Assembly (NCBI RefSeq): GCF_028368975.1
Contig: NZ_JAQNDM010000002.1
Span: 3,404,425 to 3,468,424 of the forward strand
Length of the DNA: 64,000 nt
Direction: 5' to 3'
From: Stigmatella ashevillena
GTDB taxonomy: Bacteria > Myxococcota > Myxococcia > Myxococcales > Myxococcaceae
In this document: positions 1 to 64,000 of the stretch, piece after piece
Layout: each line of letters opens with the position of its first letter
How positions within the stretch are numbered: the stretch's first letter is position 1
Position numbers and translations under genes: made by a program
Notes under the pieces: generated by a model
What the model was told of the DNA's origin: nothing
Database searches by the model: none
Seen by the model: only the letters and a program-made list of their open reading frames with translations

Positions 1-230
1 AGCAGACGGCCGAGCAGCTCGCGGCCCTGCAAGGCTCGCTGGCCGGGCGCGTGACCAACCCCACGGGGGCCGCGTACGGCATCCTCAACATGAAGATCAC
101 CGCCCAGGCGATGGTGCGGGCCTTCAATGCCAACTTCATGGTGCTGACCGCGCTGTTCCTCTGCACCTTGTTCTTCGTGCTGATGCTCAAGAAGCCCGCC
201 CGCGGCGTGAAGGTGGAGGGCGCCCACTAG
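1..230 (+). CDS. DHA2-type MFS exporter, C-terminal end only
   Basis: This is the last 75 codons of a gene that starts before the window, ending with TAG at 228-230. The frame reads a polar loop with an amphipathic stretch, then one strongly hydrophobic helix (FMVLTALFLCTLFFVLML) and a short basic tail starting KKPARG. A final hydrophobic helix followed by a KKP-type tail is typical of 14-helix DHA2 (EmrB/QacA) drug:H+ antiporters. A TolC-type gene begins 50 bp downstream, which fits an EmrAB-TolC-like tripartite exporter; an HlyD/EmrA adaptor would be expected upstream, outside the window. The family call rests on a short fragment plus context. Confidence 0.6.
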   Translation, partial: QTAEQLAALQGSLAGRVTNPTGAAYGILNMKITAQAMVRAFNANFMVLTALFLCTLFFVLMLKKPARGVKVEGAH

Positions 231-280
231 CGCGCCCCCCGCCGTTGCTCCTCCCTCCTTTCCTTCCGAGGTCGCTCCTC

Positions 281-1783
281 ATGCTCCCCGTCCGTCCGGG
301 CCTCGCCCTGCTCGTGGCCCTCTCCGCTCCCGCCTTCGCCCAGTCCCCTTCCTCGCCACCGTCCGCCCCCGGGCCCCAAGCCTCCGGTGAAGGCCCCGAG
401 CGGCCCGAGCTGCCGACCACGGAGAGCTTCGACGCGAAGCTCGCCGCCCAACTGGGCCAACCTGGAGGACTCACCGCGGAGGAGACCGCCCGGCGGGCCA
501 CCTCCACCAGCGTGGAGGTGCGCGGGCGCGAAGCCGAGCTGGAGGCGGCCGAGGCGGGCGTTTCCCAGGCCCTGGCATCCTTCGTGCCCCGACTGAGCGT
601 GACCGCGGGCTACTCGCGACAATCCTACATCGCGCCCCAGGCCTTCGGCACGCTGGTGACCTCACCGGGCAACCCGGCGGGCCCGCTGCCTCCGGGCGCG
701 CCCTTGGAGAACGTGCCGCTGGCCATTCCCTCCCTTCAGAACCAGACGACGGTGCGCGCCGCGTTGACCGTGCCCGTGTCCGATTACCTGCTGCGCCTGT
801 CGCGCAACTACGCCTCGGCGAGCGCCTCCGAGACGGCGGCGCGCTACACCACCCAGGCCACCCAGCTGAAGGTCGCCGCGGACGCGCGCGTCCTCTATTA
901 CAGCTGGATTCGCGCGGCGCTCCAGTCCACGGTGGCGGAGGCCTCGCTCGCGCAGGCGAAGGATCACCTCACGGATGCCTCCCGGGCCTTCGCGGTGGGA
1001 GGCGCCTCCCGCGCGGATGTGCTGCGGGTGGAAGCCCAGGTGGCGAGCGCGGAGTTGCTGGTGGCGCGTACGGCCAACCTGCGCAACCTCCAGGCAGAGC
1101 GCCTGCACACGGCACTCCACGAGCCGGGCACGCAGGAACTCACCATCGGCGAGGACGTGCGCGAGACGCTCCCGCCCCTCCCTGGACTGGGCAGCCCGGA
1201 GGGACTGGTCGAAGAGGCGCGCGGCCACCGGCTGGAGATCCAGGCCGTGCAGGAAGCAGCCTCGGCGGCACGAAGCCAGGCCAAAGGCACACGGGCCGGC
1301 TACCTGCCACGGCTGGACGCGGTGGGCGATGTCACTTACGCCAACCCCAACCCGCGCTACTTCCCGCCGGAGCCCGAGTTCAAGACCACCTGGAGCGCGG
1401 GGGTGCAGCTCTCCTGGACTCCCACGGAGGCCCTCACCACGCGCGGGGCCGCTCGCGCCGCGGACGCCCGGGTCGCGCAGTGGGAGGCCCAGCGCGCCGT
1501 CTTGGAGGATGGCCTGAGGGTGGAGGTGATCCAGGCCCTGAATGATCTGCGCGAGGCAGAGCTGGCGAGCCAGACCACCCAGCGTGGCCTCTCCTCGTCA
1601 GAGGAGGCCTACCGCGTGCGGCGCTTGCTCTTCCAGAACGGCCGGGCCACCTCCACGGAGCTGACGGACGCCGAGGCGGACCTGACGCGGGCGCGCTTCG
1701 ACGCGGTGAACGCGCGCATCGACCTGCGGTTGGCGCGCGTCAAGCTGCTGCATGCCCTCGGACGAGACGTCCCGCACTCCTGA
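281..1783 (+). CDS. TolC-family outer membrane efflux protein
   Basis: This 500-residue protein is predicted to form the outer-membrane and periplasmic channel of a tripartite exporter. The N-terminus is a clear signal peptide (MLPVRPGLALLVALSAPAFA, cut before QSPS). The mature part shows the two-fold TolC repeat: long Ala/Glu/Arg-rich helical stretches (about 60-90, 190-260, 310-340 and 400-490) alternating with strand-like segments. I chose the ATG at 281 because the signal peptide starts cleanly there; an in-frame TTG at 245 would add 12 residues. It follows the MFS exporter gene on the same strand and is probably co-transcribed with it. Substrate unknown. Confidence 0.85.
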   Translation: MLPVRPGLALLVALSAPAFAQSPSSPPSAPGPQASGEGPERPELPTTESFDAKLAAQLGQPGGLTAEETARRATSTSVEVRGREAELEAAEAGVSQALASFVPRLSVTAGYSRQSYIAPQAFGTLVTSPGNPAGPLPPGAPLENVPLAIPSLQNQTTVRAALTVPVSDYLLRLSRNYASASASETAARYTTQATQLKVAADARVLYYSWIRAALQSTVAEASLAQAKDHLTDASRAFAVGGASRADVLRVEAQVASAELLVARTANLRNLQAERLHTALHEPGTQELTIGEDVRETLPPLPGLGSPEGLVEEARGHRLEIQAVQEAASAARSQAKGTRAGYLPRLDAVGDVTYANPNPRYFPPEPEFKTTWSAGVQLSWTPTEALTTRGAARAADARVAQWEAQRAVLEDGLRVEVIQALNDLREAELASQTTQRGLSSSEEAYRVRRLLFQNGRATSTELTDAEADLTRARFDAVNARIDLRLARVKLLHALGRDVPHS

Positions 1784-1896
1784 TCTGAGGGACAGACGAA
1801 CGGGAAAGACGCGGAAGCCCGAGCAACTTTTTCTCGGCTCCTGCGAGAACCAGGGGGCGCCGTACCTTCCATTTCCCTACCTGGAGCCCTTCCCCC

Positions 1897-3018
1897 GTGA
1901 GCATCCACCCCGTCGGCCCTGGCGAAACCCTGTCGGGCATTGCCCGCAAGTACAACACCACGGTCAACAAGCTCGCCCAGGACAATGGCATCGCCAACCC
2001 GGACAAGATCCAGGCAGGCCAGAAGCTGACGGTGTCCGGCAGCGCCAGCGCGTCCCGCACCGCGGCGGGCTCCTCGCAGAGCTACACGGTGCGCGAGGGT
2101 GACACCCTGAGTGGTATTGCCCAGAAGTTCGGTACCACCACGAGTGCACTGGCCAAGGCCAACAACATCAGCAACCCCAACCTCATCCGCGTGGGGCAGA
2201 AGCTCACCATCCCGGGGGCCAGTGCTCCCAAGCCTCCCTCGACGCCCCCCCCGCAGAGCTACACGGTGCGCTCGGGCGATACCCTGAGTGGAATTGCCCA
2301 GAAGTTCGGCACCACCACGAGTGCGCTGGCCAAGGCCAACAACATCAGCAACCCCAACCTCATCCGCGTGGGGCAGAAACTCACCATCCCGGGGGGAACA
2401 AAGCCCCCGCAGGACGGCTTCGATCCTCCGGCCACCGGGGGCAAGCCCCCCACGGGCCCCGTCACGGGTCCTGGCAACGGCGCGGGCACGGCGGGCGGCG
2501 TGACGTTGGCGCAGCTGCGCAAGGTCATGCCCAACCTGTCCCAGGCCAAGGCGGAGCAGTACCTGCCGCACCTCAACCGCGCCATGGCCGAGGCGAACAT
2601 CAACACCCCCAAGCGCCAAGCCGCCTTCCTCGCGCAGCTCGCCCACGAGAGCGGCGAGTTCCGCTACATGGAAGAGATCGCCTCGGGCGCCGCCTACGAG
2701 GGCCGCAAGGACCTGGGCAACACGCAGCCGGGGGATGGCGTGCGCTTCAAGGGCCGCGGCCCCATCCAGCTCACCGGCCGGTCCAACTACCGCGCCGCGG
2801 GCAAGGCGCTGGGCATCGACCTGGAAAACAACCCGAAGCGCGCCGCGGACCCGGATGTGGGTTTCCGCACCGCCGCCTGGTTCTGGAACAGCCGCAACCT
2901 CAACACCTACGCGGACGCAGGCAACTTCCGCGAGGTGACCCGCCGGATCAACGGGGGCTACAACGGGCTGGCCAGCCGCGAGGCCTACTACCAGCGCGCC
3001 CTCAACGTCCTCTCCTGA
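1897..3018 (+). CDS. Triple-LysM glycoside hydrolase family 19 protein (chitinase/muramidase-like)
   Basis: This 373-residue cell-wall-active protein has three LysM domains (about 1-46, 61-107 and 120-167), then a Pro/Gly/Thr-rich linker (about 168-200), then a GH19 domain to the end. LysM binds N-acetylglucosamine polymers. The GH19 part shows AHESGEF with the catalytic-type Glu, FKGRGPIQLTGRSNY, and RRINGGYNG near the end, all family hallmarks. The start is a GTG after a weak GGAG, and LysM 1 begins at once, so no signal peptide is visible. Export would need another route (holin, lysis, T6SS or ECIS delivery) or an undetected upstream start. LysM 2 and 3 are a recent duplication, annotated separately. 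Substrate (chitin or peptidoglycan) cannot be decided from sequence. Confidence 0.85.
   Translation: MSIHPVGPGETLSGIARKYNTTVNKLAQDNGIANPDKIQAGQKLTVSGSASASRTAAGSSQSYTVREGDTLSGIAQKFGTTTSALAKANNISNPNLIRVGQKLTIPGASAPKPPSTPPPQSYTVRSGDTLSGIAQKFGTTTSALAKANNISNPNLIRVGQKLTIPGGTKPPQDGFDPPATGGKPPTGPVTGPGNGAGTAGGVTLAQLRKVMPNLSQAKAEQYLPHLNRAMAEANINTPKRQAAFLAQLAHESGEFRYMEEIASGAAYEGRKDLGNTQPGDGVRFKGRGPIQLTGRSNYRAAGKALGIDLENNPKRAADPDVGFRTAAWFWNSRNLNTYADAGNFREVTRRINGGYNGLASREAYYQRALNVLS
2077..2395 (+). repeat. Tandem duplication of a 142-bp LysM-encoding unit
   Basis: Positions 2077-2218 and 2254-2395 align without gaps over 142 bp with 8 differences by eye (about 94% identity). They encode LysM domains 2 and 3. 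The 35-bp spacer encodes a Ser/Pro-rich linker. LysM 1 is much more diverged, so this is a recent internal duplication that could expand or contract by recombination. Confidence 0.9.
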
Positions 3019-3038
3019 GATCTGTCCCCAGTCAACAC

Positions 3039-3069
3039 ATGCCCGGGCCCACAGGGGGGGCCTGGGCAT
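3039..3069 (+). terminator. Hairpin after the GH19 gene, possible terminator
   Basis: Arms 3039-3050 (ATGCCCGGGCCC) and 3058-3069 (GGGCCTGGGCAT) pair over 12 bp with a single G-U wobble around a 7-base loop. It lies 20 bp after the stop codon and ahead of the next gene. Only CCTTTCG follows, so there is no strong U-tract; Rho-independent activity is uncertain. Confidence 0.5.
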
Positions 3070-3123
3070 CGACCTTTCGAATGATCTCCACATTGCGGCT
3101 ACCGTGTGCATGAGGTCTGTCTC

Positions 3124-3882
3124 ATGAACAGAGCAATGCGAATCCGGCGGGCCAGTCTCCTGGGCCTCGCCTCGGCCCTGGCCCTGCTGCTCCTGCCGGT
3201 GCCTCGGGCCCACGCCTCGGCACCTGAGAAGGCCGTCTCCCGAACCGTCAAGCCACGGAAGATCGGCATCATCGGAACCGGCAAGATTGGAGGCGCCCTG
3301 GCGCGGCTCTGGGTCAAGGCCGGCTACGAGGTGCTGATTTCCTCCCGCCACCCCGAGGAGCTCAAGCCGCTCGCGGAACAGCTCGGCCCAAAGGCGCGGG
3401 TCGGCACCCCTCGGGAAGCCGCTGCCTACGGCGATGTCGTGCTGATCTCCGTGCCCTATGGCGCTCTGCCCCAGATCGGACGCGACCATGCCAAGCAGCT
3501 CTCTGGAAAGGTCGTGCTGGAAACGGGCAACCCCTATCCGCAGCGGGACGGCCCCCTCGCCGAGGAAGCACGCCTCAAGGGCACCGGCCAGACCTCGAAG
3601 GCCTTGCTGCCCGGGGTGCGGCTGGTGCGCGCCTTCAACGCCATCAGCGCCGTGGATCTCAGCAACCAATCGGGCCGCGAGGGAACCCTCGTGGGCATTC
3701 CCATCGCCAGCGATGATGAGGAGGCCCTGAAGATCGCCTCCGAGCTGGTCAAGGCCGCGGGGTTCGAGCCCGTCGTCGTGGGAGGCCTGGAGCGCGCGAA
3801 GGATTTCGACGTCGGGACGCCGGTCTACACCCGGCTCCTGACGGCCGAAGAGCTCCGCAAACACCTGGGCCTCCCGCAGTAA
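3124..3882 (+). CDS. NADP-binding oxidoreductase (F420-dependent NADP reductase-like) with Tat-type signal
   Basis: This 252-residue protein carries an N-terminal Rossmann fold with IGIIGTGKIGGALA (GxGxxG) at about 46-59, then VLISSRHPEEL, where Ser/Arg after the second strand suits NADP(H). It matches the COG2085 family of F420H2:NADP reductase-like and ferric-reductase-like proteins. Ahead of this is an unusual leader, RIRRASLLGLASALALLLL...AHA, with twin arginines followed by a hydrophobic core and an AxA cleavage site. I read it as a Tat signal. I chose ATG 3124 because GAGG lies 8-12 bp upstream; GTG 3106 is the alternative. It is monocistronic and convergent with the PBP2 gene. Substrate unknown. 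Confidence 0.75.
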   Translation: MNRAMRIRRASLLGLASALALLLLPVPRAHASAPEKAVSRTVKPRKIGIIGTGKIGGALARLWVKAGYEVLISSRHPEELKPLAEQLGPKARVGTPREAAAYGDVVLISVPYGALPQIGRDHAKQLSGKVVLETGNPYPQRDGPLAEEARLKGTGQTSKALLPGVRLVRAFNAISAVDLSNQSGREGTLVGIPIASDDEEALKIASELVKAAGFEPVVVGGLERAKDFDVGTPVYTRLLTAEELRKHLGLPQ

Positions 3883-3903
3883 CCACGGCCTTCGCCGCCT
3901 TCG

Positions 3904-5889
3904 TCAGTCCACCACGTCCGTGGAGATCGCACCTCGGGAGAGAATGGCGCTCTCCAGGTCTGGGGCGGGCGGCAACGTGGGGGTGTAGGGCTGGTTGGCG
4001 CGCGGCGGCGGTGAGACTTCATCCTGGGCCTTCAAGTCAAAGTACTTCTGGATGACGGCCATGCCGGTGGGCGCCGCGTCCGAGCCCCCGAGACCGCCGT
4101 GCTCGTTGAGCACCACCACGGCGATCTCCGGCGCCTCTGCGGGCGCGAAGGACGCCAGCCATGCGTGATGCCGCGAGAAGAACTCCATCTGGTGCGTCTT
4201 GAGCCGCACCGCGCCCAGCGTGACGACCTGCGCGGTGCCCGTCTTCCCCGCGACCTTGATGTCCTTGAGGCGCTGGCGGTACGCGGTGCCTCCGGGCTCG
4301 TTCACCACCGCCATCAGCGAGTCGATGACCGCCTTGAGGTGCGCTGGGTTGATGTCCACCTTGCGGACCACCTGTGGCTGGAACGCTTCGATGACCCGGC
4401 CGTCGAGATCCTCGATGCGCTGCACCAACTGCGGCTTGTACAGCGTGCCGCCGTTGGCCAGCGACGCGTACACGAGCGCCAGTTGCAGCGGCGTCACGTT
4501 GTCATCGCCCTGCCCGACAGCGCTGTTGAGCGCCATGCCCTTCGAGTAGCCACCCGGCGAGAGCCGGTCATGGTACTCGGGGGTGGGCATGATGCCCGGC
4601 ACCTCGGCCAGGACGCCGATGCCGGTGGGGCTGCCCAGGCCCAGGGACTTGCCCATGTCGGCGATGGGATCCAAGCCGATGGTGTCCGCGACCTTGTAGA
4701 ACCAAGTATTGCACGAGTACTGCATCGCCTGCCGACCCGCCACCGGACCGTGGCCGCTGTCCTTGTGGCAGCGCCAGGTATGTCCTCCCAACGTATAGCC
4801 GCCCGGGCAGTTCACCACCGTCTCCGGCCGGAACAGGCCTGACTTGTAGGCGGCCAGCGCGGAGACGACCTTGAAGGTGGAGCCGGGGCTGTAGTGGTTG
4901 GCGGCCACGCGGTTGATCATCGGCTGGAGGGGATCCTTGGCCAGCGAGGCCAACTGCGCCGGGGTGATACGGCCCGTGAGCAGGTTCGGATCAAAGCCCG
5001 GCCGGGACACCAGCGCGCGAATGAAGCCCGTGTGCACGTCGATGGCCACCACCGCGCCCGCCACCCCCGGGAAGGCCTGCTCGGCCGCCTCTTGCAACCG
5101 CATGTCCAGCGAGAGCACGACGTTGCCACCGGCCTCCGGCGGCACCACCGAGTTCCCCCCGAGCATGTCGTTCAGCTCCTCGATGGTCTGGCCTCGCGCG
5201 TTCACCACTTCCTTGCGCACCCCATCCACCCCGCGCAGCCGCGACTCGAAGTAGCGCTCCAGGCCCCGCCGGCCGATGTAGTCGCCCAGCGCGTACTTCG
5301 CGCCGTCCGCGTTGAGCCGCTCCAGCTCGTCCTGGTTGATCTCGTTCATGTACCCCAGCACGTGCGAGAGCACCGTGCCGGCGCGGTAGTTGCGGTGCGG
5401 CACCGGCACCACCTCCACCCCGTCCAGGATGTCGCGCCGCGCGTTGAGCCGATCCAGCTCATCGCGCGTCAGGTCGACCCGCACCGGAATGGGCTGGAAG
5501 GGCGCGCTCCGGCGGGCGGCGCGCACCTGGTCCTCCACCTTCTGACGCTGCTCGGGGTCCAAAGCGAGCAGGGCCGCCAATTGGGGGATGACCTGCTCGA
5601 AACACTGGGTGCAAAAGGCCGGGGTGATGAACGCATCGAAGGAGGGGCGGCTGTCCACCAGGATGGTCCCACGCACGTCCTTGATGACGCCGCGATCGGC
5701 GCGGAGGCGCACCTCCTTGACGAAGTTGGCCACGCTCTTGGCGGCATACTCCTCGCCCCGGATGAGCTGAAGCCGGTAGAGCTGCATGGCGAGGATGACC
5801 ATGCCGCCCACCATGGCCAACCCCAGAAACAGGAAGCGGCGCTTGAGTTCCCTGCCTGGAGTGGTGTTACCCAATGTTGGGGGCGCCAT
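3904..5889 (-). CDS. mrdA: Penicillin-binding protein 2 (elongation-specific transpeptidase)
   Basis: This 661-residue class B PBP cross-links peptidoglycan during cell elongation, working with RodA. A single TM helix (about 18-40) anchors it, followed by a PBP-dimer domain (about 60-230) and a transpeptidase domain. The active-site triad is visible: SxxK as S337-T-F-K340, SxN as S392-C-N394, and KTG at 549-551. Just before SxN lies a Cys/His cluster (NCPGG, WRCHKDSGH, about 360-380), the position of the structural zinc site described in PBP2 proteins. ATG 5889 sits in a 90-bp divergent gap facing the next gene. mreBCD and rodA, its usual neighbours, are absent here. Confidence 0.93.
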   Translation of the reverse strand: MAPPTLGNTTPGRELKRRFLFLGLAMVGGMVILAMQLYRLQLIRGEEYAAKSVANFVKEVRLRADRGVIKDVRGTILVDSRPSFDAFITPAFCTQCFEQVIPQLAALLALDPEQRQKVEDQVRAARRSAPFQPIPVRVDLTRDELDRLNARRDILDGVEVVPVPHRNYRAGTVLSHVLGYMNEINQDELERLNADGAKYALGDYIGRRGLERYFESRLRGVDGVRKEVVNARGQTIEELNDMLGGNSVVPPEAGGNVVLSLDMRLQEAAEQAFPGVAGAVVAIDVHTGFIRALVSRPGFDPNLLTGRITPAQLASLAKDPLQPMINRVAANHYSPGSTFKVVSALAAYKSGLFRPETVVNCPGGYTLGGHTWRCHKDSGHGPVAGRQAMQYSCNTWFYKVADTIGLDPIADMGKSLGLGSPTGIGVLAEVPGIMPTPEYHDRLSPGGYSKGMALNSAVGQGDDNVTPLQLALVYASLANGGTLYKPQLVQRIEDLDGRVIEAFQPQVVRKVDINPAHLKAVIDSLMAVVNEPGGTAYRQRLKDIKVAGKTGTAQVVTLGAVRLKTHQMEFFSRHHAWLASFAPAEAPEIAVVVLNEHGGLGGSDAAPTGMAVIQKYFDLKAQDEVSPPPRANQPYTPTLPPAPDLESAILSRGAISTDVVD

Positions 5890-5979
5890 CGCCCCTTCAG
5901 TCTACCTGCTCGGTGGGTTGAGGCCAGTCCCTCCAGGCTCCGCGGCCCTCCCACCTTTCAGACGGACCGGCCTCGGGGT

Positions 5980-7602
5980 ATGCACTCAGTCTCGATGAAC
6001 GACAGCGATTCTCTCCACGTGTCCCCTCCCGCCTCGGTGGCCCCTCCCATCCCTGTGGCCCCTGCCGCCCCTGCGGCCCTTCCCCCCCCTGCCCTGGAAC
6101 TGGAAGAGGTGCGCCGCTGCGCACAGCTCCTGGAGGCCATCGTGGCGGACCGCCGGCTCTTGCTCCGGCTCCCCGAGCCAGAGCGGATTGCGCTGCTCAG
6201 CGCCGCGGGCAAGGTCGTGCTTCCCGAGCGCGACAACCGGGCACGCCTCGTCAAATCGCTGCGCAAGGAGCAGAAGCAGGCCAAGCGGAAGCGGGACCAG
6301 GTCGTCCGCGCGTCGACCGAGATCCGCACCCTTCGCCAGGAACCGGTCTTCAGTGCTCCGGCGCCCCGGCTTCTGGGCGAGAACACCGGGCCGGAGCGGC
6401 TGCTGGAGAATGCCCGCCACTGCTACGTGTGCAAGGAGGAGTACAAGCGCCTCCACTTCTTCTATGACGCGATGTGCCCCACCTGCGCCGACTTCAACTA
6501 TGCCAAGCGCTTCCAGCAAGCTCCCCTGGAGGGCAAGGTAGCGCTCATCACGGGCGCGCGGGTGAAGATTGGTTTCCAGGCATCGCTGATGCTGCTGCGC
6601 TCCGGGGCCCGGGTGATCGCCACCACGCGCTTTCCGAATGACGCCGCCGAGCGCTATGCCCGGGAGCCGGACTTCTCCTCCTGGGGCCACCGCATTCATG
6701 TTCACGGGCTGGATTTGCGCCATGCCCCCAGCGTCGAACTCTTCGCGCGCTACGTGGACCAGGCCTACGAGCGCCTGGACATCTTGATCAACAACGCGGC
6801 CCAGACCGTCCGGCGCCCCCCGGGCTTCTACGCCCACCTCCTCTCGAAGGAGATGCAGCCGGTGGAATCCCTGCCCAAAGCCTGCGCCCCGCTTCTCGTG
6901 GGCCATCAGCAGTGCCTGGCGAGGGTTCAGCCCGCCCTGGAATCAGGCACCACGAGCACGAGCATCACCTGGCGCAGCGCGGACCCCGCCATCGGACTCC
7001 ACTCTTCGGCCGCCCTCTCGCTGGTGCCCTATGCCTTCGAGCAGGAGGGGGACACCCAGCGGCTCTTCCCCGAGGGCCGGCTGGATGCGGACCTGCAACA
7101 GGTGGACTTGCGAGAGGTGAACTCGTGGCGGCTGCGGCTGGCGGAGGTGGCGACCGCCGAGATGCTCGAGGTGCACCTGGTGAACGCGGTGGCCCCCTTC
7201 ATTCTCTGCGGCAAGCTCAAGCCCTTGATGTTGCGCAACCGCTCCGAGATTGGCCACATCGTGAATGTCTCGGCGATGGAGGGCAGCTTCTCGCGCGGCA
7301 AGAAGACGGACAAGCACCCCCACACGAACATGGCGAAGGCAGCGCTGAACATGATGACGCTGACCTCTGCGCCCGACTACGCCCGGGACGGCATCTACAT
7401 GAACGCGGTGGACACCGGCTGGGTGACGGACGAGGACCCCGCCATCCACGCGCAGCGCAAGCAGGAGGAACTCGACTTCCACCCGCCGCTCGACATCGTG
7501 GACGGAGCCGCCCGCGTGGTGGACCCCGTCTTCATGGCGGTCAAGACGGGCCAGGGCGGCTGGGGCAACTTCTTCAAGGACTACCGCCACACCTCCTGGT
7601 GA
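5980..7602 (+). CDS. SDR-fold protein with N-terminal zinc ribbon and no catalytic Tyr
   Basis: This 540-residue protein begins with a Pro/Ala-rich tail and a basic helix (about 90-107), then a zinc-ribbon-like CYVC (148-151) and CPTC (166-169) pair. From about 185 it is a short-chain dehydrogenase: ALITGARVKIGF at the cofactor site, LDILINNAA at 267-274, and NVS with S431. The usual YxxxK reads TNMAK, with Thr449 in place of Tyr and K453 kept. About 115 residues (280-395) are inserted between the NNAA strand and the next core helix. Activity as a dehydrogenase is therefore doubtful; a binding or regulatory role is possible. ATG 5995 (MNDSDS) is an alternative start. Confidence 0.75.
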   Translation: MHSVSMNDSDSLHVSPPASVAPPIPVAPAAPAALPPPALELEEVRRCAQLLEAIVADRRLLLRLPEPERIALLSAAGKVVLPERDNRARLVKSLRKEQKQAKRKRDQVVRASTEIRTLRQEPVFSAPAPRLLGENTGPERLLENARHCYVCKEEYKRLHFFYDAMCPTCADFNYAKRFQQAPLEGKVALITGARVKIGFQASLMLLRSGARVIATTRFPNDAAERYAREPDFSSWGHRIHVHGLDLRHAPSVELFARYVDQAYERLDILINNAAQTVRRPPGFYAHLLSKEMQPVESLPKACAPLLVGHQQCLARVQPALESGTTSTSITWRSADPAIGLHSSAALSLVPYAFEQEGDTQRLFPEGRLDADLQQVDLREVNSWRLRLAEVATAEMLEVHLVNAVAPFILCGKLKPLMLRNRSEIGHIVNVSAMEGSFSRGKKTDKHPHTNMAKAALNMMTLTSAPDYARDGIYMNAVDTGWVTDEDPAIHAQRKQEELDFHPPLDIVDGAARVVDPVFMAVKTGQGGWGNFFKDYRHTSW

Positions 7603-7636
7603 GGCCCGCCGCCCGAGGCGCCCCCCTTCACGCCGC

Positions 7637-8941
7637 TCAGAAGACGGTATCGGTCTGATCGGCGATGGAGGCGCCCATCCCATCGGTGCACGGGATGGAC
7701 GCACCGTCCGCGGCCTTGCAAGCCGTGGTGGCACAGGCGTAGGGCTCGGCCTGCTGTGCTCGCGGTTGGAGGAACATGGGGTTGATGAGCCATCGCCCAT
7801 CATCGTTGTGGTAGGCGTTGCACATCAGCTCCTTCTTGTTGCGATTGATCGCCAGCCGCAGGGCGGTGGCGTCCCGCATGAAAGTCAAATCCGTATCGGA
7901 GTCGCCCGCGGCGAACAGGGGCCGCTGGCCCACGTTGGGATTCGGCTCGAACGCCGCGGCGCCGGTGACGCCGAAGAGAACCTTGTTCATCCAACAGCGC
8001 TTGCCATCAATGTAGGTGATGACGCTGTTGCCCCTCACCTGCCCTTGTCCATCGTTGGCGCCATCGGGCACGTCCCCACACCCCTCGAGGCTGTAACCCA
8101 GCTTGCCCCCCTCCTCGAGGGTGCGGATGCCAATCACGTGGCTGGCATCAATGCCCACCGCCTGGGCCCAGGGTTCGACCACCCCCTGCGGGGAGGCCGA
8201 GAGGATCCAGAGATCGAAACCGTTGGTCTGCATGCTCGCGAGCAGATCCTTCATCTGCCCGGGGACACGCACCCAGTGCGTGACCGAGGTGCTTCCGATC
8301 GTCTGCTTCGTATCGATGGGATTGCCCAGGTTCTCGGCCATCGCGGCCTCGGCGATGGCCTTCACCTCGGCCCGGGTGTGGCCCGCGAGCAACTGGGCGA
8401 ACCAGGCATAGGAGGGCTCCATGCGGCGGTAGTTCCAGCCGCCCCACGCGGCCTTGCCTGCAGTGGTCTTTGCCTCGGAGTAGATCGTCAACAACTCCTG
8501 GGCACAGGCTGGATTCGAGGAGGTGGGCAGACGCGAGCCGGCTTCGGCCAGGGCCCCACACGCGGCATCGAGCGCGACGACTGCGTCACCGGTCAGCAGG
8601 TGGCTCGTCAGGCGCCAGTTCTTCCCTGGCGGTTGAAGGACCTCGTCGTGCGCCAGCATGTAGAAGAAGGTGGCGTCGCCGATGTCGTTCTTGATGACCG
8701 TGTTGTCCCAGTCAAAGACAGCAATGGGCTTCTTCGCCTCATCGTAGGTGCTCGAACACCGGCCGTACGTCTTCATCAGCGCATCGAGCTGATTCCGGTT
8801 GGTGCCATGCCACGCCAATTCCGGCTCGAGCACCTGGCACGACACGCCCGGCTGAGATTCCTCACACCCGGAGAGGCCCCAGGCCAATGACATGGCGGCC
8901 ACAGCCCCCCTCCAGACACGCTTCCGCTCCGCATCCATCAT
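7637..8941 (-). CDS. HAD-superfamily phosphatase-like lipoprotein
   Basis: This protein of about 434 residues is anchored by a lipoprotein signal (hydrophobic stretch ending LSGC, Cys about 28). HAD motif I is FDWDNTVIKND, with the nucleophile and acid/base Asp pair. The motif II position has LWILSASPQG and motif IV is AAGDSDTDLTFM, so the fold is complete and probably active. The overall pattern resembles phosphoserine-phosphatase-like HAD enzymes found outside the cytoplasm. I chose ATG 8941 because GGGAG lies just upstream and the lipobox falls at the right distance; ATG 8971 is an alternative. It diverges from the kelch gene across 116 bp. Substrate unknown. Confidence 0.8.
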   Translation of the reverse strand: MMDAERKRVWRGAVAAMSLAWGLSGCEESQPGVSCQVLEPELAWHGTNRNQLDALMKTYGRCSSTYDEAKKPIAVFDWDNTVIKNDIGDATFFYMLAHDEVLQPPGKNWRLTSHLLTGDAVVALDAACGALAEAGSRLPTSSNPACAQELLTIYSEAKTTAGKAAWGGWNYRRMEPSYAWFAQLLAGHTRAEVKAIAEAAMAENLGNPIDTKQTIGSTSVTHWVRVPGQMKDLLASMQTNGFDLWILSASPQGVVEPWAQAVGIDASHVIGIRTLEEGGKLGYSLEGCGDVPDGANDGQGQVRGNSVITYIDGKRCWMNKVLFGVTGAAAFEPNPNVGQRPLFAAGDSDTDLTFMRDATALRLAINRNKKELMCNAYHNDDGRWLINPMFLQPRAQQAEPYACATTACKAADGASIPCTDGMGASIADQTDTVF

Positions 8942-9057
8942 CTGCTCCCAGACCCTGGCGTTCGCCTCCATCGTTCCAGCTCCGCGAAGTGCGGTCCAGA
9001 GGCCCACGGACGCAGGAGGCTGCCGCTCCGAGACGTTGGAACGGATACGCTGAGGAC

Positions 9058-10167
9058 ATGACCGCCGTCCGTTCTTCCCTCCCGCGACGCATCCCTTATT
9101 CCGGCATCTGGATTGACAACTACAGTCTGACGGCCGTCCCAGGCGGCGCGCTGCTGGCGGGGGGAGTCGAATGGCATCGCGACGGCATCGGCGCCACGAG
9201 CCGGACCACAGGGGGCGCGGCGTTCTGGGACGCCTCGCAAGAGGCATGGTTCCCCCTCGAGCCCTTGCCCTCGCCGAGACATGACCATGCGGCGGTGACG
9301 CTGGCGGACGGGCGCGTCCTGCTCATCGGAGGACGTGCCGAGCAGATCATGGAGATGAACAGCACCCTGCTCTGGGAACCCGGGGCCCAAGGCTTCCGGG
9401 AAGGCCCTCCCCTCATCGAGGCACGGGCGCGCCCCATCGCGGTGACGCTCCCCGATGGCTCGGTGCTGGTTCTGGGCTCCGAACTCGACGAGGACCTGGA
9501 GCGCGGCACGCGGGCCGAGCTGCTCCGCCCAGGAGCCAGTGCCTGGGAGCCCGCGGGACAGACGGCACGCATCTTCCACACCGGCCCCGTCTGCGTGAGC
9601 GGCGGCCAGGTGCTCATCGCGGGGGGCCGGGACAACGGCTTCGGCTTCGCCATCATCGAGGGCACCCACTATGCGCCTCCCCTCTCGCAGAGCACCGAAC
9701 TCTGGGAACACGAGCACCGGCGCTGGCGGTCCAGTGGCCCGTTGGCGGAATCCCGGGACGATCCGAAGGGCATCACCCTCTCGGACGGACGCATCCTCGT
9801 CGTGGGCGGCTGGGACCACGGCCGCGCCCTGACCACCTCGGAGGTGTGGGCTCCTGGCACCGGCCTCTGGAGCTCCGCGGGGACGATGGCCTCGGCGCGG
9901 TCCTCCTTTGCCCTGACGGCGCTCCCGGATGGACGGGCCGCGGTGTCCGGGGGACTCGTGGAAGGGTCCTTTGCAGCCACGGCGACGGTGGAGATCTGGC
10001 ATCCCGGGACGCGCACCTGGTCTCCCGGCAAACCGCTGGAGGTGTCCCGCGCAGGCCACCAGCTTGCCGCCGTGGGCGAGGGGACGTTCCTCGTCGTGGG
10101 AAATCACACCCCCACCCCGGACGCGCCCCCTGAAACGAGCTGGGAGCTGTGGCGGCCCGAGGCATGA
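9058..10167 (+). CDS. Kelch-motif beta-propeller protein
   Basis: This 369-residue protein consists of about six repeats of roughly 50-60 residues. Each has a GG-containing strand (LLAGGVEW, LLIGGRAE, LIAGGRDN, LVVGGWDH, AAVSGGLV) followed by a Trp/Glu-rich strand such as ELWEHEHRRW, EVWAPGTGLW or EIWHPGTRTW. That is the kelch/galactose-oxidase propeller pattern, very common in myxobacteria. No signal peptide or catalytic domain is visible, so it is probably a cytoplasmic binding propeller, unlike most secreted myxobacterial kelch proteins. Start ATG 9058 follows GAGG. Confidence 0.8.
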   Translation: MTAVRSSLPRRIPYSGIWIDNYSLTAVPGGALLAGGVEWHRDGIGATSRTTGGAAFWDASQEAWFPLEPLPSPRHDHAAVTLADGRVLLIGGRAEQIMEMNSTLLWEPGAQGFREGPPLIEARARPIAVTLPDGSVLVLGSELDEDLERGTRAELLRPGASAWEPAGQTARIFHTGPVCVSGGQVLIAGGRDNGFGFAIIEGTHYAPPLSQSTELWEHEHRRWRSSGPLAESRDDPKGITLSDGRILVVGGWDHGRALTTSEVWAPGTGLWSSAGTMASARSSFALTALPDGRAAVSGGLVEGSFAATATVEIWHPGTRTWSPGKPLEVSRAGHQLAAVGEGTFLVVGNHTPTPDAPPETSWELWRPEA

Positions 10168-10192
10168 GGGCGGAGCTTCACGGCACCGCGGC

Positions 10193-11932
10193 TCACCTCA
10201 GGGGCGAATCCAGGAAGCCCGGCCGGTAATCGGTGATCTGCCCCCCGCTGAACGTGAAGCGCTGCCCCACCGAGGGCATCGTGTCGTTGAGCACGTACCC
10301 GAAGTCCAACCGGAACGGGTACAGGTTGAACTGAGGGAACAGGAAGCGGATCCCCAGGCCCACCGAATGAACCACTTTCGGCCGCCGGTCGAAGGCGGAG
10401 CCCGCATCGTAGAAGAGCACTCCGCCCAGGTGCAGCGTCTGGAAGACGAAGGGCACCGTGCGGTACTCCATGTTCACCAGCACCATCCGCTTGCCCGAGT
10501 AGGCATCCGGCCTTGCTCCCCGCAGTCCATTGCCGCCCCCCAGCAGGCTCACCCGGTCGAACAGATCATCGATGTTCACGTCCAGCACGCCGCGCGCCAC
10601 GAAGCGTCCCCCCAGCACGCGCGGCGAGACCTGCTGCACCTCCGCCGCCCACCGCCGGTTCGTCCACTCGTCTTCCTCTCCGAGCGAGCGGCGGATGGCC
10701 ACCGCCGCTGCCACCGTGGTGAGCGCATCGCTCCACAACCACCGGTAGCGTGCCGCCACGCCCAGCTCCGCGTAATGCGCCGCGGAGGAGAAGACCGGGG
10801 GCGCATAGCGGACACTGGCGAACACCGAGTGGCCTAGCTGGTAGTCCTCCGAGAGCGCGTACGAGTCCACATCCCGCATCACCTGATAGCGCGCCTCGAA
10901 GGCAGACAGGCTCAGCAGGGCGTAGGCTGCGTCCTCGCTGCGCGGCAGGTGGTTGTCCCGGAGCCAGGCCCGCTGAGCGTCATCCAGCGGCGCTTCCTCG
11001 GGGGCGGCGAAGAACCGGTGGTACGCCGCCACCCCGCCGCTCACGTTCAGCTTGTGGCGCTCACCATAAGAGCGCGTGTACTGGGCGTCTCCGGAGACCT
11101 CGCGCGTCTTGTAGATGTAAGGCACGGGCTCGCCGTCCGGATAGGGCAGTTGCCATACCTCCGTGCCCCGGTACACCCGCGTTGTCGCCACGTTCCAGGC
11201 CGCGGATGTACTGAGCCCCCAGGGGGTGGACAAGGAGTACAGCGGGCGCTGGATCGCCACCGAGCCCCGCGAGCCCTCGGGCTTGCCGCTCTCGCGCCCG
11301 ATGATGAGGGCGGCGGTCTCTCCAAAGTACCAGCGGCTGCCACCCACCCGCCGGTTGACATAGGTCTGCCCGAAGCTGAGCGTGTCGGGCCTCAAGATGA
11401 AATCCGCCGCCAACCGCTGGTTGAGCCCCAGGAAGTTGGTCTCCGTCCCCTGGAGCTTCAAATAGCTCACGAAGGAGCCCACCACCTCGAAGGTCTGGTT
11501 GAGCCGCAGCGACCAGATGTCCTTGGTGATGATCAGCATCGCCACCCCGCCGGGGGACTCGCCACGCACCGGCACCACCCGCACCACCGCGAAGATGCCG
11601 AGCTTGCGCAGGTTGCGCGATGTCTCCTGCACCAGCGCGGCCGAATAGGGCTGACCCGGCTCCAACAGCACCTCGCGGCGGATGACCTGCTCGCGCGTGC
11701 GCGCGTGGAAGATGTTCAGGAAGTTGGGGTACGGATCGCTCTCGGCCACCACGTCCTCGGACGCGACGAGGATGGCCTCGAGACGCTTGCCCTCGGGCTC
11801 GGGCTCCAACACACGCCCATGCTGGGCGAGCCCCCAGGCCACGAGCGTCTCCTCGTATCCCCCCAGGGCCTGGGACTCTGGCGCCGCCGCCACCAGCGGG
11901 GTGATCAGCAGGGTGAGCAATGCGAACGGCAC
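10193..11932 (-). CDS. BamA/TamA-family outer membrane barrel protein
   Basis: This 579-residue protein has a short signal peptide (ending about VAAA at 14-17). Next come one or two POTRA-like segments (about 45-130; ASEDVVAESDPYPNF, then RKLGIFAVVRVVP, where the LG-IF turn is typical of POTRA domains). The rest is a long run of alternating beta strands up to a C-terminal FTFSGGQITDYRPG region. GNGLRGARPDAYSGKRMVLVN near residue 480 matches the conserved RG-containing loop of the bacterial surface antigen (D15) domain. It is shorter than BamA (about 800), so TamA-like or lineage-specific Omp85 is more likely. Monocistronic. Confidence 0.75.
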   Translation of the reverse strand: MPFALLTLLITPLVAAAPESQALGGYEETLVAWGLAQHGRVLEPEPEGKRLEAILVASEDVVAESDPYPNFLNIFHARTREQVIRREVLLEPGQPYSAALVQETSRNLRKLGIFAVVRVVPVRGESPGGVAMLIITKDIWSLRLNQTFEVVGSFVSYLKLQGTETNFLGLNQRLAADFILRPDTLSFGQTYVNRRVGGSRWYFGETAALIIGRESGKPEGSRGSVAIQRPLYSLSTPWGLSTSAAWNVATTRVYRGTEVWQLPYPDGEPVPYIYKTREVSGDAQYTRSYGERHKLNVSGGVAAYHRFFAAPEEAPLDDAQRAWLRDNHLPRSEDAAYALLSLSAFEARYQVMRDVDSYALSEDYQLGHSVFASVRYAPPVFSSAAHYAELGVAARYRWLWSDALTTVAAAVAIRRSLGEEDEWTNRRWAAEVQQVSPRVLGGRFVARGVLDVNIDDLFDRVSLLGGGNGLRGARPDAYSGKRMVLVNMEYRTVPFVFQTLHLGGVLFYDAGSAFDRRPKVVHSVGLGIRFLFPQFNLYPFRLDFGYVLNDTMPSVGQRFTFSGGQITDYRPGFLDSPLR

Positions 11933-12116
11933 GCGGCCATCTTGTCATGCACCGAGCCGTGAACGAGGTGACATTTCCAGGGTTGAAATGCACCCAGTTC
12001 GCCCAAATCCTGAATACTGCTAGACAATCGCCCCTTTCTGCCGAGAGGCTCTTGGGTCCGGCAGGGCGTTTCACACGAGAAACTACAGAACGTATCGCAT
12101 CTCGGGAGCATACATC

Positions 12117-12497
12117 GTGGACCCCATCCGTGGACCTTGGGTCCTGCTGGTCGAAGACAACGAAGACATCCGCGAAGGATTGAGCACGCTGCTGGAATCC
12201 GAAGACTACGGCGTCATCTCCGTTGGCACGGCGGAAGAGGGGCTCGCCCGCCTCCGGAGTCAGCAGGTCCACCTGCTCATCACGGACTACATGCTCCCCG
12301 GGGAGAGCGGAGGCTGGCTGGTGGAGCAGGCCGTGAAGGAAGGCCACCTCCAGCAGACACGGTTGGTGATGATCACCGCGCACCCGCGCGTGGTGCCGCC
12401 TGCCGGCGTGCGCATGCTCCACAAGCCGCTGGACATCAACGACTTCCTCCGCATCGTGGAGGAGGAGTTCGCTGCCCTGGCTCAGCACGCGGCCTGA
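12117..12497 (+). CDS. Stand-alone response regulator receiver protein
   Basis: This 126-residue CheY-like protein is almost only a receiver domain. VLLVEDNEDIRE gives the acidic pocket, LLITDYMLPG carries the phospho-acceptor Asp57, VMITAHP gives the conserved Thr, and MLHKPLDI gives the conserved Lys. There is no output domain, so it must act by protein interaction or as a phosphorelay intermediate. GTG 12117 follows CGGGAG at a good distance. No histidine kinase gene is adjacent; the partner lies elsewhere. The 184-bp gap upstream must contain its promoter. Confidence 0.88.
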   Translation: MDPIRGPWVLLVEDNEDIREGLSTLLESEDYGVISVGTAEEGLARLRSQQVHLLITDYMLPGESGGWLVEQAVKEGHLQQTRLVMITAHPRVVPPAGVRMLHKPLDINDFLRIVEEEFAALAQHAA

Positions 12498-12510
12498 CGG
12501 CGACTCCCGG

Positions 12511-13374
12511 TCAAGCCGAGCGCAGGTCCTCCGGGCGAGGCGTTGGCAACTTCTGCCCCTGGGCCACGGCCGCCACGATGCGCGCCAGCTGATCCACCCC
12601 ATCCGAGAGCGCCGCGGGGCCCGGCTGGAGGATGAAGGAGCTCTTCACCTCATAGAGCTGGTCGTCCACCACCGCTCGGACGTCCTTCCAACCCGGCCGG
12701 GAGGCAATCTTGTCCCGCTTGGCCTTGCGCCCGCACCAGCTGGCGATGACCGCCTCGGGGTTCCGCCTCGCCACCTCCTCGGGGGGGAAGATGCGGCCCT
12801 TCGCCTCTGGATGCGCGCGGGACTCGCCACACACGTCCTCCCCGCCCACCAGCTCCACCAGCTCCGAGCACCAGCGAATGCCGGAGATGAGCGGCTCGTG
12901 CCACTCCTCGAAGAAGATGCGGGGCCTCCGTGGCAGGGACTCCGCGGCGTGGGCGTGGCGCTCCAGGTTGGCCGTCAGCTCGTCCGCCAGCCGCTCCGCC
13001 GCCTCCGCCCGCCCCACCAGAGCCCCCACCACGCGGATGGTCTGGAGGATCTCCGCCACCGAGCGCTGGTTGAACAAGTACACAGGCACGCCGCGCTTGC
13101 ACAGCTCGCGCCCCAGGTCCGCTTGCAAGTCCGAGAATCCGAGCACCAGGTCTGGCTTCAGCTCCAGGATGCGCTCGAAGTTCGCATCCAGGAACGAACT
13201 GACGCGCGGCTTCTTGCGCGCCTCGGGAGGGCGCACCGTGAAGCCGGAGACGCCCACCACCAGGTCTCCCGCGCCAATGCGGTACAGCGTCTCCGTCGTC
13301 TCTTCCGTCATGCAGACAATGCGCTGAGGATGACGGGGCGCGGAGGCGAGCAGGCGGGCAAGGTGGGCATTCAT
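12511..13374 (-). CDS. BtuF-like ABC substrate-binding-fold protein lacking a signal peptide
   Basis: This 287-residue protein belongs to the helical-backbone metal/B12-binding family (COG0614). RIVCMTEETTETLYRIGAGD (about 18-37), LVVGVSGF, ILELKPDLVLGFSDLQ and the long inter-lobe helix are all characteristic. WHEPLISGIRWCSELVELVGG matches the BtuF-type 'cobalamin-binding protein' subgroup. The first residues (MNAHLARLLASAPRHPQ) show no export signal, and no other in-frame ATG supplies one, so it may be cytoplasmic. No BtuC/BtuD genes are nearby. It is convergent with the receiver gene, with 13 bp between the two stops. Confidence 0.75.
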   Translation of the reverse strand: MNAHLARLLASAPRHPQRIVCMTEETTETLYRIGAGDLVVGVSGFTVRPPEARKKPRVSSFLDANFERILELKPDLVLGFSDLQADLGRELCKRGVPVYLFNQRSVAEILQTIRVVGALVGRAEAAERLADELTANLERHAHAAESLPRRPRIFFEEWHEPLISGIRWCSELVELVGGEDVCGESRAHPEAKGRIFPPEEVARRNPEAVIASWCGRKAKRDKIASRPGWKDVRAVVDDQLYEVKSSFILQPGPAALSDGVDQLARIVAAVAQGQKLPTPRPEDLRSA

Positions 13375-13427
13375 GCCGCGGACTTTATGCCGGTAACCTT
13401 CCGGCGCCTCCGGGGTTCGAGGGACAC

Positions 13428-15089
13428 ATGATGGAAGGTACACGGCGTCGAACAGCCCCATGGTCCCTGGTGGCCCTCCTGGCCGTGGGCTGCGCTTCGG
13501 CCTCCAAGCCCGTCTCCGCGCCGCCTTCCCCCCCGTTGGTGTTGCCGGACCCGGACTGGAGCGAAGAGCAGCGGGCCCTCCACGTCCTGCGGCGGCTGGC
13601 CTATGGCCCCTCCCCCCGGGATTGGAAGGAGGTGCGCGGGGAAGGCGTTGCCCGCTGGATCGAACGGCAGCTCCACCCGGAGCAGCTCGCGGATGACACC
13701 GTGGCCGCGCGTCTCGAAGCATACCGCTCGCTCGAGATGAGCTCCGAGGAGCTCATGGCCCGCTACGCGCCCCTGCGCCAGCAGGCCCGGGAGCTGGGCT
13801 TCCCCCTGGAGTCTCCCGAGGACAAGCGCGAGCTGCGCGAGCTGCTCGGCGAGGAGGTGCTTCCCCAGCGAGTGAGCGAAGATCTGATCGCGCAGAAGCT
13901 CATCCGGGCCACCGAGAGCCGCCGCCAGCTCCAGGAAGTGCTGACCGATTTCTGGTTCAACCACTTCAACGTCTCGTCCGAAAAGGGGCCGGTGCGGTGG
14001 ATGGTCACCTCCTACGAACGCGACGCCATCCGCCCGCATGTCTTCGGGCGCTTCCGGGAGCTGCTCGGGGCCACCGCGCGCCACCCCGCCATGCTCTTCT
14101 ATCTGGACAACTGGACCAGCGTCCGTGACGGCTTCGAGCCACGCCGGAAGGGCGCGAAGGCTGCCTTCGGAAAGACCGCTCGAGGCCTCAACGAAAACTA
14201 TGCCCGGGAGCTGCTGGAGCTGCACACGCTGGGTGTAGAGGGGGGCTACCGGCAAGAGGACGTGCGGGAGGTGGCCCGCGCCTTCACCGGCTGGTCCCTC
14301 CAGCGCCCGCGGGAGGCCCCCACCTTCCTCTTCCGCGCGGCGGCACATGACGCGGAAGCGAAGACGGTGCTGGGGCATGTGCTGCCTCCCGGGGGCGGGC
14401 AACAGGACGCCGAGCGCGTGCTGGACCTCCTGTCCCGGCACCCCTCCACCGCGCGCTTCATCTGCCTGAAGCTGGCGCGCAAGTTCGTCTCGGACGAGCC
14501 CCCCGCCGCGCTGGTGGAGCGGCTCGCCCAGGTGTTCCTCGACACGGACGGAGACCTGCGGGCCGTCTACACCGCGCTCTTCACCTCGCCTGAGTTCTGG
14601 TCCAACGAGGCCTGGGGGGCCAAGACGAAGACACCGCTGGAGCTCGTGGCCTCCAGCCTCCGCGCCCTGGGAGGCACCACGGACGGAAGCCCCGCGCTGA
14701 CACGCGCCCTGGAGCGCATGGGCGAGCCGCTCTACCGCGCACCGGCCCCGACCGGCTTTCCCGAGCACGCCTCGCCCTGGGTGAACGCGGGGGCCCTCGT
14801 CAGCCGCCTCAACTTCGCCCTGGCGCTGGCGGCCGGACGGATGCGGGGCACCGAGGTGGACCTGTTGGCGTGGACGCCCTCTCCCACCCCTTCCAGCGCC
14901 GGGGAGCTGGTGGACGCGCTCGCGCCCTCTCTCCTTTATGGACCCCTCTCCCCGGAGACACGCACCACGCTGCTGGCCGCGCTGGAACCCGGAGAAGACG
15001 AGCGCATGCCGGATGGCGAGAAACGCCCGCTGGAGGTGCGCCGGGCCATCGGCCTGCTCCTGGGCTCCCCCGAATTCCAGAAGCAGTGA
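13428..15089 (+). CDS. DUF1800-family lipoprotein
   Basis: This 553-residue protein has a lipoprotein signal (LVALLAVGC, Cys about 22) and a Pro-rich spacer. LHVLRRLAYGPSPRD at about 50 and LLELHTLGVEGGYRQEDV near 265 are hallmarks of DUF1800 (COG5267). WFNHFNVSSEKGPVRW is also typical of the family. Biochemical function is not established; the family is nearly always paired with a DUF1501 protein, as here, where the next gene starts 6 bp downstream. The pair is probably exported and works together at the cell surface or in the periplasm. Confidence 0.88.
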   Translation: MMEGTRRRTAPWSLVALLAVGCASASKPVSAPPSPPLVLPDPDWSEEQRALHVLRRLAYGPSPRDWKEVRGEGVARWIERQLHPEQLADDTVAARLEAYRSLEMSSEELMARYAPLRQQARELGFPLESPEDKRELRELLGEEVLPQRVSEDLIAQKLIRATESRRQLQEVLTDFWFNHFNVSSEKGPVRWMVTSYERDAIRPHVFGRFRELLGATARHPAMLFYLDNWTSVRDGFEPRRKGAKAAFGKTARGLNENYARELLELHTLGVEGGYRQEDVREVARAFTGWSLQRPREAPTFLFRAAAHDAEAKTVLGHVLPPGGGQQDAERVLDLLSRHPSTARFICLKLARKFVSDEPPAALVERLAQVFLDTDGDLRAVYTALFTSPEFWSNEAWGAKTKTPLELVASSLRALGGTTDGSPALTRALERMGEPLYRAPAPTGFPEHASPWVNAGALVSRLNFALALAAGRMRGTEVDLLAWTPSPTPSSAGELVDALAPSLLYGPLSPETRTTLLAALEPGEDERMPDGEKRPLEVRRAIGLLLGSPEFQKQ

Positions 15090-15095
15090 GGCCCC

Positions 15096-16343
15096 ATGTC
15101 CCCGCTCTCCCGACGCGCCTTGCTGAAATCCGCCAGCCTCTCCCTCTTGGGGCTGGCCACCCTGCCCCCGTTCCTGGCCCGCGCCGCCGAGGGCCTCCCC
15201 CCGGGCCGCCGCAAGGTGCTCCTCACCCTCTTCCTTCGAGGGGGGGCCGATGGCCTGTCCCTCCTCCCACCGGTGAGGGACCCCGACTACCACCGCTTGC
15301 GCCCCCGGCTTGCCCTGGGCCTCCCGGGGACGGGCGATGACGCGGCCCTCCCCCTGGATGACACCTTCGGCCTCCACCCTGCCCTGGCGCCCTTGCTGCC
15401 CTGGTGGCGAGAGGGGGTGCTCGCCGCCGTCCCCGCCGTGGGGTTGCCCCTGCCGGTGCGCAGCCACTTCGACGCCCAGGACTTCGTCGAGTCCGGCACC
15501 CCGGGGCTGAAGTCCACCCGGGATGGCTACCTCAACCGCGCCCTGCGGGCCCTCCCCGCGGACCCTACCGCCAGTGCCTTCCGGGCCGTGGCCCTCCAGC
15601 CCACCTTGCCGCGCGCCCTGGCCGGGGAGGGGCCCGCGCTCGCCCTCGAATCCCTGGAGGCGTTCCGCATCCGAACCCCAGGCCGCGAAGGCCCCGTTCG
15701 CTTCGAGGCCCTCTACGCCTCCGCGGTGGATGAGGCCCTGCGCACCACGGGGCTCGAAACCTCCCACGCCCTCGAGCTCGTTGCCGACCGACGGCTGGCC
15801 GAGCAAGCCCCCTTGCACGGCGCCCGCTACCCTCGCTCGCCGCTGGGCCGCCGGTTGAAGGACCTGGCCCGGTTGATTCACGCGGAGGTAGGACTCCAGT
15901 TGGCCGCCACCGAGGCAGGGGGTTGGGACACCCACATCCAGCAGGGGCGGGCCAAGGGCCCTTTGGCGCAGCGCGCCGAGGACCTCGCCCTGAGCCTGGC
16001 CGCTTTCGCCACGGACCTGGGCCCCCGGCTCGCGGACGTGCTGGTGGTGGTTTTCACCGAGTTTGGACGCACCGCGCGTGAGAACGGCAACCTCGGCACG
16101 GACCATGGCACTGGCGGCGTGGCCCTGCTGCTGGGAGGGGGCGTCCGGGGCGGGCGGGTATGGGGGCCCTGGAAAGGCCTCTCGGAGGCACACCTGCTCG
16201 ACGGGAGGGATGTCCCCTCGCTCACCGACATCCGCGCCCTGCTGGCCGAAGCGTTGATCCTGCATGGAGGGCTGCCCTCGCCGGAGGCCGTATTTCCGGG
16301 CTTGGGCGCATCATCCCCTCGGCTCGGTCTCTTGGGCGGCTGA
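15096..16343 (+). CDS. DUF1501-family Tat-exported protein
   Basis: This 415-residue protein starts with a Tat signal (SRRALLKSASLSLLGLATL...ARA), which suggests export in a folded state. FLRGGADGLSLLPP near 47-60 and VVVFTEFGRTARENGNLGTDHG near 310 are conserved DUF1501 (COG4102) motifs related to the alkaline-phosphatase-like/sulfatase fold. It forms an operon with the upstream DUF1800 lipoprotein gene. Enzymatic activity is unknown for the family. Confidence 0.88.
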   Translation: MSPLSRRALLKSASLSLLGLATLPPFLARAAEGLPPGRRKVLLTLFLRGGADGLSLLPPVRDPDYHRLRPRLALGLPGTGDDAALPLDDTFGLHPALAPLLPWWREGVLAAVPAVGLPLPVRSHFDAQDFVESGTPGLKSTRDGYLNRALRALPADPTASAFRAVALQPTLPRALAGEGPALALESLEAFRIRTPGREGPVRFEALYASAVDEALRTTGLETSHALELVADRRLAEQAPLHGARYPRSPLGRRLKDLARLIHAEVGLQLAATEAGGWDTHIQQGRAKGPLAQRAEDLALSLAAFATDLGPRLADVLVVVFTEFGRTARENGNLGTDHGTGGVALLLGGGVRGGRVWGPWKGLSEAHLLDGRDVPSLTDIRALLAEALILHGGLPSPEAVFPGLGASSPRLGLLGG

Positions 16344-16403
16344 ACATCCGGTGCTAGCATCCTCGCTCGACTGGCCTGAAGCCGCCTTGCGGCGGGGGAG
16401 CAC

Positions 16404-18065
16404 ATGATTGAAAGCGACGCCTCTGCGGGGGGCGCGCCACCCCCCATGGTAGACCCCCTGTTGGGCAGGGTTCTGAACGAGCGTTTCAAGATCGTCGAAG
16501 CGCTGGGCGCCGGCGGGATGGGCCGCGTGTACAAGGCCATCCAATCGCCCCTGGACCGCATGGTCGCGCTGAAGATCCTCAACCCCCAATATGGGCAGGA
16601 CAAGGACCCCGGCTTCCAGCGCCGCTTCTTCCTCGAAGCCAACGTCACCGCGAAGCTGCGCCACCCCAACACCATCACCATCATCGATTACGGGAAGACC
16701 GACGACGGCATCTACTACATCGCGATGGAGTACCTGGAGGGGCTCACGCTGTCTCAGCTGATCACCCAGACGGGCCCCCTGCCCTGGCCGCGGGCGCTCA
16801 GCATCGCCCAGCAGATTGCCCGCTCCCTGCGCGAGGCGCACAAGGTCGGCCTCATCCACCGCGACCTGAAGCCCGCCAACGTGATGATCCTCAACCAGGA
16901 GAAGGATCACGACCTGGTGAAGGTGCTGGACTTCGGACTGGTGAAGTCCTTCCTGCCCGACGGGGGCAATTTCCCCGCGGACGTGTCGCTCACCCAGGCG
17001 GGCGTCATCCTCGGCTCGCCGCAGTACATGGCGCCCGAGCAGGCGCGCAACATCTCCGACCCGCGCAGCGACGTGTACTCGCTGGGCGTGGTGCTCTTCC
17101 AGATGTTGCTGGGGCGCCCCCCGTTCCTGGCCGAGCAGAGCATCGACATCATCGTCAAGCACCTCAACGAGCCGCCACCCACCTTCGCGTCGATCTGGCC
17201 CAACCACACCATCCCCCCCGAGGTGGAGGCGCTGGTGATGAAGTGCCTGGCCAAGCGCCCCGCGGAGCGGTTCGACTCGATGGACCGGGTGCTCGACAGC
17301 ATCCGCCGCGCCACCGCCGCGGCGGGCCTCAGCAGCGGCTTCTACTCGGGCCCGCGCAGCTTCGTCACCCCCGGCAGCGGCCCACACACGGGGCCCCTCC
17401 CGCCGCAGCCCTCCCCGTCCAATGCGTCCACCATGGCGCTCGACATCTCCGTGGAGGAGCCGCAGACGAAGGGGCGCCGCAACTCTCTGGCCATTGCCCT
17501 GCTCGGCGGCTCGGTGCTGGCCGGCGTGGCGGTGTCCTTGGTGTTCGCCCTGAGCACCCCCTCCTCCAAGTCCTCCCCGGCCCCCGCGCTCCCGCCCCCC
17601 TCGCTGGCCACCGCGCCCCCCGGCCCTTCGGCAGGAGCCCCCTCGGAGGCCGAGCCATTGGATGATCTCGCCGTGAGCCTCACCGCCGAAAAGGCCGCCG
17701 CCCCCGCCTCGCCCCAGGAAGCCGCCCCGGAGAAGCCCCCCTTGGAGGAACCTGCCCCAGAGGCAGCGGCGGCCCAGGCGTCCCTGGTGCGCTTCTTCAT
17801 CGCCAGCGAGCCCAGCGGCGCCCGGGTGAAACACCGGGGCAAGGACCTGGGCGTGACGCCCGTGGAGCTGCGGCTGCCCGCCAATGACGCGGGCCGGGCC
17901 AGCGCTGAGCTGACCTTCGAACTCAGCGGCTACCCTCGCTCCACCGTCAAGGCGGAAGGGGAAGGGCCCGAAGTGCGCTTCACGCACAAGCTCAAGAAGA
18001 AGAAGAGCCCGTCGCGGCAACGGCCCTCGGGCTCGACCGGATACAAGGACGATCCTTACCAGTGA
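16404..18065 (+). CDS. Membrane Ser/Thr protein kinase with C-terminal PEGA-like domain
   Basis: This 553-residue Hanks-type kinase has a P-loop GAGGMGRVY (35-43), catalytic VALK with K57, HRDLKPAN (152-159, D154) and DFG (176-178), so it should be active. After the kinase domain (about 28-300) comes a Ser/Pro/Gly linker and a TM helix (about 363-387). A long Pro/Ala/Glu-rich periplasmic stretch follows, and then a PEGA-type domain (IASEPSGARVKHRGKDLGV) and a Lys-rich tail. Its stop overlaps the GTG of the TonB-receptor gene by 4 bp (18062-18065), giving translational coupling. This suggests that the kinase senses or controls that receptor. Confidence 0.9.
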   Translation: MIESDASAGGAPPPMVDPLLGRVLNERFKIVEALGAGGMGRVYKAIQSPLDRMVALKILNPQYGQDKDPGFQRRFFLEANVTAKLRHPNTITIIDYGKTDDGIYYIAMEYLEGLTLSQLITQTGPLPWPRALSIAQQIARSLREAHKVGLIHRDLKPANVMILNQEKDHDLVKVLDFGLVKSFLPDGGNFPADVSLTQAGVILGSPQYMAPEQARNISDPRSDVYSLGVVLFQMLLGRPPFLAEQSIDIIVKHLNEPPPTFASIWPNHTIPPEVEALVMKCLAKRPAERFDSMDRVLDSIRRATAAAGLSSGFYSGPRSFVTPGSGPHTGPLPPQPSPSNASTMALDISVEEPQTKGRRNSLAIALLGGSVLAGVAVSLVFALSTPSSKSSPAPALPPPSLATAPPGPSAGAPSEAEPLDDLAVSLTAEKAAAPASPQEAAPEKPPLEEPAPEAAAAQASLVRFFIASEPSGARVKHRGKDLGVTPVELRLPANDAGRASAELTFELSGYPRSTVKAEGEGPEVRFTHKLKKKKSPSRQRPSGSTGYKDDPYQ

Positions 18066-20590
18066 AAATCACCGAAGTGTTCAAGCGAGCGGGCCTTCTC
18101 GCGCTGTGTCTGTCCGCGGGGAATGCCTTGGCCGACGAGCGCCTGGAGGCGCGCCGCCACTTCCGCAACGGCATGAGCCTCATCTCCCAGGGGCAGTTCG
18201 ACCAGGGCATCGCCGAGTTGCAGGAAGCGTACGCCATCAAGCCGCACCCGAGCGTCATCTATAACATCGCGCGCGCGTACCTCGACGCCGGCCGAAACCC
18301 GGAGGCGCTGGAGTGGTACCAGCGCTACCTGCAAACCCAGCCCGCGGACGCGACCGCCGTGCGCGCCACCATCGCCCGCTTGGAAGAGACGGTGAAGGCC
18401 GCCGAGCCGGACAGCCTCGCGCAGAAGCTGCCCATGCCTCCGCCTCCGGGAACCAAGCCCGCCCCGGCGGCCTCCGCTCCGGATGCGCAGGCCATGGCCC
18501 AGCTCCTCGAGCGGCTGGAGAAGGCCATCGCCCGCGCGGAGTCTCTGCCCACGGCGGCCCCCTCGCCCGCCCCCACGGCCCCCGCCTCCGCGTCGTCCTC
18601 CACCCGGGCCGCGGTGCCGCAGTCCGAGGATGAGGGCGCGGTGCCCTACGAAGAGCGGGTGGTGACGGCCAGCCGCCGGGCCCAGTCCTCGCTGGAAGCC
18701 CCCAACGCCACCACCGTCATCACCGCCGAGGACATCCGCCTGTCGGGCGCCACCAACCTGCTGGATGTGCTGCGCCGAGTCCCCGGCGCGGACGTGATGG
18801 CGATGGGGGTGACCAGCGGCAACCTCTCGTTCCGTGGCTTCAACCAGCGCATGGCCAACAAGGTGCTCGTGCTGGTGGACGGCCGCACCGAGTACCAGGA
18901 CTTCCTGGGCATGACGTTGTGGGCCAACTTCCCCATCGGCATGGAGGAGATCGACCGCATCGAGGTCATCCGCGGCCCGGGAAGCGCGCTGTACGGCGCC
19001 AACGCGATGCTCGGCGTGGTCAACATCATCACCCAGCCGCCCGGCTCCGGAGACCGTCAGTTCATCGCCCGGGCGGGCGGAGGCAACACCGTGGCCGGCT
19101 CCTTCCTGAGCCATGGGGCCGCGGGCGACCTGCGCTACCGCCTGTCCGTGGGCTACGGGCAGGAGGACAAGTGGAGCCGGGACTTCGACACGGACCGGCC
19201 CGACATCGCCCAAACCACGCCCCAGAAGAATCTGGGCTACCGCGGCGCGCGGGCCAACCTGGCCACCACGTACACCTTTGATTCGGGGGTGGACCTGGGC
19301 GTGTCCTCGGGCGTCCACCGCTACTACACAGAGGTGTACCCGCTCGGCACGCTGCGCAACTTCTTCCTGGATGGGCTGAGCGCCTATGCCAAGACCGACC
19401 TCGGCCTGGGCCCCGTGAAGGTGAAGGCCTTCTGGAACCACACCGGCGTGGACGCGGGACCCCAGTTCGAGGCCATTGGCCAGCGCCCCCTGTCCAGCCG
19501 CGTCGAGTTCCACGTCTTCAACGGCGAGGCGCTCTTCAGCAAGGGCTTCCAGCTCGCCGGAGAGCACCAGCTCAACGTGGGCGTGGAGGGCCGGTTCAAG
19601 CGCGTCATCTGGTCGTACCTGAGCCCGGGCCCGAAAGAGGAGTTCCACACGGCGGCCTTCGTCCAGGACGAGTGGCGGCCGGTGGATCCCTTCCGGCTGG
19701 TGGCCTCCTACCGCATGGACCGGCACCCCCTGCTGTCCGAGGGCAAGCCGGGGCTGGCGCACTCGCCGCGCATCTCCGCCATCCTCATGCCACTCGAGGG
19801 CCATGCCTTCCGGGCCACTGCGGCCTCCGCCTTCCGGGAGCCCGCCTTCCTGGAGAGCTACACGCAGCTGCCCGTTCCCGTGCCCGGCGTCCCCGGCGCC
19901 AGTGCCCTCACGCTGGGCAACCGGACGCTGCGCCCCGAGCGGCTGGTCGCTTACGAGTTGGGCTACCGCGGCGAGGCCCCCACCCTGGGCATCGACTGGG
20001 ACGTGGCCCTCTACCAGAACACGGTGAAGGACCTCATCGCCCTGTCCCCGCTGGAGCGGATGACGGCCGGCGAGTCCTTCGATCCGATCACCGGCACCTA
20101 CCTCGCGGGCCGCTCCTTCTTCCAGAACGAGCAGGCCACCTACACCTCCCGCGGCGCGGAGGTGGGTGTGTCGCTGTCGCCGGTGGACGGCCTGGGCCTC
20201 AAGGCCAGCGCAGCGCTCCAGAAGGTGACGGCGGAGGGCGAGGAGAAAGAGCGGTGTGCGCCGTGCAGCCAGGCGCCCCAGTTGCGGCTCTTCGGTGGCC
20301 TCACCTACCGCACCCGTACGGACCTGGAGTTCGGCGTGGACGCGGCCTTCACCTCGGACACCACCTGGATCGAGCGTGAGCCCGACTTGGGAGACCCGAC
20401 GCGCATCGCCTTCAGCGCCAACAAGCTGCCCGCCTATACCGTCCTCAACGCCCGGGTGGGCTACTCGGTCCTCCAGGACCGGCTCACCGTGGCGGTGGTG
20501 GGCTCGAACCTCGGCAGCAACCACTTCCAGCACCCCTTCGGCAACCGCATCGAGCGCCGCGTCTATGCGACCGTGACGGTGACTCCATGA
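18062..20590 (+). CDS. TonB-dependent receptor with N-terminal TPR module
   Basis: This 842-residue protein has a signal peptide (cut after about A24), then TPR-like helices (about 26-112; FDQGIAELQEAYAIKPHPSV, then NIARAYLDAGRNPEALEWYQ). A Pro/Ala-rich linker follows. The plug domain runs from about 197 (VTASRRAQSSLEAP, then IEVIRGPGSALYGANAMLGV, a classic plug signature). The barrel extends to the C-terminus. A periplasmic TPR module in front of the plug is unusual and could mediate signalling or contact with the co-encoded kinase's periplasmic part. It overlaps the upstream kinase and the downstream lipoprotein gene by 4 bp each. Substrate unknown. Confidence 0.88.
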   Translation: MKITEVFKRAGLLALCLSAGNALADERLEARRHFRNGMSLISQGQFDQGIAELQEAYAIKPHPSVIYNIARAYLDAGRNPEALEWYQRYLQTQPADATAVRATIARLEETVKAAEPDSLAQKLPMPPPPGTKPAPAASAPDAQAMAQLLERLEKAIARAESLPTAAPSPAPTAPASASSSTRAAVPQSEDEGAVPYEERVVTASRRAQSSLEAPNATTVITAEDIRLSGATNLLDVLRRVPGADVMAMGVTSGNLSFRGFNQRMANKVLVLVDGRTEYQDFLGMTLWANFPIGMEEIDRIEVIRGPGSALYGANAMLGVVNIITQPPGSGDRQFIARAGGGNTVAGSFLSHGAAGDLRYRLSVGYGQEDKWSRDFDTDRPDIAQTTPQKNLGYRGARANLATTYTFDSGVDLGVSSGVHRYYTEVYPLGTLRNFFLDGLSAYAKTDLGLGPVKVKAFWNHTGVDAGPQFEAIGQRPLSSRVEFHVFNGEALFSKGFQLAGEHQLNVGVEGRFKRVIWSYLSPGPKEEFHTAAFVQDEWRPVDPFRLVASYRMDRHPLLSEGKPGLAHSPRISAILMPLEGHAFRATAASAFREPAFLESYTQLPVPVPGVPGASALTLGNRTLRPERLVAYELGYRGEAPTLGIDWDVALYQNTVKDLIALSPLERMTAGESFDPITGTYLAGRSFFQNEQATYTSRGAEVGVSLSPVDGLGLKASAALQKVTAEGEEKERCAPCSQAPQLRLFGGLTYRTRTDLEFGVDAAFTSDTTWIEREPDLGDPTRIAFSANKLPAYTVLNARVGYSVLQDRLTVAVVGSNLGSNHFQHPFGNRIERRVYATVTVTP

Positions 20591-21828
20591 GCAGGCTCCT
20601 CTTGCGACAGAAAGCCCTCGCGGGCCTGACCCTCTGCACCCTGCTCACGCTGGGCTGTGAGTCCCCCCCCGTGGTGCCCACCCAGGACAAGCAGCAGCAC
20701 ATCCGGGCCGCGCGCATCGAAGGCAACGCCGTGGTGCAGGGCAAGGTGCGGGGCAACGCCGTGGTGTTCCTCTATGACGCCACGCGCCTCCCGCCGCCGC
20801 AGGGCACCGGGCGCCCCGTGGCCTTCATCGTCATTCCCCAAGCCCAGTTGTTCGGCTCGGCCCTGCATGAGGCAGACAACGAAGGCCCCTTCACGGCGCC
20901 CTTCACCTTCGACACCGTGGCCCCGGGCCGGTACCTGCTGCGCGGTCTCATCGACGCGGACACCTGCCTCATGGGCCTGCCGTCCTGCCACGGGCCGGAC
21001 TTCAACCCCTGGTATGGCGTCACCAACGAGCCCAACGTGAACGACGTGGGGGGCGCCGCGGTGGACGCCAACTTCGTGCCCCGCGTGGTGGAAGTGGGAC
21101 AGGACGAGAACGGCACCCCCATCGCCGTCACGGGCGTCGCGGTGAGCTTCGGCACACAAGCCACCGTGAGGACCGAGCGCCCCGTCTTCGAAGTGGTGGA
21201 CTCCTCTCTCCGCGTCGAGGAAGGCGGCGGCCCCAAGGTGCTCCGGCTGCGCGCCCGCGCCATTCGCGAAGGCGCGGTGGATCTGCAGGCCCCCGTGTTC
21301 CGCGTCCACTTCGCGGACGAGAACCGCGATGGCGTGGCGGATGACACCAATGGCGACGGTCAGCCGGACCCCTGGCCCCGGGTGGTGTTGCGCAAGCTCG
21401 CCAGCAATGACATCGGCATCACCGACGAGAACGACCTGGACAACAATGGCGTGCTGGACGCCCAGGGCGCCAGCTACCCGCGTGCCGATGGCTCACAGGC
21501 GGAGACACCCGACCTCGTGGTGCTCGCTGCGGGGCTCATGCCGGACATGTACAAGTCCGAACTCTTGGATGCCGACGGCCGCCCGATCCTGAACAAGACC
21601 CTCGAGCTCTCCGAGCTGGTGGTCGGCATCCCACCCGTGGCCTTCGACGCCCGCAACCCGAGGGCGCCCGTCCGGTTGAGGACCATGCCCTCCGGGCGCT
21701 ACGCGGTGATCCTCATGCAGTCTTCTGGACAGGTCTGGCGCGTGCCCAACGAGCTGGATCCCCGGTTGGCGCCTGGGTTGGGATTGCCCCAGGTGGACAA
21801 TCAGTCCTTCGCCGTAGAGGTTCCGTAA
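20587..21828 (+). CDS. Lipoprotein of unknown function coupled to the TonB receptor
   Basis: This 413-residue protein has a lipoprotein signal (LCTLLTLGC, Cys24). It holds a beta-rich region starting IRAARIEGNAVVQGKV (about 40-55), with the look of a carboxypeptidase-regulatory-like or prealbumin-like domain (TFDTVAPGRYLLRGLIDAD near 105). A later acidic stretch (DENRDGVADDTNGDGQPDPW, near 245) resembles calcium-binding DxDxDG loops. The ATGA overlap with the receptor gene (20587-20590) shows co-expression. Best guess: a cell-surface or periplasmic accessory lipoprotein of the TonB receptor. No family recognised with confidence. Confidence 0.75.
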   Translation: MSRLLLRQKALAGLTLCTLLTLGCESPPVVPTQDKQQHIRAARIEGNAVVQGKVRGNAVVFLYDATRLPPPQGTGRPVAFIVIPQAQLFGSALHEADNEGPFTAPFTFDTVAPGRYLLRGLIDADTCLMGLPSCHGPDFNPWYGVTNEPNVNDVGGAAVDANFVPRVVEVGQDENGTPIAVTGVAVSFGTQATVRTERPVFEVVDSSLRVEEGGGPKVLRLRARAIREGAVDLQAPVFRVHFADENRDGVADDTNGDGQPDPWPRVVLRKLASNDIGITDENDLDNNGVLDAQGASYPRADGSQAETPDLVVLAAGLMPDMYKSELLDADGRPILNKTLELSELVVGIPPVAFDARNPRAPVRLRTMPSGRYAVILMQSSGQVWRVPNELDPRLAPGLGLPQVDNQSFAVEVP

Positions 21829-21857
21829 CTTACCCGTTTTACTTTTTTGGCATTGCT

Positions 21858-21886
21858 TTGACAGCCCACGGGTTTTCCGGCATTAT
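21858..21886 (+). promoter_or_regulatory. Sigma-70-type promoter of the receiver gene
   Basis: A perfect -35 TTGACA (21858-21863) is followed by exactly 17 bp and then CATTAT (21881-21886; 4 of 6 matches to TATAAT). The surrounding 60 bp are markedly AT-rich for this genome. Transcription would start near 21893, just before the hairpin at 21899-21919 and the receiver gene at 21932. Confidence 0.7.
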
Positions 21887-21898
21887 GCGAATACTGCA

Positions 21899-21919
21899 GT
21901 TCAGGGTGACTCCCTGAAC
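21899..21919 (+). promoter_or_regulatory. Perfect 8-bp inverted repeat in the 5' leader of the receiver gene
   Basis: GTTCAGGG (21899-21906) and CCCTGAAC (21912-21919) are perfect complements around a TGACT loop. The repeat ends just before a GAGGGA ribosome-binding site and lies about 6 bp after the predicted transcription start. It could be a 5'-end stabilising stem-loop, a translation-control hairpin or an operator. Confidence 0.55.
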
Positions 21920-21931
21920 GAGGGACGGCCC

Positions 21932-22411
21932 ATGACAGCTGCAACACTCTCCTCCATCGCAGTTGTCCCCGGTTCCCGCACCGCCACCCCTGAGCCCACC
22001 CGTCTCGCGCTGAAAGTCGCCACGAGGACCCCCCAGCGGGTGCTGCTCGTCGATGACAGCCGCTCGATCCGGACGCTGTTGAAGATCTACCTGATGGCCC
22101 GCAGCTTCGAGTACGTGGAGGCTGAGTCCGGCGAGGAGGCCCTGAAGCAGCTCGAGCAGGGCTCGGTGGACCTGGTGCTGACGGACTACCGGATGGATGG
22201 CATGAACGGCGCGGAGCTCGCGGAGGCCATGCGCGCCCACAGCGATCCGCGCATTGCCCGCACGCCCATTCTAATGATGACGGGCGAAGCCAATGTGTCC
22301 GAGGTGCGCGCGGTGGGCCAGAAGGCAGGCATCAACGCCTTCGTGCGCAAGCCGGTGAGCTGCGCCCAGCTGATGACGCTGGTGGACACCATCCTCCCGC
22401 GCAACCTGTAG
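21932..22411 (+). CDS. Stand-alone response regulator receiver protein with N-terminal extension
   Basis: This 159-residue protein has a roughly 34-residue low-complexity Ala/Pro/Thr extension, then a complete receiver domain: VLLVDDSRSIRTLL, LVLTDYRMDGMNG with phospho-acceptor Asp85, ILMMTGEA, and VRKPVS with the conserved Lys. There is no output domain. The VDDSRSIR motif resembles chemotaxis CheY-type receivers. It has its own predicted promoter (21858-21886) and is convergent with mtgA. The cognate kinase is not in this window. Confidence 0.88.
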   Translation: MTAATLSSIAVVPGSRTATPEPTRLALKVATRTPQRVLLVDDSRSIRTLLKIYLMARSFEYVEAESGEEALKQLEQGSVDLVLTDYRMDGMNGAELAEAMRAHSDPRIARTPILMMTGEANVSEVRAVGQKAGINAFVRKPVSCAQLMTLVDTILPRNL

Positions 22412-22432
22412 CGCGCGGCGAAACGGGACGCC

Positions 22433-23308
22433 TCACGGCTCGGCCTCTTCGTCCGGGCTTGCGGACGCGGGCGTGCCGTCGAAGAGCCGGGTCAGCTCCT
22501 CCCGAGCCGCTTGAGCCTGTCCGGCGGAGATGCGCTTGAAGGTCTCCATCTGCTCCACCACCCAGAAGGCCCGCCGCTTCAGCGCCTTCGAGCCGGAGGA
22601 CAGCGCCCTCTTCCGGGGAGCAGGCAACATCGCCGCCAGCACGGCCCCCTGGGCCACCGAGAGCCTCGCAGCGGAGATGCCAAAGTGCTCGCGCGCGCCG
22701 GCCTCGATGCCGTACACCCCATTGCCCCACTCCACCACGTTCAAGTAGAGCGCCAGGATGCGGTTCTTGGACAGCGTCTTCTCCAGACGCCGCGCGAGCA
22801 CCAGCTCCTTCAGCTTGCGCAGCAGGCTCCGGTCCGTCGACAACCACAGGTTCTTGGCCAACTGCTGCGTGAGGGTCGACGCCCCCCGCCCCAGCTCCCC
22901 GTCCTCCCACGCTTCCGACAGCGCACGCTTCAGCTCCACGGTGTCCACGCCCTCGTGGGCATAGAAGCCCGCGTCCTCCGAGAGCAGCACCGCGTCGATG
23001 GCGGGCTTGGACACGCCCGACAAAGCCACCCATTGCTGGCGCCGCCTGGGGGTGCGCCCAGCCTCGCGCGCCTCGGCCGCCCGCTGCTCCATGAGGGCCG
23101 TCGTCTTCGGGTTCTGATCCACCAGCGGCCCGGCCTCCGGCAACGTCAGATACTCGAAGGTGGCGAAGGCCAGGAGCCCCACCACCCCTACCGCCAACCC
23201 CTTGCGCCAGTGCCGGCGCACCCAGGAGGTGCGTCCCAGCGGCGGCTGTCCGGCCGCGGCGGGGGGAACCGGGGGGATGTCGGGGGAAGCCGGAGGGGTG
23301 AGCGCCAT
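22433..23308 (-). CDS. mtgA: Monofunctional peptidoglycan glycosyltransferase
   Basis: This 291-residue GT51 enzyme polymerises lipid II into glycan strands in the periplasm. One TM helix (about 36-54) follows a Pro-rich cytoplasmic tail. Motif 1 is LLSEDAGFYAHEG, with catalytic Glu111. Motif 2 is GASTLTQQLAKNLWL and motif 3 RKLKELVLARRLE. Motif 4 reads KNRILALYLN, where most GT51 enzymes have Glu in place of the second Ala. About 40 extra residues separate the TM helix from motif 1. There is no transpeptidase domain, hence the monofunctional call. It is convergent with the receiver gene. Confidence 0.9.
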   Translation of the reverse strand: MALTPPASPDIPPVPPAAAGQPPLGRTSWVRRHWRKGLAVGVVGLLAFATFEYLTLPEAGPLVDQNPKTTALMEQRAAEAREAGRTPRRRQQWVALSGVSKPAIDAVLLSEDAGFYAHEGVDTVELKRALSEAWEDGELGRGASTLTQQLAKNLWLSTDRSLLRKLKELVLARRLEKTLSKNRILALYLNVVEWGNGVYGIEAGAREHFGISAARLSVAQGAVLAAMLPAPRKRALSSGSKALKRRAFWVVEQMETFKRISAGQAQAAREELTRLFDGTPASASPDEEAEP

Positions 23309-23352
23309 GAGAGGCCCTCTCTACCTCACCCACCGGCCCGGAGGCGCCGCCT

Positions 23353-24279
23353 TCACGGATAGCGGACGGGCGCGGGGGGCTCCTCGGGCAGCGGGATGAA
23401 CTCCGTCTCCTGCGGCACTGGGGCGAAGCGGCCTTCCCTCCAGTCCGCCTTCGCCACCTCCAGCCGCTCCTTCGAGCTGGAGACGAAGTTCCAATACATG
23501 TAACGCGGCCCATCCATGGGCTCTCCCCCAAGCAGGACCATGCGCGCCGCCGAGGTCGCCTTGAGGTCGATGACGGCCTTGGGCCGGAGGACCAGGAGCT
23601 CGCCAGGACCAAACACCATGCCGTCGGCCTCCAGCGTGCCCTCGATGAGGTAGATCGCCCGCTCCTCGTATTCGGCCGGGAGCGTGAGACGGGCGTCGGC
23701 CTTCAGCGCCACGTCCGCGTAGAACATCTCCGAGAACGTCTTCACGGGAGAGCGTTTCCCATGGAGCGCGCCCGCGATGAGGTGCATCCGCACGCCCTCT
23801 CCTTCCATGAAGGGAATCTCGCGGGCCTCATGGTGGATGAAGGAAGGCGCGGTCTCCTCGTACTGCTTCGGAAGCGCCACCCAGGCCTGAAGACCGAAGA
23901 GGCCTCCCCCCCCGGCCCGCTGCTCGGGGGCGGTGCGCTCGGAGTGGGCGATGCCGCGCCCCGCCGTCATCCAGTTCACCTCCCCGGGCCGAATGGCCTG
24001 CACCGTGCCGAGACCATCCCGGTGCAGGACTTCGCCCTGGAACAGATAGGTGACCGTGGCCAGGCCAATGTGCGGGTGGGGCCGGACATCCAACCCCTTG
24101 CCCGCCTGGAACACCGCGGGCCCCATCTGATCCAGGAAGATGAAGGGGCCGACCATCCGGCGGTGCATCGACGGGAGGGCCCGCCGCACCTCGAACCCCT
24201 CGGAGATCTCCCGGGTGGGGGGGATGATGAGGGTCTCCAGCGCGGGATGCCGCCGCGTCTCGTTCGTGTCCCAGCTCAT
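23353..24279 (-). CDS. Pirin-family bicupin protein
   Basis: This 308-residue protein has the pirin N-terminal cupin with metal ligands in [19 protein letters not shown] and LHRD (His-x-His, His, Glu pattern at about 67-88), followed by [16 protein letters not shown]-terminal cupin covers about 180-285. Pirins are metal-binding proteins with quercetinase or regulatory roles; which applies here cannot be told. It starts divergently from the kinase gene at 24496, with a 216-bp gap. Confidence 0.88.
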
Positions 24280-24495
24280 GTGTGGCTCCTCGCGGGCTCC
24301 GGGAGCGGGCCCTCATGACGGCATGATGTGGGCAAGCCCCTGCGCGAACCAGACATCAAGTGCGGGACATACTGTTCCACCGCTGAAACAGGGGCGCGGG
24401 ATTCCAAAATGGGAGGGATGCCGCACGTGGCACCCACGGGGTAGGATGATGGCGCCCGGACCCTCTCTCCTCCCGCCGGGCCCAGAGGACTTCTG

Positions 24496-25965
24496 ATGGC
24501 AACGCCGCCGCCCCTGAGGGCACTGGATCCCGCCGCCTTGCCGGAAGGCACGGGGGTCGGCGCGTGGAAGGTGGTGGCCTTTCATGCCCGGGGGACCTAC
24601 GGCACCGTGTACCGCGCGGTGAAGGCGGACAAGGAGGGCGCGGTGCCCGTGGCCCTCAAGCTGGCCCTCCACCCTCGGGACGAGCGCTTCGCACGCGAGG
24701 CGGAGCTGCTGTCGCGCCTTCACCACCCCGCCGTGCCTCGATTGCTCGGCCAGGGGCGATGGAAGCACCCCGCCGGAGAAACCTATCCCTACCTGGTAAT
24801 GGAATGGGTGGAGGGCATCGCCCTGTACGCGTGGGGCCGCGAGCACAACCCCTCCTCACGTCAGGTGCTCCAGGTGCTGGCGCAGGTGGCCCGGGCGCTG
24901 GAGGAGACCCACGGCGTGGAGGGGGTGCACCGCGACGTCAAGGGAGACAACGTGCTCGTGCGGTCCGAGGGAACTCAGGCCGTCCTCACGGACTTCGGCT
25001 CCGGGCACCATGCAGGCGCGGAGACACTGACGTGGGCCGCGCTGCCGCCGGGCACCCTCGCCTACCGCAGCCCGGAAGCTTCGGCGTTTGGCTGCCGCTT
25101 CGCCCGCCACCCCTCTGCCCACTATGCCTTCCAACCCTCCGATGATGTGTTTGCCTTGGGGGTGAGCGCCTACCGGCTGGTGACGGGCGCGTATCCGCCC
25201 CCCACCCACCCGAGAGAGCCCGAAGGCCACGTCTGGCATCCGGAGGGAGGGGGCCCCCGTCCGCCGAGCGAGCTCAATCCCCGCGTCGAGCCCCGCCTGA
25301 ACGCCCTCATCCTGCGGATGCTGTCGGTCCGCGCCGAGGAGCGTGGCAGCGCGGGCGAACTGGCCCGGCTCCTGGAGAAGGCGGCGGCGGAAGGGGGCGC
25401 CCCAGCGGATGCCCCCCTCTGCCCAGGAGCCCCGCGGGAGGACGTCTGGAAACCTGCCGCCGAGAGGGCAGAGGCCCCCCTCACATTCAAGCCGCCCAGC
25501 CACTCGCGGACGGGGGCCACGCTGCTGACGCTGGCGAGCTACCTCGGCGTCGCCCTGCTGGCGGGAGCCCTGGCCTGGGCGATGGCCCGGAACCCGCCTC
25601 CCCCGCTCCAGGAACACGAGGACGCCATCGTGATCGCCCACGCGTCCTTCGCCGGCGAGGAGCGGGACGGAGGCACTTCGGGCCTCGCCGACACCGCCCT
25701 GCCCGCGCTCGTCGTCCCCCCCGGCGCCCCCTCGGGCTGGGAGCTCATCAGCCTGCCCATGCCCGAGGATCCCTTCCGGAATCAGCGCCGGGCCCCCCAC
25801 TGTGAAGCCCCGCTGGAAGTCACGCTGCGCAGTGGCTGCTGGATTGCCCTGCGGGACGTGAAGCCTCCCTGTGGCAAGTACGGGTACGAATGGCGGGGAG
25901 GCTGCTATCTGCCGAGCTACTCCCCCCAGCGGCAGCCCACCTCGGGCAAACCACGGCTGCCGTAA
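24496..25965 (+). CDS. Membrane Ser/Thr protein kinase with Cys-containing extracytoplasmic tail
   Basis: This 489-residue kinase has catalytic Lys55 (VALKLAL), HRDVKGDN (145-152, D147) and DFGSG (167-171). The Gly-rich loop is ARGTYGTVY. The kinase domain ends about 295; a TM helix follows at 342-363. The outer tail of about 125 residues ends in a compact segment with four cysteines (436, 448, 459 and 470), Trp and Tyr residues (SGCWIAL, then YEWRGGCYLP), suggesting a small disulfide-bonded sensor. HRDVKGDN in place of HRDLKPxN puts it in a distinct myxobacterial kinase subgroup. It is monocistronic; the pirin gene diverges upstream. Confidence 0.88.
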   Translation: MATPPPLRALDPAALPEGTGVGAWKVVAFHARGTYGTVYRAVKADKEGAVPVALKLALHPRDERFAREAELLSRLHHPAVPRLLGQGRWKHPAGETYPYLVMEWVEGIALYAWGREHNPSSRQVLQVLAQVARALEETHGVEGVHRDVKGDNVLVRSEGTQAVLTDFGSGHHAGAETLTWAALPPGTLAYRSPEASAFGCRFARHPSAHYAFQPSDDVFALGVSAYRLVTGAYPPPTHPREPEGHVWHPEGGGPRPPSELNPRVEPRLNALILRMLSVRAEERGSAGELARLLEKAAAEGGAPADAPLCPGAPREDVWKPAAERAEAPLTFKPPSHSRTGATLLTLASYLGVALLAGALAWAMARNPPPPLQEHEDAIVIAHASFAGEERDGGTSGLADTALPALVVPPGAPSGWELISLPMPEDPFRNQRRAPHCEAPLEVTLRSGCWIALRDVKPPCGKYGYEWRGGCYLPSYSPQRQPTSGKPRLP

Positions 25966-26008
25966 AGCACTCCCCCGTCCACGCGAAATCCACGAAGATG
26001 CCCGGGCC

Positions 26009-26464
26009 ATGAAGATCTGGGTCGATGCCGATGCATGTCCAGGACCGGTGCGAGACATCATCGTCCGAGCCGCCCAACGCCTTCAGGTCCCCACCGTCTT
26101 CGTGGCCAACAAGCGTCTGAACCTGCCTCGCTCGGAGTTCGTCTCCTCGGTGCAGGTGGGGGCGGGGCTCGACGTGGCGGACGGCCACATCGCCGCGGCG
26201 GCTCAGGCGGGGGACCTCGCCATCACCCAGGACATTCCCCTCGCCGCGTTGCTCGTTCCCAAAGCGGTCGTGGTGATTGATCCGCGAGGAGAGCTCTTCA
26301 GCGAGGAGAACATCGCCGAGCGCCTCTCGGTACGGAACTTCATGCAGGAGCTGCGCGACAGCGGGGTGATGACCGGCGGCCCGGGAGGCTTCTCTGCCCA
26401 GGATCGCCAACAGTTCGCCGCCGCCCTGGATCGGGAACTCACCCGCCTGCGCAAGAAGCCGTGA
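26009..26464 (+). CDS. YaiI/YqxD family protein (DUF188)
   Basis: This 151-residue protein starts MKIWVDADACPGPVRDII, the family signature, and continues with VFVANKRLNLP, AGDLAITQDIPLAALL and the C-terminal SVRNFMQELR segment. The fold is PIN-like and the acidic residues (DAD at 6-8 and the TQD region) are kept, suggesting a metal-dependent RNase or phosphatase, but no activity is established. ATG 26009 is the clear start because the signature begins at residue 1. It lies 44 bp after the kinase gene and may be co-transcribed. Confidence 0.9.
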   Translation: MKIWVDADACPGPVRDIIVRAAQRLQVPTVFVANKRLNLPRSEFVSSVQVGAGLDVADGHIAAAAQAGDLAITQDIPLAALLVPKAVVVIDPRGELFSEENIAERLSVRNFMQELRDSGVMTGGPGGFSAQDRQQFAAALDRELTRLRKKP

Positions 26465-26494
26465 AGCGAAGGGGCCTGCGAGGGCCCCAGCCCC

Positions 26495-26896
26495 TCAACC
26501 CGTCTTTCGCTGGGAACGGGCCCGCTTGGGGAGGCTCGGCGCGGCGGCCTTGGACTCCGCCGCGGGCACAGGGACAGGATCCCCCCCGAACTGCTGGCCC
26601 CATCCGTGGATGGCCTCCATCACGCTCTGGAAGGCCGTCCCCTTGGCAGTCAGCGCGTACTCCACGCGGATGGGTGGCTCTGGCAACACCCGGCGCGAGA
26701 CGAACCCCTTGGCCTCCAGCTCCTTCAGCCGGGCAGACAAGGTCTTGTCTCCCAGCCCGGGCAACCGGGTGGCCAGCTCGCTGTAGCGCAAGGGGCCCTT
26801 CTGGAGACTCACCAGCACGAACCCCGTCCACGGACGCCCCAGGATATCGAGCGCCGCCTGGATGCTTGGGCAGAGAGGTTCGGAGGGACCCTGCAT
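26495..26896 (-). CDS. HxlR-family winged-helix regulator
   Basis: This 133-residue repressor has a Cys9 in LCPSIQAALDILGRPW, then the recognition-helix region SELATRLPGLGDKTLSARLK and the wing (FVSRRVLPEPPIRVEYALT). It closely fits HxlR/YodB/HypR-type proteins, which sense electrophiles or quinones through an N-terminal Cys. The C-terminal tail is Ala/Lys-rich. It diverges from the DoxX gene at 27058 and probably represses both genes from palindromes in the shared 161-bp gap. Confidence 0.9.
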   Translation of the reverse strand: MQGPSEPLCPSIQAALDILGRPWTGFVLVSLQKGPLRYSELATRLPGLGDKTLSARLKELEAKGFVSRRVLPEPPIRVEYALTAKGTAFQSVMEAIHGWGQQFGGDPVPVPAAESKAAAPSLPKRARSQRKTG

Positions 26897-26947
26897 GGTG
26901 AATCAATCATGAGGCGGCTGCTCTTGCCGCGCCACCCTCTTTCTTCG

Positions 26948-27042
26948 GCCCATGGGCTTTCCAAAAGAAAGTTCATTGCCTTTCGAAAGTCCGCCGCTAT
27001 ACATGGGCTATCTCAAAAACAGTCGCTTCCCTCAGGAAAGCG
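26948..27042. promoter_or_regulatory. Divergent HxlR/DoxX control region with several palindromes
   Basis: The gap holds GCCCATGGGC (26948-26957, perfect), CTTTC-5-GAAAG (26957-26971), CTTTCGAAAG (26980-26989, perfect) and an imperfect CGCTTCC/GGAAAGCG pair (about 27024-27042). The CTTTC/GAAAG half-sites recur and the region is AT-richer than its flanks. HxlR proteins bind such short inverted repeats near their own and adjacent promoters. Confidence 0.55.
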
Positions 27043-27057
27043 CCGAAGGAGAGTCCC

Positions 27058-27507
27058 GTGAACAACGCGAACGCGAAGTGGGTGTCCCTGGTGGGCCGAG
27101 TGCTGCTCGGCGTGCTGTTCGTCATCAGTGGGTTCGGCAAGCTGGGAAGCTGGGAGCACACGGTGGCGTACATGACGAGCCAGGGCCTGCCGCTGGCGAA
27201 CCTGCTCCTGGCGGGGGCCGCGGCATCGGAGATCGCCGGTGGGCTGTCGCTGCTCTTGGGCTACCGGACGCGGTGGGGGGCGCTGCTGTTGGCCGCCTTG
27301 CTGGTGCCCATCTCCCTCTCCCTGCATGCCTTCTGGGCGCAGACGGGAGAGGCCCGCCAGATGCACCTCATCCACTTCCTCAAGAACCTGAGCATCATCG
27401 GAGGCCTGCTCGCCCAGTCGATCGCGGGCCCCGGCGCGCTGAGCCTGGATGCCCGGCGGGAGCAGCGGCACACGGGAACGGCCCCCCACCTTCCTCAGCA
27501 CGCGTGA
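27058..27507 (+). CDS. DoxX-family membrane protein
   Basis: This 149-residue protein has four predicted TM helices (about 10-28, 48-68, 72-92 and 103-122). VLLGVLFVISGFGKLGSWE is the family's first-helix signature. DoxX-like proteins act in redox or electrophile-related membrane reactions (thiosulfate:quinone oxidoreductase subunit, and catechol- or quinone-induced genes under HxlR-type regulators). GTG 27058 follows AAGGAGA at ideal spacing. Divergence from an HxlR gene supports induction by electrophiles or oxidants. Confidence 0.88.
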   Translation: MNNANAKWVSLVGRVLLGVLFVISGFGKLGSWEHTVAYMTSQGLPLANLLLAGAAASEIAGGLSLLLGYRTRWGALLLAALLVPISLSLHAFWAQTGEARQMHLIHFLKNLSIIGGLLAQSIAGPGALSLDARREQRHTGTAPHLPQHA

Positions 27508-27541
27508 GTCCCGGCGCCAGGGACCGCTTCATCCACTGCTG

Positions 27542-27564
27542 AGCAAAGCCCGTCCGGCTTTGTT
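27542..27564 (+). terminator. Hairpin terminator after the DoxX gene
   Basis: AGCAAAGCC (27542-27550) pairs with GGCTTTGTT (27556-27564) over 9 bp with one G-U wobble and a 5-base loop. It lies 34 bp after the DoxX stop. The following TCTCC is only a weak U-tract. Confidence 0.55.
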
Positions 27565-27691
27565 CTCCAGGGACAGAACCGCCCTTCCCCCCGTGGCCTG
27601 AGCAGGGGGCGATACCTACATGAGGAAGCGATTCGTGGCCGCTTCCCTTCTCGTGACGATTCGAGCGCGGCGGCGTGGGTTGGGAGGCGGC

Positions 27692-28885
27692 ATGCGGCGG
27701 GTGAGTCGTAGCAAACGGACCTTCTGGAACCTGGCCTCCGTGAGCAGCGCGGTGGCCCTGCTGACGCTGGTGGGGTGCGGCAAGAAGGATCCCGCCGCCC
27801 CGGGCGGGGCAGACGGCGGCAGCGCCCAGGCCAAGCCCGTGCCGGTGGAGGTCGTCAAACTGGAACCTGGTCCGATGCGCGAGACCCAGGACTACCTCGG
27901 CACGCTCATCTCCCGCACCAGCGTCACCGTGTATCCCCAAGCGACGGGCTACGTGCAGAGCATCGAGGTGAAGCCCGGCCAGCGCGTGGAGGCAGGGCAA
28001 ATCTTGATCCAGGTCGACCCGCGCGAGGGACGGGCACTGCTCGAGAGCGTCCAGGCCCAACGGGCCTCGGCCCAGGCCAACCTGGAGCTGGCCCAGAGAA
28101 GCCTCCAGCGCAGCGAGCAGCTCGTGCGCGAAGGGCTCATGAGCCGCCAGGAGTATGACCAGGCGGTGGCGCAGGCCAAGGCGGCCCAGGCGAGCTCCCG
28201 CGCCGCCTCGGCCCAGCTCACGGCCCAGGAGGTGCAATTGGGCTTCACCCACGTGAAGGCCCCCTTCGAGGGCATCGTGGGAGACATCCCGGTGAAGGTG
28301 GGCGATTTCATCTCCCCCCAGACGGCGCTCACCAGTGTGGATCAGAGCCAGGCGCTGGAAATCTCCGTGGCGTTGCCTGCCCAACGGGCCACCGCGGTGC
28401 ATCCGGGGCAGACCACGGTGGAGGTGCTAGGCGACAAGAATGAGCCCGTGGCCTCCGCCGCCGTCTTCTTCGTGTCTCCGACGCCCAACCCGCAAACCCA
28501 GTTGGTGGAAATCAAGGCGACCTTCAAGAACGAGGCGGGACTGCTGGCCGGCCAGCGCGTTCCCGTCCGGGTGGTGTTCGACGTGCACGACGCGCTGCGG
28601 CTGCCGGCCTATGCGGTGGCGCGGCAGAGCGGGCAGAGCTTCGCCTGGGTGGTGGCCTCGGGCGACGGTGGAACCGTGGCGCAGCGGCGCCCGGTGACGC
28701 TGGGGGACATCTCCGACAACGCCTACGAGGTGCGCGAGGGACTGAAGTCTGGCGAGCAGGTGGTGGTGAGCGGCCTGCAAACCCTCCAGAACGGCCAGGC
28801 CATCGCGCCCAAACCCCACGAGCGCGAGGGGGTGGGGGGAGGCGGAGACGCGGGCGTGGGAAGCGGCACGGACGCGGGACAGTGA
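27692..28885 (+). CDS. RND efflux periplasmic adaptor lipoprotein (membrane fusion protein)
   Basis: This protein of about 397 residues links an RND pump to an outer-membrane channel. It has a lipoprotein signal (LLTLVGC, Cys29), then a lipoyl half (QATGYVQSIEVKPGQRVEAGQ) and an alpha-hairpin (about 110-180, rich in Gln/Ala/Glu). The second lipoyl half is FTHVKAPFEGIVGDIPVKVG, followed by beta-barrel and membrane-proximal domains. I chose ATG 27692 because GGGAGG lies 5 bp upstream and the lipobox is well placed; ATG 27620 would add 24 residues. The pump gene starts 9 bp downstream. No outer-membrane channel gene is in this operon. Confidence 0.88.
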   Translation: MRRVSRSKRTFWNLASVSSAVALLTLVGCGKKDPAAPGGADGGSAQAKPVPVEVVKLEPGPMRETQDYLGTLISRTSVTVYPQATGYVQSIEVKPGQRVEAGQILIQVDPREGRALLESVQAQRASAQANLELAQRSLQRSEQLVREGLMSRQEYDQAVAQAKAAQASSRAASAQLTAQEVQLGFTHVKAPFEGIVGDIPVKVGDFISPQTALTSVDQSQALEISVALPAQRATAVHPGQTTVEVLGDKNEPVASAAVFFVSPTPNPQTQLVEIKATFKNEAGLLAGQRVPVRVVFDVHDALRLPAYAVARQSGQSFAWVVASGDGGTVAQRRPVTLGDISDNAYEVREGLKSGEQVVVSGLQTLQNGQAIAPKPHEREGVGGGGDAGVGSGTDAGQ

Positions 28886-28894
28886 GGGCTCGGC

Positions 28895-31800
28895 ATGTTC
28901 ACGGACTTCTTCATCCGCAGGCCTGTCCTCGCCACCGTCGTGTCCATCATCATCGTGCTGGTGGGCGCCATCTCCATCCCGTCCCTGCCGGTGGCCCAGT
29001 ACCCGGACTTGGCCCTGCCGCAGGTGACCGTCCAGGCCACCTACCTGGGCGCCTCCGCCGAGGTGGTGGAGAGCGCGGTGACCACGGTGCTGGAGCGCGA
29101 GCTCAACGGCCTGGAGGGCATGCGCTACATCTCCTCCAGCAGCACCAATGACGGTACCAGTCAGATCACCCTCACCTTTGATCCCAGCCGCGATGTGGAC
29201 CTGGCGGCGGTGGACGTGCAGAACCGGGTGTCCACGGCCTCGGCGCGCCTGCCGGCCGAGGTGAACGCGGTGGGCCTCACCATCAACAAGGCGCAAACGC
29301 AGCTGCTGATGACCTTCGGCCTGTTCGACCCGGACGGACGCTATGAGCGCGAGTTCCTGAGCAACTACGCGGACGTTTACATCCGCGACTCGCTGCGACG
29401 GGTGCCCGGGGTGGGCGATGTCCGCATCTTCGGTGAGCGGCGCTTCGCCATGCGGCTGTGGCTGGACCCGGCGAAGCTGGCCGCCCAGAGCCTCACCGCC
29501 CAGGACGTGGTGGCGGCGCTCCGGGAGCAGAACTTCCAGGTGGCCGCGGGCCAGGTGGGCCAGCCCCCCTCGCCTCCGGATCAATCCTACCAGCTGAGCG
29601 TGCGCGTCCAGGGGCGGCTGAGCGAGCCCGCGGAGTTCGGCAACCTCATCATCCAGCGCGGCGCCAACGGCGATCTGGTCCGGCTCAAGGATGTGGGGAG
29701 CGCGGAGCTGGGGGCGGAGAACTACGGGCAGCTCTTGCGCTTCAACGGACGGGACGCGGTGGGCCTGGGCATCTTCCAGCTCCCCGAGGCCAACGCCCTG
29801 GACGTGCGCGATGGGGTGGTGAAGGAGCTGGAGCGGCTCAAGGCGCGCTTCCCTCCAGGCATGAGGTACGAGCTGGCCACGGACACGACGCGCGCGGTGA
29901 GCGCCTCCATCGAAGAGGTGCTGCGCACGCTGGCCGAAGCCATCGCGCTGGTGGTGCTGGTGGTCTTCATCTTCCTGCATGGCTGGCGCAGCGTGCTCAT
30001 CGTCGCGCTGACGCTGCCGGTGTCCCTGGTGGGCACCTTCGCCTTCGTGTCCCTGTTTGGCTTCTCGCTCAACACGCTCACGCTGTTCGGCCTGACGCTG
30101 GCCACGGGCTTGGTGGTGGACGACGCCATCGTCGTCATCGAGAACGTCGAGCGCGTCATGGAGCAGGAGCGCTTGAACGCCCGCGAGGCCACGGAGCGTG
30201 GCATGCGGCAGGTGGCCAGCGCCGTGGTGGCCATCGCGCTGGTGCTCTCGGCGGTGTTCATCCCCGTGGCCTTCTTCCCGGGCACCACGGGCGCCATCTA
30301 CCGGCAGTTCGCCCTCACGCTGGCCTTCTCCATCGCCCTGTCGGCCCTGTGCGCGCTCACGCTGTCGCCCGCCATGTGCGCCCGGCTGCTCCGTCCGAAC
30401 CACGGCACCACCAAGTGGCGCGTGTTCCGCTGGGTGGATGACGGGGTGAACGCCCTGCGCAGGGGCTATGACTGGCTGCTGCGGCGGCTGCTGGGGCGGC
30501 TGCGCTGGGTGGTGACGGGGGTATTCGTCGTGCTCTTGGGGCTCACCGTCCTGCTCTACCGGATGACGCCCACCGGCTTCATCCCAGACGAGGACCAGGG
30601 CTACCTCATCGTCTCCGTGCAAGGCCCGGAGGGCACCTCGCTGGAATACACGCGGCAGATTCTCCTGAAGACCGAAGAGGTGATGAAGAAGCAGCCCGAG
30701 GTCGAAGACCTCTTCACCATCGGCGGGTTCTCCTTCCAAGGCAACGGCCCCAACTACGGCACGCTCTTCGTCAGCCTCAAGCCCTGGTCCGAGCGAGAGA
30801 AGGAGGAGAACAGCGTGGCCTCCTTGGTGGAGCGGCTGCGAGGCCCCCTGGGAGGCATCGGTGGCGCGCGCGTGCTGCCCTTCCAGCCGCCCGCCATCCG
30901 CGGCGTGGGCAGCGTGGGTGGCTTCCAGTTCATCCTCGAGGATCAGCAAGGGGAGCGCTCCCTGGAAGAGCTGGCCGCGGTCACCCAGCAACTGACAGGA
31001 GCCGCCAATCAGTCAGAGGCACTCCGCGGCGTGTTCTCCACCTTCACGGCGGACACTCCGCTGCTGGACGTGCAGGTGGACCGGGAGAAGGCCAAGTCCC
31101 TGGGCATCTCGCTGGAGAGCCTGTTCTCCACGCTCCAGGTGTACCTGGGCAGCCAGTACGTGAACGACTTCTCCTTCGCCAACCGGGTGTACCGCGTCTA
31201 CGTGCAGGCGGCGGTTCCCTTCCGGGACGAGCCGAAGGACATCGGGTCCTTCTACGTGCGCGCCGCGGACGGCAGCATGGTGCCCCTGGACAGCCTGGTG
31301 ACGGTCAAACCCATCACCAGCGCGCAGACCATCCGCCACTACAACATGTTCCGGTCCGCCGAGATCAACGGGCAGCAGGCACCGGGTACCAGCACGGGCG
31401 AGGGCCTGGCGGCGATGGAGGAGGTGTCCAGCAAGACACTTCCCCCGGGCTATGCCTATGAGTGGACGGGCATCTCGCTGGAGCAGAAGCAGGCCGGCGG
31501 CCAGGTGCTCCTCATCTTCGGCCTGGGCATCGTCTTCGTGTTCCTGGTGCTGGCGGCGCAGTACGAGAGCTATGCGCTGCCGATGGTGGTCATCCTGGCG
31601 GTGCCCGTGGCCATCCTGGGAGCGCTGGGCTTTCAGAACCTGAGAGGGCTGCCCAACGACGTGTTCTGCCAGGTAGGACTGGTGATGCTGGTGGGCCTGG
31701 CCAGCAAGAACGCCATCCTCATCGTGGAGTTCGCCGAGCAGCTGCGCGGCGAGGGCAAGTCCGTGGTGGATGCGGCGGTGAGCGCCGCGGAGACGCGGCT

Positions 31801-32059
31801 GCGGCCCATCCTGATGACCTCCATCGCCTTCCTGCTGGGCGTGCTGCCGCTGGTGCTGGCCTCGGGGGCAGGGGCCGCGGCACGCAAGTCCCTGGGGACG
31901 GCGGTGTTCGGCGGCATGCTCCTGTCCACCTTCATCAACCTCATCTTCATCCCCGTGCTGTACGTGCTGGTGGAGACCGCGCGCACGCGGGTCCTCAAGC
32001 ACCGCGAGCACCAGAAGCCCGAAGGCCCGGCCCCCGCCCCCGCTCCTCAAGAGGCATAG
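28895..32059 (+). CDS. RND multidrug efflux transporter, inner-membrane pump
   Basis: This 1,054-residue HAE1-type (AcrB-like) proton-driven pump starts MFTDFFIRRPVLATVVSI with a standard first helix. It shows the TM4 proton-relay pair in TGLVVDDAIVVIENVERVM (about residue 405-425) and the TM10 Lys in GLASKNAILIVEFAEQL. The large periplasmic domains are full length. The C-terminal 25 residues are Pro/Ala-rich. It forms a two-gene operon with the adaptor, 9 bp apart. The channel partner could be the TolC-type protein at 281-1783 or another one. Drug range unknown. Confidence 0.93.
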   Translation: MFTDFFIRRPVLATVVSIIIVLVGAISIPSLPVAQYPDLALPQVTVQATYLGASAEVVESAVTTVLERELNGLEGMRYISSSSTNDGTSQITLTFDPSRDVDLAAVDVQNRVSTASARLPAEVNAVGLTINKAQTQLLMTFGLFDPDGRYEREFLSNYADVYIRDSLRRVPGVGDVRIFGERRFAMRLWLDPAKLAAQSLTAQDVVAALREQNFQVAAGQVGQPPSPPDQSYQLSVRVQGRLSEPAEFGNLIIQRGANGDLVRLKDVGSAELGAENYGQLLRFNGRDAVGLGIFQLPEANALDVRDGVVKELERLKARFPPGMRYELATDTTRAVSASIEEVLRTLAEAIALVVLVVFIFLHGWRSVLIVALTLPVSLVGTFAFVSLFGFSLNTLTLFGLTLATGLVVDDAIVVIENVERVMEQERLNAREATERGMRQVASAVVAIALVLSAVFIPVAFFPGTTGAIYRQFALTLAFSIALSALCALTLSPAMCARLLRPNHGTTKWRVFRWVDDGVNALRRGYDWLLRRLLGRLRWVVTGVFVVLLGLTVLLYRMTPTGFIPDEDQGYLIVSVQGPEGTSLEYTRQILLKTEEVMKKQPEVEDLFTIGGFSFQGNGPNYGTLFVSLKPWSEREKEENSVASLVERLRGPLGGIGGARVLPFQPPAIRGVGSVGGFQFILEDQQGERSLEELAAVTQQLTGAANQSEALRGVFSTFTADTPLLDVQVDREKAKSLGISLESLFSTLQVYLGSQYVNDFSFANRVYRVYVQAAVPFRDEPKDIGSFYVRAADGSMVPLDSLVTVKPITSAQTIRHYNMFRSAEINGQQAPGTSTGEGLAAMEEVSSKTLPPGYAYEWTGISLEQKQAGGQVLLIFGLGIVFVFLVLAAQYESYALPMVVILAVPVAILGALGFQNLRGLPNDVFCQVGLVMLVGLASKNAILIVEFAEQLRGEGKSVVDAAVSAAETRLRPILMTSIAFLLGVLPLVLASGAGAAARKSLGTAVFGGMLLSTFINLIFIPVLYVLVETARTRVLKHREHQKPEGPAPAPAPQEA

Positions 32060-32078
32060 GCGGAAGGACCGCCTCGGA

Positions 32079-32130
32079 AAAAAGACGAGGCCGCGAAGCG
32101 CCCGAAGCCACCGGGCGCTGTCGCGGCCTC
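32079..32130 (-). terminator. Strong Rho-independent terminator between convergent genes
   Basis: GAGGCCGCGAAGCGCCCG (32087-32104) pairs with 32112-32130 over 18 bp with one bulged base and a 7-base loop. On the minus strand the stem is followed by a run of six U (the AAAAAA at 32079-32084 read in reverse), giving a textbook terminator for the DUF4142 gene. The stem also lies 27 bp after the pump stop and may act in both directions. Confidence 0.85.
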
Positions 32131-32144
32131 TCCACGTCAGGGCA

Positions 32145-32798
32145 TCACTTCAGCGAATGATGGAGGCTCTTGCCTTCCGTGATGTGGGCCATGACAAGGG
32201 AATCCGTCTTGGCGATCATGCTGGTGAAGGCAGGGTCTGCCTCGAACTTCTTCTCCCCCTTGCCCAGCATCTTCTTGCCCTTCTCCTGATCCTCCAGGAC
32301 CTGCGAGAGGAACGCCTTATCGAAGTCCTTGCCCTTCTTCTCGCCGAGCTTGTCCAGGTCCATCTGGGCCTTCATGACATCCTTGTCCATGTGCATGTCG
32401 GCGCGCTGCATGTCCTTGTCGTAGCGATTCTCGCCCCCCGAGCCGCCCACGCCACTCATCGGCGTGGTCAGGGTGACCGTCATCAGCTCGATGTCCTTGC
32501 TGTAGGCCCAGCCCATCAGATCGCTTCGATTCTGCCGGTGGTCCTGCACCAGTCGCTGGGCAAACTCACGAACCCCCTTGTCATACGCTCGCTGCAACGC
32601 CAGCTCGCCCATGGCCACTTGCTTGGAATCGAAGAGGACCAGCTGGTCCAGATAGGCATCGCTCTTCGCCGCCGCCTCGCCAATGCGCTGCCCTTCCTTC
32701 TTCTGCTCATCCTTCGCCACCGCCGTGGACCCCACCATCAGGGCAGCCAACGCGGCAACCGCCAGCACCTTCCGACCACTTCCACGCGTCCAGATCAT
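32145..32798 (-). CDS. DUF4142-family secreted protein
   Basis: This 217-residue protein has a signal peptide (cut after about A28, STAVA). The mature part is almost wholly helical and highly charged: AYLDQLVLFDSKQVAMGELALQ, then VREFAQRLVQDHRQN, which is the DUF4142 ferritin-like pattern. A Gly/Ser-rich loop (about 115-125) and a Met/Asp/Lys-rich middle (RADMHMDKDVMKAQMD) could bind metal, but this is inference. Function unknown; members are often stress-linked periplasmic proteins. It ends at a strong terminator. Confidence 0.8.
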   Translation of the reverse strand: MIWTRGSGRKVLAVAALAALMVGSTAVAKDEQKKEGQRIGEAAAKSDAYLDQLVLFDSKQVAMGELALQRAYDKGVREFAQRLVQDHRQNRSDLMGWAYSKDIELMTVTLTTPMSGVGGSGGENRYDKDMQRADMHMDKDVMKAQMDLDKLGEKKGKDFDKAFLSQVLEDQEKGKKMLGKGEKKFEADPAFTSMIAKTDSLVMAHITEGKSLHHSLK

Positions 32799-32869
32799 GA
32801 CGACCTCCCCTCACGAGTGACTGCGTGAATGTGGGAATGCGTCTGGAGCACTGGCAACACGCGCGACAC

Positions 32870-32907
32870 CGCCCGCCTCCCCTCCCCTGAGGGAGGGGGG
32901 ACGGGCG
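32870..32907 (-). terminator. GC-rich hairpin after the secreted HExxH gene
   Basis: CGCCCG-C-CTCCCCTCCC (from 32870) pairs with GGGAGGGGGG-A-CGGGCG (to 32907) around a short CTGA loop, giving a stem of about 16 bp with one mismatch. It lies directly downstream of the minus-strand gene ending at 32915. There is no U-tract. Confidence 0.5.
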
Positions 32908-32914
32908 AGCGGCT

Positions 32915-34069
32915 TCAGTTCGCGCTCACCACGATCGACGTCGCCCGGTCGTTCCAGCCGTCATCGACCAGCGACGCGTCATCCGCCGTCTTCGTGAGCG
33001 TGGCGCCCGTGAAGTTGTCGTCCGCGTACAGGACGACCTTGTAGCCAGCGGAGACCTTCAAGGACGTGATGTCGTCGTTGAGGATGCCCCAGGCGCTCAG
33101 GGTCGCGAGGTTGTAGCGGCCCACGGGCAAGCCCGCCGCATAGCCGCCGTGGTTGATGTCCTGGAACAGGACCGTCGCGGTGGGACCGGGGTTCGAATAG
33201 GTGAAGGGGAAGCTCTTCTGCGCCTGGACGAACTGGGTCTCCCACTCGGCGGGCCAGCCGAACGCGGAGGTGGCCTGGGTCTTCAGGTTGACGCCCGCCG
33301 CGCCGCTCCAGAAGTGGATGAACTCGCCCCAGTTCATGTTGCGGGAGTAGTTGTTTCCGCTCTTCGGGAAGTACTGGGCCAGCAGGACGAAGTAGCGGTT
33401 CAGCACCGTGGCGCCGCCGTAGTTGTTGTAGATGGGGAAGAACCAGTCCCGGAACCAATGTGTGTTGGCGCGGGGGTAGCTGTCCGTCGCGTTCTGCATC
33501 AGGTTGAACCACCGGTTGGCATCGGCGGTCCGCCCCAGCCCCAGGTACACGTCGTAGTTGAAGATCTCCGCCCACTTGCTGTCGCCCCAGAGGCCAAAGG
33601 CGGGAGAGTTGTGGGTGCCCTTCGCCGCGCCCTCCACGATGTGGGCCACTTCATGGGTGACGATGTCCAAGTCATTGCCCGCCCCGCTCGTCCACGCAGT
33701 CGTGGAGCTAGACCCCACGTCGATGACGTTCCGGTAGTCGTGGCTGGCGTCGAAATACGTGGAGGGGTGACCACCGCTGTACTTCGCCGTGTGGAAGATG
33801 GCGTAGAGCTGGGGAGCCGTGCCGAAGTGCGCGTAGGTCTTCTTCGTGTACCGCCACACCGCGCTCACATATTGGTTGGGCCAGGTGATCGACCGGTTGA
33901 CTTCATTGTCGAAATAGATGGCCACGTCATTGTCTTGGTAGACGCGGGTCACCACCTGGTTGTGTTCAAACCAGTGCTCCTGCCAGGTCGCGGGCGGAAC
34001 TTGCGCCCAGGCCGTCGCGGAGGCGAGCAGGGGCAGCACGAAGGCGGCAGCGGGGGTGAGGCTTCTCAT
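32915..34069 (-). CDS. Secreted HExxH metalloprotease-like protein with beta/gamma-crystallin-like tail
   Basis: This 384-residue protein has a signal peptide cut after about A22. The catalytic-type zinc motif is HEVAH (139-143) in DIVTHEVAHIVEG, inside a mixed domain rich in Trp/Tyr/Asn (about 25-285). The last 90 residues resemble a beta/gamma-crystallin or I36-type domain: VLFQDINHGG, then VVLYADDNFTG, two Greek-key-like motifs, ending WNDRATSIVVS. Such tails bind calcium or stabilise secreted myxobacterial proteins. The third zinc ligand is not obvious (KWAEIFNYD at about 165-173 is a candidate). Likely an extracellular protease of a predatory bacterium. Confidence 0.75.
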   Translation of the reverse strand: MRSLTPAAAFVLPLLASATAWAQVPPATWQEHWFEHNQVVTRVYQDNDVAIYFDNEVNRSITWPNQYVSAVWRYTKKTYAHFGTAPQLYAIFHTAKYSGGHPSTYFDASHDYRNVIDVGSSSTTAWTSGAGNDLDIVTHEVAHIVEGAAKGTHNSPAFGLWGDSKWAEIFNYDVYLGLGRTADANRWFNLMQNATDSYPRANTHWFRDWFFPIYNNYGGATVLNRYFVLLAQYFPKSGNNYSRNMNWGEFIHFWSGAAGVNLKTQATSAFGWPAEWETQFVQAQKSFPFTYSNPGPTATVLFQDINHGGYAAGLPVGRYNLATLSAWGILNDDITSLKVSAGYKVVLYADDNFTGATLTKTADDASLVDDGWNDRATSIVVSAN

Positions 34070-34210
34070 GGATCAGACTCCATCGCTTTCTTGTCACGAG
34101 GCGAGATGTGGGCTGGACAGGGTCTGCCCACGGCAACGGCTTAATCTCGATTTAACTCGATTTCAAGAAATCACCGGAGAAGTGCGCGAGGTCCGCGAAC
34201 CCCGTGGCAT

Positions 34211-34294
34211 GCGGCGAAGGCGAACCGGGAGCCGCTGAAGTTCCGCGACGCGGAGCGGTTCGACATCCCGCGCGACCCCAATCCGCACATCGCC
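34211..34294 (+). pseudogene. Cytochrome P450 remnant (28 codons)
   Basis: In one + frame, 34211-34294 reads KANREPLKFRDAERFDIPRD, then PNPHIA. This matches the stretch of bacterial P450s just before the heme-binding loop (ANRDPxxFxxPxxFDxxRxPNPHxAFG). The match ends abruptly before FGxGxHxCLG, and there is no P450 sequence upstream, where the frame degrades. It sits in the 226-bp gap between the secreted HExxH gene and msrQ and ends 2 bp before the msrQ stop. It looks like the scar of a deleted P450 gene. Confidence 0.7.
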
Positions 34295-34295
34295 G

Positions 34296-34916
34296 TCAGG
34301 CGGGACGGGTCGCGGCGCGGGTCCGGCGCCGCTTGCGCACGGCCTCCACGGCCCGGATGCCCAGGAGCAGGGCAAGAACTGCGGCGAAGATCAGCGGCTG
34401 GGTGAGATCCTTCTTCACCCGCCACACGAAGTGCACCACGCCCAGCACGGCCGCCACGTAGACGAGCCGGTGCAGGCGCTGCCAGGTGGGGAAGCCCAGG
34501 CGCCGCACGGACGCATTCGTGGACGTCAGCGCGAGGGGCACCAGCAGCATCAGCGCGATGAAGCCCACGGCGATGAAGCTTCGCTCGGTGATGTCCTGGA
34601 AGATGCGGCCCAGCGCCAGCCCCTGGTCCACCACCGCGTAGGTGAGGAAGTGCAGCACCGCGTAGGTGAAGGCCATCAGCCCCAACATCTTTCGCAGCCG
34701 CAAGGGCCACGTCCACGCGAAGAGCAGCTTGAGCGGCGTACACGCCAGGGACACCAGCAAGAACACCAGTGCCAGGAGTCCCGTCTGGTTGAGCACCACC
34801 TCGATGACGTTGGGCCCCAGCTCACCCTGAAGCCCCTGCACGAGCAGCAGCGCCAGCGGGCTCAAGCCTCCCGCCAGGACGGCGGGCTTGAGCCAGGGGA
34901 ACGGGGGGGAGGCCAT
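34296..34916 (-). CDS. msrQ: MsrQ heme-binding membrane subunit of periplasmic methionine sulfoxide reductase
   Basis: This 206-residue protein has about six TM helices and the ferric-reductase-like/YedZ pattern: ACTPLKLLFAWTWPLRLRKM, AFTYAVLHFLTYAVVDQG with heme-ligand-type His, and FPTWQRLHRLVYVAAVLGVVH with further His. It passes electrons from the membrane quinone pool to MsrP, which repairs oxidised Met in envelope proteins. Its ATG lies 3 bp after the msrP stop, the usual msrPQ order, so the two are co-expressed. Confidence 0.92.
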   Translation of the reverse strand: MASPPFPWLKPAVLAGGLSPLALLLVQGLQGELGPNVIEVVLNQTGLLALVFLLVSLACTPLKLLFAWTWPLRLRKMLGLMAFTYAVLHFLTYAVVDQGLALGRIFQDITERSFIAVGFIALMLLVPLALTSTNASVRRLGFPTWQRLHRLVYVAAVLGVVHFVWRVKKDLTQPLIFAAVLALLLGIRAVEAVRKRRRTRAATRPA

Positions 34917-34919
34917 GGC

Positions 34920-35942
34920 TCAGTAGTTCTCGCGCAGGTCCAGGCCCGCGTAGAGGGAGGCAACCTGCTCCGCGTAGCCGTTGAAGGGCAGCGTGGGGCG
35001 GCGGCGGAACTCGCCAATGCGCCGCTCGGTGGCCTGGCTCCAGCGCGGGTGGTCCACCGCCGGGTTCACGTTCGCGTAGAAGCCGTACTCGTTGGAGGCT
35101 GCGAGGTTCCACGTGGTGGGCGGCTGACGCTCGGTGAGCGTGATGCGGACGATGGACTTGATGCCCTTGAAACCGTACTTCCAGGGCACCACCAGCCGCA
35201 GGGGCGCACCGTTCTGGGGCGGCAGCGCCTTGCCATAGAGGCCCGTGGCCAGGAGGGCCAGCGGATGGAGCGCCTCGTCCAGGCGCAGTCCTTCCACGTA
35301 GGGCCAGTCCAGCACGCGGCGCTTCTGCCCGGGCATCTGCTCCGGATCCTCCAGGGTGGTGAAGGCCACGTACTTCGCCCGGCTCGTGGGCTCCACGCGC
35401 TTGATCAGTTCCCCCAGCGGAATGCCCAGCCAGGGAATGACCATGGACCAGGCCTCCACACAGCGCATCCGGTAGATACGCTCTTCCGGCGGAAACCAGG
35501 AGGTGAGCTGATCAATGTCCACCGTCTGCGGCTTGTTCACCTCGCCGTCCACCACGACGGTCCAGGGCCTCGGCTTGAGCGTATGGGCGTTCTGAGCCGG
35601 ATCCCCCTTGTCGAGCCCGAACTCGTAGAAGTTGTTGTAGGAAGTGACGTCCTTATAAGGGGTCTGCGCCTCGTCGGTGTCGTAGGGCCCCAGGGACTTC
35701 GGGGCAGCCTGGGCTTCGGCGGCAGGCGGCTCGGCGGCCCCTTGATTGCCTTCTGAGCCGGAAGGCGGCGGTGTCTCGCCGGGCCGGGTGCGCTTCGGGC
35801 TCAGCAGGTAGAGGCCTCCGCTCACGACCGCGGCCGTCCCGAGGAAGAGGCCCGCGTTCTTGATGAACTCGCGGCGCCGCCGGTAGAGCGTCTCGGGGGT
35901 CACTTCGGACTCAGGGGGCTGAGGCGCCTTCTTGTCGGACAT
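34920..35942 (-). CDS. msrP: MsrP molybdenum-dependent periplasmic methionine sulfoxide reductase
   Basis: This 340-residue protein carries a Tat-type leader ([15 protein letters not shown]) with a hydrophobic core and a Pro/Ala-rich spacer. The sulfite-oxidase-type molybdopterin domain follows, with the Mo-ligand Cys in [15 protein letters not shown] and [15 protein letters not shown] further on. It reduces methionine sulfoxide in exported proteins using electrons from MsrQ. ATG 35942 is preferred because the Tat leader follows at the right distance. It starts 11 bp after the CrtW-like gene, so the three genes probably form one operon. Confidence 0.92.
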
Positions 35943-35953
35943 GGCTCTCTTGC

Positions 35954-36691
35954 TTACGCGGCAGGCCGTGCATCGGTTACCGAGGCCCGCGCATCCTTGA
36001 CGCGCCACAGCGCCCACCAGGGGGTGGAGGGCGCTTCGTGGTGCTCCCAGTGGTAGCTGAAGAAGTAGCACGAGAGCATGGCCACCCAGTGGTTGCGCGG
36101 CAGGGTGCGGGCGTGGTGGGGCGCCATCTCCGGGGTCTCCGGGCGGCGGTGGGGCACGTAGGTGCCGAAGTAGAAAAGCTGGAAGGTGCCCAGCACCGCG
36201 GGCACCACCCAGAAGAGCCAGATGCGCCACTGCTCCACGCCCAGCCACCACAGGATGTTGAACTTCAACGCCATCACGCAGAACTGAATCACCGTGGCGT
36301 AGCGAACCATGAAGGTGCCCAGCCACGGCCAGAAGGATTGGGTGCGGGTCGAGAAGTCGGGATCGCTCTCACTCGTGGGGTCCGCATGGTGGGCGCGGTG
36401 GTTCACCACCAGCCGGTGGTACGAGAGCCCCGCGAAGAGGAAGCAGGCCGTTGTCCCCACCGCGTCGTTCAGCCACCGGCGGCGGCTCACCGTGCCGTGC
36501 ATCGCGTCATGGCCGGTGATGAAGAGGCCCGTGCACAGGTAGCCCTGCACCAGGATGTGCACCCAAGCGAGCGGGGAGGACCAAGAGGGTCCTCCATCCG
36601 AGAGCAACCAGACGAGGTGTCCTACCCAAGCGCCGAGAATGAACAGCGCGATGGGAACCCCCCAGGGGCCATGGTCGGCGCGAGCGCTCAT
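35954..36691 (-). CDS. CrtW-like carotenoid ketolase (membrane fatty acid desaturase fold)
   Basis: This protein of about 245 residues is a di-iron membrane oxygenase. It shows three His boxes: GHDAMHG (H61, H65), NHRAHH (H98, H101, H102) and [14 protein letters not shown] near 217-230. The order, spacing, length and the DPDFS after box 2 fit beta-carotene 4-ketolases (CrtW) better than acyl desaturases. I chose ATG 36691; ATG 36802 would overlap the upstream gene and add an unlikely basic tail. No other carotenoid genes are in the window. Substrate (carotenoid or fatty acid) is inferred only. Confidence 0.7.
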
Positions 36692-36779
36692 ACGAGGCAG
36701 GTTCTGGCCATCGCCCTGCCGCCGCGCACGGAAAAACGACGCACGGCGGGAGGGCGGACAGACGGGCATGGGCCCGTGC

Positions 36780-38489
36780 CTATTTCTGAACAGCCCCGGC
36801 ACCGTACTCCTGGAGGAGCTGGTCGGCGGTGACGAAGCGCGGCGCGATGTCCACCGGGACGTTCTGGAGCTTGTCCAGCACCCGCTTCACCTCCGGCCGC
36901 ACCACGCCCTGCTTCTCCAGCAGCGCCTCGGCCTGGGCCCGGTCCCCGCGCCCTTGCAGTTCCATGAGCTGCTTGGTGAGGCTCTCGACCGAGGCCTGGA
37001 TCTTCTCGGGAACGACGGAGAACGTCCCATCCGCGTTCACCTTCACCGCGCCCGTGTCCAGGAAGTGATTGAGCTGAAGCGCCACGCCCTTGCCATGCGC
37101 CTCGTCGATACCGAAGCGGATGGAGCGGAACGCGGAGGCCAGGAACGTGGTGTACATGGTGCGCTCCAGGGACTTGTCGAGCACGCCCTTGTTCACCAGT
37201 TGCTGCAACGCCCAGAGCCCCGAGATGTCGGCCTTGGCCTCCTCGGTGGCGCTGGAGGAGACCTGGAGCGCCTGACGCACCGTGGTCTGCTTGCCCCCCA
37301 CGGTGATGGTGTGCGGCCCCAGCCCGTGCATCAGTTCGTGCATGAGGATGTGGGTGAAGAAGGCGTCGAAGGAGACGTCCTTGCGGTCCTTCGCGGGCAG
37401 CGCCACCTGGGTGATGGGCTTGAGCACCCGCTGGAACTTGGCCTCCTGCACGTTCTTGAGCATCACCCGCTTGCTGCCCTTCTCCGCCGTCACCCGCTCG
37501 TCGTTGGGCAGGTTGAAGGCGGCCGTCTGCACGCCCCGGTTCGCGTCGCCCGAGGAGAAGACGCTGTTGACGACGCTGATGGGGGCGAGCGCGCCCAGCT
37601 TCGCGTTGCGCATCTTCGGGTCGATGGGCAGGTGGTCCTCCAGCCACTGGAGCTCCCCGCTGAAGCGCGACAGCTTCTGCGTCTCCACATCGTCCCTCAG
37701 GGTGATGAAGGCCTCGAAGGCGGCCTTGTAGTTGAACCAGTTGTCCTCGTAGACCTCATAGGGCCCAATGGTGGGCTCGATGGTGGCGTCCAGCTCCATC
37801 CACGCCACCTCGCTGGCGTAATAGTCGTTGGACAGGAACGCGTCCGCCCGCGCCGAGAGGAAGGCCTGGAGCGTGGGCTGCTTCGTGAGCGCTGCCGCCT
37901 CGCGCAGCAGTTGGGCGGCCTGCGACAGCTCGCCCTGGTACTCCACGCTGTAGGGCACGGTGATGACCTTGCCATCCGGTGCACGGCGCAGCGTGGTGTA
38001 GAAGCCGGTGGCGTCGCGCTGCTGGGGCTCCGCCAGGGTCTTCACCCAGCGATCCACGTCCTCCTTGGTCGTGCCCGCGGGGTAGAAGTTGCCCGAGGCG
38101 GGGGACGCCAGGGGGACGCCGGGAATGAACGCCTGCCCCTCGTCCAGCCGGGACCAGGGCCCCTTGTTGAGCAGGAAGGCTTGCAGCCGCGCCCGGCCCA
38201 GGGGCGTCGTGTCATTGAGCAGCTCCAACAGCAGGGACTCGTTTCCCGCCCAGGCCTGGCGCAGGAACAGCACATCCATCAGCCGGGCCGCCTGGATCGT
38301 CTTCGCCAGCGCCCGCTTCTCGTTGTCCGGGAGCTTCGACAGGTCGACCTTGAGGTCCACCGGGGCAAAGCGCGCCGTCATGCGCTGGAGCTGGGCGACG
38401 GTGGGGTACGCCGGGGAAGCGGGTTCCGCGGCCTGAACGGCGCCCGCCAGGAGCACCGCCGTGAGGAGTGACAGGAGGTTGCGTGTCAT
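36780..38489 (-). CDS. DPP III-like (family M49-related) zinc metallopeptidase, secreted
   Basis: This 569-residue protein has a signal peptide (cut after about A20 or A21). HELMHGLGP at 384-392 supplies two zinc ligands and catalytic Glu, and EEAKAD at 416-421 supplies the third ligand, matching the HELLGH/EECRAE layout of dipeptidyl peptidase III. Here the first motif is HExxH, not the HExxxH of classical M49. YEDNWFNYKAAFEAF and the long helical N-terminal half also fit the family. It would act outside the cytoplasm, unlike classical DPP III. It ends 88 bp before the CrtW-like gene on the same strand. Confidence 0.78.
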   Translation of the reverse strand: MTRNLLSLLTAVLLAGAVQAAEPASPAYPTVAQLQRMTARFAPVDLKVDLSKLPDNEKRALAKTIQAARLMDVLFLRQAWAGNESLLLELLNDTTPLGRARLQAFLLNKGPWSRLDEGQAFIPGVPLASPASGNFYPAGTTKEDVDRWVKTLAEPQQRDATGFYTTLRRAPDGKVITVPYSVEYQGELSQAAQLLREAAALTKQPTLQAFLSARADAFLSNDYYASEVAWMELDATIEPTIGPYEVYEDNWFNYKAAFEAFITLRDDVETQKLSRFSGELQWLEDHLPIDPKMRNAKLGALAPISVVNSVFSSGDANRGVQTAAFNLPNDERVTAEKGSKRVMLKNVQEAKFQRVLKPITQVALPAKDRKDVSFDAFFTHILMHELMHGLGPHTITVGGKQTTVRQALQVSSSATEEAKADISGLWALQQLVNKGVLDKSLERTMYTTFLASAFRSIRFGIDEAHGKGVALQLNHFLDTGAVKVNADGTFSVVPEKIQASVESLTKQLMELQGRGDRAQAEALLEKQGVVRPEVKRVLDKLQNVPVDIAPRFVTADQLLQEYGAGAVQK

Positions 38490-38621
38490 GGCCGGGAGTC
38501 ATACCCCTCCCCCAAGGCCTCCTGCGGGAAAAATTCCCCACTGTTTCCGGACTCGACAAGCCCTCAGGGATGGTTAAGGGGAACGCGACAGGCTGCCCCT
38601 CATTGGGCGCCCGGAGGCTCC

Positions 38622-40541
38622 ATGTCCGTCGAAACCCCACGGGAAACCCACTCTTTCCAGGCTGAAATCAATCAGCTGCTCCACCTGGTCATCAATTCTC
38701 TCTACAGCCACAAGGAGATTTTCCTCCGTGAGCTGGTGTCCAACGCGTCCGACGCGCTGGACAAGCTGCGCTTCCGCTCCATCACCGAGCCCGAGCTGCT
38801 CGGGGACCAGTCCGCGCTGGAAATCCACATCCTCCCGGATGCGGAGAAGGGCACGCTCACCATCGAGGACACCGGCGTCGGCATGAGCCACGACGAGCTG
38901 GTGAAGAACCTGGGCACCATCGCCCACTCGGGCTCGCGCGAGTTCCTGGAGCTGCTCTCCCAGCGCGGCCAGAAGGACGTCAGCCTCATCGGCCAGTTCG
39001 GCGTGGGCTTCTACAGCGCCTACCTCGTCGCCGACCGGGTGGAAGTGGTCAGTCGGGCAGCCGGCGCAGACAGCCAGGCCTGGCGGTGGACGTCCGAGGC
39101 CAAGGGCACCTTCACCGTGGAGCCCGCCGAGCGCGCCACCCGCGGCACCGCCGTCACCCTCCACCTGAAGGAGGACCAGAAGGAGTTCCTGGACGAGTGG
39201 CGCCTGCGCCAGCTCATCACCCAGTACTCGGACTACGTGGGCCATCCCATCCAACTGCTGGTGAAGAAGACCACCGACGTCATCGACCCGCAGACGGGCC
39301 AGAAGACCGTCACCACGGCGCTCGAGACCGTCAACAAGGCGAGCGCCCTCTGGCAGCGCCCCAAGTCCGAGCTCACCGACGAGAAGTACCAGGAGTTCTA
39401 CAAGCAGCTCACCCACGACTTCGAGCCGCCGCTCACGTGGACGCACTTCAAGACGGACGGCAACCAGCAGTTCACCGGGCTGCTCTTCGTGCCCAAGCGC
39501 AAGCCGTTTGACATGGACGCCGCCTCCAAGCGGCGCGGCGTGCGGCTGTTCGTCAAGCGCGTCTTCATCATGGATGACTGCGAGGAGATCCTCCCGCCCT
39601 GGCTGCGCTTCGTGCGCGGCGTGGTGGACTCGGACGACCTGCCGCTCAACGTCTCGCGCGAGCTGCTCCAGGACTCCGCCGTGGTGCGCTCCATCCGCAA
39701 GCACGTCGTCAAGAAGACGCTGGACCAGTTGGAGAAGCTCGCCAAGGACAAGCCCGAGGACTACCTGACGTTCTGGAAGAACTTCGGCGTCACCCTCAAG
39801 GAGGGGCTCGCCGCCGACAGCGAGCAGCGCGAGAAGCTGGGCTCGCTGGTGCGCTACGAGAGCAGCAGCCAGGAGGGGCTCACCTCGCTGGCCGACTACG
39901 TCTCCCGCATGAAGGAAGGCCAGCAGGCCATCTATTACGCCTATGGCGAGTCGCGCAAAGCGCTGGAGGGCTCGCCCCACCTGGAGACGCTCACCAAGCG
40001 GGGCTACGAGGTCCTCTTCATGACCGACCCCGTGGACGAGTGGGCCGCCCAGGGGCTGAGCGAGTTCGCAGACAAGCCGCTGGTGTCCGCGCTCCAGGCG
40101 GACCTGAAGATCCAGGCCACCGAGGAGGAGAAGAAGCAGCAGGAAGAGCACGCCAAGGGCCTGGGGCCCCTCACCGAGCGGATGAAAGAGGTGCTCAAGG
40201 AGTCCGTTCGCGAGGTGCGCGTGTCGGACCGGCTCACGGACTCGCCGGTGTGCCTGGTGCTCCCCGAGGGCGGCTCCCCCGCGTTCCTGGAGCGGCTCCT
40301 CAAGGAGAACGGGCGCAACGCGCAACGCGCCAAGCGCATCCTCGAGGTGAACCCCACCCACCCCGTCGTCGAGCACCTGCGCAAGCTGCACGAGCGCGAT
40401 GCGTCCTCCGAGCGGCTGACCGAGTGGATCGAGATGCTGCATGACCAGGCCCTGCTCACCGAGGGCAGCGGGCTGGAGGATCCCAACCGCTTCGCCCGGC
40501 GGATGACCGCGCTGCTGACCCAGGTGGCCGCCCAGGCCTGA
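38622..40541 (+). CDS. htpG: Molecular chaperone HtpG (bacterial Hsp90)
   Basis: This 639-residue ATP-dependent chaperone has the GHKL ATP-binding motifs [28 protein letters not shown] and [16 protein letters not shown] in the N-terminal domain. The middle domain follows ([29 protein letters not shown]), then a full C-terminal dimerisation domain. It lacks the MEEVD tail of eukaryotic Hsp90, as expected. ATG 38622 follows GGAGG. It is monocistronic, with a 132-bp divergent gap to the DPP III-like gene. Confidence 0.96.
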
Positions 40542-40580
40542 GCCCGTTGACCCGGGGAGGGGAGCGCCAGCGTGCCTCCC

Positions 40581-41198
40581 CTACCCCAGGAGCGCGATCA
40601 TCATCACCGTCCAGAGCCCGTGGCTCACCACTGGGGCCACGAGCGTCTGGCGCCACTCGGTCATCCCTCCCCAGACAAGGAAGGTGGGCAGCGCCACCAG
40701 GGCCAGCTCCCACGCTCCCACCAGGAGGTAGGACAGGCACAGCAGCCCCGTCGACAGCACCGCGCGAAGCAGCGGGCCGACTTTGGGCCTCAAGGCCGTT
40801 TGCACCACGCCGTGCCAGAACACCTCCTCCGCTGGCACGACGAGCAACCCCACGCCGGCGAGCGCCGCAGCGCTGAGCTCCCTTGCCTGCCCGGTCAGCG
40901 TTTCCACGGGCTGGCAGAGCGGCCACGAAGCGCCCGCGCATCCCCCCCAGGCCACCGCCAGCGACACCCCCACCATCGCCGCGCCTACCGCCGCCCCCCA
41001 CAGCACCTCCCTCCCCATGGACCGGGGCAATCGCCGGGGAGACCCCAGGGCCTTCCATGAGAGGCCCCCCCACGCCAGGCAGTAGACCGGGCCCACGAGG
41101 TAGAAGCCCTCGGGACGCACCCGGACGAGCACGGCCCACGCGAGTGCCGCCACACTGGCCATCACCGTCCATTTCACGTGCGTAGACGATTCACCCAC
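40581..41198 (-). CDS. CPBP-family intramembrane metalloprotease
   Basis: This 205-residue protein has several TM helices and the CPBP (Abi/CAAX-protease-like) motifs: VVPAEEVFWHG with E124/E125, and LPTFLVWGG then VVSHGLWTVMM with the conserved His. In motif 1 the usual Arg of EExxxR is His129. CPBP proteins include CAAX-processing-like proteases and immunity or abortive-infection proteins. The start is GTG 41198. It is convergent with htpG, and a 331-bp gap separates it from trpD. Confidence 0.8.
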   Translation of the reverse strand: MGESSTHVKWTVMASVAALAWAVLVRVRPEGFYLVGPVYCLAWGGLSWKALGSPRRLPRSMGREVLWGAAVGAAMVGVSLAVAWGGCAGASWPLCQPVETLTGQARELSAAALAGVGLLVVPAEEVFWHGVVQTALRPKVGPLLRAVLSTGLLCLSYLLVGAWELALVALPTFLVWGGMTEWRQTLVAPVVSHGLWTVMMIALLG

Positions 41199-41529
41199 AC
41201 TTCCTCCCTTGTCCTGACCACAGGCGGCCAGCCGTCAAGAGTGAAACCCTTCAACGTCACTTGATTTGCTTCTCGGCCGCAAGGGACACTCCCACCACCG
41301 TGAGCACTCCGCCAGGAGGCGCCCTCCCTGGCTCGGTGCCACGCGGCCCATGAGTCCTCCCGTCGGAACCGCCGCGCGGGAGCAACGGAGACCAGCACCC
41401 CATGTGGATCATGCGATCTCGGATGCGGCAGCCCAAGACATCGAACAGGCCGTCGACTATGCCGATGGGGCGCGCGCCATCCCCGAGCGCATCGGGCACG
41501 ATGGGGCGAAGCGAGGAGAGGGGGCGGCC
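41199..41529. other. 331-bp gap upstream of trpD
   Basis: No separate gene is supported. The + frame of trpD stays open back to 41266, so a longer trpD (for example from ATG 41350) cannot be ruled out. A 10-bp direct repeat CGATGGGGCG occurs at 41463-41472 and 41499-41508, and GGCGCGCGCC (41469-41478) is a perfect palindrome. I saw no Trp-codon-rich leader peptide and no convincing promoter. Confidence 0.5.
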
Positions 41530-42558
41530 ATGACACTCAAAGAGGCGCTGGGCATCGTGCTGAACCGACGCGACCTGACCCGCCAGGAGATGGCCACGGT
41601 CATGGGCCTGATGCTCGCTGGAGAGGCCACGGCCGCGCAGGTGGGAGCGCTGGCCGCCGCGCTCCGGATGAAGGGGGAGACGGAAGATGAGCTCCTCGGG
41701 GCCGCCGAAGCCATGCGGGAGCGCGCCGCGAAGCTCTCGGTCAAGGCCGAGGTGGTGCTGGACACGTGCGGCACGGGAGGCGATGGCGCCCACACCTTCA
41801 ACATCTCCACCGCGGTGGCCTTCGTGACGGCGGGCGCCGGGGTAACCGTGGCCAAGCATGGCAACCGCGCCGTCTCCAGCCGCTGCGGCAGCGCGGATGT
41901 GCTGGAGGCCCTGGGCCTGCCCATGGACCGGCCCCACGCGTCCATCTCCCGGGACATCGAGGAGCATGGGCTGGGCTTCCTCTTCGCGCCCGCGCACCAC
42001 AGCGCGATGAGACACGTGGCGCAGGCCCGCCGGGAAATGGGGTTCCACAACCTCTTCAACTTGCTGGGCCCCCTCACGAACCCCGCCGGGGCACGCTACC
42101 AACTGCTGGGCACCTTCGCCGGGGAGCGCTTGTCCCAGACGGCCCAGGTGCTGAAGCGGCTGGGCAGCCGACGCGCCTGGGTGGTCCACGGCCAGGATGG
42201 GCTGGACGAGATTTCTCCCTGTTGTCCCTCCGAGGTCGCGGATCTCCGGGAGGACGGCACGGTGAGCCGCTTCACCATCGTCCCCGAGGACGTCGGGCTG
42301 GAGCGGGTGCCCCGGGAGGCCATCGCCGGAGGGGACGCGAAGGAGAATGCGCAGATGCTGCGGGCGCTGCTGGACGGGGAGCGCTCCGGGGTTCGCACCG
42401 CCGTGCTGCTCAATGCGGGCGCGGCGATGGTCGTTGTCGGAAAAGCAGCGGATCTCCGCGAGGGTGTCCAGCGAGCCGAAGAGTCGATCGACTCTGGAGC
42501 AGCGGCTCGCAAGCTCGCGGCGATCATCCAGGGAGCTGTCTCGGAGAAACACGAATGA
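41530..42558 (+). CDS. trpD: Anthranilate phosphoribosyltransferase
   Basis: This 342-residue enzyme joins anthranilate to PRPP in step 2 of tryptophan synthesis. LDTCGTGGDGAHTFNIST is the PRPP/Mg-binding signature (about 78-95), followed by VAKHGNRAVSSRCGSADVLE and FHNLFNLLGPLTNP. ATG 41530 has a GGAGAGGGGG ribosome-binding site and gives the normal family length. It is the first gene of trpDCFBA; its stop overlaps the trpC start as ATGA (42555-42558). Confidence 0.95.
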   Translation: MTLKEALGIVLNRRDLTRQEMATVMGLMLAGEATAAQVGALAAALRMKGETEDELLGAAEAMRERAAKLSVKAEVVLDTCGTGGDGAHTFNISTAVAFVTAGAGVTVAKHGNRAVSSRCGSADVLEALGLPMDRPHASISRDIEEHGLGFLFAPAHHSAMRHVAQARREMGFHNLFNLLGPLTNPAGARYQLLGTFAGERLSQTAQVLKRLGSRRAWVVHGQDGLDEISPCCPSEVADLREDGTVSRFTIVPEDVGLERVPREAIAGGDAKENAQMLRALLDGERSGVRTAVLLNAGAAMVVVGKAADLREGVQRAEESIDSGAAARKLAAIIQGAVSEKHE

Positions 42559-43334
42559 ATCTGCTCGCGGAAATCTTCGCACGCAAGCGCAGGGAGCTCG
42601 CCGCGCGAGCCCCCCTGAGTGCACGGGTGCGCCCCCCTGGCCGGGACTTCACGGCGGCCCTGCTCCAACGCCGTCCGGAAGCCGTGGTGAACGTCATCGC
42701 CGAGGTGAAGCGGCGCAGCCCCTCGGGAGGCCCCTTCCCCCACCCGGATCTCGTCCGGGTGGCCCAGGGCTACGAGGCCGCGGGGGCCTGCGCCATCAGC
42801 GTCCTCACGGATGACGTGGACTTCGGGGGCAGCCTCGAGGACCTGGATCAAGTCCGGGCCGCGGTGGGACTTCCCGTGCTGCGCAAGGACTTCCTGGTCG
42901 CCTCTCAAGAGGTGGAGGAGAGCGCGGCGATGGGCGCGGACGCGGTGCTGCTCATCGCGGACTCCCTCGAGGATGGGCTCCTGCGGGAGATGATCGCCAC
43001 GGCGAAGGCCTGCCGGGTGGCGGCCCTGGTGGAAGCGCACACGTCGGCGCACGCCGAGCGGGCGTTGGCGGCGGGCGCGGAGCTGGTGGGCATCAACAAC
43101 CGGGACTTGTCCTCGCTGCGCACGGACACGGCCACGGCGCTCCGGGTGATGCCCCGGCTGCGGGCCCGGGCCCGGGGGCTGGTGGCCGAGAGCGGGCTGA
43201 AGACCGCGGCGGACTTCGCGGCGGCGCAAGCGGCGGGCGCGGACGCGGTGCTGGTGGGCGAGTCCCTGCTGCGAGACGCGGATCCCGGCCGGGCGCTGGC
43301 GCGGCTGCTGGCCGCGGGGGACGGCACGAAGTGA
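42555..43334 (+). CDS. trpC: Indole-3-glycerol-phosphate synthase
   Basis: This 259-residue TIM-barrel enzyme converts CdRP to indole-glycerol phosphate. IAEVKRRSPSGGPF holds the catalytic Lys/Glu region. LRKDFLVASQEV, LVEAHTSAHAERA, LVGINNRDLSSL and LVAESGLKTAADF are all family signatures. It is the second gene of trpDCFBA and overlaps its neighbours by 4 bp on each side (ATGA, GTGA), so expression is translationally coupled. It is not fused to trpF, unlike in enterobacteria. Confidence 0.95.
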   Translation: MNLLAEIFARKRRELAARAPLSARVRPPGRDFTAALLQRRPEAVVNVIAEVKRRSPSGGPFPHPDLVRVAQGYEAAGACAISVLTDDVDFGGSLEDLDQVRAAVGLPVLRKDFLVASQEVEESAAMGADAVLLIADSLEDGLLREMIATAKACRVAALVEAHTSAHAERALAAGAELVGINNRDLSSLRTDTATALRVMPRLRARARGLVAESGLKTAADFAAAQAAGADAVLVGESLLRDADPGRALARLLAAGDGTK

Positions 43335-43969
43335 ACGTCCGGGTGAAGATCTGCGGGATCACCCGGCCGGAGGATGCTCGCGCGGCGTGGGCCGCGGGCG
43401 CGGACGCGCTGGGGCTGAATTTCTATCCCCGCTCGCCCCGCTACGTCGAACCCGGCCCGGCGGCCGCCCTGGCACGGACCCGTCCCGCCCTGGGCTCGGT
43501 GGTGGGCGTCTTCGTCAACGAGTCCCCAGTCACCATCCTCGCGCGGGTGCGTGAGTGTGGCCTCACCGCGGTGCAGCTCCATGGAGACGAGCCGCCCGAG
43601 GCCTGCACAGGCTATGGGGTGCCCATCATCAAGGCCCTACGCGTGCGCGGGGAGGAGGATGTGGAGCGGGCGCGCACGTACGTGGGGGTGGGGGACGTGG
43701 CGGCGTTGCTGCTGGACGGCGCGGCGCCCGGCTACGGAGGCGGAGGCGTGACGTTCGATTGGAGCCTGGTGGCGCGGCTGACGGACGCGGGCGTTCCGGT
43801 GCTGGTGGCGGGCGGACTGACACCGGGCAATGTGGCCGAGGCCGTCCGGGCCACGCGCCCCTATGGTGTGGACGTGGCGAGCGGGGTGGAGTCCAGCCCT
43901 GGTATCAAGGACGTGGATGCGGTGCGGACGTTCATTCGCGCCGCCAAGGCGCTGAACCTCGGGGAGTGA
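43331..43969 (+). CDS. trpF: Phosphoribosylanthranilate isomerase
   Basis: This 212-residue TIM-barrel enzyme isomerises PRA to Cd[15 protein letters not shown] with the catalytic Cys, [26 protein letters not shown] and [15 protein letters not shown] near the end are diagnostic. GTG 43331 overlaps the trpC stop; trpB starts 4 bp after its stop. The codons are extremely GC-rich, typical of this operon. Confidence 0.95.
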
Positions 43970-43973
43970 CACC

Positions 43974-45188
43974 ATGAGCATCGAGACCTCGGCCACCGTT
44001 GGCCGCTTTGGCCCCTTCGGCGGCCGCTATGTGCCGGAGACGCTCGTCCCGGCCCTGCTGGAGCTGGAGGAGGCCTACGCCGCGGCCCGGGCGGACCCGG
44101 CCTTTGGCAAGCAGGTCACCCAGGTCCTCAAGGAGTTCGTGGGCCGGGAGACGCCGCTGACGCCCGCACACCGGCTCACCGCGGCCTGGGGCGGCGCGCA
44201 GGTGTGGCTCAAGCGAGAGGATCTGGCGCACACGGGCGCGCACAAGATCAACAACACCATCGGCCAGGTGCTGCTGGCGCTGCGGATGGGCAAGAAGCGC
44301 ATCATCGCGGAGACGGGCGCGGGCCAGCATGGCGTGGCCACGGCCACCGCCTGTGCGCTCTTCGGCCTGCCGTGCGAGGTGTACATGGGCGCGCTGGACG
44401 TGGAGCGCCAGGCGCTCAACGTCTTCCGCATGCGCGCCCTGGGCGCCACGGTCCGTCCAGTGGAGCTGGGGTCGAAGACGCTGAAGGACGCGATGAACGA
44501 GGCCATGCGCACCTGGGTCTCCCAGGTCCAGGACACGCACTACGTCATCGGCAGCGCGGCGGGGCCGCATCCCTACCCCACCATCGTCCGGGACTTCCAA
44601 GCCATCATCGGCCAGGAGGTGCGGACGCAATCCCAGGCCCTCTTCGGGCGCCTGCCAGATGCCATCATCGCCTGCGTGGGCGGCGGCTCGAACGCCATCG
44701 GCGTGCTCCACCCCTTCATCGGCGACAAGCAGGTGCGGCTGGTGGGTGTCGAAGCCGGAGGCCACGGCCTGAACACCCAGCAGCACGGCGCGTCGCTGAC
44801 GCTCGGCACGGAAGGGGTGCTCCACGGCTCGCGCTCGCTGGTGCTCCAGGATGAGAACGGGCAGATCCAGGAGGCCCACTCCATCTCCGCCGGTCTGGAC
44901 TACCCGGGCGTGGGGCCGGAGCTGGCCTTCCTGGTGAAGACGGGCCGCATGGAGATCCGCACGGCGACGGATGACGAGGCACTTCAGGCCTTCTACGAGG
45001 TGTCGCGCTCCGAGGGCATCCTGCCGGCGCTGGAGACCTCCCATGCCTTCGCGCGCGGGGCGGAGCTGGCGCGCGAGCTGGGCAAGGGCAAGCACCTGGT
45101 CATCAACTGCTCGGGCCGCGGCGACAAGGACGTGGCCACCATCGCGGCCCGGGGCATCCCCGCGGCCATCACGGGGAACAAGTCATGA
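43974..45188 (+). CDS. trpB: Tryptophan synthase beta chain
   Basis: This 404-residue PLP enzyme condenses indole with serine. [13 protein letters not shown] is the N-terminal signature. HTGAHKINN carries the PLP Lys91, [14 protein letters not shown] carries the catalytic Glu, and VGGGSNAIG binds PLP phosphate. It pairs with TrpA, whose ATG overlaps its stop (45185-45188), giving the expected coupled heterotetramer subunits. This is the standard TrpB1 type. Confidence 0.96.
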
Positions 45189-45976
45189 GTGGAGAGATCG
45201 CGGCGGCCTTTGCAAAGGCGAAGGCGCGGGGCGAAGGCGCGCTGGTGGCGTACGCCATGGCCGGAGATCCGGATCTGCCCCGCTCGGTGGATGTCTTCGC
45301 GGCCATGGTGGAAGGCGGCGCGGACATCCTGGAGATCGGCGTGGCGTTCAGCGATCCCATCGCGGACGGGCCCGTCATCCAGGAGGCCTCGGAGCGGGCG
45401 CTGAAGGCCGGTGCGTCGCTGAAGCGCGTGCTGAACGAGGTGGTGCCCGAGGTGCGCAAGCGCTGCCCCGAGACGCCGCTCGTGGTGATGACGTACATCA
45501 ACGTGGTGATGGCGCTGGGTGAGGAGAAGTACGCGAAGCTGGCGCGCGAGAAGGGCATCTCCGGCACCATCCTCCCCGACCTGCCTCCGGAGGAGAGCGT
45601 GGGGATCCGCGCGGCCTTCGACGCAGTGGGGTTGGATCTCATCCCGCTGTGCGCGCCGACCACGCCTCCGGCGCGCGCCGAGGCGATTGCCCGGGACGCC
45701 CGTGGCTTCGTGTACTGCGTGTCCGTGGCGGGCGTGACGGGCATGCGCGCCGAGCTGCCGGTGGACCTGTCCTCACGGCTCGAACTGGTGAAGCGGGCCT
45801 CGCCGGTGCCCATCACGGCCGGCTTTGGCATCTCCACCGCCGAGCAGGCACGCGCCATCGGTGCACATGCGGATGGCGTGGTGGTGGGCAGTGCCCTGGT
45901 GCGCGCGGCGCATGCGGACGGCCCGGCGGCAGCACGTCAGCTCTGCGCGGAGATCAAACGTGGCCTGAAGCGGTAA
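45185..45976 (+). CDS. trpA: Tryptophan synthase alpha chain
   Basis: This 263-residue TIM-barrel subunit cleaves indole-glycerol phosphate and passes indole to Trp[33 protein letters not shown] (catalytic Glu and Asp region), [12 protein letters not shown] and [14 protein letters not shown] are family signatures. It is the last gene of trpDCFBA and converges on the TOPRIM-like gene 23 bp away. No clear terminator is seen in the short gap. Confidence 0.95.
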
Positions 45977-45999
45977 CTCAACCGTTCAGGCCGTTCGGC

Positions 46000-46797
46000 T
46001 CAGCGGCGCGCCGCGGGCGCTCCCACGGGAGCGCCCGTGAGAATCGGTATCAGCGTTACCTCCGCCTCCGCCAAAAACTCCGCCAAGCCGCTGTCCTTCC
46101 CTCGAGACACGAGACGGTCCAGGGGCGTTGTGCTCCAGCAGTGCGACGCGCGCTCCGGATCGCCATCCGTCAGGACATGAAGCACCCGCTTGGGACTTCG
46201 CTTGGCCTGCTCCTGCTTGTCGCCTAACCGGTGCGCCTCCTGACAGGGATCAAAGCTCAGTTCCTGACGCAACTGAGCCAGTCTGCGGCGCTCTGCTTCG
46301 TTCACAGGCTCGAAGCCCGCCAGCACCCACGCTTCTTTCATGGGATCTGGACACCCCAGAACGATTCCGAAGGACTCGAACCGACGAGCCACATCACGGG
46401 CTTGCTTAAGCCCCGCGCGCCTTTCGTCGCCCTGATGGTCCATGTCCCAAACCAGCAGGACGGCACCGACCCCCTCGCCGCGATTCACGAGTTCACGGAC
46501 TATCCGAAAGATGGTGCGTGCCATCAGCGCCCCCGCGGCTCCAGGTTCACCATTGAAATGGCCGCGAGGAGCACGGATGCCGAGACGACGGGCGTAGTCC
46601 GACACCTTGTGGATGTCGAAGAAGCTCCTGCCCTCGTCATCCCTTCCCCACTCAAGGGGTTTCTCTGCCCCCTCAATGGGCTCCTCAAGCATTTCGCGGA
46701 GCCACTCGGGTCCTTTTTCCCGGATCACGCGCTCGGCCAGGGTGGTGATGGTCTCGAAATCAGTCGGGGACTCGCAGAAGACGAGGAACCTCGCCAT
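46000..46797 (-). CDS. TOPRIM-like protein, partner of the ATPase (candidate defence effector)
   Basis: This 265-residue protein has an N-terminal strand with an acidic residue (ARFLVFCESPTD, Glu9), a central VLLVWDMDHQGDE (Asp118, Asp120, Asp124) and PMKEAWVLAGF (Glu155). The order Glu, DxD, ExW resembles the TOPRIM-like RloB/AbiLii, DUF4276 and DUF4435 groups, which act as nucleases beside an ATPase. No family can be assigned with certainty. It starts 1 bp after the ATPase stop, so the two are coupled. Sampled lines average about 61% GC, against about 70% or more in the flanking trp genes, suggesting horizontal gain. Confidence 0.6.
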   Translation of the reverse strand: MARFLVFCESPTDFETITTLAERVIREKGPEWLREMLEEPIEGAEKPLEWGRDDEGRSFFDIHKVSDYARRLGIRAPRGHFNGEPGAAGALMARTIFRIVRELVNRGEGVGAVLLVWDMDHQGDERRAGLKQARDVARRFESFGIVLGCPDPMKEAWVLAGFEPVNEAERRRLAQLRQELSFDPCQEAHRLGDKQEQAKRSPKRVLHVLTDGDPERASHCWSTTPLDRLVSRGKDSGLAEFLAEAEVTLIPILTGAPVGAPAARR

Positions 46798-46798
46798 C

Positions 46799-47857
46799 TC
46801 AGCCCTCTCCGCCGACCCAACGCGACTCCGGATCCAGACTCCACAGCTGCCCCGAAGTCAGCGACCCACGCACCTCCGCAGCTTGCGGGTGCTCGGAAAG
46901 GAGCTTGCAAGCCACCGAGCCGTTCTTGCGCCGGACAAAAACACGCACGTCCTCAGGCTCAAGCTCATCCAGGATGTATGGCGAGTGTGTCGTGGCGACG
47001 ATCTGCACCCCGGGGAACTCCTCCAGCAACCGCTTGAGCTCCTTCATGAGTTCCATTTGCGCCTGAGGGTGAAGTGACCGATCGATGTCGTCGAGCAGGA
47101 TCACCTTCGGACGATTGGGACTGCACAGCACGGTCAGGAGGGCCAAGGTGATGAGCGTCCCTTCACTGGCCCCGTGAGCGGGGATGTCCAAAGCTCCCTC
47201 GAAATCGAGGAAGATCTTATTGCCCATCAGCGAACCTCCAGGAACCCTGACCCGGCGGATGCGCACTCGCTGAAGACTGGGGACGATCTTGCGAAGGTTG
47301 CCCTCGACTTGCGTGAAGACCTCTTCGCGCTCCAATTTCAGAGCGGCCAGGACCACCGCCGCGTTGCCACCATCCTCCTCCACAGAGGGATCCTCTTCCG
47401 CGCTATGGGCTACGCCAGCAATCCGCTGGGCGTCGAACTTGTAGAGAACCGCAGGCCCTACAAAGTCCGCCAACATGCTGGGCTGAATGAGTTCGACGCC
47501 CACCCTTCCGTGGAGGATGGGTTTGGACTTCAGCTTGGATGGACCCCTGGGTTCTGCCCCCCCCAGTGGCTCCGGAATGTTGAGCGAGACGAACCAGTGG
47601 GCGCCGGTCTCGTCCTGGCCCCGCTCCATGAGGTGAATCGTTTCTGCACCTCCACGGTGACACAGATCCTGTGGGCTCCAGTCACCGCGAAGCACTTCAG
47701 AGGGCTCACCCGTTGTGACCTTTCCCATCAAGGCCAAGGCCTGCAGCACGCTGGTCTTCCCAGCGCCATTGGGGCCAACGAGGACGGTGAGCCGACCGAG
47801 AGACACCTCCGTATCCCGATGGCCCTTGAAGCCCTGGAGCTGAATCGAAGAGATCAC
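46799..47857 (-). CDS. OLD/RecF-like AAA ATPase (candidate defence sensor)
   Basis: This 352-residue ABC-type ATPase has Walker A GPNGAGKT (28-35), a signature-like HGASEGTLITLALL (229-241), Walker B VILLDDIDRSLHP (252-264) and the switch His291 in ATTHSPYILDEL. This is the AAA_15/AAA_21 group of DNA-repair-like and phage-defence ATPases (OLD, PARIS AriA, AbiLi). It lacks a fused TOPRIM domain, which the next gene appears to supply. It lies 69 bp downstream of trpG on the same strand and might be read from the trpEG promoter. GC content is lower than in its neighbours. Confidence 0.85.
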   Translation of the reverse strand: MISSIQLQGFKGHRDTEVSLGRLTVLVGPNGAGKTSVLQALALMGKVTTGEPSEVLRGDWSPQDLCHRGGAETIHLMERGQDETGAHWFVSLNIPEPLGGAEPRGPSKLKSKPILHGRVGVELIQPSMLADFVGPAVLYKFDAQRIAGVAHSAEEDPSVEEDGGNAAVVLAALKLEREEVFTQVEGNLRKIVPSLQRVRIRRVRVPGGSLMGNKIFLDFEGALDIPAHGASEGTLITLALLTVLCSPNRPKVILLDDIDRSLHPQAQMELMKELKRLLEEFPGVQIVATTHSPYILDELEPEDVRVFVRRKNGSVACKLLSEHPQAAEVRGSLTSGQLWSLDPESRWVGGEG

Positions 47858-47926
47858 CAGGACTTCTTACGCCTCTCCCCGCCGACGGCAACAAGTTGGA
47901 CCTGCGCCCAACCCAGTGCCGCTCGC

Positions 47927-48490
47927 TCAGTAGCGGCCTTCCAGGAAGTTCTTCACCAGGACCGGCCCATCCGGCGTGAGCACGCTCTCCGGATGGAACT
48001 GCACGCCCACCACCGGCCGCGTCTTGTGCCGCAGCCCCATGATGAGCCCATCCGGCGTCCACGCCGTGGCCTCCAGCTCCTCGGGCAGGGACGAGGCCTC
48101 CACCACCAGCGAGTGGTAACGCCCCGCCTTGAAGCCCTGCGCCATCCCCGTGAACAGGCCCTTGCCGTCGTGCTTCACCGGCGAGGTCTTCCCGTGGATG
48201 GGCTCCGGGGCGCGAATCACCTTGCCGCCAAAGACAGCCCCCAGGGCCTGGTGCCCCAGGCAGACGCCAAACACGGGCACCTTCGCCTCGCGGATGGCCG
48301 CCATGCTCACCCCTGCTTCATAGGGCGTGCAGGGCCCTGGAGACACCACCACGTGCGAGGCGCCCGAGGCCACCACGCCCGCGGCGTCGATCTCGTCGTT
48401 GCGGGCCACCTTCACCTCGGCCCCCAGCGTGTACAGGAGCTGCACGAGGTTGAAGGTAAACGAATCGTAGTTGTCGATGACGAGGATCAT
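47927..48490 (-). CDS. trpG: Anthranilate synthase glutamine amidotransferase subunit
   Basis: This 187-residue class I amidotransferase supplies ammonia to TrpE. MILVIDNYDSFTFNLVQLL is the N-terminal signature. The catalytic triad is Cys in VFGVCLGHQALG and His/Glu in VVGVQFHPESVLT. Its ATG overlaps the trpE stop (48487-48490), so the two subunits are co-translated. It could double as PabA, but coupling to trpE argues for tryptophan synthesis. Confidence 0.94.
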   Translation of the reverse strand: MILVIDNYDSFTFNLVQLLYTLGAEVKVARNDEIDAAGVVASGASHVVVSPGPCTPYEAGVSMAAIREAKVPVFGVCLGHQALGAVFGGKVIRAPEPIHGKTSPVKHDGKGLFTGMAQGFKAGRYHSLVVEASSLPEELEATAWTPDGLIMGLRHKTRPVVGVQFHPESVLTPDGPVLVKNFLEGRY

Positions 48491-49992
48491 CGCCCACCTC
48501 CCTCACGGGCCAGCTTCAGCGCCGCGCCGAGCGCGCGCGCCTTGGCCTCTGTCTCATCCGCCTCCAGCCGAGGCACTGAGTCGGCGACCAGCCCCGCCCC
48601 CGCCGTCCAGAAGGTGCGGTCTCCATCCACGAAAAAGGTGCGCAGCGCGATGGCCACATCCAGCGTGCCGCAGAAGCTCAGGTAGCCCACCGCGCCCGAG
48701 TAGGGGCCCCGGCGCATCGGCTCCAGCTCGTCGATGATCTGCATCGCGCGAATCTTCGGCGCCCCCGAGACGGTTCCCGCCGGGAACGTGCACGCCAGGG
48801 CATCCAGCGCGTCGTAGCCCTGGCCCAGCTTGCCTCGCACCTGCGAGACGATGTGCATCACGTGGCTGTAACGCTCGATGACCATCAGCTCTTCGACCTT
48901 CACGGAGCCCGGCGCCGCCACGCGGCCCACATCGTTGCGCCCCAGGTCCACGAGCATGGTGTGCTCGGCGCGCTCCTTCTCGTCCGCGAGCAGCTCCTTC
49001 TCCAGCGCCTGATCCTCGGCCTCGCTTTTGCCCCGGCGGCGCGTGCCGGCGATGGGGCGCACCACCACATCCCCATCCTGCACCTTCACGAGCAGCTCGG
49101 GCGAGGCGCCCACCAGCGCGCGCGCCTCACCGAGCTCCACCAGGAAGAGGTACGGCGAGGGGTTCACCCGCCGCAGCGCCCGGTAGAGGCTCAGCGGGGG
49201 CGGCGCGCCAGGAGACTCGAACCGCCGCGCCAGCACCACCTGCATGCAATCGCCCGCGCGGATGTACTCCTTCACGCGCTCCACGGCGGCCTCGTACCCG
49301 GCGCGATCCCAGTGGACCACCATCTCGGGCTCGCCGCGCATCTTCGGCGCCGACACATAGGCCTCCGGCGGAAGCGGACGGCGCAGGCGCTCGGCCATGG
49401 CCTCGACGCGCTCCTCCGCGTCCTTCAGCGCCTGGGCCACGCTGCCGTGCATCGACGGCCGGGCGATGGCCGTGGGCCGCAAGGACTGGGTGCGCGTGTC
49501 ATGGGTGACGAACTCCTCGCACAGCAGCCACTCGGAGTCCGGGAACGACAAATCGTTGGGGTGCCGGTCCGGAATGTGGCGCTCGAACCAGGACATGCAG
49601 TTGTAGCCCATGTAGCCCACGAGCCCGCCGATGAACGGCGCCTCGCCGGGCAGGGATGCCACGGACAGCTCCTTCCAGAGCGCCCGGAGCACCTCCAGGG
49701 GCTTGCCATTGCGGCGCTCCTGCCGGTCACCGCGCCACACCGTCGCGCCGCCCCGATCGAGCAGGACGCGGCCCGCCGGGGCAGTGCCCACGTGGCTGTA
49801 GCGGCTGAACCGCTCTCCGCCCAGGCACGACTCGAGCACGAAGCCCCGCTGTCCGGCGCCCAGGCCCAGCTTCAGGTAGACCGACAGCGGCGTATCGAGA
49901 TCCGAAGGAAGCTCCACCGAGACGGGGACGGCTTCCCCTTTCTCCGCGCGTTGACGGTACGCCGCTCTCCGCTCTTCTGCGTTCATCGTCAT
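48487..49992 (-). CDS. trpE: Anthranilate synthase component I
   Basis: This protein of about 501 residues forms anthranilate from chorismate. PIAGTRRRGKSEAED, HTMLVDLGRNDVGRVA, YSHVMHIVSQVRG and FPAGTVSGAPKIRAMQII are the chorismate-binding signatures. The N-terminal region contains LESCLGGERFSRYS, matching the LLES-type Trp-feedback site. ATG 49992 follows a G-rich stretch; ATG 49986 is equally possible. An upstream in-frame extension to 50088 looks non-conserved. It is the first gene of the minus-strand trpEG pair. No Trp-rich leader peptide was found ahead of it. Confidence 0.95.
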   Translation of the reverse strand: MTMNAEERRAAYRQRAEKGEAVPVSVELPSDLDTPLSVYLKLGLGAGQRGFVLESCLGGERFSRYSHVGTAPAGRVLLDRGGATVWRGDRQERRNGKPLEVLRALWKELSVASLPGEAPFIGGLVGYMGYNCMSWFERHIPDRHPNDLSFPDSEWLLCEEFVTHDTRTQSLRPTAIARPSMHGSVAQALKDAEERVEAMAERLRRPLPPEAYVSAPKMRGEPEMVVHWDRAGYEAAVERVKEYIRAGDCMQVVLARRFESPGAPPPLSLYRALRRVNPSPYLFLVELGEARALVGASPELLVKVQDGDVVVRPIAGTRRRGKSEAEDQALEKELLADEKERAEHTMLVDLGRNDVGRVAAPGSVKVEELMVIERYSHVMHIVSQVRGKLGQGYDALDALACTFPAGTVSGAPKIRAMQIIDELEPMRRGPYSGAVGYLSFCGTLDVAIALRTFFVDGDRTFWTAGAGLVADSVPRLEADETEAKARALGAALKLAREGGGR

Positions 49993-50243
49993 CTTGTCCC
50001 CCCCTGGCCATGACTGTCCTCGGCAGGGTGCCACCAAGTGTCCCCCGGCCCGCCGTTCTCTGCCAAGCACCAGATCCATTTTCATCAAAACTATCTATTC
50101 CTACCATCGCCCATTTTTCCTACCTCTCGGATCACCCCCCAGCCGAGACGCACGAAGTGGGCTGATCGCCTGCCCGCCCCCTGAGGCACCGGGCTCCCCC
50201 AGCCCGCCCCTCGCAGCCGTCGCCCCGGAACATCGTTACCAGA

Positions 50244-51275
50244 TTGAGCACCGTGGGCGTGTACCCCTTCCAGGACAGACCACCGCTGGTTTCGGTGACG
50301 CCTCAGGGCCTGTTCTGCCCTCCGGGGAACTTCCACATCGATCCGTGGCGCCCCGTTGAGCGGGCCCTCATCACCCACGCTCACGGAGACCATGCCCGGG
50401 GCGGCAGCCAGCGTTACCTGGCGGCCCGGAGTGGCCAGGGGCTGCTGCACAAGCGGCTGGGCCCCGGCACGGACCTGGCCACCTTGGAGTATGGCGAGCG
50501 GCTCACCGTGGGGGACACCACCGTGAGCTTCCACCCCGCGGGCCACGTGCTCGGCAGCGCGCAGATTCGCATCGAGCACCGGGGCGAGGTGTGGATCGTC
50601 TCCGGGGACTACAAGCGCACGCCGGACCCGACGTGCACCCCGTTCGAGGTGGTGCGCTGCGACACCCTCATCACCGAGGCCACCTTCGGGCTGCCCATCT
50701 ACCGCTGGGATGACCCGCGCCGGGTGGCCGAGGACATCCTGCGCTGGTGGGACGGCAACCGCGAGGCGGGGCGCGCCTCGGTGCTGTTCTGCTACGCGCT
50801 GGGCAAGGCGCAGCGCATCCTCGGAGAACTCGCCCGGCTGACAGACCGGCCCGCTCTCGTGCACGGCGCCGTGAATGGGCTCGTGGGGTGCTACCGCGAG
50901 GCGGGCGTGAAGATGCTGCCCACGCAGCTCGTGTCCGAGACGGAGAAGGGGGCCTCGTTCGCGGGCGCGCTCGTGCTGGCGCCGCCCAGCGCGGGGGGCT
51001 CGACCTGGATGCGCCGCTTCGGCGAGTACGCCACGGCCTTCGCCTCGGGGTGGATGCGCGTGCGCGGCAACCGGCGGCGGCGCGGGTTCGACCGGGGCTT
51101 CGTGCTCTCGGACCACGCCGACTGGCCCGAGCTGCTGCGAACGGTGGAGGACACCCAGGCCAGCCGGGTGCTCGTCACCCACGGCTACAGCGATCCGCTC
51201 GCGCGCTACCTGCGCGAGAAGGGGCTGGACGCCGCCCCCCTGTCCACCCCCTTCGAGGGCGAGGCGGAGGACTGA
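50244..51275 (+). CDS. Ligase-associated DNA exonuclease (metallo-beta-lactamase fold)
   Basis: This protein of up to 343 residues is an MBL/beta-CASP-type nuclease. It has the metal motif ITHAHGDHARGG (HxHxDH), FHPAGHVLGSAQI, VSGDYKRTPD and a late FVLSDHADWPELL, the signatures of the ligase-associated, SNM1-like exonuclease family. It is the first gene of the repair cassette with ligase, helicase and PdeM. The start is uncertain: TTG 50244 is used here, and GTG 50253 or 50259 are alternatives. It diverges from trpE across about 250 bp with no clear promoter motif. Likely role: processing DNA ends before ligation. Confidence 0.9.
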   Translation: MSTVGVYPFQDRPPLVSVTPQGLFCPPGNFHIDPWRPVERALITHAHGDHARGGSQRYLAARSGQGLLHKRLGPGTDLATLEYGERLTVGDTTVSFHPAGHVLGSAQIRIEHRGEVWIVSGDYKRTPDPTCTPFEVVRCDTLITEATFGLPIYRWDDPRRVAEDILRWWDGNREAGRASVLFCYALGKAQRILGELARLTDRPALVHGAVNGLVGCYREAGVKMLPTQLVSETEKGASFAGALVLAPPSAGGSTWMRRFGEYATAFASGWMRVRGNRRRRGFDRGFVLSDHADWPELLRTVEDTQASRVLVTHGYSDPLARYLREKGLDAAPLSTPFEGEAED

Positions 51276-51276
51276 C

Positions 51277-52872
51277 GTGCGACGGCTTGCGGACCTTTAT
51301 GAGGCGCTGGACGCCACCACCTCCACCAACGCCAAGGTGGAGGCGATGGTGCGCTACTTCCGGGAGGCCCCGCCCCAGGATGCGGCCTGGGGGCTGTACT
51401 TCCTCACCGGTCGGCGCCTGAAGCGACTGCTGACCTCGAAGCTCCTGTCGCAGTGGACGCAGGAGCTGACGGGGGTCCCCGATTGGCTCTTCGACGAGGT
51501 GTACGCCTCCGTGGGGGACCTGGCGGAGGTCATCGCGCTGCTGCTGGACCAGTACGAGCGCCCGGCGGCCCCGGAGGAGATGCCCCTGTCCTGGTGGCTG
51601 GAGGAGCGGCTGTTGCCCTTGAAGGGGCTGGACGCCGCGGCGCAGCGCGAGCAGGTGCTCTCGTGGTGGAGGGTGCTCCCCCGGCGGGAGCTGTTCCTGC
51701 TCAACAAACTGCTCACCGGGGAGCTGCGGGTGGGGGTCTCGGACACGCTGGTGGTGCGCGCCGTGGCCCAGGTGGCGGGGCTGCCTCCGGCCACCGTGTC
51801 GCACCGGCTGATGGGAACCTGGGCCCCGTCGCGGGCCTTCTTCGAGCAACTGCTCTCCCCCGACGTCTCGGACGGCGATGTCTCCCGCCCCTATCCTTTC
51901 TATCTCGCCTCGCCCCTGGAGCAGCCGGTGGCGTCGCTGGGCGAGCCGGCGCACTGGTTGATCGAATGGAAGTGGGATGGCATCCGTGGCCAGCTCATCC
52001 GGCGACGGGGGGCGGTGTACTTGTGGAGCCGGGGCGAGGAACTCATCACCGAGCGCTTTCCGGAGATCTCCGAGGCCGCCACGGCCCTGCCCGATGGAAC
52101 GGTGCTGGACGGAGAAGTCCTGGCCTACGAGGACGGCAAGCCCTTGCCCTTCAGCCGACTTCAGCGGCGCATCGGCCGACAGAAACTGACGTCCAAGGTG
52201 CTGGCCGAGACCCCCGCGGCGTTCATCGCCTATGACTTGCTGGAGGAGGGGGGCGAGGACCTGCGCGGCAAGCCCCTGCGGGAGCGCCGCGCGCGGCTGG
52301 AAGCCCTGCTCCAGGACAAGCCGCGCTTCACCGTGTCCCCCGCCGTGGTGACGGAGTCGTGGGAAGCCCTGGCGCAGATGCGGCACGAGTCCCGAGAGCG
52401 CAACGTCGAGGGCTTCATGCTCAAGCGGTTGGAGTCCACCTACCAGCACGGGCGCAAGCGGGGAGACTGGTGGAAGTGGAAGATCGACCCGTTCACCGTG
52501 GACGCGGTGCTCCTGTATGCCCACCCCGGGCACGGCCGACGGGCGTCGCTCTACACGGACTACACCTTCGCGGTGTGGAACGGCTCGGACCTGCTGCCCG
52601 TGGCCAAGGCGTACTCAGGGCTCTCCGACCCGGAGATCTCCAAGCTGGACCGGTGGATTCGGGCCCATACTAAGGAGAAGTTCGGCCCGGTGCGCTCCGT
52701 GACCCCCGAGCAGGTCTTCGAGCTGCACTTCGAGGGCATCGCCGCCTCGCCCCGGCACAAGTCGGGCGTGGCCTTGCGCTTCCCACGCATCGCCCGCTGG
52801 CGCCTGGACAAAAAACCCCAGGATGCGGACTCGCTCGACCGGCTCAAGGAGCTGCTCCATGCCCAGCATTAG
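51277..52872 (+). CDS. ATP-dependent DNA ligase of the ligase-associated repair cassette
   Basis: This 531-residue ligase has an N-terminal DNA-binding domain (about 1-205) and an adenylation domain. The nucleotidyl motif I is EWKWDGIRGQL, with AMP-accepting Lys232. Later motifs include DGEVLAYEDGKP, EGFMLKRLES and WWKWKIDP; an OB domain follows. It seals nicks after processing by its partners. GTG 51277 lies 1 bp after the exonuclease stop; the helicase ATG overlaps its 3' end by 14 bp. This is the LigC/LigB-like bacterial type, not LigD (no primase or nuclease fused). Confidence 0.93.
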   Translation: MRRLADLYEALDATTSTNAKVEAMVRYFREAPPQDAAWGLYFLTGRRLKRLLTSKLLSQWTQELTGVPDWLFDEVYASVGDLAEVIALLLDQYERPAAPEEMPLSWWLEERLLPLKGLDAAAQREQVLSWWRVLPRRELFLLNKLLTGELRVGVSDTLVVRAVAQVAGLPPATVSHRLMGTWAPSRAFFEQLLSPDVSDGDVSRPYPFYLASPLEQPVASLGEPAHWLIEWKWDGIRGQLIRRRGAVYLWSRGEELITERFPEISEAATALPDGTVLDGEVLAYEDGKPLPFSRLQRRIGRQKLTSKVLAETPAAFIAYDLLEEGGEDLRGKPLRERRARLEALLQDKPRFTVSPAVVTESWEALAQMRHESRERNVEGFMLKRLESTYQHGRKRGDWWKWKIDPFTVDAVLLYAHPGHGRRASLYTDYTFAVWNGSDLLPVAKAYSGLSDPEISKLDRWIRAHTKEKFGPVRSVTPEQVFELHFEGIAASPRHKSGVALRFPRIARWRLDKKPQDADSLDRLKELLHAQH

Positions 52873-55366
52873 GCGGCGAGCCCCCCGGACAGCGGCGCGG
52901 CGGCCTTCGGGCGCTTCCCTGCCAGAGCCCCTGGGGCCGCCCTTGGACCGGCTCCGCGCCTGGTTCCAGGAGCGCGGGTGGACGCCCTACCCCTTCCAGG
53001 AGCAGGCCTGGGCGGCCTATGCCCAGGGCGAGAGCGGCCTCCTCCATGTCCCCACCGGTGCCGGGAAGACCTATGCCGCGTACATGGGCCCCCTGGCCGA
53101 TGTCGCGGAGCGAGGCCAGAAGGGGCTCCAGATTCTTTATGTGACCCCGCTGCGGGCCGTCTCCCGGGACGTGGAGCTGGCGCTCCGGGCCCCGCTGAAC
53201 GCGCTGGGCGCAGACATTGAGGTGGAGAGCCGCACCGGAGACACCTCCTCCTCCGTGCGCCAGCGCCAGCGCCAGCGACTGCCCGAGGTGCTCATCACCA
53301 CCCCGGAGTCCCTCTCGCTGCTGCTGGCCAACGAGCGCGCCGCCGAGCTGTTCGCCTCCTTGCGGGCCATCATCGCCGACGAGTGGCATGAGCTGCTGAG
53401 CACCAAGCGCGGCACCCAGATGGAGCTGGCCCTCGCGCGCCTGCGCCGCTTCGCCCCCTCCGTGCGGACCTGGGCCCTCTCCGCGACGCTCGCCAACCTG
53501 GGGGAGGCCGCGCGCGCCGTGGTGGGCACCCAGACGGCGCCCACCTTGTTGAGCGCCGAGTTGGAGCGGCCCATCGAGGTGAGCACCCTGCTGCCCGACA
53601 AGGTGGACAGCTTTCCCTGGGCGGGCCACCTCGGCTTCTCCATGCTGGAGAAGGTGGCGGCCTGGCTGGACCTGGAGCGCTCCACGCTGATTTTCACCAA
53701 CACCCGTTCCCAGGCGGAGCGCTGGTTCGAGGGGCTGCGCTTCGCCCGGCCCGAGTTCGGCACGCGGCTCGCCCTGCACCACGGCTCCATCGATCGCGAG
53801 GAGCGCGAGCGGGTAGAGGCCGGGCTGAAGGACGGCTCGGTGCGCCTCGTGGTGTGCACCTCGTCGTTGGACTTGGGGGTGGACTTCGGCCCCGTGGAGC
53901 GGGTGGTGCAGGTGGGCAGCCCCAAGGGCATCTCCCGCTCGATGCAGCGGGCGGGCCGCAGCGGCCATCGCCCCGGGGAGACGTGCCGCCTGCTCTTCGT
54001 CCCCACGCATGCGCTGGAGTTGGTGGAGATGGCCGCCGCGCGCCAGGCGCTGGAGCGAGGGGAGGTAGAGGCCCGCGTGCCCCTGAGCAAGCCCCTGGAC
54101 GTGCTGGCCCAACACCTCGTCACCTGTGCCCTGGGCGGCGGCTTCACGCGAGAGGCCATGCGCGCCGAGGTGCGCGAAGCCGCCAGCTATGCTCACCTCA
54201 CGGACGAGGAGTTCGAGTGGACGCTGGCGCTCGTGCGCGAGGGAGGCCCCACCTTGAGGGCCTACCCGGAGTTCCGCCGGGTGGTGGAGCACGAGGGCCG
54301 CTTCATCGTGGCGGACGCGCGCATCGCCCGGCTGCACCGGCTCAACATCGGCACCATCGCCTCGGACGCCACGGTGCAGCTGCGCTACTGGAATGGCGGG
54401 CGGCTGGGCAGCGTGGAGGAATCCTACGTCAGCCGCCTGCGCCCGGGAGACACCTTCCTCTTCTCGGGCAAGCGCCTGGAGTTCAGCCGCTTCCAGGACA
54501 TGACGGCCTACGTGAAGCCCGCGAAGGCCAAGGCCACGCAAACCCCTCGGTGGGGAGGCAGCCGGCTGCCCCTGTCCGGCTCGCTGGCCGCGGCGGTGCG
54601 CCGCACACTGAACGCCGCCCGTTACGGGGATGTCACCGCCGAGGAGCTGGCCGCCGCCTGGCCCGTGCTGGAGGCGCAGGCCCGGCTCTCGCGCATCCCA
54701 GGCGAGGGCACCTGTCTGGCCGAGACGTGTGAGACGCGCGATGGCCACCACCTCTTTCTCTACCCCTTCGAGGGGAGGCTGGTGCACGAGGGGTTGGCAG
54801 CCCTCCTGGCGCTGCGCTTCACCCGGAGACAGCGGGCCACCTTCAGCCTCTCGGTGAACGACTACGGCATCGAGTTCCTCACCCCGGACTTCTTTCCTTT
54901 CGAGGAGGCGCTGCGCCCCGCCCTCTTCACCCGCGAGCGGCTGGTGGACGACATCCTGGAGAGCGTGAACCTGAGCGAACTGGCCCGGCGCCAGTTCCGG
55001 GACGTGGCGCGCGTGGCCGGGCTCGTCCTGCCGGGGCTGCCCGGGGCCCGCAAGTCCACGCGCCAGGTCCAGGCCAGCGCTTCGCTTCTCTATGATGTCT
55101 TCTCCAAGTACGACCCGGACAACCTGCTCCTGGTCCAGGCCCGGCGCGAGGTGCTCGAGCAGCAGTTCGAGCAGAACCGGCTCGCCGCGACATTAGAGCG
55201 CCTGGAGCGCTCGACCCTGGAGCTCCTCCCCGTCCGGAGACCCACCCCGCTGGGATTCCCGCTCGTCATCGAGCGCATCAGCGCGAGCCTCTCCAACGAA
55301 TCCCTGCTGGAGCGGGTCGCCCGGCTCAAGGAGCGATGGCAACGCGACGATGCCAGGTCCGCGTGA
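52859..55366 (+). CDS. Ligase-associated DEXH-box DNA helicase (Lhr-core type)
   Basis: This 835-residue superfamily 2 helicase has Walker A VPTGAGKT (64-71), TPLRAVSRD, TTPESLSLLL, motif II ADEWHELL, LSATLANLG, TNTRSQAERW and QRAGRSGHRPGE (motif VI). A long C-terminal winged-helix/Lhr-core region follows. It probably unwinds or remodels damaged DNA for the exonuclease and ligase. ATG 52859 gives the usual length and overlaps the ligase end; the pdeM start lies within its last 31 bp. It is the third gene of the cassette. Confidence 0.93.
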   Translation: MPSIRRRAPRTAARRPSGASLPEPLGPPLDRLRAWFQERGWTPYPFQEQAWAAYAQGESGLLHVPTGAGKTYAAYMGPLADVAERGQKGLQILYVTPLRAVSRDVELALRAPLNALGADIEVESRTGDTSSSVRQRQRQRLPEVLITTPESLSLLLANERAAELFASLRAIIADEWHELLSTKRGTQMELALARLRRFAPSVRTWALSATLANLGEAARAVVGTQTAPTLLSAELERPIEVSTLLPDKVDSFPWAGHLGFSMLEKVAAWLDLERSTLIFTNTRSQAERWFEGLRFARPEFGTRLALHHGSIDREERERVEAGLKDGSVRLVVCTSSLDLGVDFGPVERVVQVGSPKGISRSMQRAGRSGHRPGETCRLLFVPTHALELVEMAAARQALERGEVEARVPLSKPLDVLAQHLVTCALGGGFTREAMRAEVREAASYAHLTDEEFEWTLALVREGGPTLRAYPEFRRVVEHEGRFIVADARIARLHRLNIGTIASDATVQLRYWNGGRLGSVEESYVSRLRPGDTFLFSGKRLEFSRFQDMTAYVKPAKAKATQTPRWGGSRLPLSGSLAAAVRRTLNAARYGDVTAEELAAAWPVLEAQARLSRIPGEGTCLAETCETRDGHHLFLYPFEGRLVHEGLAALLALRFTRRQRATFSLSVNDYGIEFLTPDFFPFEEALRPALFTRERLVDDILESVNLSELARRQFRDVARVAGLVLPGLPGARKSTRQVQASASLLYDVFSKYDPDNLLLVQARREVLEQQFEQNRLAATLERLERSTLELLPVRRPTPLGFPLVIERISASLSNESLLERVARLKERWQRDDARSA

Positions 55367-55986
55367 GCGGCACGCCGGTGGAGCTGCTCCCCGAACGGGG
55401 CCTGTACTGGCCCGAAGGGGAGCTGCTCGCGGTGGCGGACCTCCACTGGGGCAAGCCCGAGAGCTTCCAGCAGCACGGCATCCCCCTGCCCCTCGGGGTG
55501 CTGGAGGATGACCTCCAGCGCCTGTCCCAAGCCCTGCGGACCACGGGCGCCCGCCGGTTGCTGCTCGTGGGAGACCTCATTCACTCCCGGGCCGGGGTGA
55601 CCCCGGCCCTCGTGGAGCGCATCGCCCAGTGGCGCGCCCTCCACGACGTGGAGATGGTGCTCATCCGGGGCAACCACGACCGGCACCTCCCGGCCCTCCC
55701 TGCCCCCTGGTGCCTGGAGGTCCGGGACGAGCACCTGGACGAGGGCCCCTTTCGCTTCGCCCACCACCCCGAGCCCTCCCCCGGACGCTACCTCTGGGCG
55801 GGGCACCTCCACCCGGTGGTCCGGCTGTCCTCCGGGGCGGACCGGCTGCGCCTGCCGTGCTTCCACGTGGGCCCGGCGCTGGGCATACTTCCTGCTTTCA
55901 GCGCCTTCACCGGCGGCATGAATGTGTCCCGGCGGGCCGGGGAGCGCATCTTCGCCATCGCGGAAGAGACCGTGGTGGAGGTATAG
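55336..55986 (+). CDS. pdeM: Ligase-associated DNA damage response endonuclease PdeM
   Basis: This 216-residue calcineurin-like metallophosphoesterase has all metal motifs: VADLHWGK (DxH), LLVGDLIHSR (GD), IRGNHDRH (GNHD) and LWAGHLHPVV (GHxH). It is the fourth member of the conserved exonuclease-ligase-helicase-PdeM set. It overlaps the helicase gene by 31 bp. It probably cuts or cleans DNA ends during repair. Confidence 0.92.
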   Translation: MATRRCQVRVSGTPVELLPERGLYWPEGELLAVADLHWGKPESFQQHGIPLPLGVLEDDLQRLSQALRTTGARRLLLVGDLIHSRAGVTPALVERIAQWRALHDVEMVLIRGNHDRHLPALPAPWCLEVRDEHLDEGPFRFAHHPEPSPGRYLWAGHLHPVVRLSSGADRLRLPCFHVGPALGILPAFSAFTGGMNVSRRAGERIFAIAEETVVEV

Positions 55987-55990
55987 GGCC

Positions 55991-56347
55991 ATGAGCGCCT
56001 CCAAGCGCCGCCGCGTCCTGGACATCATCGCCACCGACAGCACCTTCGAGCGCATCGTCTTCCGGGACCACGAGGTGTGGCTGGGCAAGTGCCTGCACTG
56101 CAATGCCCACCTGATGGTCAGCCTCCAGGGCGAGCCGATCAGCCGCGCCACCATCGAGCACATCATCCCTCGGACTCACGGCGGCACGGACGCGCTGGAA
56201 AACCTGGGCCTGGCCTGCGCCCGCTGCAACCAGGGCAAGGGCAGCCGCCACGATCCGCGCTACCTCAAGGACGCCCGGGCGCAGGAGCTGGTGGCGCGCC
56301 TCCAGGCCCGAAGGCGCGAGCGCTGGCGCGATCCAGACGACGTCTGA
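55991..56347 (+). CDS. HNH endonuclease appended to the repair cassette
   Basis: This 118-residue protein has a zinc-binding CLHC and later CARC pair framing IEHIIPRTHGGTDALENLGL, with N and H of the HNH site, and then NQGKG. It matches small HNH_5-type nucleases. It begins 4 bp after the pdeM stop with a GGCC spacer, so it is probably co-transcribed with the four repair genes. Its small size and lack of a partner methylase argue against a restriction enzyme. Confidence 0.9.
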   Translation: MSASKRRRVLDIIATDSTFERIVFRDHEVWLGKCLHCNAHLMVSLQGEPISRATIEHIIPRTHGGTDALENLGLACARCNQGKGSRHDPRYLKDARAQELVARLQARRRERWRDPDDV

Positions 56348-56777
56348 GCCACCGGTTGTAACAGGCCTGATCCAGTCCTCATTCAACCTCCCTTCCGATT
56401 GCCAGAAGAGAACGTCATCGCCTGGGCCCTGATTGGTGCACCCCGCGCGTGACACCGTGGTATCCCGGCGCGCCGAGTCATGGCTGTAACGAAAGAAGAT
56501 TGACAGTCAGGAGTTGATGGTCAATGGTCGCGCGCCGCGTTGGAACGGGAAATGAAAGAGGGACCCGCCCGCGGCATCTCTTGGGATTTCAGTCGTCGAC
56601 TTTGATCGTGTTTTCCATGCCTCGTGCACGCCCCGCGCGTCGCCCTGACTGCCTCGACGAGATGAGACACATTAGCCACCCGCACCGCGCAGTTCCCCGC
56701 TGGCAAGGCGCCTCTTCCCTTCCCTCTGCTCTTCCGTTGTGTTCCACCGCAGTCCACAGCTTTCCCCAGGTCCTGGT
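56348..56777. other. 430-bp non-coding region upstream of the act operon
   Basis: No gene is supported on either strand. It must contain the promoter of actABCDEF. A TTGACA at 56500-56505 has no good -10 partner at 16-18 bp. A near-repeat occurs: GTGCA-CCCCGCGCGT at 56436-56450 and GTGCACGCCCCGCGCGT at 56624-56640, which differ by a 2-bp insertion and could be regulator sites. The region is less GC-rich than coding DNA. Confidence 0.5.
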
Positions 56778-57436
56778 ATGAGCGGCCCTCTTTTCCCTCG
56801 CTGGACGAACACGGTGTCGCGGCTGTCCGTCGCGGGCCTCCTTGCCGTCCCCGCCATTTCGATTGGCGGACTCTTGGCCTACGCGCGGTCTCCGTACGTG
56901 ACCAACCAGAATCAACCCACCGAACAGCCGATCGAGTTCGACCACCGCCACCACGCGGGAGACGAACAGATTGACTGCCGGTACTGCCACTGGACGGTGG
57001 AGAGTGCGCCCTCGGCGGGCATCCCCTCCACCACCGTGTGCATGTCCTGCCACGCGCAGATCTGGAACAAGAGCCCGTACCTCACCGAGGTGCGCAAGGC
57101 CTACTTCGCGGACCAGCCCATTCCCTGGGTCCGCGTCCACAACCTGCCGGACTTCGTCTACTTCAACCACGCCATCCACGTGAACAAGGGCGTGGGGTGT
57201 GCCACCTGCCACGGCCGCGTGGACCAGATGGCCGCCATCGAGCAGGCGTCCACCCTCACCATGGCCTGGTGTCTGGACTGCCACCGCAACCCGCAGCCGC
57301 ACCTGCGGCCGGCCGAGTTCATCACCAGCATGACCTGGACCCCGCCCGCGGACCCGAAAGAGGCGGCTGCCCTCGGTGAGACGCTGGCGAAGGAATACGA
57401 AGTTCACTCGCGGACGAGCTGCTCCACATGCCACCG

Positions 57437-57440
<4 letters not shown>
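56778..57440 (+). CDS. actA: Alternative complex III pentaheme cytochrome c subunit ActA
   Basis: This 220-residue protein has an N-terminal TM anchor (about 15-36) and five CxxCH heme sites: CRYCH (67), CMSCH (88), CATCH (141), CLDCH (165) and CSTCH at the C-terminus. Five hemes match ActA, which passes electrons out of the quinol-oxidising complex. ATG 56778 is preferred over 56739, which would add 13 non-hydrophobic residues. Its stop overlaps the actB start as ATGA at 57437-57440. Confidence 0.93.
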
Positions 57441-60691
<3,251 letters not shown>

Positions 60692-60693
60692 TC

Positions 60694-62139
60694 ATGGCCG
60701 AGACCGCCGCCCATTCCGCGCTCGACCCGCTCGAGCCCCGGGAGCTTGTCCCGCCGCACCACACCGACCGGACGCTCAATGACACCTTGCTCGATTATGT
60801 CTGGCAGAAGCCGGGCAAGGGCTGGTTCATGCTGTTCGGCATCTCCCTGTGCCTGCTGAGCCTGCTGGTCATCGGGCTCACCTACACGGTGGCCAAGGGC
60901 ATCGGCACCTGGGGTAACAACCAGCCGGTCAGCTGGGCCCTGGAGATCGTCAACTTCGTGTGGTGGGTGGGTATCGGCCACGCCGGAACGCTCATCTCCG
61001 CCATCCTCCTGCTCTTCCAGCAGAAGTGGCGCACCAGCATCAACCGCTTCGCCGAGGCGATGACGCTGTTCGCGGTCATGTGCGCGGGCCTCTTCCCGCT
61101 GTTCCACACCGGCCGTCCCTGGTTCGCCTTCTGGCTGTTCCCCTACCCCAGCACCCTGGGTGCGTGGCCGCAGTTCCGCTCCCCGCTGCTCTGGGACGTG
61201 TTCGCCATCTCGACCTACCTCACGGTGTCCGCGCTGTTCTGGTACGTGGGCCTCATCCCGGACCTGGCGGCCCTGCGCGACTCGTCGAAGACGAAGCTCC
61301 AGCGCATCCTCTACGGCATCTTCAGCCTCGGCTGGCGCGGCTCCGGGCGGCACTGGCACAACTACAAGATCGCCTACCTGCTCCTGGCCGGTATCTCCAC
61401 GCCGCTCGTCGTCTCGGTGCACACCATCGTGTCCTTCGACTTCGCGGTGTCCCTGCTGCCCGGCTGGCACGCCACCATCTTCCCGCCCTACTTCGTGGCC
61501 GGCGCCGTCTTCTCCGGCTTCGCCATGGTCATCACGCTCATCGTGCCCGCGCGCAAGTACATGGGCCTGAGGGACGTGATTACCGACCGGCACCTGGAGA
61601 ACATGAACAAGGTCATCCTCGCGACGGGCCTGCTCGTGTCCTACGGGTACATGATGGAGCACTTCATCGCCTGGTACTCGCAGAGCCAGTACGAGATCTG
61701 GACCTTCTACGTGAACCGCGCGCGCGGCCCCTACTGGCCGGTGTACTGGTTGATGATCGCCTGCAACGTCATCACCCCGAACATCTTCTGGTTCAAGAAG
61801 TGCCGCACGAGCATCCCCATCATGTGGGTGGCCTCCATCATGGTGAACATCGGCATGTGGTGCGAGCGCTTCATCATCATCGTCACCTCGCTGCACCAGG
61901 ACTTCCTGCCTTCCTCGTGGGACATGTACGCGCCCACCTGGGTGGACTGGTCCATCTACATCGGCACGCTGGGGCTGTTCGGCACCCTCTTCCTGCTGTT
62001 CCTGAAGTTCATCCCCGCGGTGGCCCTCAGCGAGGTGAAGGAGATGCAGCTGGAGTTGAAGCACGCCGCGCATGCCGCCCACGCGGGCCACGCCAACGAC
62101 ACGGCGGCGGCGGGCACCCTCACCCACGGAGCGCACTAG
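60694..62139 (+). CDS. actC: Alternative complex III quinol-binding membrane subunit ActC (NrfD family)
   Basis: This 481-residue multi-pass protein has about 9-10 TM helices and the NrfD/PsrC pattern. [18 protein letters not shown] is the typical quinol-site helix; [21 protein letters not shown] and [10 protein letters not shown] are conserved in ActC/ActF. It binds menaquinol and passes electrons to ActB. A His/Ala-rich C-terminal tail follows the last helix. The start lies 2 bp after the actB stop. Confidence 0.94.
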
Positions 62140-62143
62140 AGCC

Positions 62144-62689
62144 ATGGAAGCCAAGGTCCTCGACAGCTGGGTGCTCGGCGAATTCGAGACGCCCGAAGCC
62201 CTCGTTGCCGCCACCAATGAGATGCGCCTGAAGGGCTTTCAGGGCATGGACACGTACTCCCCGTACCCGCTGCACGGCGGGTCCGAGGCGCTGGGCCTGC
62301 CCCCCTCGAAGGTGCCCTTCATCGCCCTGGGCGGCACGCTCACCGGCTGCATCACCGCCCTGGCGATGCAGACGTACATGAACTCCGTCGACTACCCGCT
62401 CAACGTGGGTGGCCGCCCCATCCTGAGCCTGCCCTCGTGGGTGCCCGTCACCTTCGAGCTGTCGGTGCTCTTCACCGCGTTCGGCATCTTCTTCGGGCTG
62501 ATGGCGCTCAGCCGCCTGCCCCAGCTCTACCACCCGGTGTTCGAGCACGATGCCTTCCGCAGCGCTTCCACGCACGGCTTCTGGCTGAGCATTCCCAAGC
62601 TGGCGGGCGTGAACGCGGATGATGTCATGCAGCAGTTGCAGAGCCTGGGTGCCACCCAGGTGACCGTCGTCACGGGAGAGAAGGAATGA
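62144..62689 (+). CDS. actD: Alternative complex III membrane subunit ActD (DUF3341)
   Basis: This 181-residue protein has two TM helices (about 62-80 and 98-122) and the DUF3341 start LGEFETPEALVAATNEMRLKG. The GGRPILSLPSWVPVTFELSVL loop between the helices is conserved in ActD. It is a structural subunit. ATG 62144 is chosen because the family motif starts at once; actE overlaps its stop (62686-62689). Confidence 0.93.
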   Translation: MEAKVLDSWVLGEFETPEALVAATNEMRLKGFQGMDTYSPYPLHGGSEALGLPPSKVPFIALGGTLTGCITALAMQTYMNSVDYPLNVGGRPILSLPSWVPVTFELSVLFTAFGIFFGLMALSRLPQLYHPVFEHDAFRSASTHGFWLSIPKLAGVNADDVMQQLQSLGATQVTVVTGEKE

Positions 62690-63249
62690 AGTACCTCATC
62701 CCCGCCGTGGGACTCGCGGCCCTCACCGGCTGCCAGATCTCCTCTGAAACCCTCCAGCGCATGGAGGACCAAGCCAAGTACGAGTACTATGAGACGTCGG
62801 AGTTCTGGGCCGATGGGCGCGCCATGCGCACCCCGCCCGAGGGCACCTTCGCGCGCGAGCAGCTCGTGGGCAACCCGGGGCTGACCAGCGGCCGCGTCGG
62901 CACGCAGCTGGTCTCCGCCATCCCGGTCTCCGTGGACAAGAGCCTGCTGCTGCTCGGCCAGAAGAAGTACAACATCGTCTGCTCGCAGTGCCATGGCGTG
63001 CTCGGCGACGGCAACAGCGTCGTGGCGGAGAACATGGGCCTGCGCCTGCCGCCGTCCCTCCTGGATCTGTCCGAGCGTCCGGCAGGCCACTTCTACGCCG
63101 CCATCAACGAGGGTTACGGCGTGATGCCGTCCTTCAGCGGTGAGCTCAACACCCAGGAGCGCTGGGCCGTGGTCGCCTACGTGCGCGCGCTCCAGGCCGC
63201 CCGGTCCACCCGTCCGGGAGGCGAGCCCCTTCCTCAGGAGAACCGATGA
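62686..63249 (+). CDS. actE: Alternative complex III monoheme cytochrome c lipoprotein ActE
   Basis: This 187-residue protein has a lipoprotein signal (LAALTGC, Cys16) and one heme site, CSQCH, in YNIVCSQCHGVLGDGNS. A Met ligand candidate is in GVMPSFSGEL. Subunits of this type complete the ACIII electron exit to cytochrome oxidase. It overlaps actD (ATGA) and actF (63246-63249). Confidence 0.93.
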   Translation: MKYLIPAVGLAALTGCQISSETLQRMEDQAKYEYYETSEFWADGRAMRTPPEGTFAREQLVGNPGLTSGRVGTQLVSAIPVSVDKSLLLLGQKKYNIVCSQCHGVLGDGNSVVAENMGLRLPPSLLDLSERPAGHFYAAINEGYGVMPSFSGELNTQERWAVVAYVRALQAARSTRPGGEPLPQENR

Positions 63250-64000
63250 ATTCCGTGGAGCGTTACACCGCCACGCCCAAGCTCATGCCGCTGGCGGGTG
63301 GCATCGGCGTGCTGGGCCTGCTGGCCACCGCCGCGGGGTACTTCGTGGACCCGCGCGTCACCGGCCACAGCTACCTGCTGGCGTTCGCGTACTGGGCCGG
63401 CATCTCCATCGCATCGCTCATCATGGTGGCCATCTTCCACACGGCCAAGGCCACGTGGATGACGGTGCTGCGCCGGGTCATGGAGACGATGGCCGTCTCC
63501 ATCCCCCTGTTCGCGGTGCTCTTCCTGGGCCTCATCCCCGCCCTCAAGCACATCTACCCCTGGTTCCCCGGCTCGGAGCTCGTCAACTCGCTGAGCGAGA
63601 TGGAGCGCGAGCACCTGGGCCACAAGCAGCACGGCTACCTGAACCCCACGTTCTTCGCCGTGCGCCAGGTCATCTACTTCGGCGTGTGGATCTTCGTGAG
63701 CCACCGGCTGCACTCGCTCAGCACCCGCCAGGACGAGGACGGCCAGTTGGCGCGCACCGCGAGCCTGCGCAAGTGGTCCCCGGGTTCGCTGCCCTTCCTT
63801 GCGCTCACCATTACTTTTGCTTCGTTCGACTGGATGATGAGCCTCACGCCGCTGTGGTTTTCCACCATCTTCGGCGTCTATTACTTCACGGGCAGCTTCC
63901 TGGCGGTCTTCTGTCTGCTGACGATCGTGTCGGTCAACGCGCAGGGGCATAACCTGTACGGCAATCTGGTGAAGCCCTCGCACTTCCACAACCTGGGCAA
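63246..64000 (+). CDS. actF: Alternative complex III membrane subunit ActF (partial, runs off window)
   Basis: The first 251 codons are present, starting at ATG 63246 (overlap with actE). Multiple TM helices are visible (about 15-30, 40-60, 78-98 and more). The sequence resembles ActC (NrfD-like) with HTAKATWMTVLRRVME and FASFDWMMSLTPLWFSTIFG, the latter a hallmark of ActF. The C-terminal part is beyond the window end; the frame stays open to 64000. Confidence 0.92.
   Translation, partial: MNSVERYTATPKLMPLAGGIGVLGLLATAAGYFVDPRVTGHSYLLAFAYWAGISIASLIMVAIFHTAKATWMTVLRRVMETMAVSIPLFAVLFLGLIPALKHIYPWFPGSELVNSLSEMEREHLGHKQHGYLNPTFFAVRQVIYFGVWIFVSHRLHSLSTRQDEDGQLARTASLRKWSPGSLPFLALTITFASFDWMMSLTPLWFSTIFGVYYFTGSFLAVFCLLTIVSVNAQGHNLYGNLVKPSHFHNLG

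Follow-up and report, generated by a model that had tools for sequence, protein, structure and literature searches.

The open reading frame at positions 5980..7602 (+) of the window, the 64,000-nucleotide stretch of the Stigmatella ashevillena genome analysed here, encodes a 540-amino-acid protein of the type-1 branch of a distinct, well-conserved family derived from short-chain dehydrogenases/reductases (SDRs), and not a decayed enzyme. Judging from its sequence and relatives, the protein may be an SDR derivative that binds NADP(H), has a rebuilt active site, and is directed at RNA, probably tRNA, a reading to which we assign a probability of about 0.48. Translation probably starts at Met6 (position 5995) rather than at the first codon of the frame, because a 94% identical orthologue (L002) has no in-frame equivalent of Met1; the frame of this orthologue opens at V-S-M straight after a stop. 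From the N- to the C-terminus, the protein comprises a helical part that includes a Lys/Arg-rich stretch, then a Cys4 ribbon, and finally an SDR core at residues 180-535.

The core is clearly predicted to be an SDR Rossmann fold. The Pfam profiles adh_short (PF00106, E 8.5e-21) and adh_short_C2 (E 2.2e-15) matched the protein and placed nothing beyond the two core halves. In the AlphaFold model, for which a 53-row alignment served as input (mean pLDDT 83.4), the best VIA-align match of the core was tropinone reductase I (1ae1; Z 23.4, 233 residues, rmsd 2.8 Å), and Foldseek matched the model to many SDRs (E 4e-10). An earlier reading of this DNA made without database searches (the sequence-only reading) had assigned the protein to the SDR fold, and these matches uphold the assignment. 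The window protein shares with classical SDRs (PF00106) the Rossmann core, the NNA motif, and the Asn, Ser, and Lys of the catalytic tetrad. Unlike them, it lacks the catalytic Tyr, carries a Lys in the glycine loop and an insertion of approximately 106 residues, reaches 540 amino acids, and has a Cys4 ribbon as well as a helical N-terminus containing a basic stretch.

The helical region at residues 41-118 (6100..6333, +) was delimited in AlphaFold models. The N-terminal part, ribbon included, when modelled separately had a mean pLDDT of 91.9 and no significant fold match in the PDB (Foldseek E 1.1 and VIA-align Z 2.0 at best), the ribosomal-protein rows among its Foldseek matches being scattered and not significant (E 2.7 to 7.1). 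No known RNA-binding fold was thus matched by the N-terminal model in the PDB search, which speaks against RNA as the target. The Lys/Arg-rich region at residues 84-130 (6229..6369, +) showed a median net charge of +9 in the 28 rows of alignment A1 and +10 in the 53 rows of alignment A2, with a minimum of +4. In a cruder window, the 50 residues before the ribbon in 171 relatives, the median was +9 for type 1 (range -15 to +13) and +5 for type 2 (range 2 to 9); the fact that some type-1 relatives lack a positive charge here also counts against an RNA target. The Cys4 motif C148-x2-C151...C166-x2-C169 (6421..6486, +), a putative zinc ribbon, was invariant in all rows of both A1 and A2, in agreement with the CxxC...CxxC ribbon that had been noticed ahead of the domain. 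The basic N-terminus and the ribbon would fit nucleic-acid binding.

Within the core, the glycine-rich loop is altered. It reads TGARVKIG (6550..6573, +), in which the first and third Gly of the classical SDR pattern TGxxxGxG are present and the middle Gly is replaced by Lys196; position 196 is a Gly in three PDB chains aligned by phmmer and a Lys in all 171 parsed relatives. The TRFP stretch after strand 2 (6625..6636, +) contains R217, invariant in the alignment, which presumably stands where NADP-type SDRs carry an Arg and may contact the 2'-phosphate of NADP. The NNAA motif at residues 271-274 (6790..6801, +) was found in the sequence and in the alignment. Of the cofactor and NNAA motifs described earlier as kept, NNAA and the outer two glycines therefore stand and the middle Gly does not, and NAD(P) binding is less certain than previously held because Lys196 sits in the glycine loop. 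The insertion between NNAA and helix E (6808..7134, +), recognized as a gap against PDB chains and variable in length among relatives, is also present, with a size of approximately 106 rather than about 115 residues (residues 276-391 against 115-124 of the chain best matched by phmmer). The alignments showed a conserved end of the insertion, D369-x-D-x-Q...D376-x-R-x2-N-S-W383 (7084..7128, +).

The remaining active-site positions follow the insertion. N402 (7183..7185, +) occupies what we take to be the position of the SDR tetrad Asn. S431 (7270..7272, +) aligns with the catalytic Ser and is the loosest residue of the active site; of the 169 relatives read, 155 have Ser and 14 have Thr here. 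The motif HPHTNMAK at residues 446-453 (7315..7338, +) places Thr449 at the Tyr site, keeps K453, and has H446 seven residues before the Lys. The earlier statement that S431 and K453 are kept is thus correct for the window protein, the Ser position being looser among relatives. In our reading of the alignments, DTGW at residues 478-481 (7411..7422, +) replaces, and may be equivalent to, the SDR PG motif. In the AlphaFold model, Thr449 lies within the helix 447-469, four residues ahead of K453, and the loop 435-440 just before the active site has a pLDDT below 50.

The relatives, gathered from genome searches, genome contigs, plasmids, and virus contigs, amounted to 172 distinct loci, of which 171 were parsed. 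The window's own copy (L001 and L117), a generic SDR (L030), L190-L193, L028 and L029 (the same genes as L164 and L165), the duplicates L116, L119, L121, L122, L127, L128, L132, and L135, and later loci with identical proteins were left out of the counts. Because relatives were parsed by their ribbon and a stretch reading K-A-x-L-[NK]-M, the presence of these two features is not an independent result in this set. The Tyr site was Thr in all 171 parsed relatives, the motif reading H-x2-T-x3-K and never YxxxK. The sequence-only reading had reported TNMAK with Thr449 in place of YxxxK, and the homologues, among which a YxxxK majority would have refuted that reading, had no Tyr in any of the 171. 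Eighty of the 171 were found via patterns containing HPHTNMA(K) and were hence unable to reveal a Tyr, and the other 91, found by profile or tblastn with no motif required, showed the same site. The single unparsed relative (L089) carries HPHTNMAK, and two Bacteroidota proteins carry HPHTNMTK, in which the Thr and the Lys are kept. In addition, N402, H446, P447, H448, T449, N450, M451, K453, and W481 were invariant in A1 and A2. FabI-type divergent SDRs have their Tyr seven residues before the active-site Lys. The window protein likewise has a conserved side chain at this distance, which differs in being His446, a His in all 171 parsed relatives, instead of Tyr; it also differs from the FabI type in being matched by classical SDR profiles.

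These features are not due to chance, since the SDR profile matched with E 8.5e-21 and conservation of the site extends across phyla. A degenerate or mis-sequenced gene, whose sole support is the missing Tyr, has a negligible probability, as the site is common to every parsed relative and 26 of 29 rows (L001-L029) lack internal stops, those in L002, L003, and L017 being near the N-terminal end of the match. Of the two explanations offered earlier, lost dehydrogenase chemistry has become less likely and another mechanism likelier, because the active-site residues are invariant, unlike those of a decaying site.

The family is widespread. At least 588 tblastn-confirmed stretches were found in one genome-contig scan, of which 80 were kept, and 104 of 193 Myxococcota genomes matched at E 1e-20. 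Among Bacteroidota, 19 of 296 genomes matched at E 1e-60; a different profile run on a larger sample matched 24 of 395 at E 1e-40. Further rows came from Elusimicrobiota, Planctomycetota, Acidobacteriota, Bdellovibrionota, Thermodesulfobacteriota, Deinococcota, and Actinomycetota, and 50,697 phage records searched by tblastn with the window protein gave no match. A tree of 70 rows, the root of which is not fixed, separated type 1 (54 rows, including the window protein) from type 2 (16 rows) with an SH-aLRT of 99. The insertion is also shorter in type 2, where the distance from NNA to the tetrad Asn has a median of 97 residues (19 rows) compared to 133 in type 1 (142 rows). Two annotated relatives carry only the label 'SDR family NAD(P)-dependent oxidoreductase', and a literature search found no paper on this family, which may nonetheless be published. 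Two type-2 genes, on a virus contig (L111) and on a Deinococcus plasmid (L112), have a downstream neighbour cluster in common, the copy of which in L111 has leucine-rich repeats. Another virus contig (L191) encodes a 39% identical relative at 5001-6071 (+), with a tRNA-Glu gene on the opposite strand just upstream (4845-4914, -).

The type-2 branch mostly adjoins tRNA genes. Same-strand tRNA genes predicted by ARAGORN lay within 300 bp in 15 of 19 type-2 loci compared to 0 of 153 type-1 loci, 143 of the latter with both flanks (Fisher about 1e-17, kinship ignored), and the lack of such linkage in type 1 speaks against the RNA reading. Among type-2 loci flanked by 250 bp or more on each side, 14 of 17 were linked, L157 (80 bp upstream) being outside this set. 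The linked loci comprise nine from myxobacteria (L156-L164), five from Bacteroidota (L183-L187), and the Deinococcus plasmid (L112), with one to five tRNA genes each. Three actinobacterial type-2 loci had no detectable tRNA gene, and one virus-contig locus ends upstream. The myxobacterial arrays are upstream of the type-2 gene; in the Bacteroidota loci, the nearest downstream tRNA gene starts 4 to 145 bp past the stop, and in two of these loci a further tRNA gene lies upstream.

Of the 24 tRNAs of the myxobacterial and Deinococcus loci, 21 exceeded the Rfam tRNA cut-off, and position -1 is able to pair with position 73 in 21. CCA directly follows the discriminator in none of the 37 tRNA genes; the letters CCA fall within the nine-base 3'-end window in eight of them, out of register by our reading, and 17 of 23 myxobacterial copies have CCGGGC at the 3' end, where CCA might be expected. 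One tRNA body carries many anticodons (across all 37, GCT 11, TGC 5, CAT 4, GCC 4, CCA 4, and others), and between the orthologous loci L183:4281-5895 and L185:3910-5524, the anticodons change from GTC to ATC and from GCT to GCC with nearly unchanged bodies. A strict pattern of the myxobacterial tRNA body gave 14 matches in 23 genomes, every one beside a type-2 gene; it was found in six of the nine genomes with type 2 (three were missed) and in none of the 14 genomes that lack type 2, among them the window's genome. Allo-tRNAs and irregular tRNA polycistrons, with tRNA-like genes that have unexpected anticodons and in some cases G at -1, are described in parts of PMC7609411. The type-2-linked tRNAs share the unexpected anticodons with those described there and differ from them in a possible 8-bp acceptor and 5-bp T stem and in adjoining a type-2 SDR gene.

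Four of the five Bacteroidota type-2 loci also contain RNA-repair enzymes, namely RtcB and Ro60 (TROVE) in L184/L195, Rnl1, Pnkp, and Ro60 in L186/L196, Rnl2 and RlaP in L183, and Rnl1, Pnkp, RlaP, and Rnl2 in L185/L197. The fifth (L187) has DUF434 only; DUF434/DUF5616 was found in all five, in four by Pfam and in L185 by tblastn. The sister branch of the window protein thus occurs, in 4/5 Bacteroidota genomes, in loci of the kind known as bacterial RNA-repair operons, going by the parts of PMC7824862 and PMC7790460 that treat them, and the word dehydrogenase is absent from the main text of PMC7824862. The window gene differs from these operons in having none of their neighbours (RtcB, Rnl, Pnkp, RlaP, Ro60). 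Furthermore, three of the nine myxobacterial type-2 loci have Septu genes upstream of their array of tRNA genes, with PtuA detected by PADLOC at L156:6031-8126 (-), L159:1328-2677 (+), and L160:1428-3538 (+), and PtuB detected by PADLOC in L156 and L160, to which tblastn added L159. According to the relevant parts of two reports, Septu cuts the variable loop of tRNA-Tyr (PMC13096335), and phages escape retrons by making tRNAs (PMC11555353).

The window gene is flanked by a divergent penicillin-binding protein gene upstream (3907-5889, -) and a convergent HAD-like gene downstream (7640-9247, -), and therefore stands alone. Rfam and tRNA scans across the window gave no match, and PADLOC matched neither the window protein nor two type-2 proteins. 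The window also encodes a three-LysM protein with a GH19 chitinase-like domain (1897-3015, +) and an F420-NADP oxidoreductase-like protein (3106-3879, +). Searches for RNA ligase, RtcB, RlaP, Pnkp, and Ro60 gave no match in the window or in any type-1 locus searched. Thirteen neighbour queries in all, covering repair families, PtuA, PtuB, and others, likewise left every type-1 locus unmatched, which speaks against the RNA reading, although many of these loci include only 1.5 kb of flank. Far from the window, its genome has three RtcB matches (C2:2341239, 5875791, 8233893) and two adjacent RlaP matches (C2:4881150-4882891).

An operon context common to type 1 was rejected, as no neighbour family was shared across phyla and the recurring ones mostly reflect Flavobacteriaceae synteny. 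A DEAD-box helicase cluster was found near type 1 in five loci, upstream in L059, L072, L102, and L104 and downstream in L053, lying at most 25 bp from the type-1 gene in some Flavobacteriaceae; its DbpA domain was checked in L104 only. Other RNA-related neighbours were TruA-like in two loci, RluA-like, RF-1, and KTSC/DnaJ, and a scan of 20 single neighbours (17 of type 1, three of type 2) yielded five RNA or translation genes, with KTSC/DnaJ as a sixth. The RNA-gene neighbours of type 1 (DbpA, TruA, RluA, RF-1) are weak evidence, being few and counted without a control set.

The distribution of the branches suggests that type 2 stands in for type 1. In three genera (g1, g23, and g43; 50 genomes), chosen after the type-2 distribution was known, type 1 was missing from four genomes, spread over all three genera, and all four carry type 2, compared to five of the 46 genomes with type 1 (Fisher 5e-4, kinship ignored). 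The absence of type 1 was upheld by a search of nine type-2 genomes in which every candidate was scored. Against such a substitution, 16 others of the same family among the genomes listed have neither branch, so the function of the protein family would be dispensable; the Myxococcota listing was ordered by kinship, and the 69 non-matching genomes outside it should belong to other families.

Considering these results, we propose the following scenario. The window gene would represent the stand-alone type-1 branch of an ancient SDR-derived family acting on RNA, most likely tRNA. The RNA may be held by the basic N-terminus and the ribbon, and NADP(H) may be bound in the SDR core. H446 or H448, along with T449 and K453, would replace the Tyr, and the site formed by H446, H448, T449, and K453 could act by redox or acid-base chemistry, with a nucleotide or the end of a tRNA as its target. 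Type 2 may have the same activity within RNA-repair or defence loci, and type 1 may be the chromosomal version with cellular RNA as its target. Of the possible targets, RNA has the best support, with odds that are about even; the strongest clue, which the sequence-only reading had no means of seeing, is that the sister branch mostly adjoins tRNA genes and, in four of five Bacteroidota loci, RNA-repair enzymes. More tentatively, the family as a whole may consist of NADP(H)-dependent RNA-directed SDRs with the motif H-x-H-T-x3-K that modify, heal, or check tRNA, in which type 2 would be an unrecognized part of RNA-repair and Septu-linked loci with their own anticodon-varying tRNAs, and type 1 a settled form on the chromosome, with cellular tRNA or rRNA as its target.

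It is somewhat doubtful that the protein is instead an ordinary small-molecule oxidoreductase, in which H446 would replace the Tyr as proton donor, the insertion would form a lid, and type 1 would be unrelated to RNA. The conserved Asn, Ser/Thr, Lys, and two His at the site, the invariant residues with which the insertion closes, the spacing of H446, like that of the FabI Tyr at minus 7, and the position of type 1 alone in the genome are all consistent with such an enzyme. However, the aligned relatives include the helical N-terminus with its basic stretch and Cys4 ribbon, the sister branch is found mostly with tRNAs and partly with RNA repair, and in three genera every genome without type 1 has type 2. 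NmrA-type proteins are regulatory SDRs, and a non-catalytic NADP(H)-sensing regulator of this type, binding RNA or protein, would explain why the Tyr and the loop Gly are missing in all 171 parsed relatives and why the Ser is conserved only in part. We consider this improbable, as the strand and helix around the site rank with the best-conserved stretches of the protein, beyond what cofactor sensing needs, and the NmrA profile was absent among the four Pfam families matching the window protein at E up to 1.

The annotation of these proteins as SDR oxidoreductases hides a large family (at least 588 stretches in one scan) with a non-SDR active site. If the family acts on RNA, a redox-type fold would join RNA modification or repair, which would help to explain the tRNA arrays adjoining type-2 genes in myxobacteria and Bacteroidota and would provide a testable partner for the repair of tRNA damaged in the conflict between phages and bacteria.
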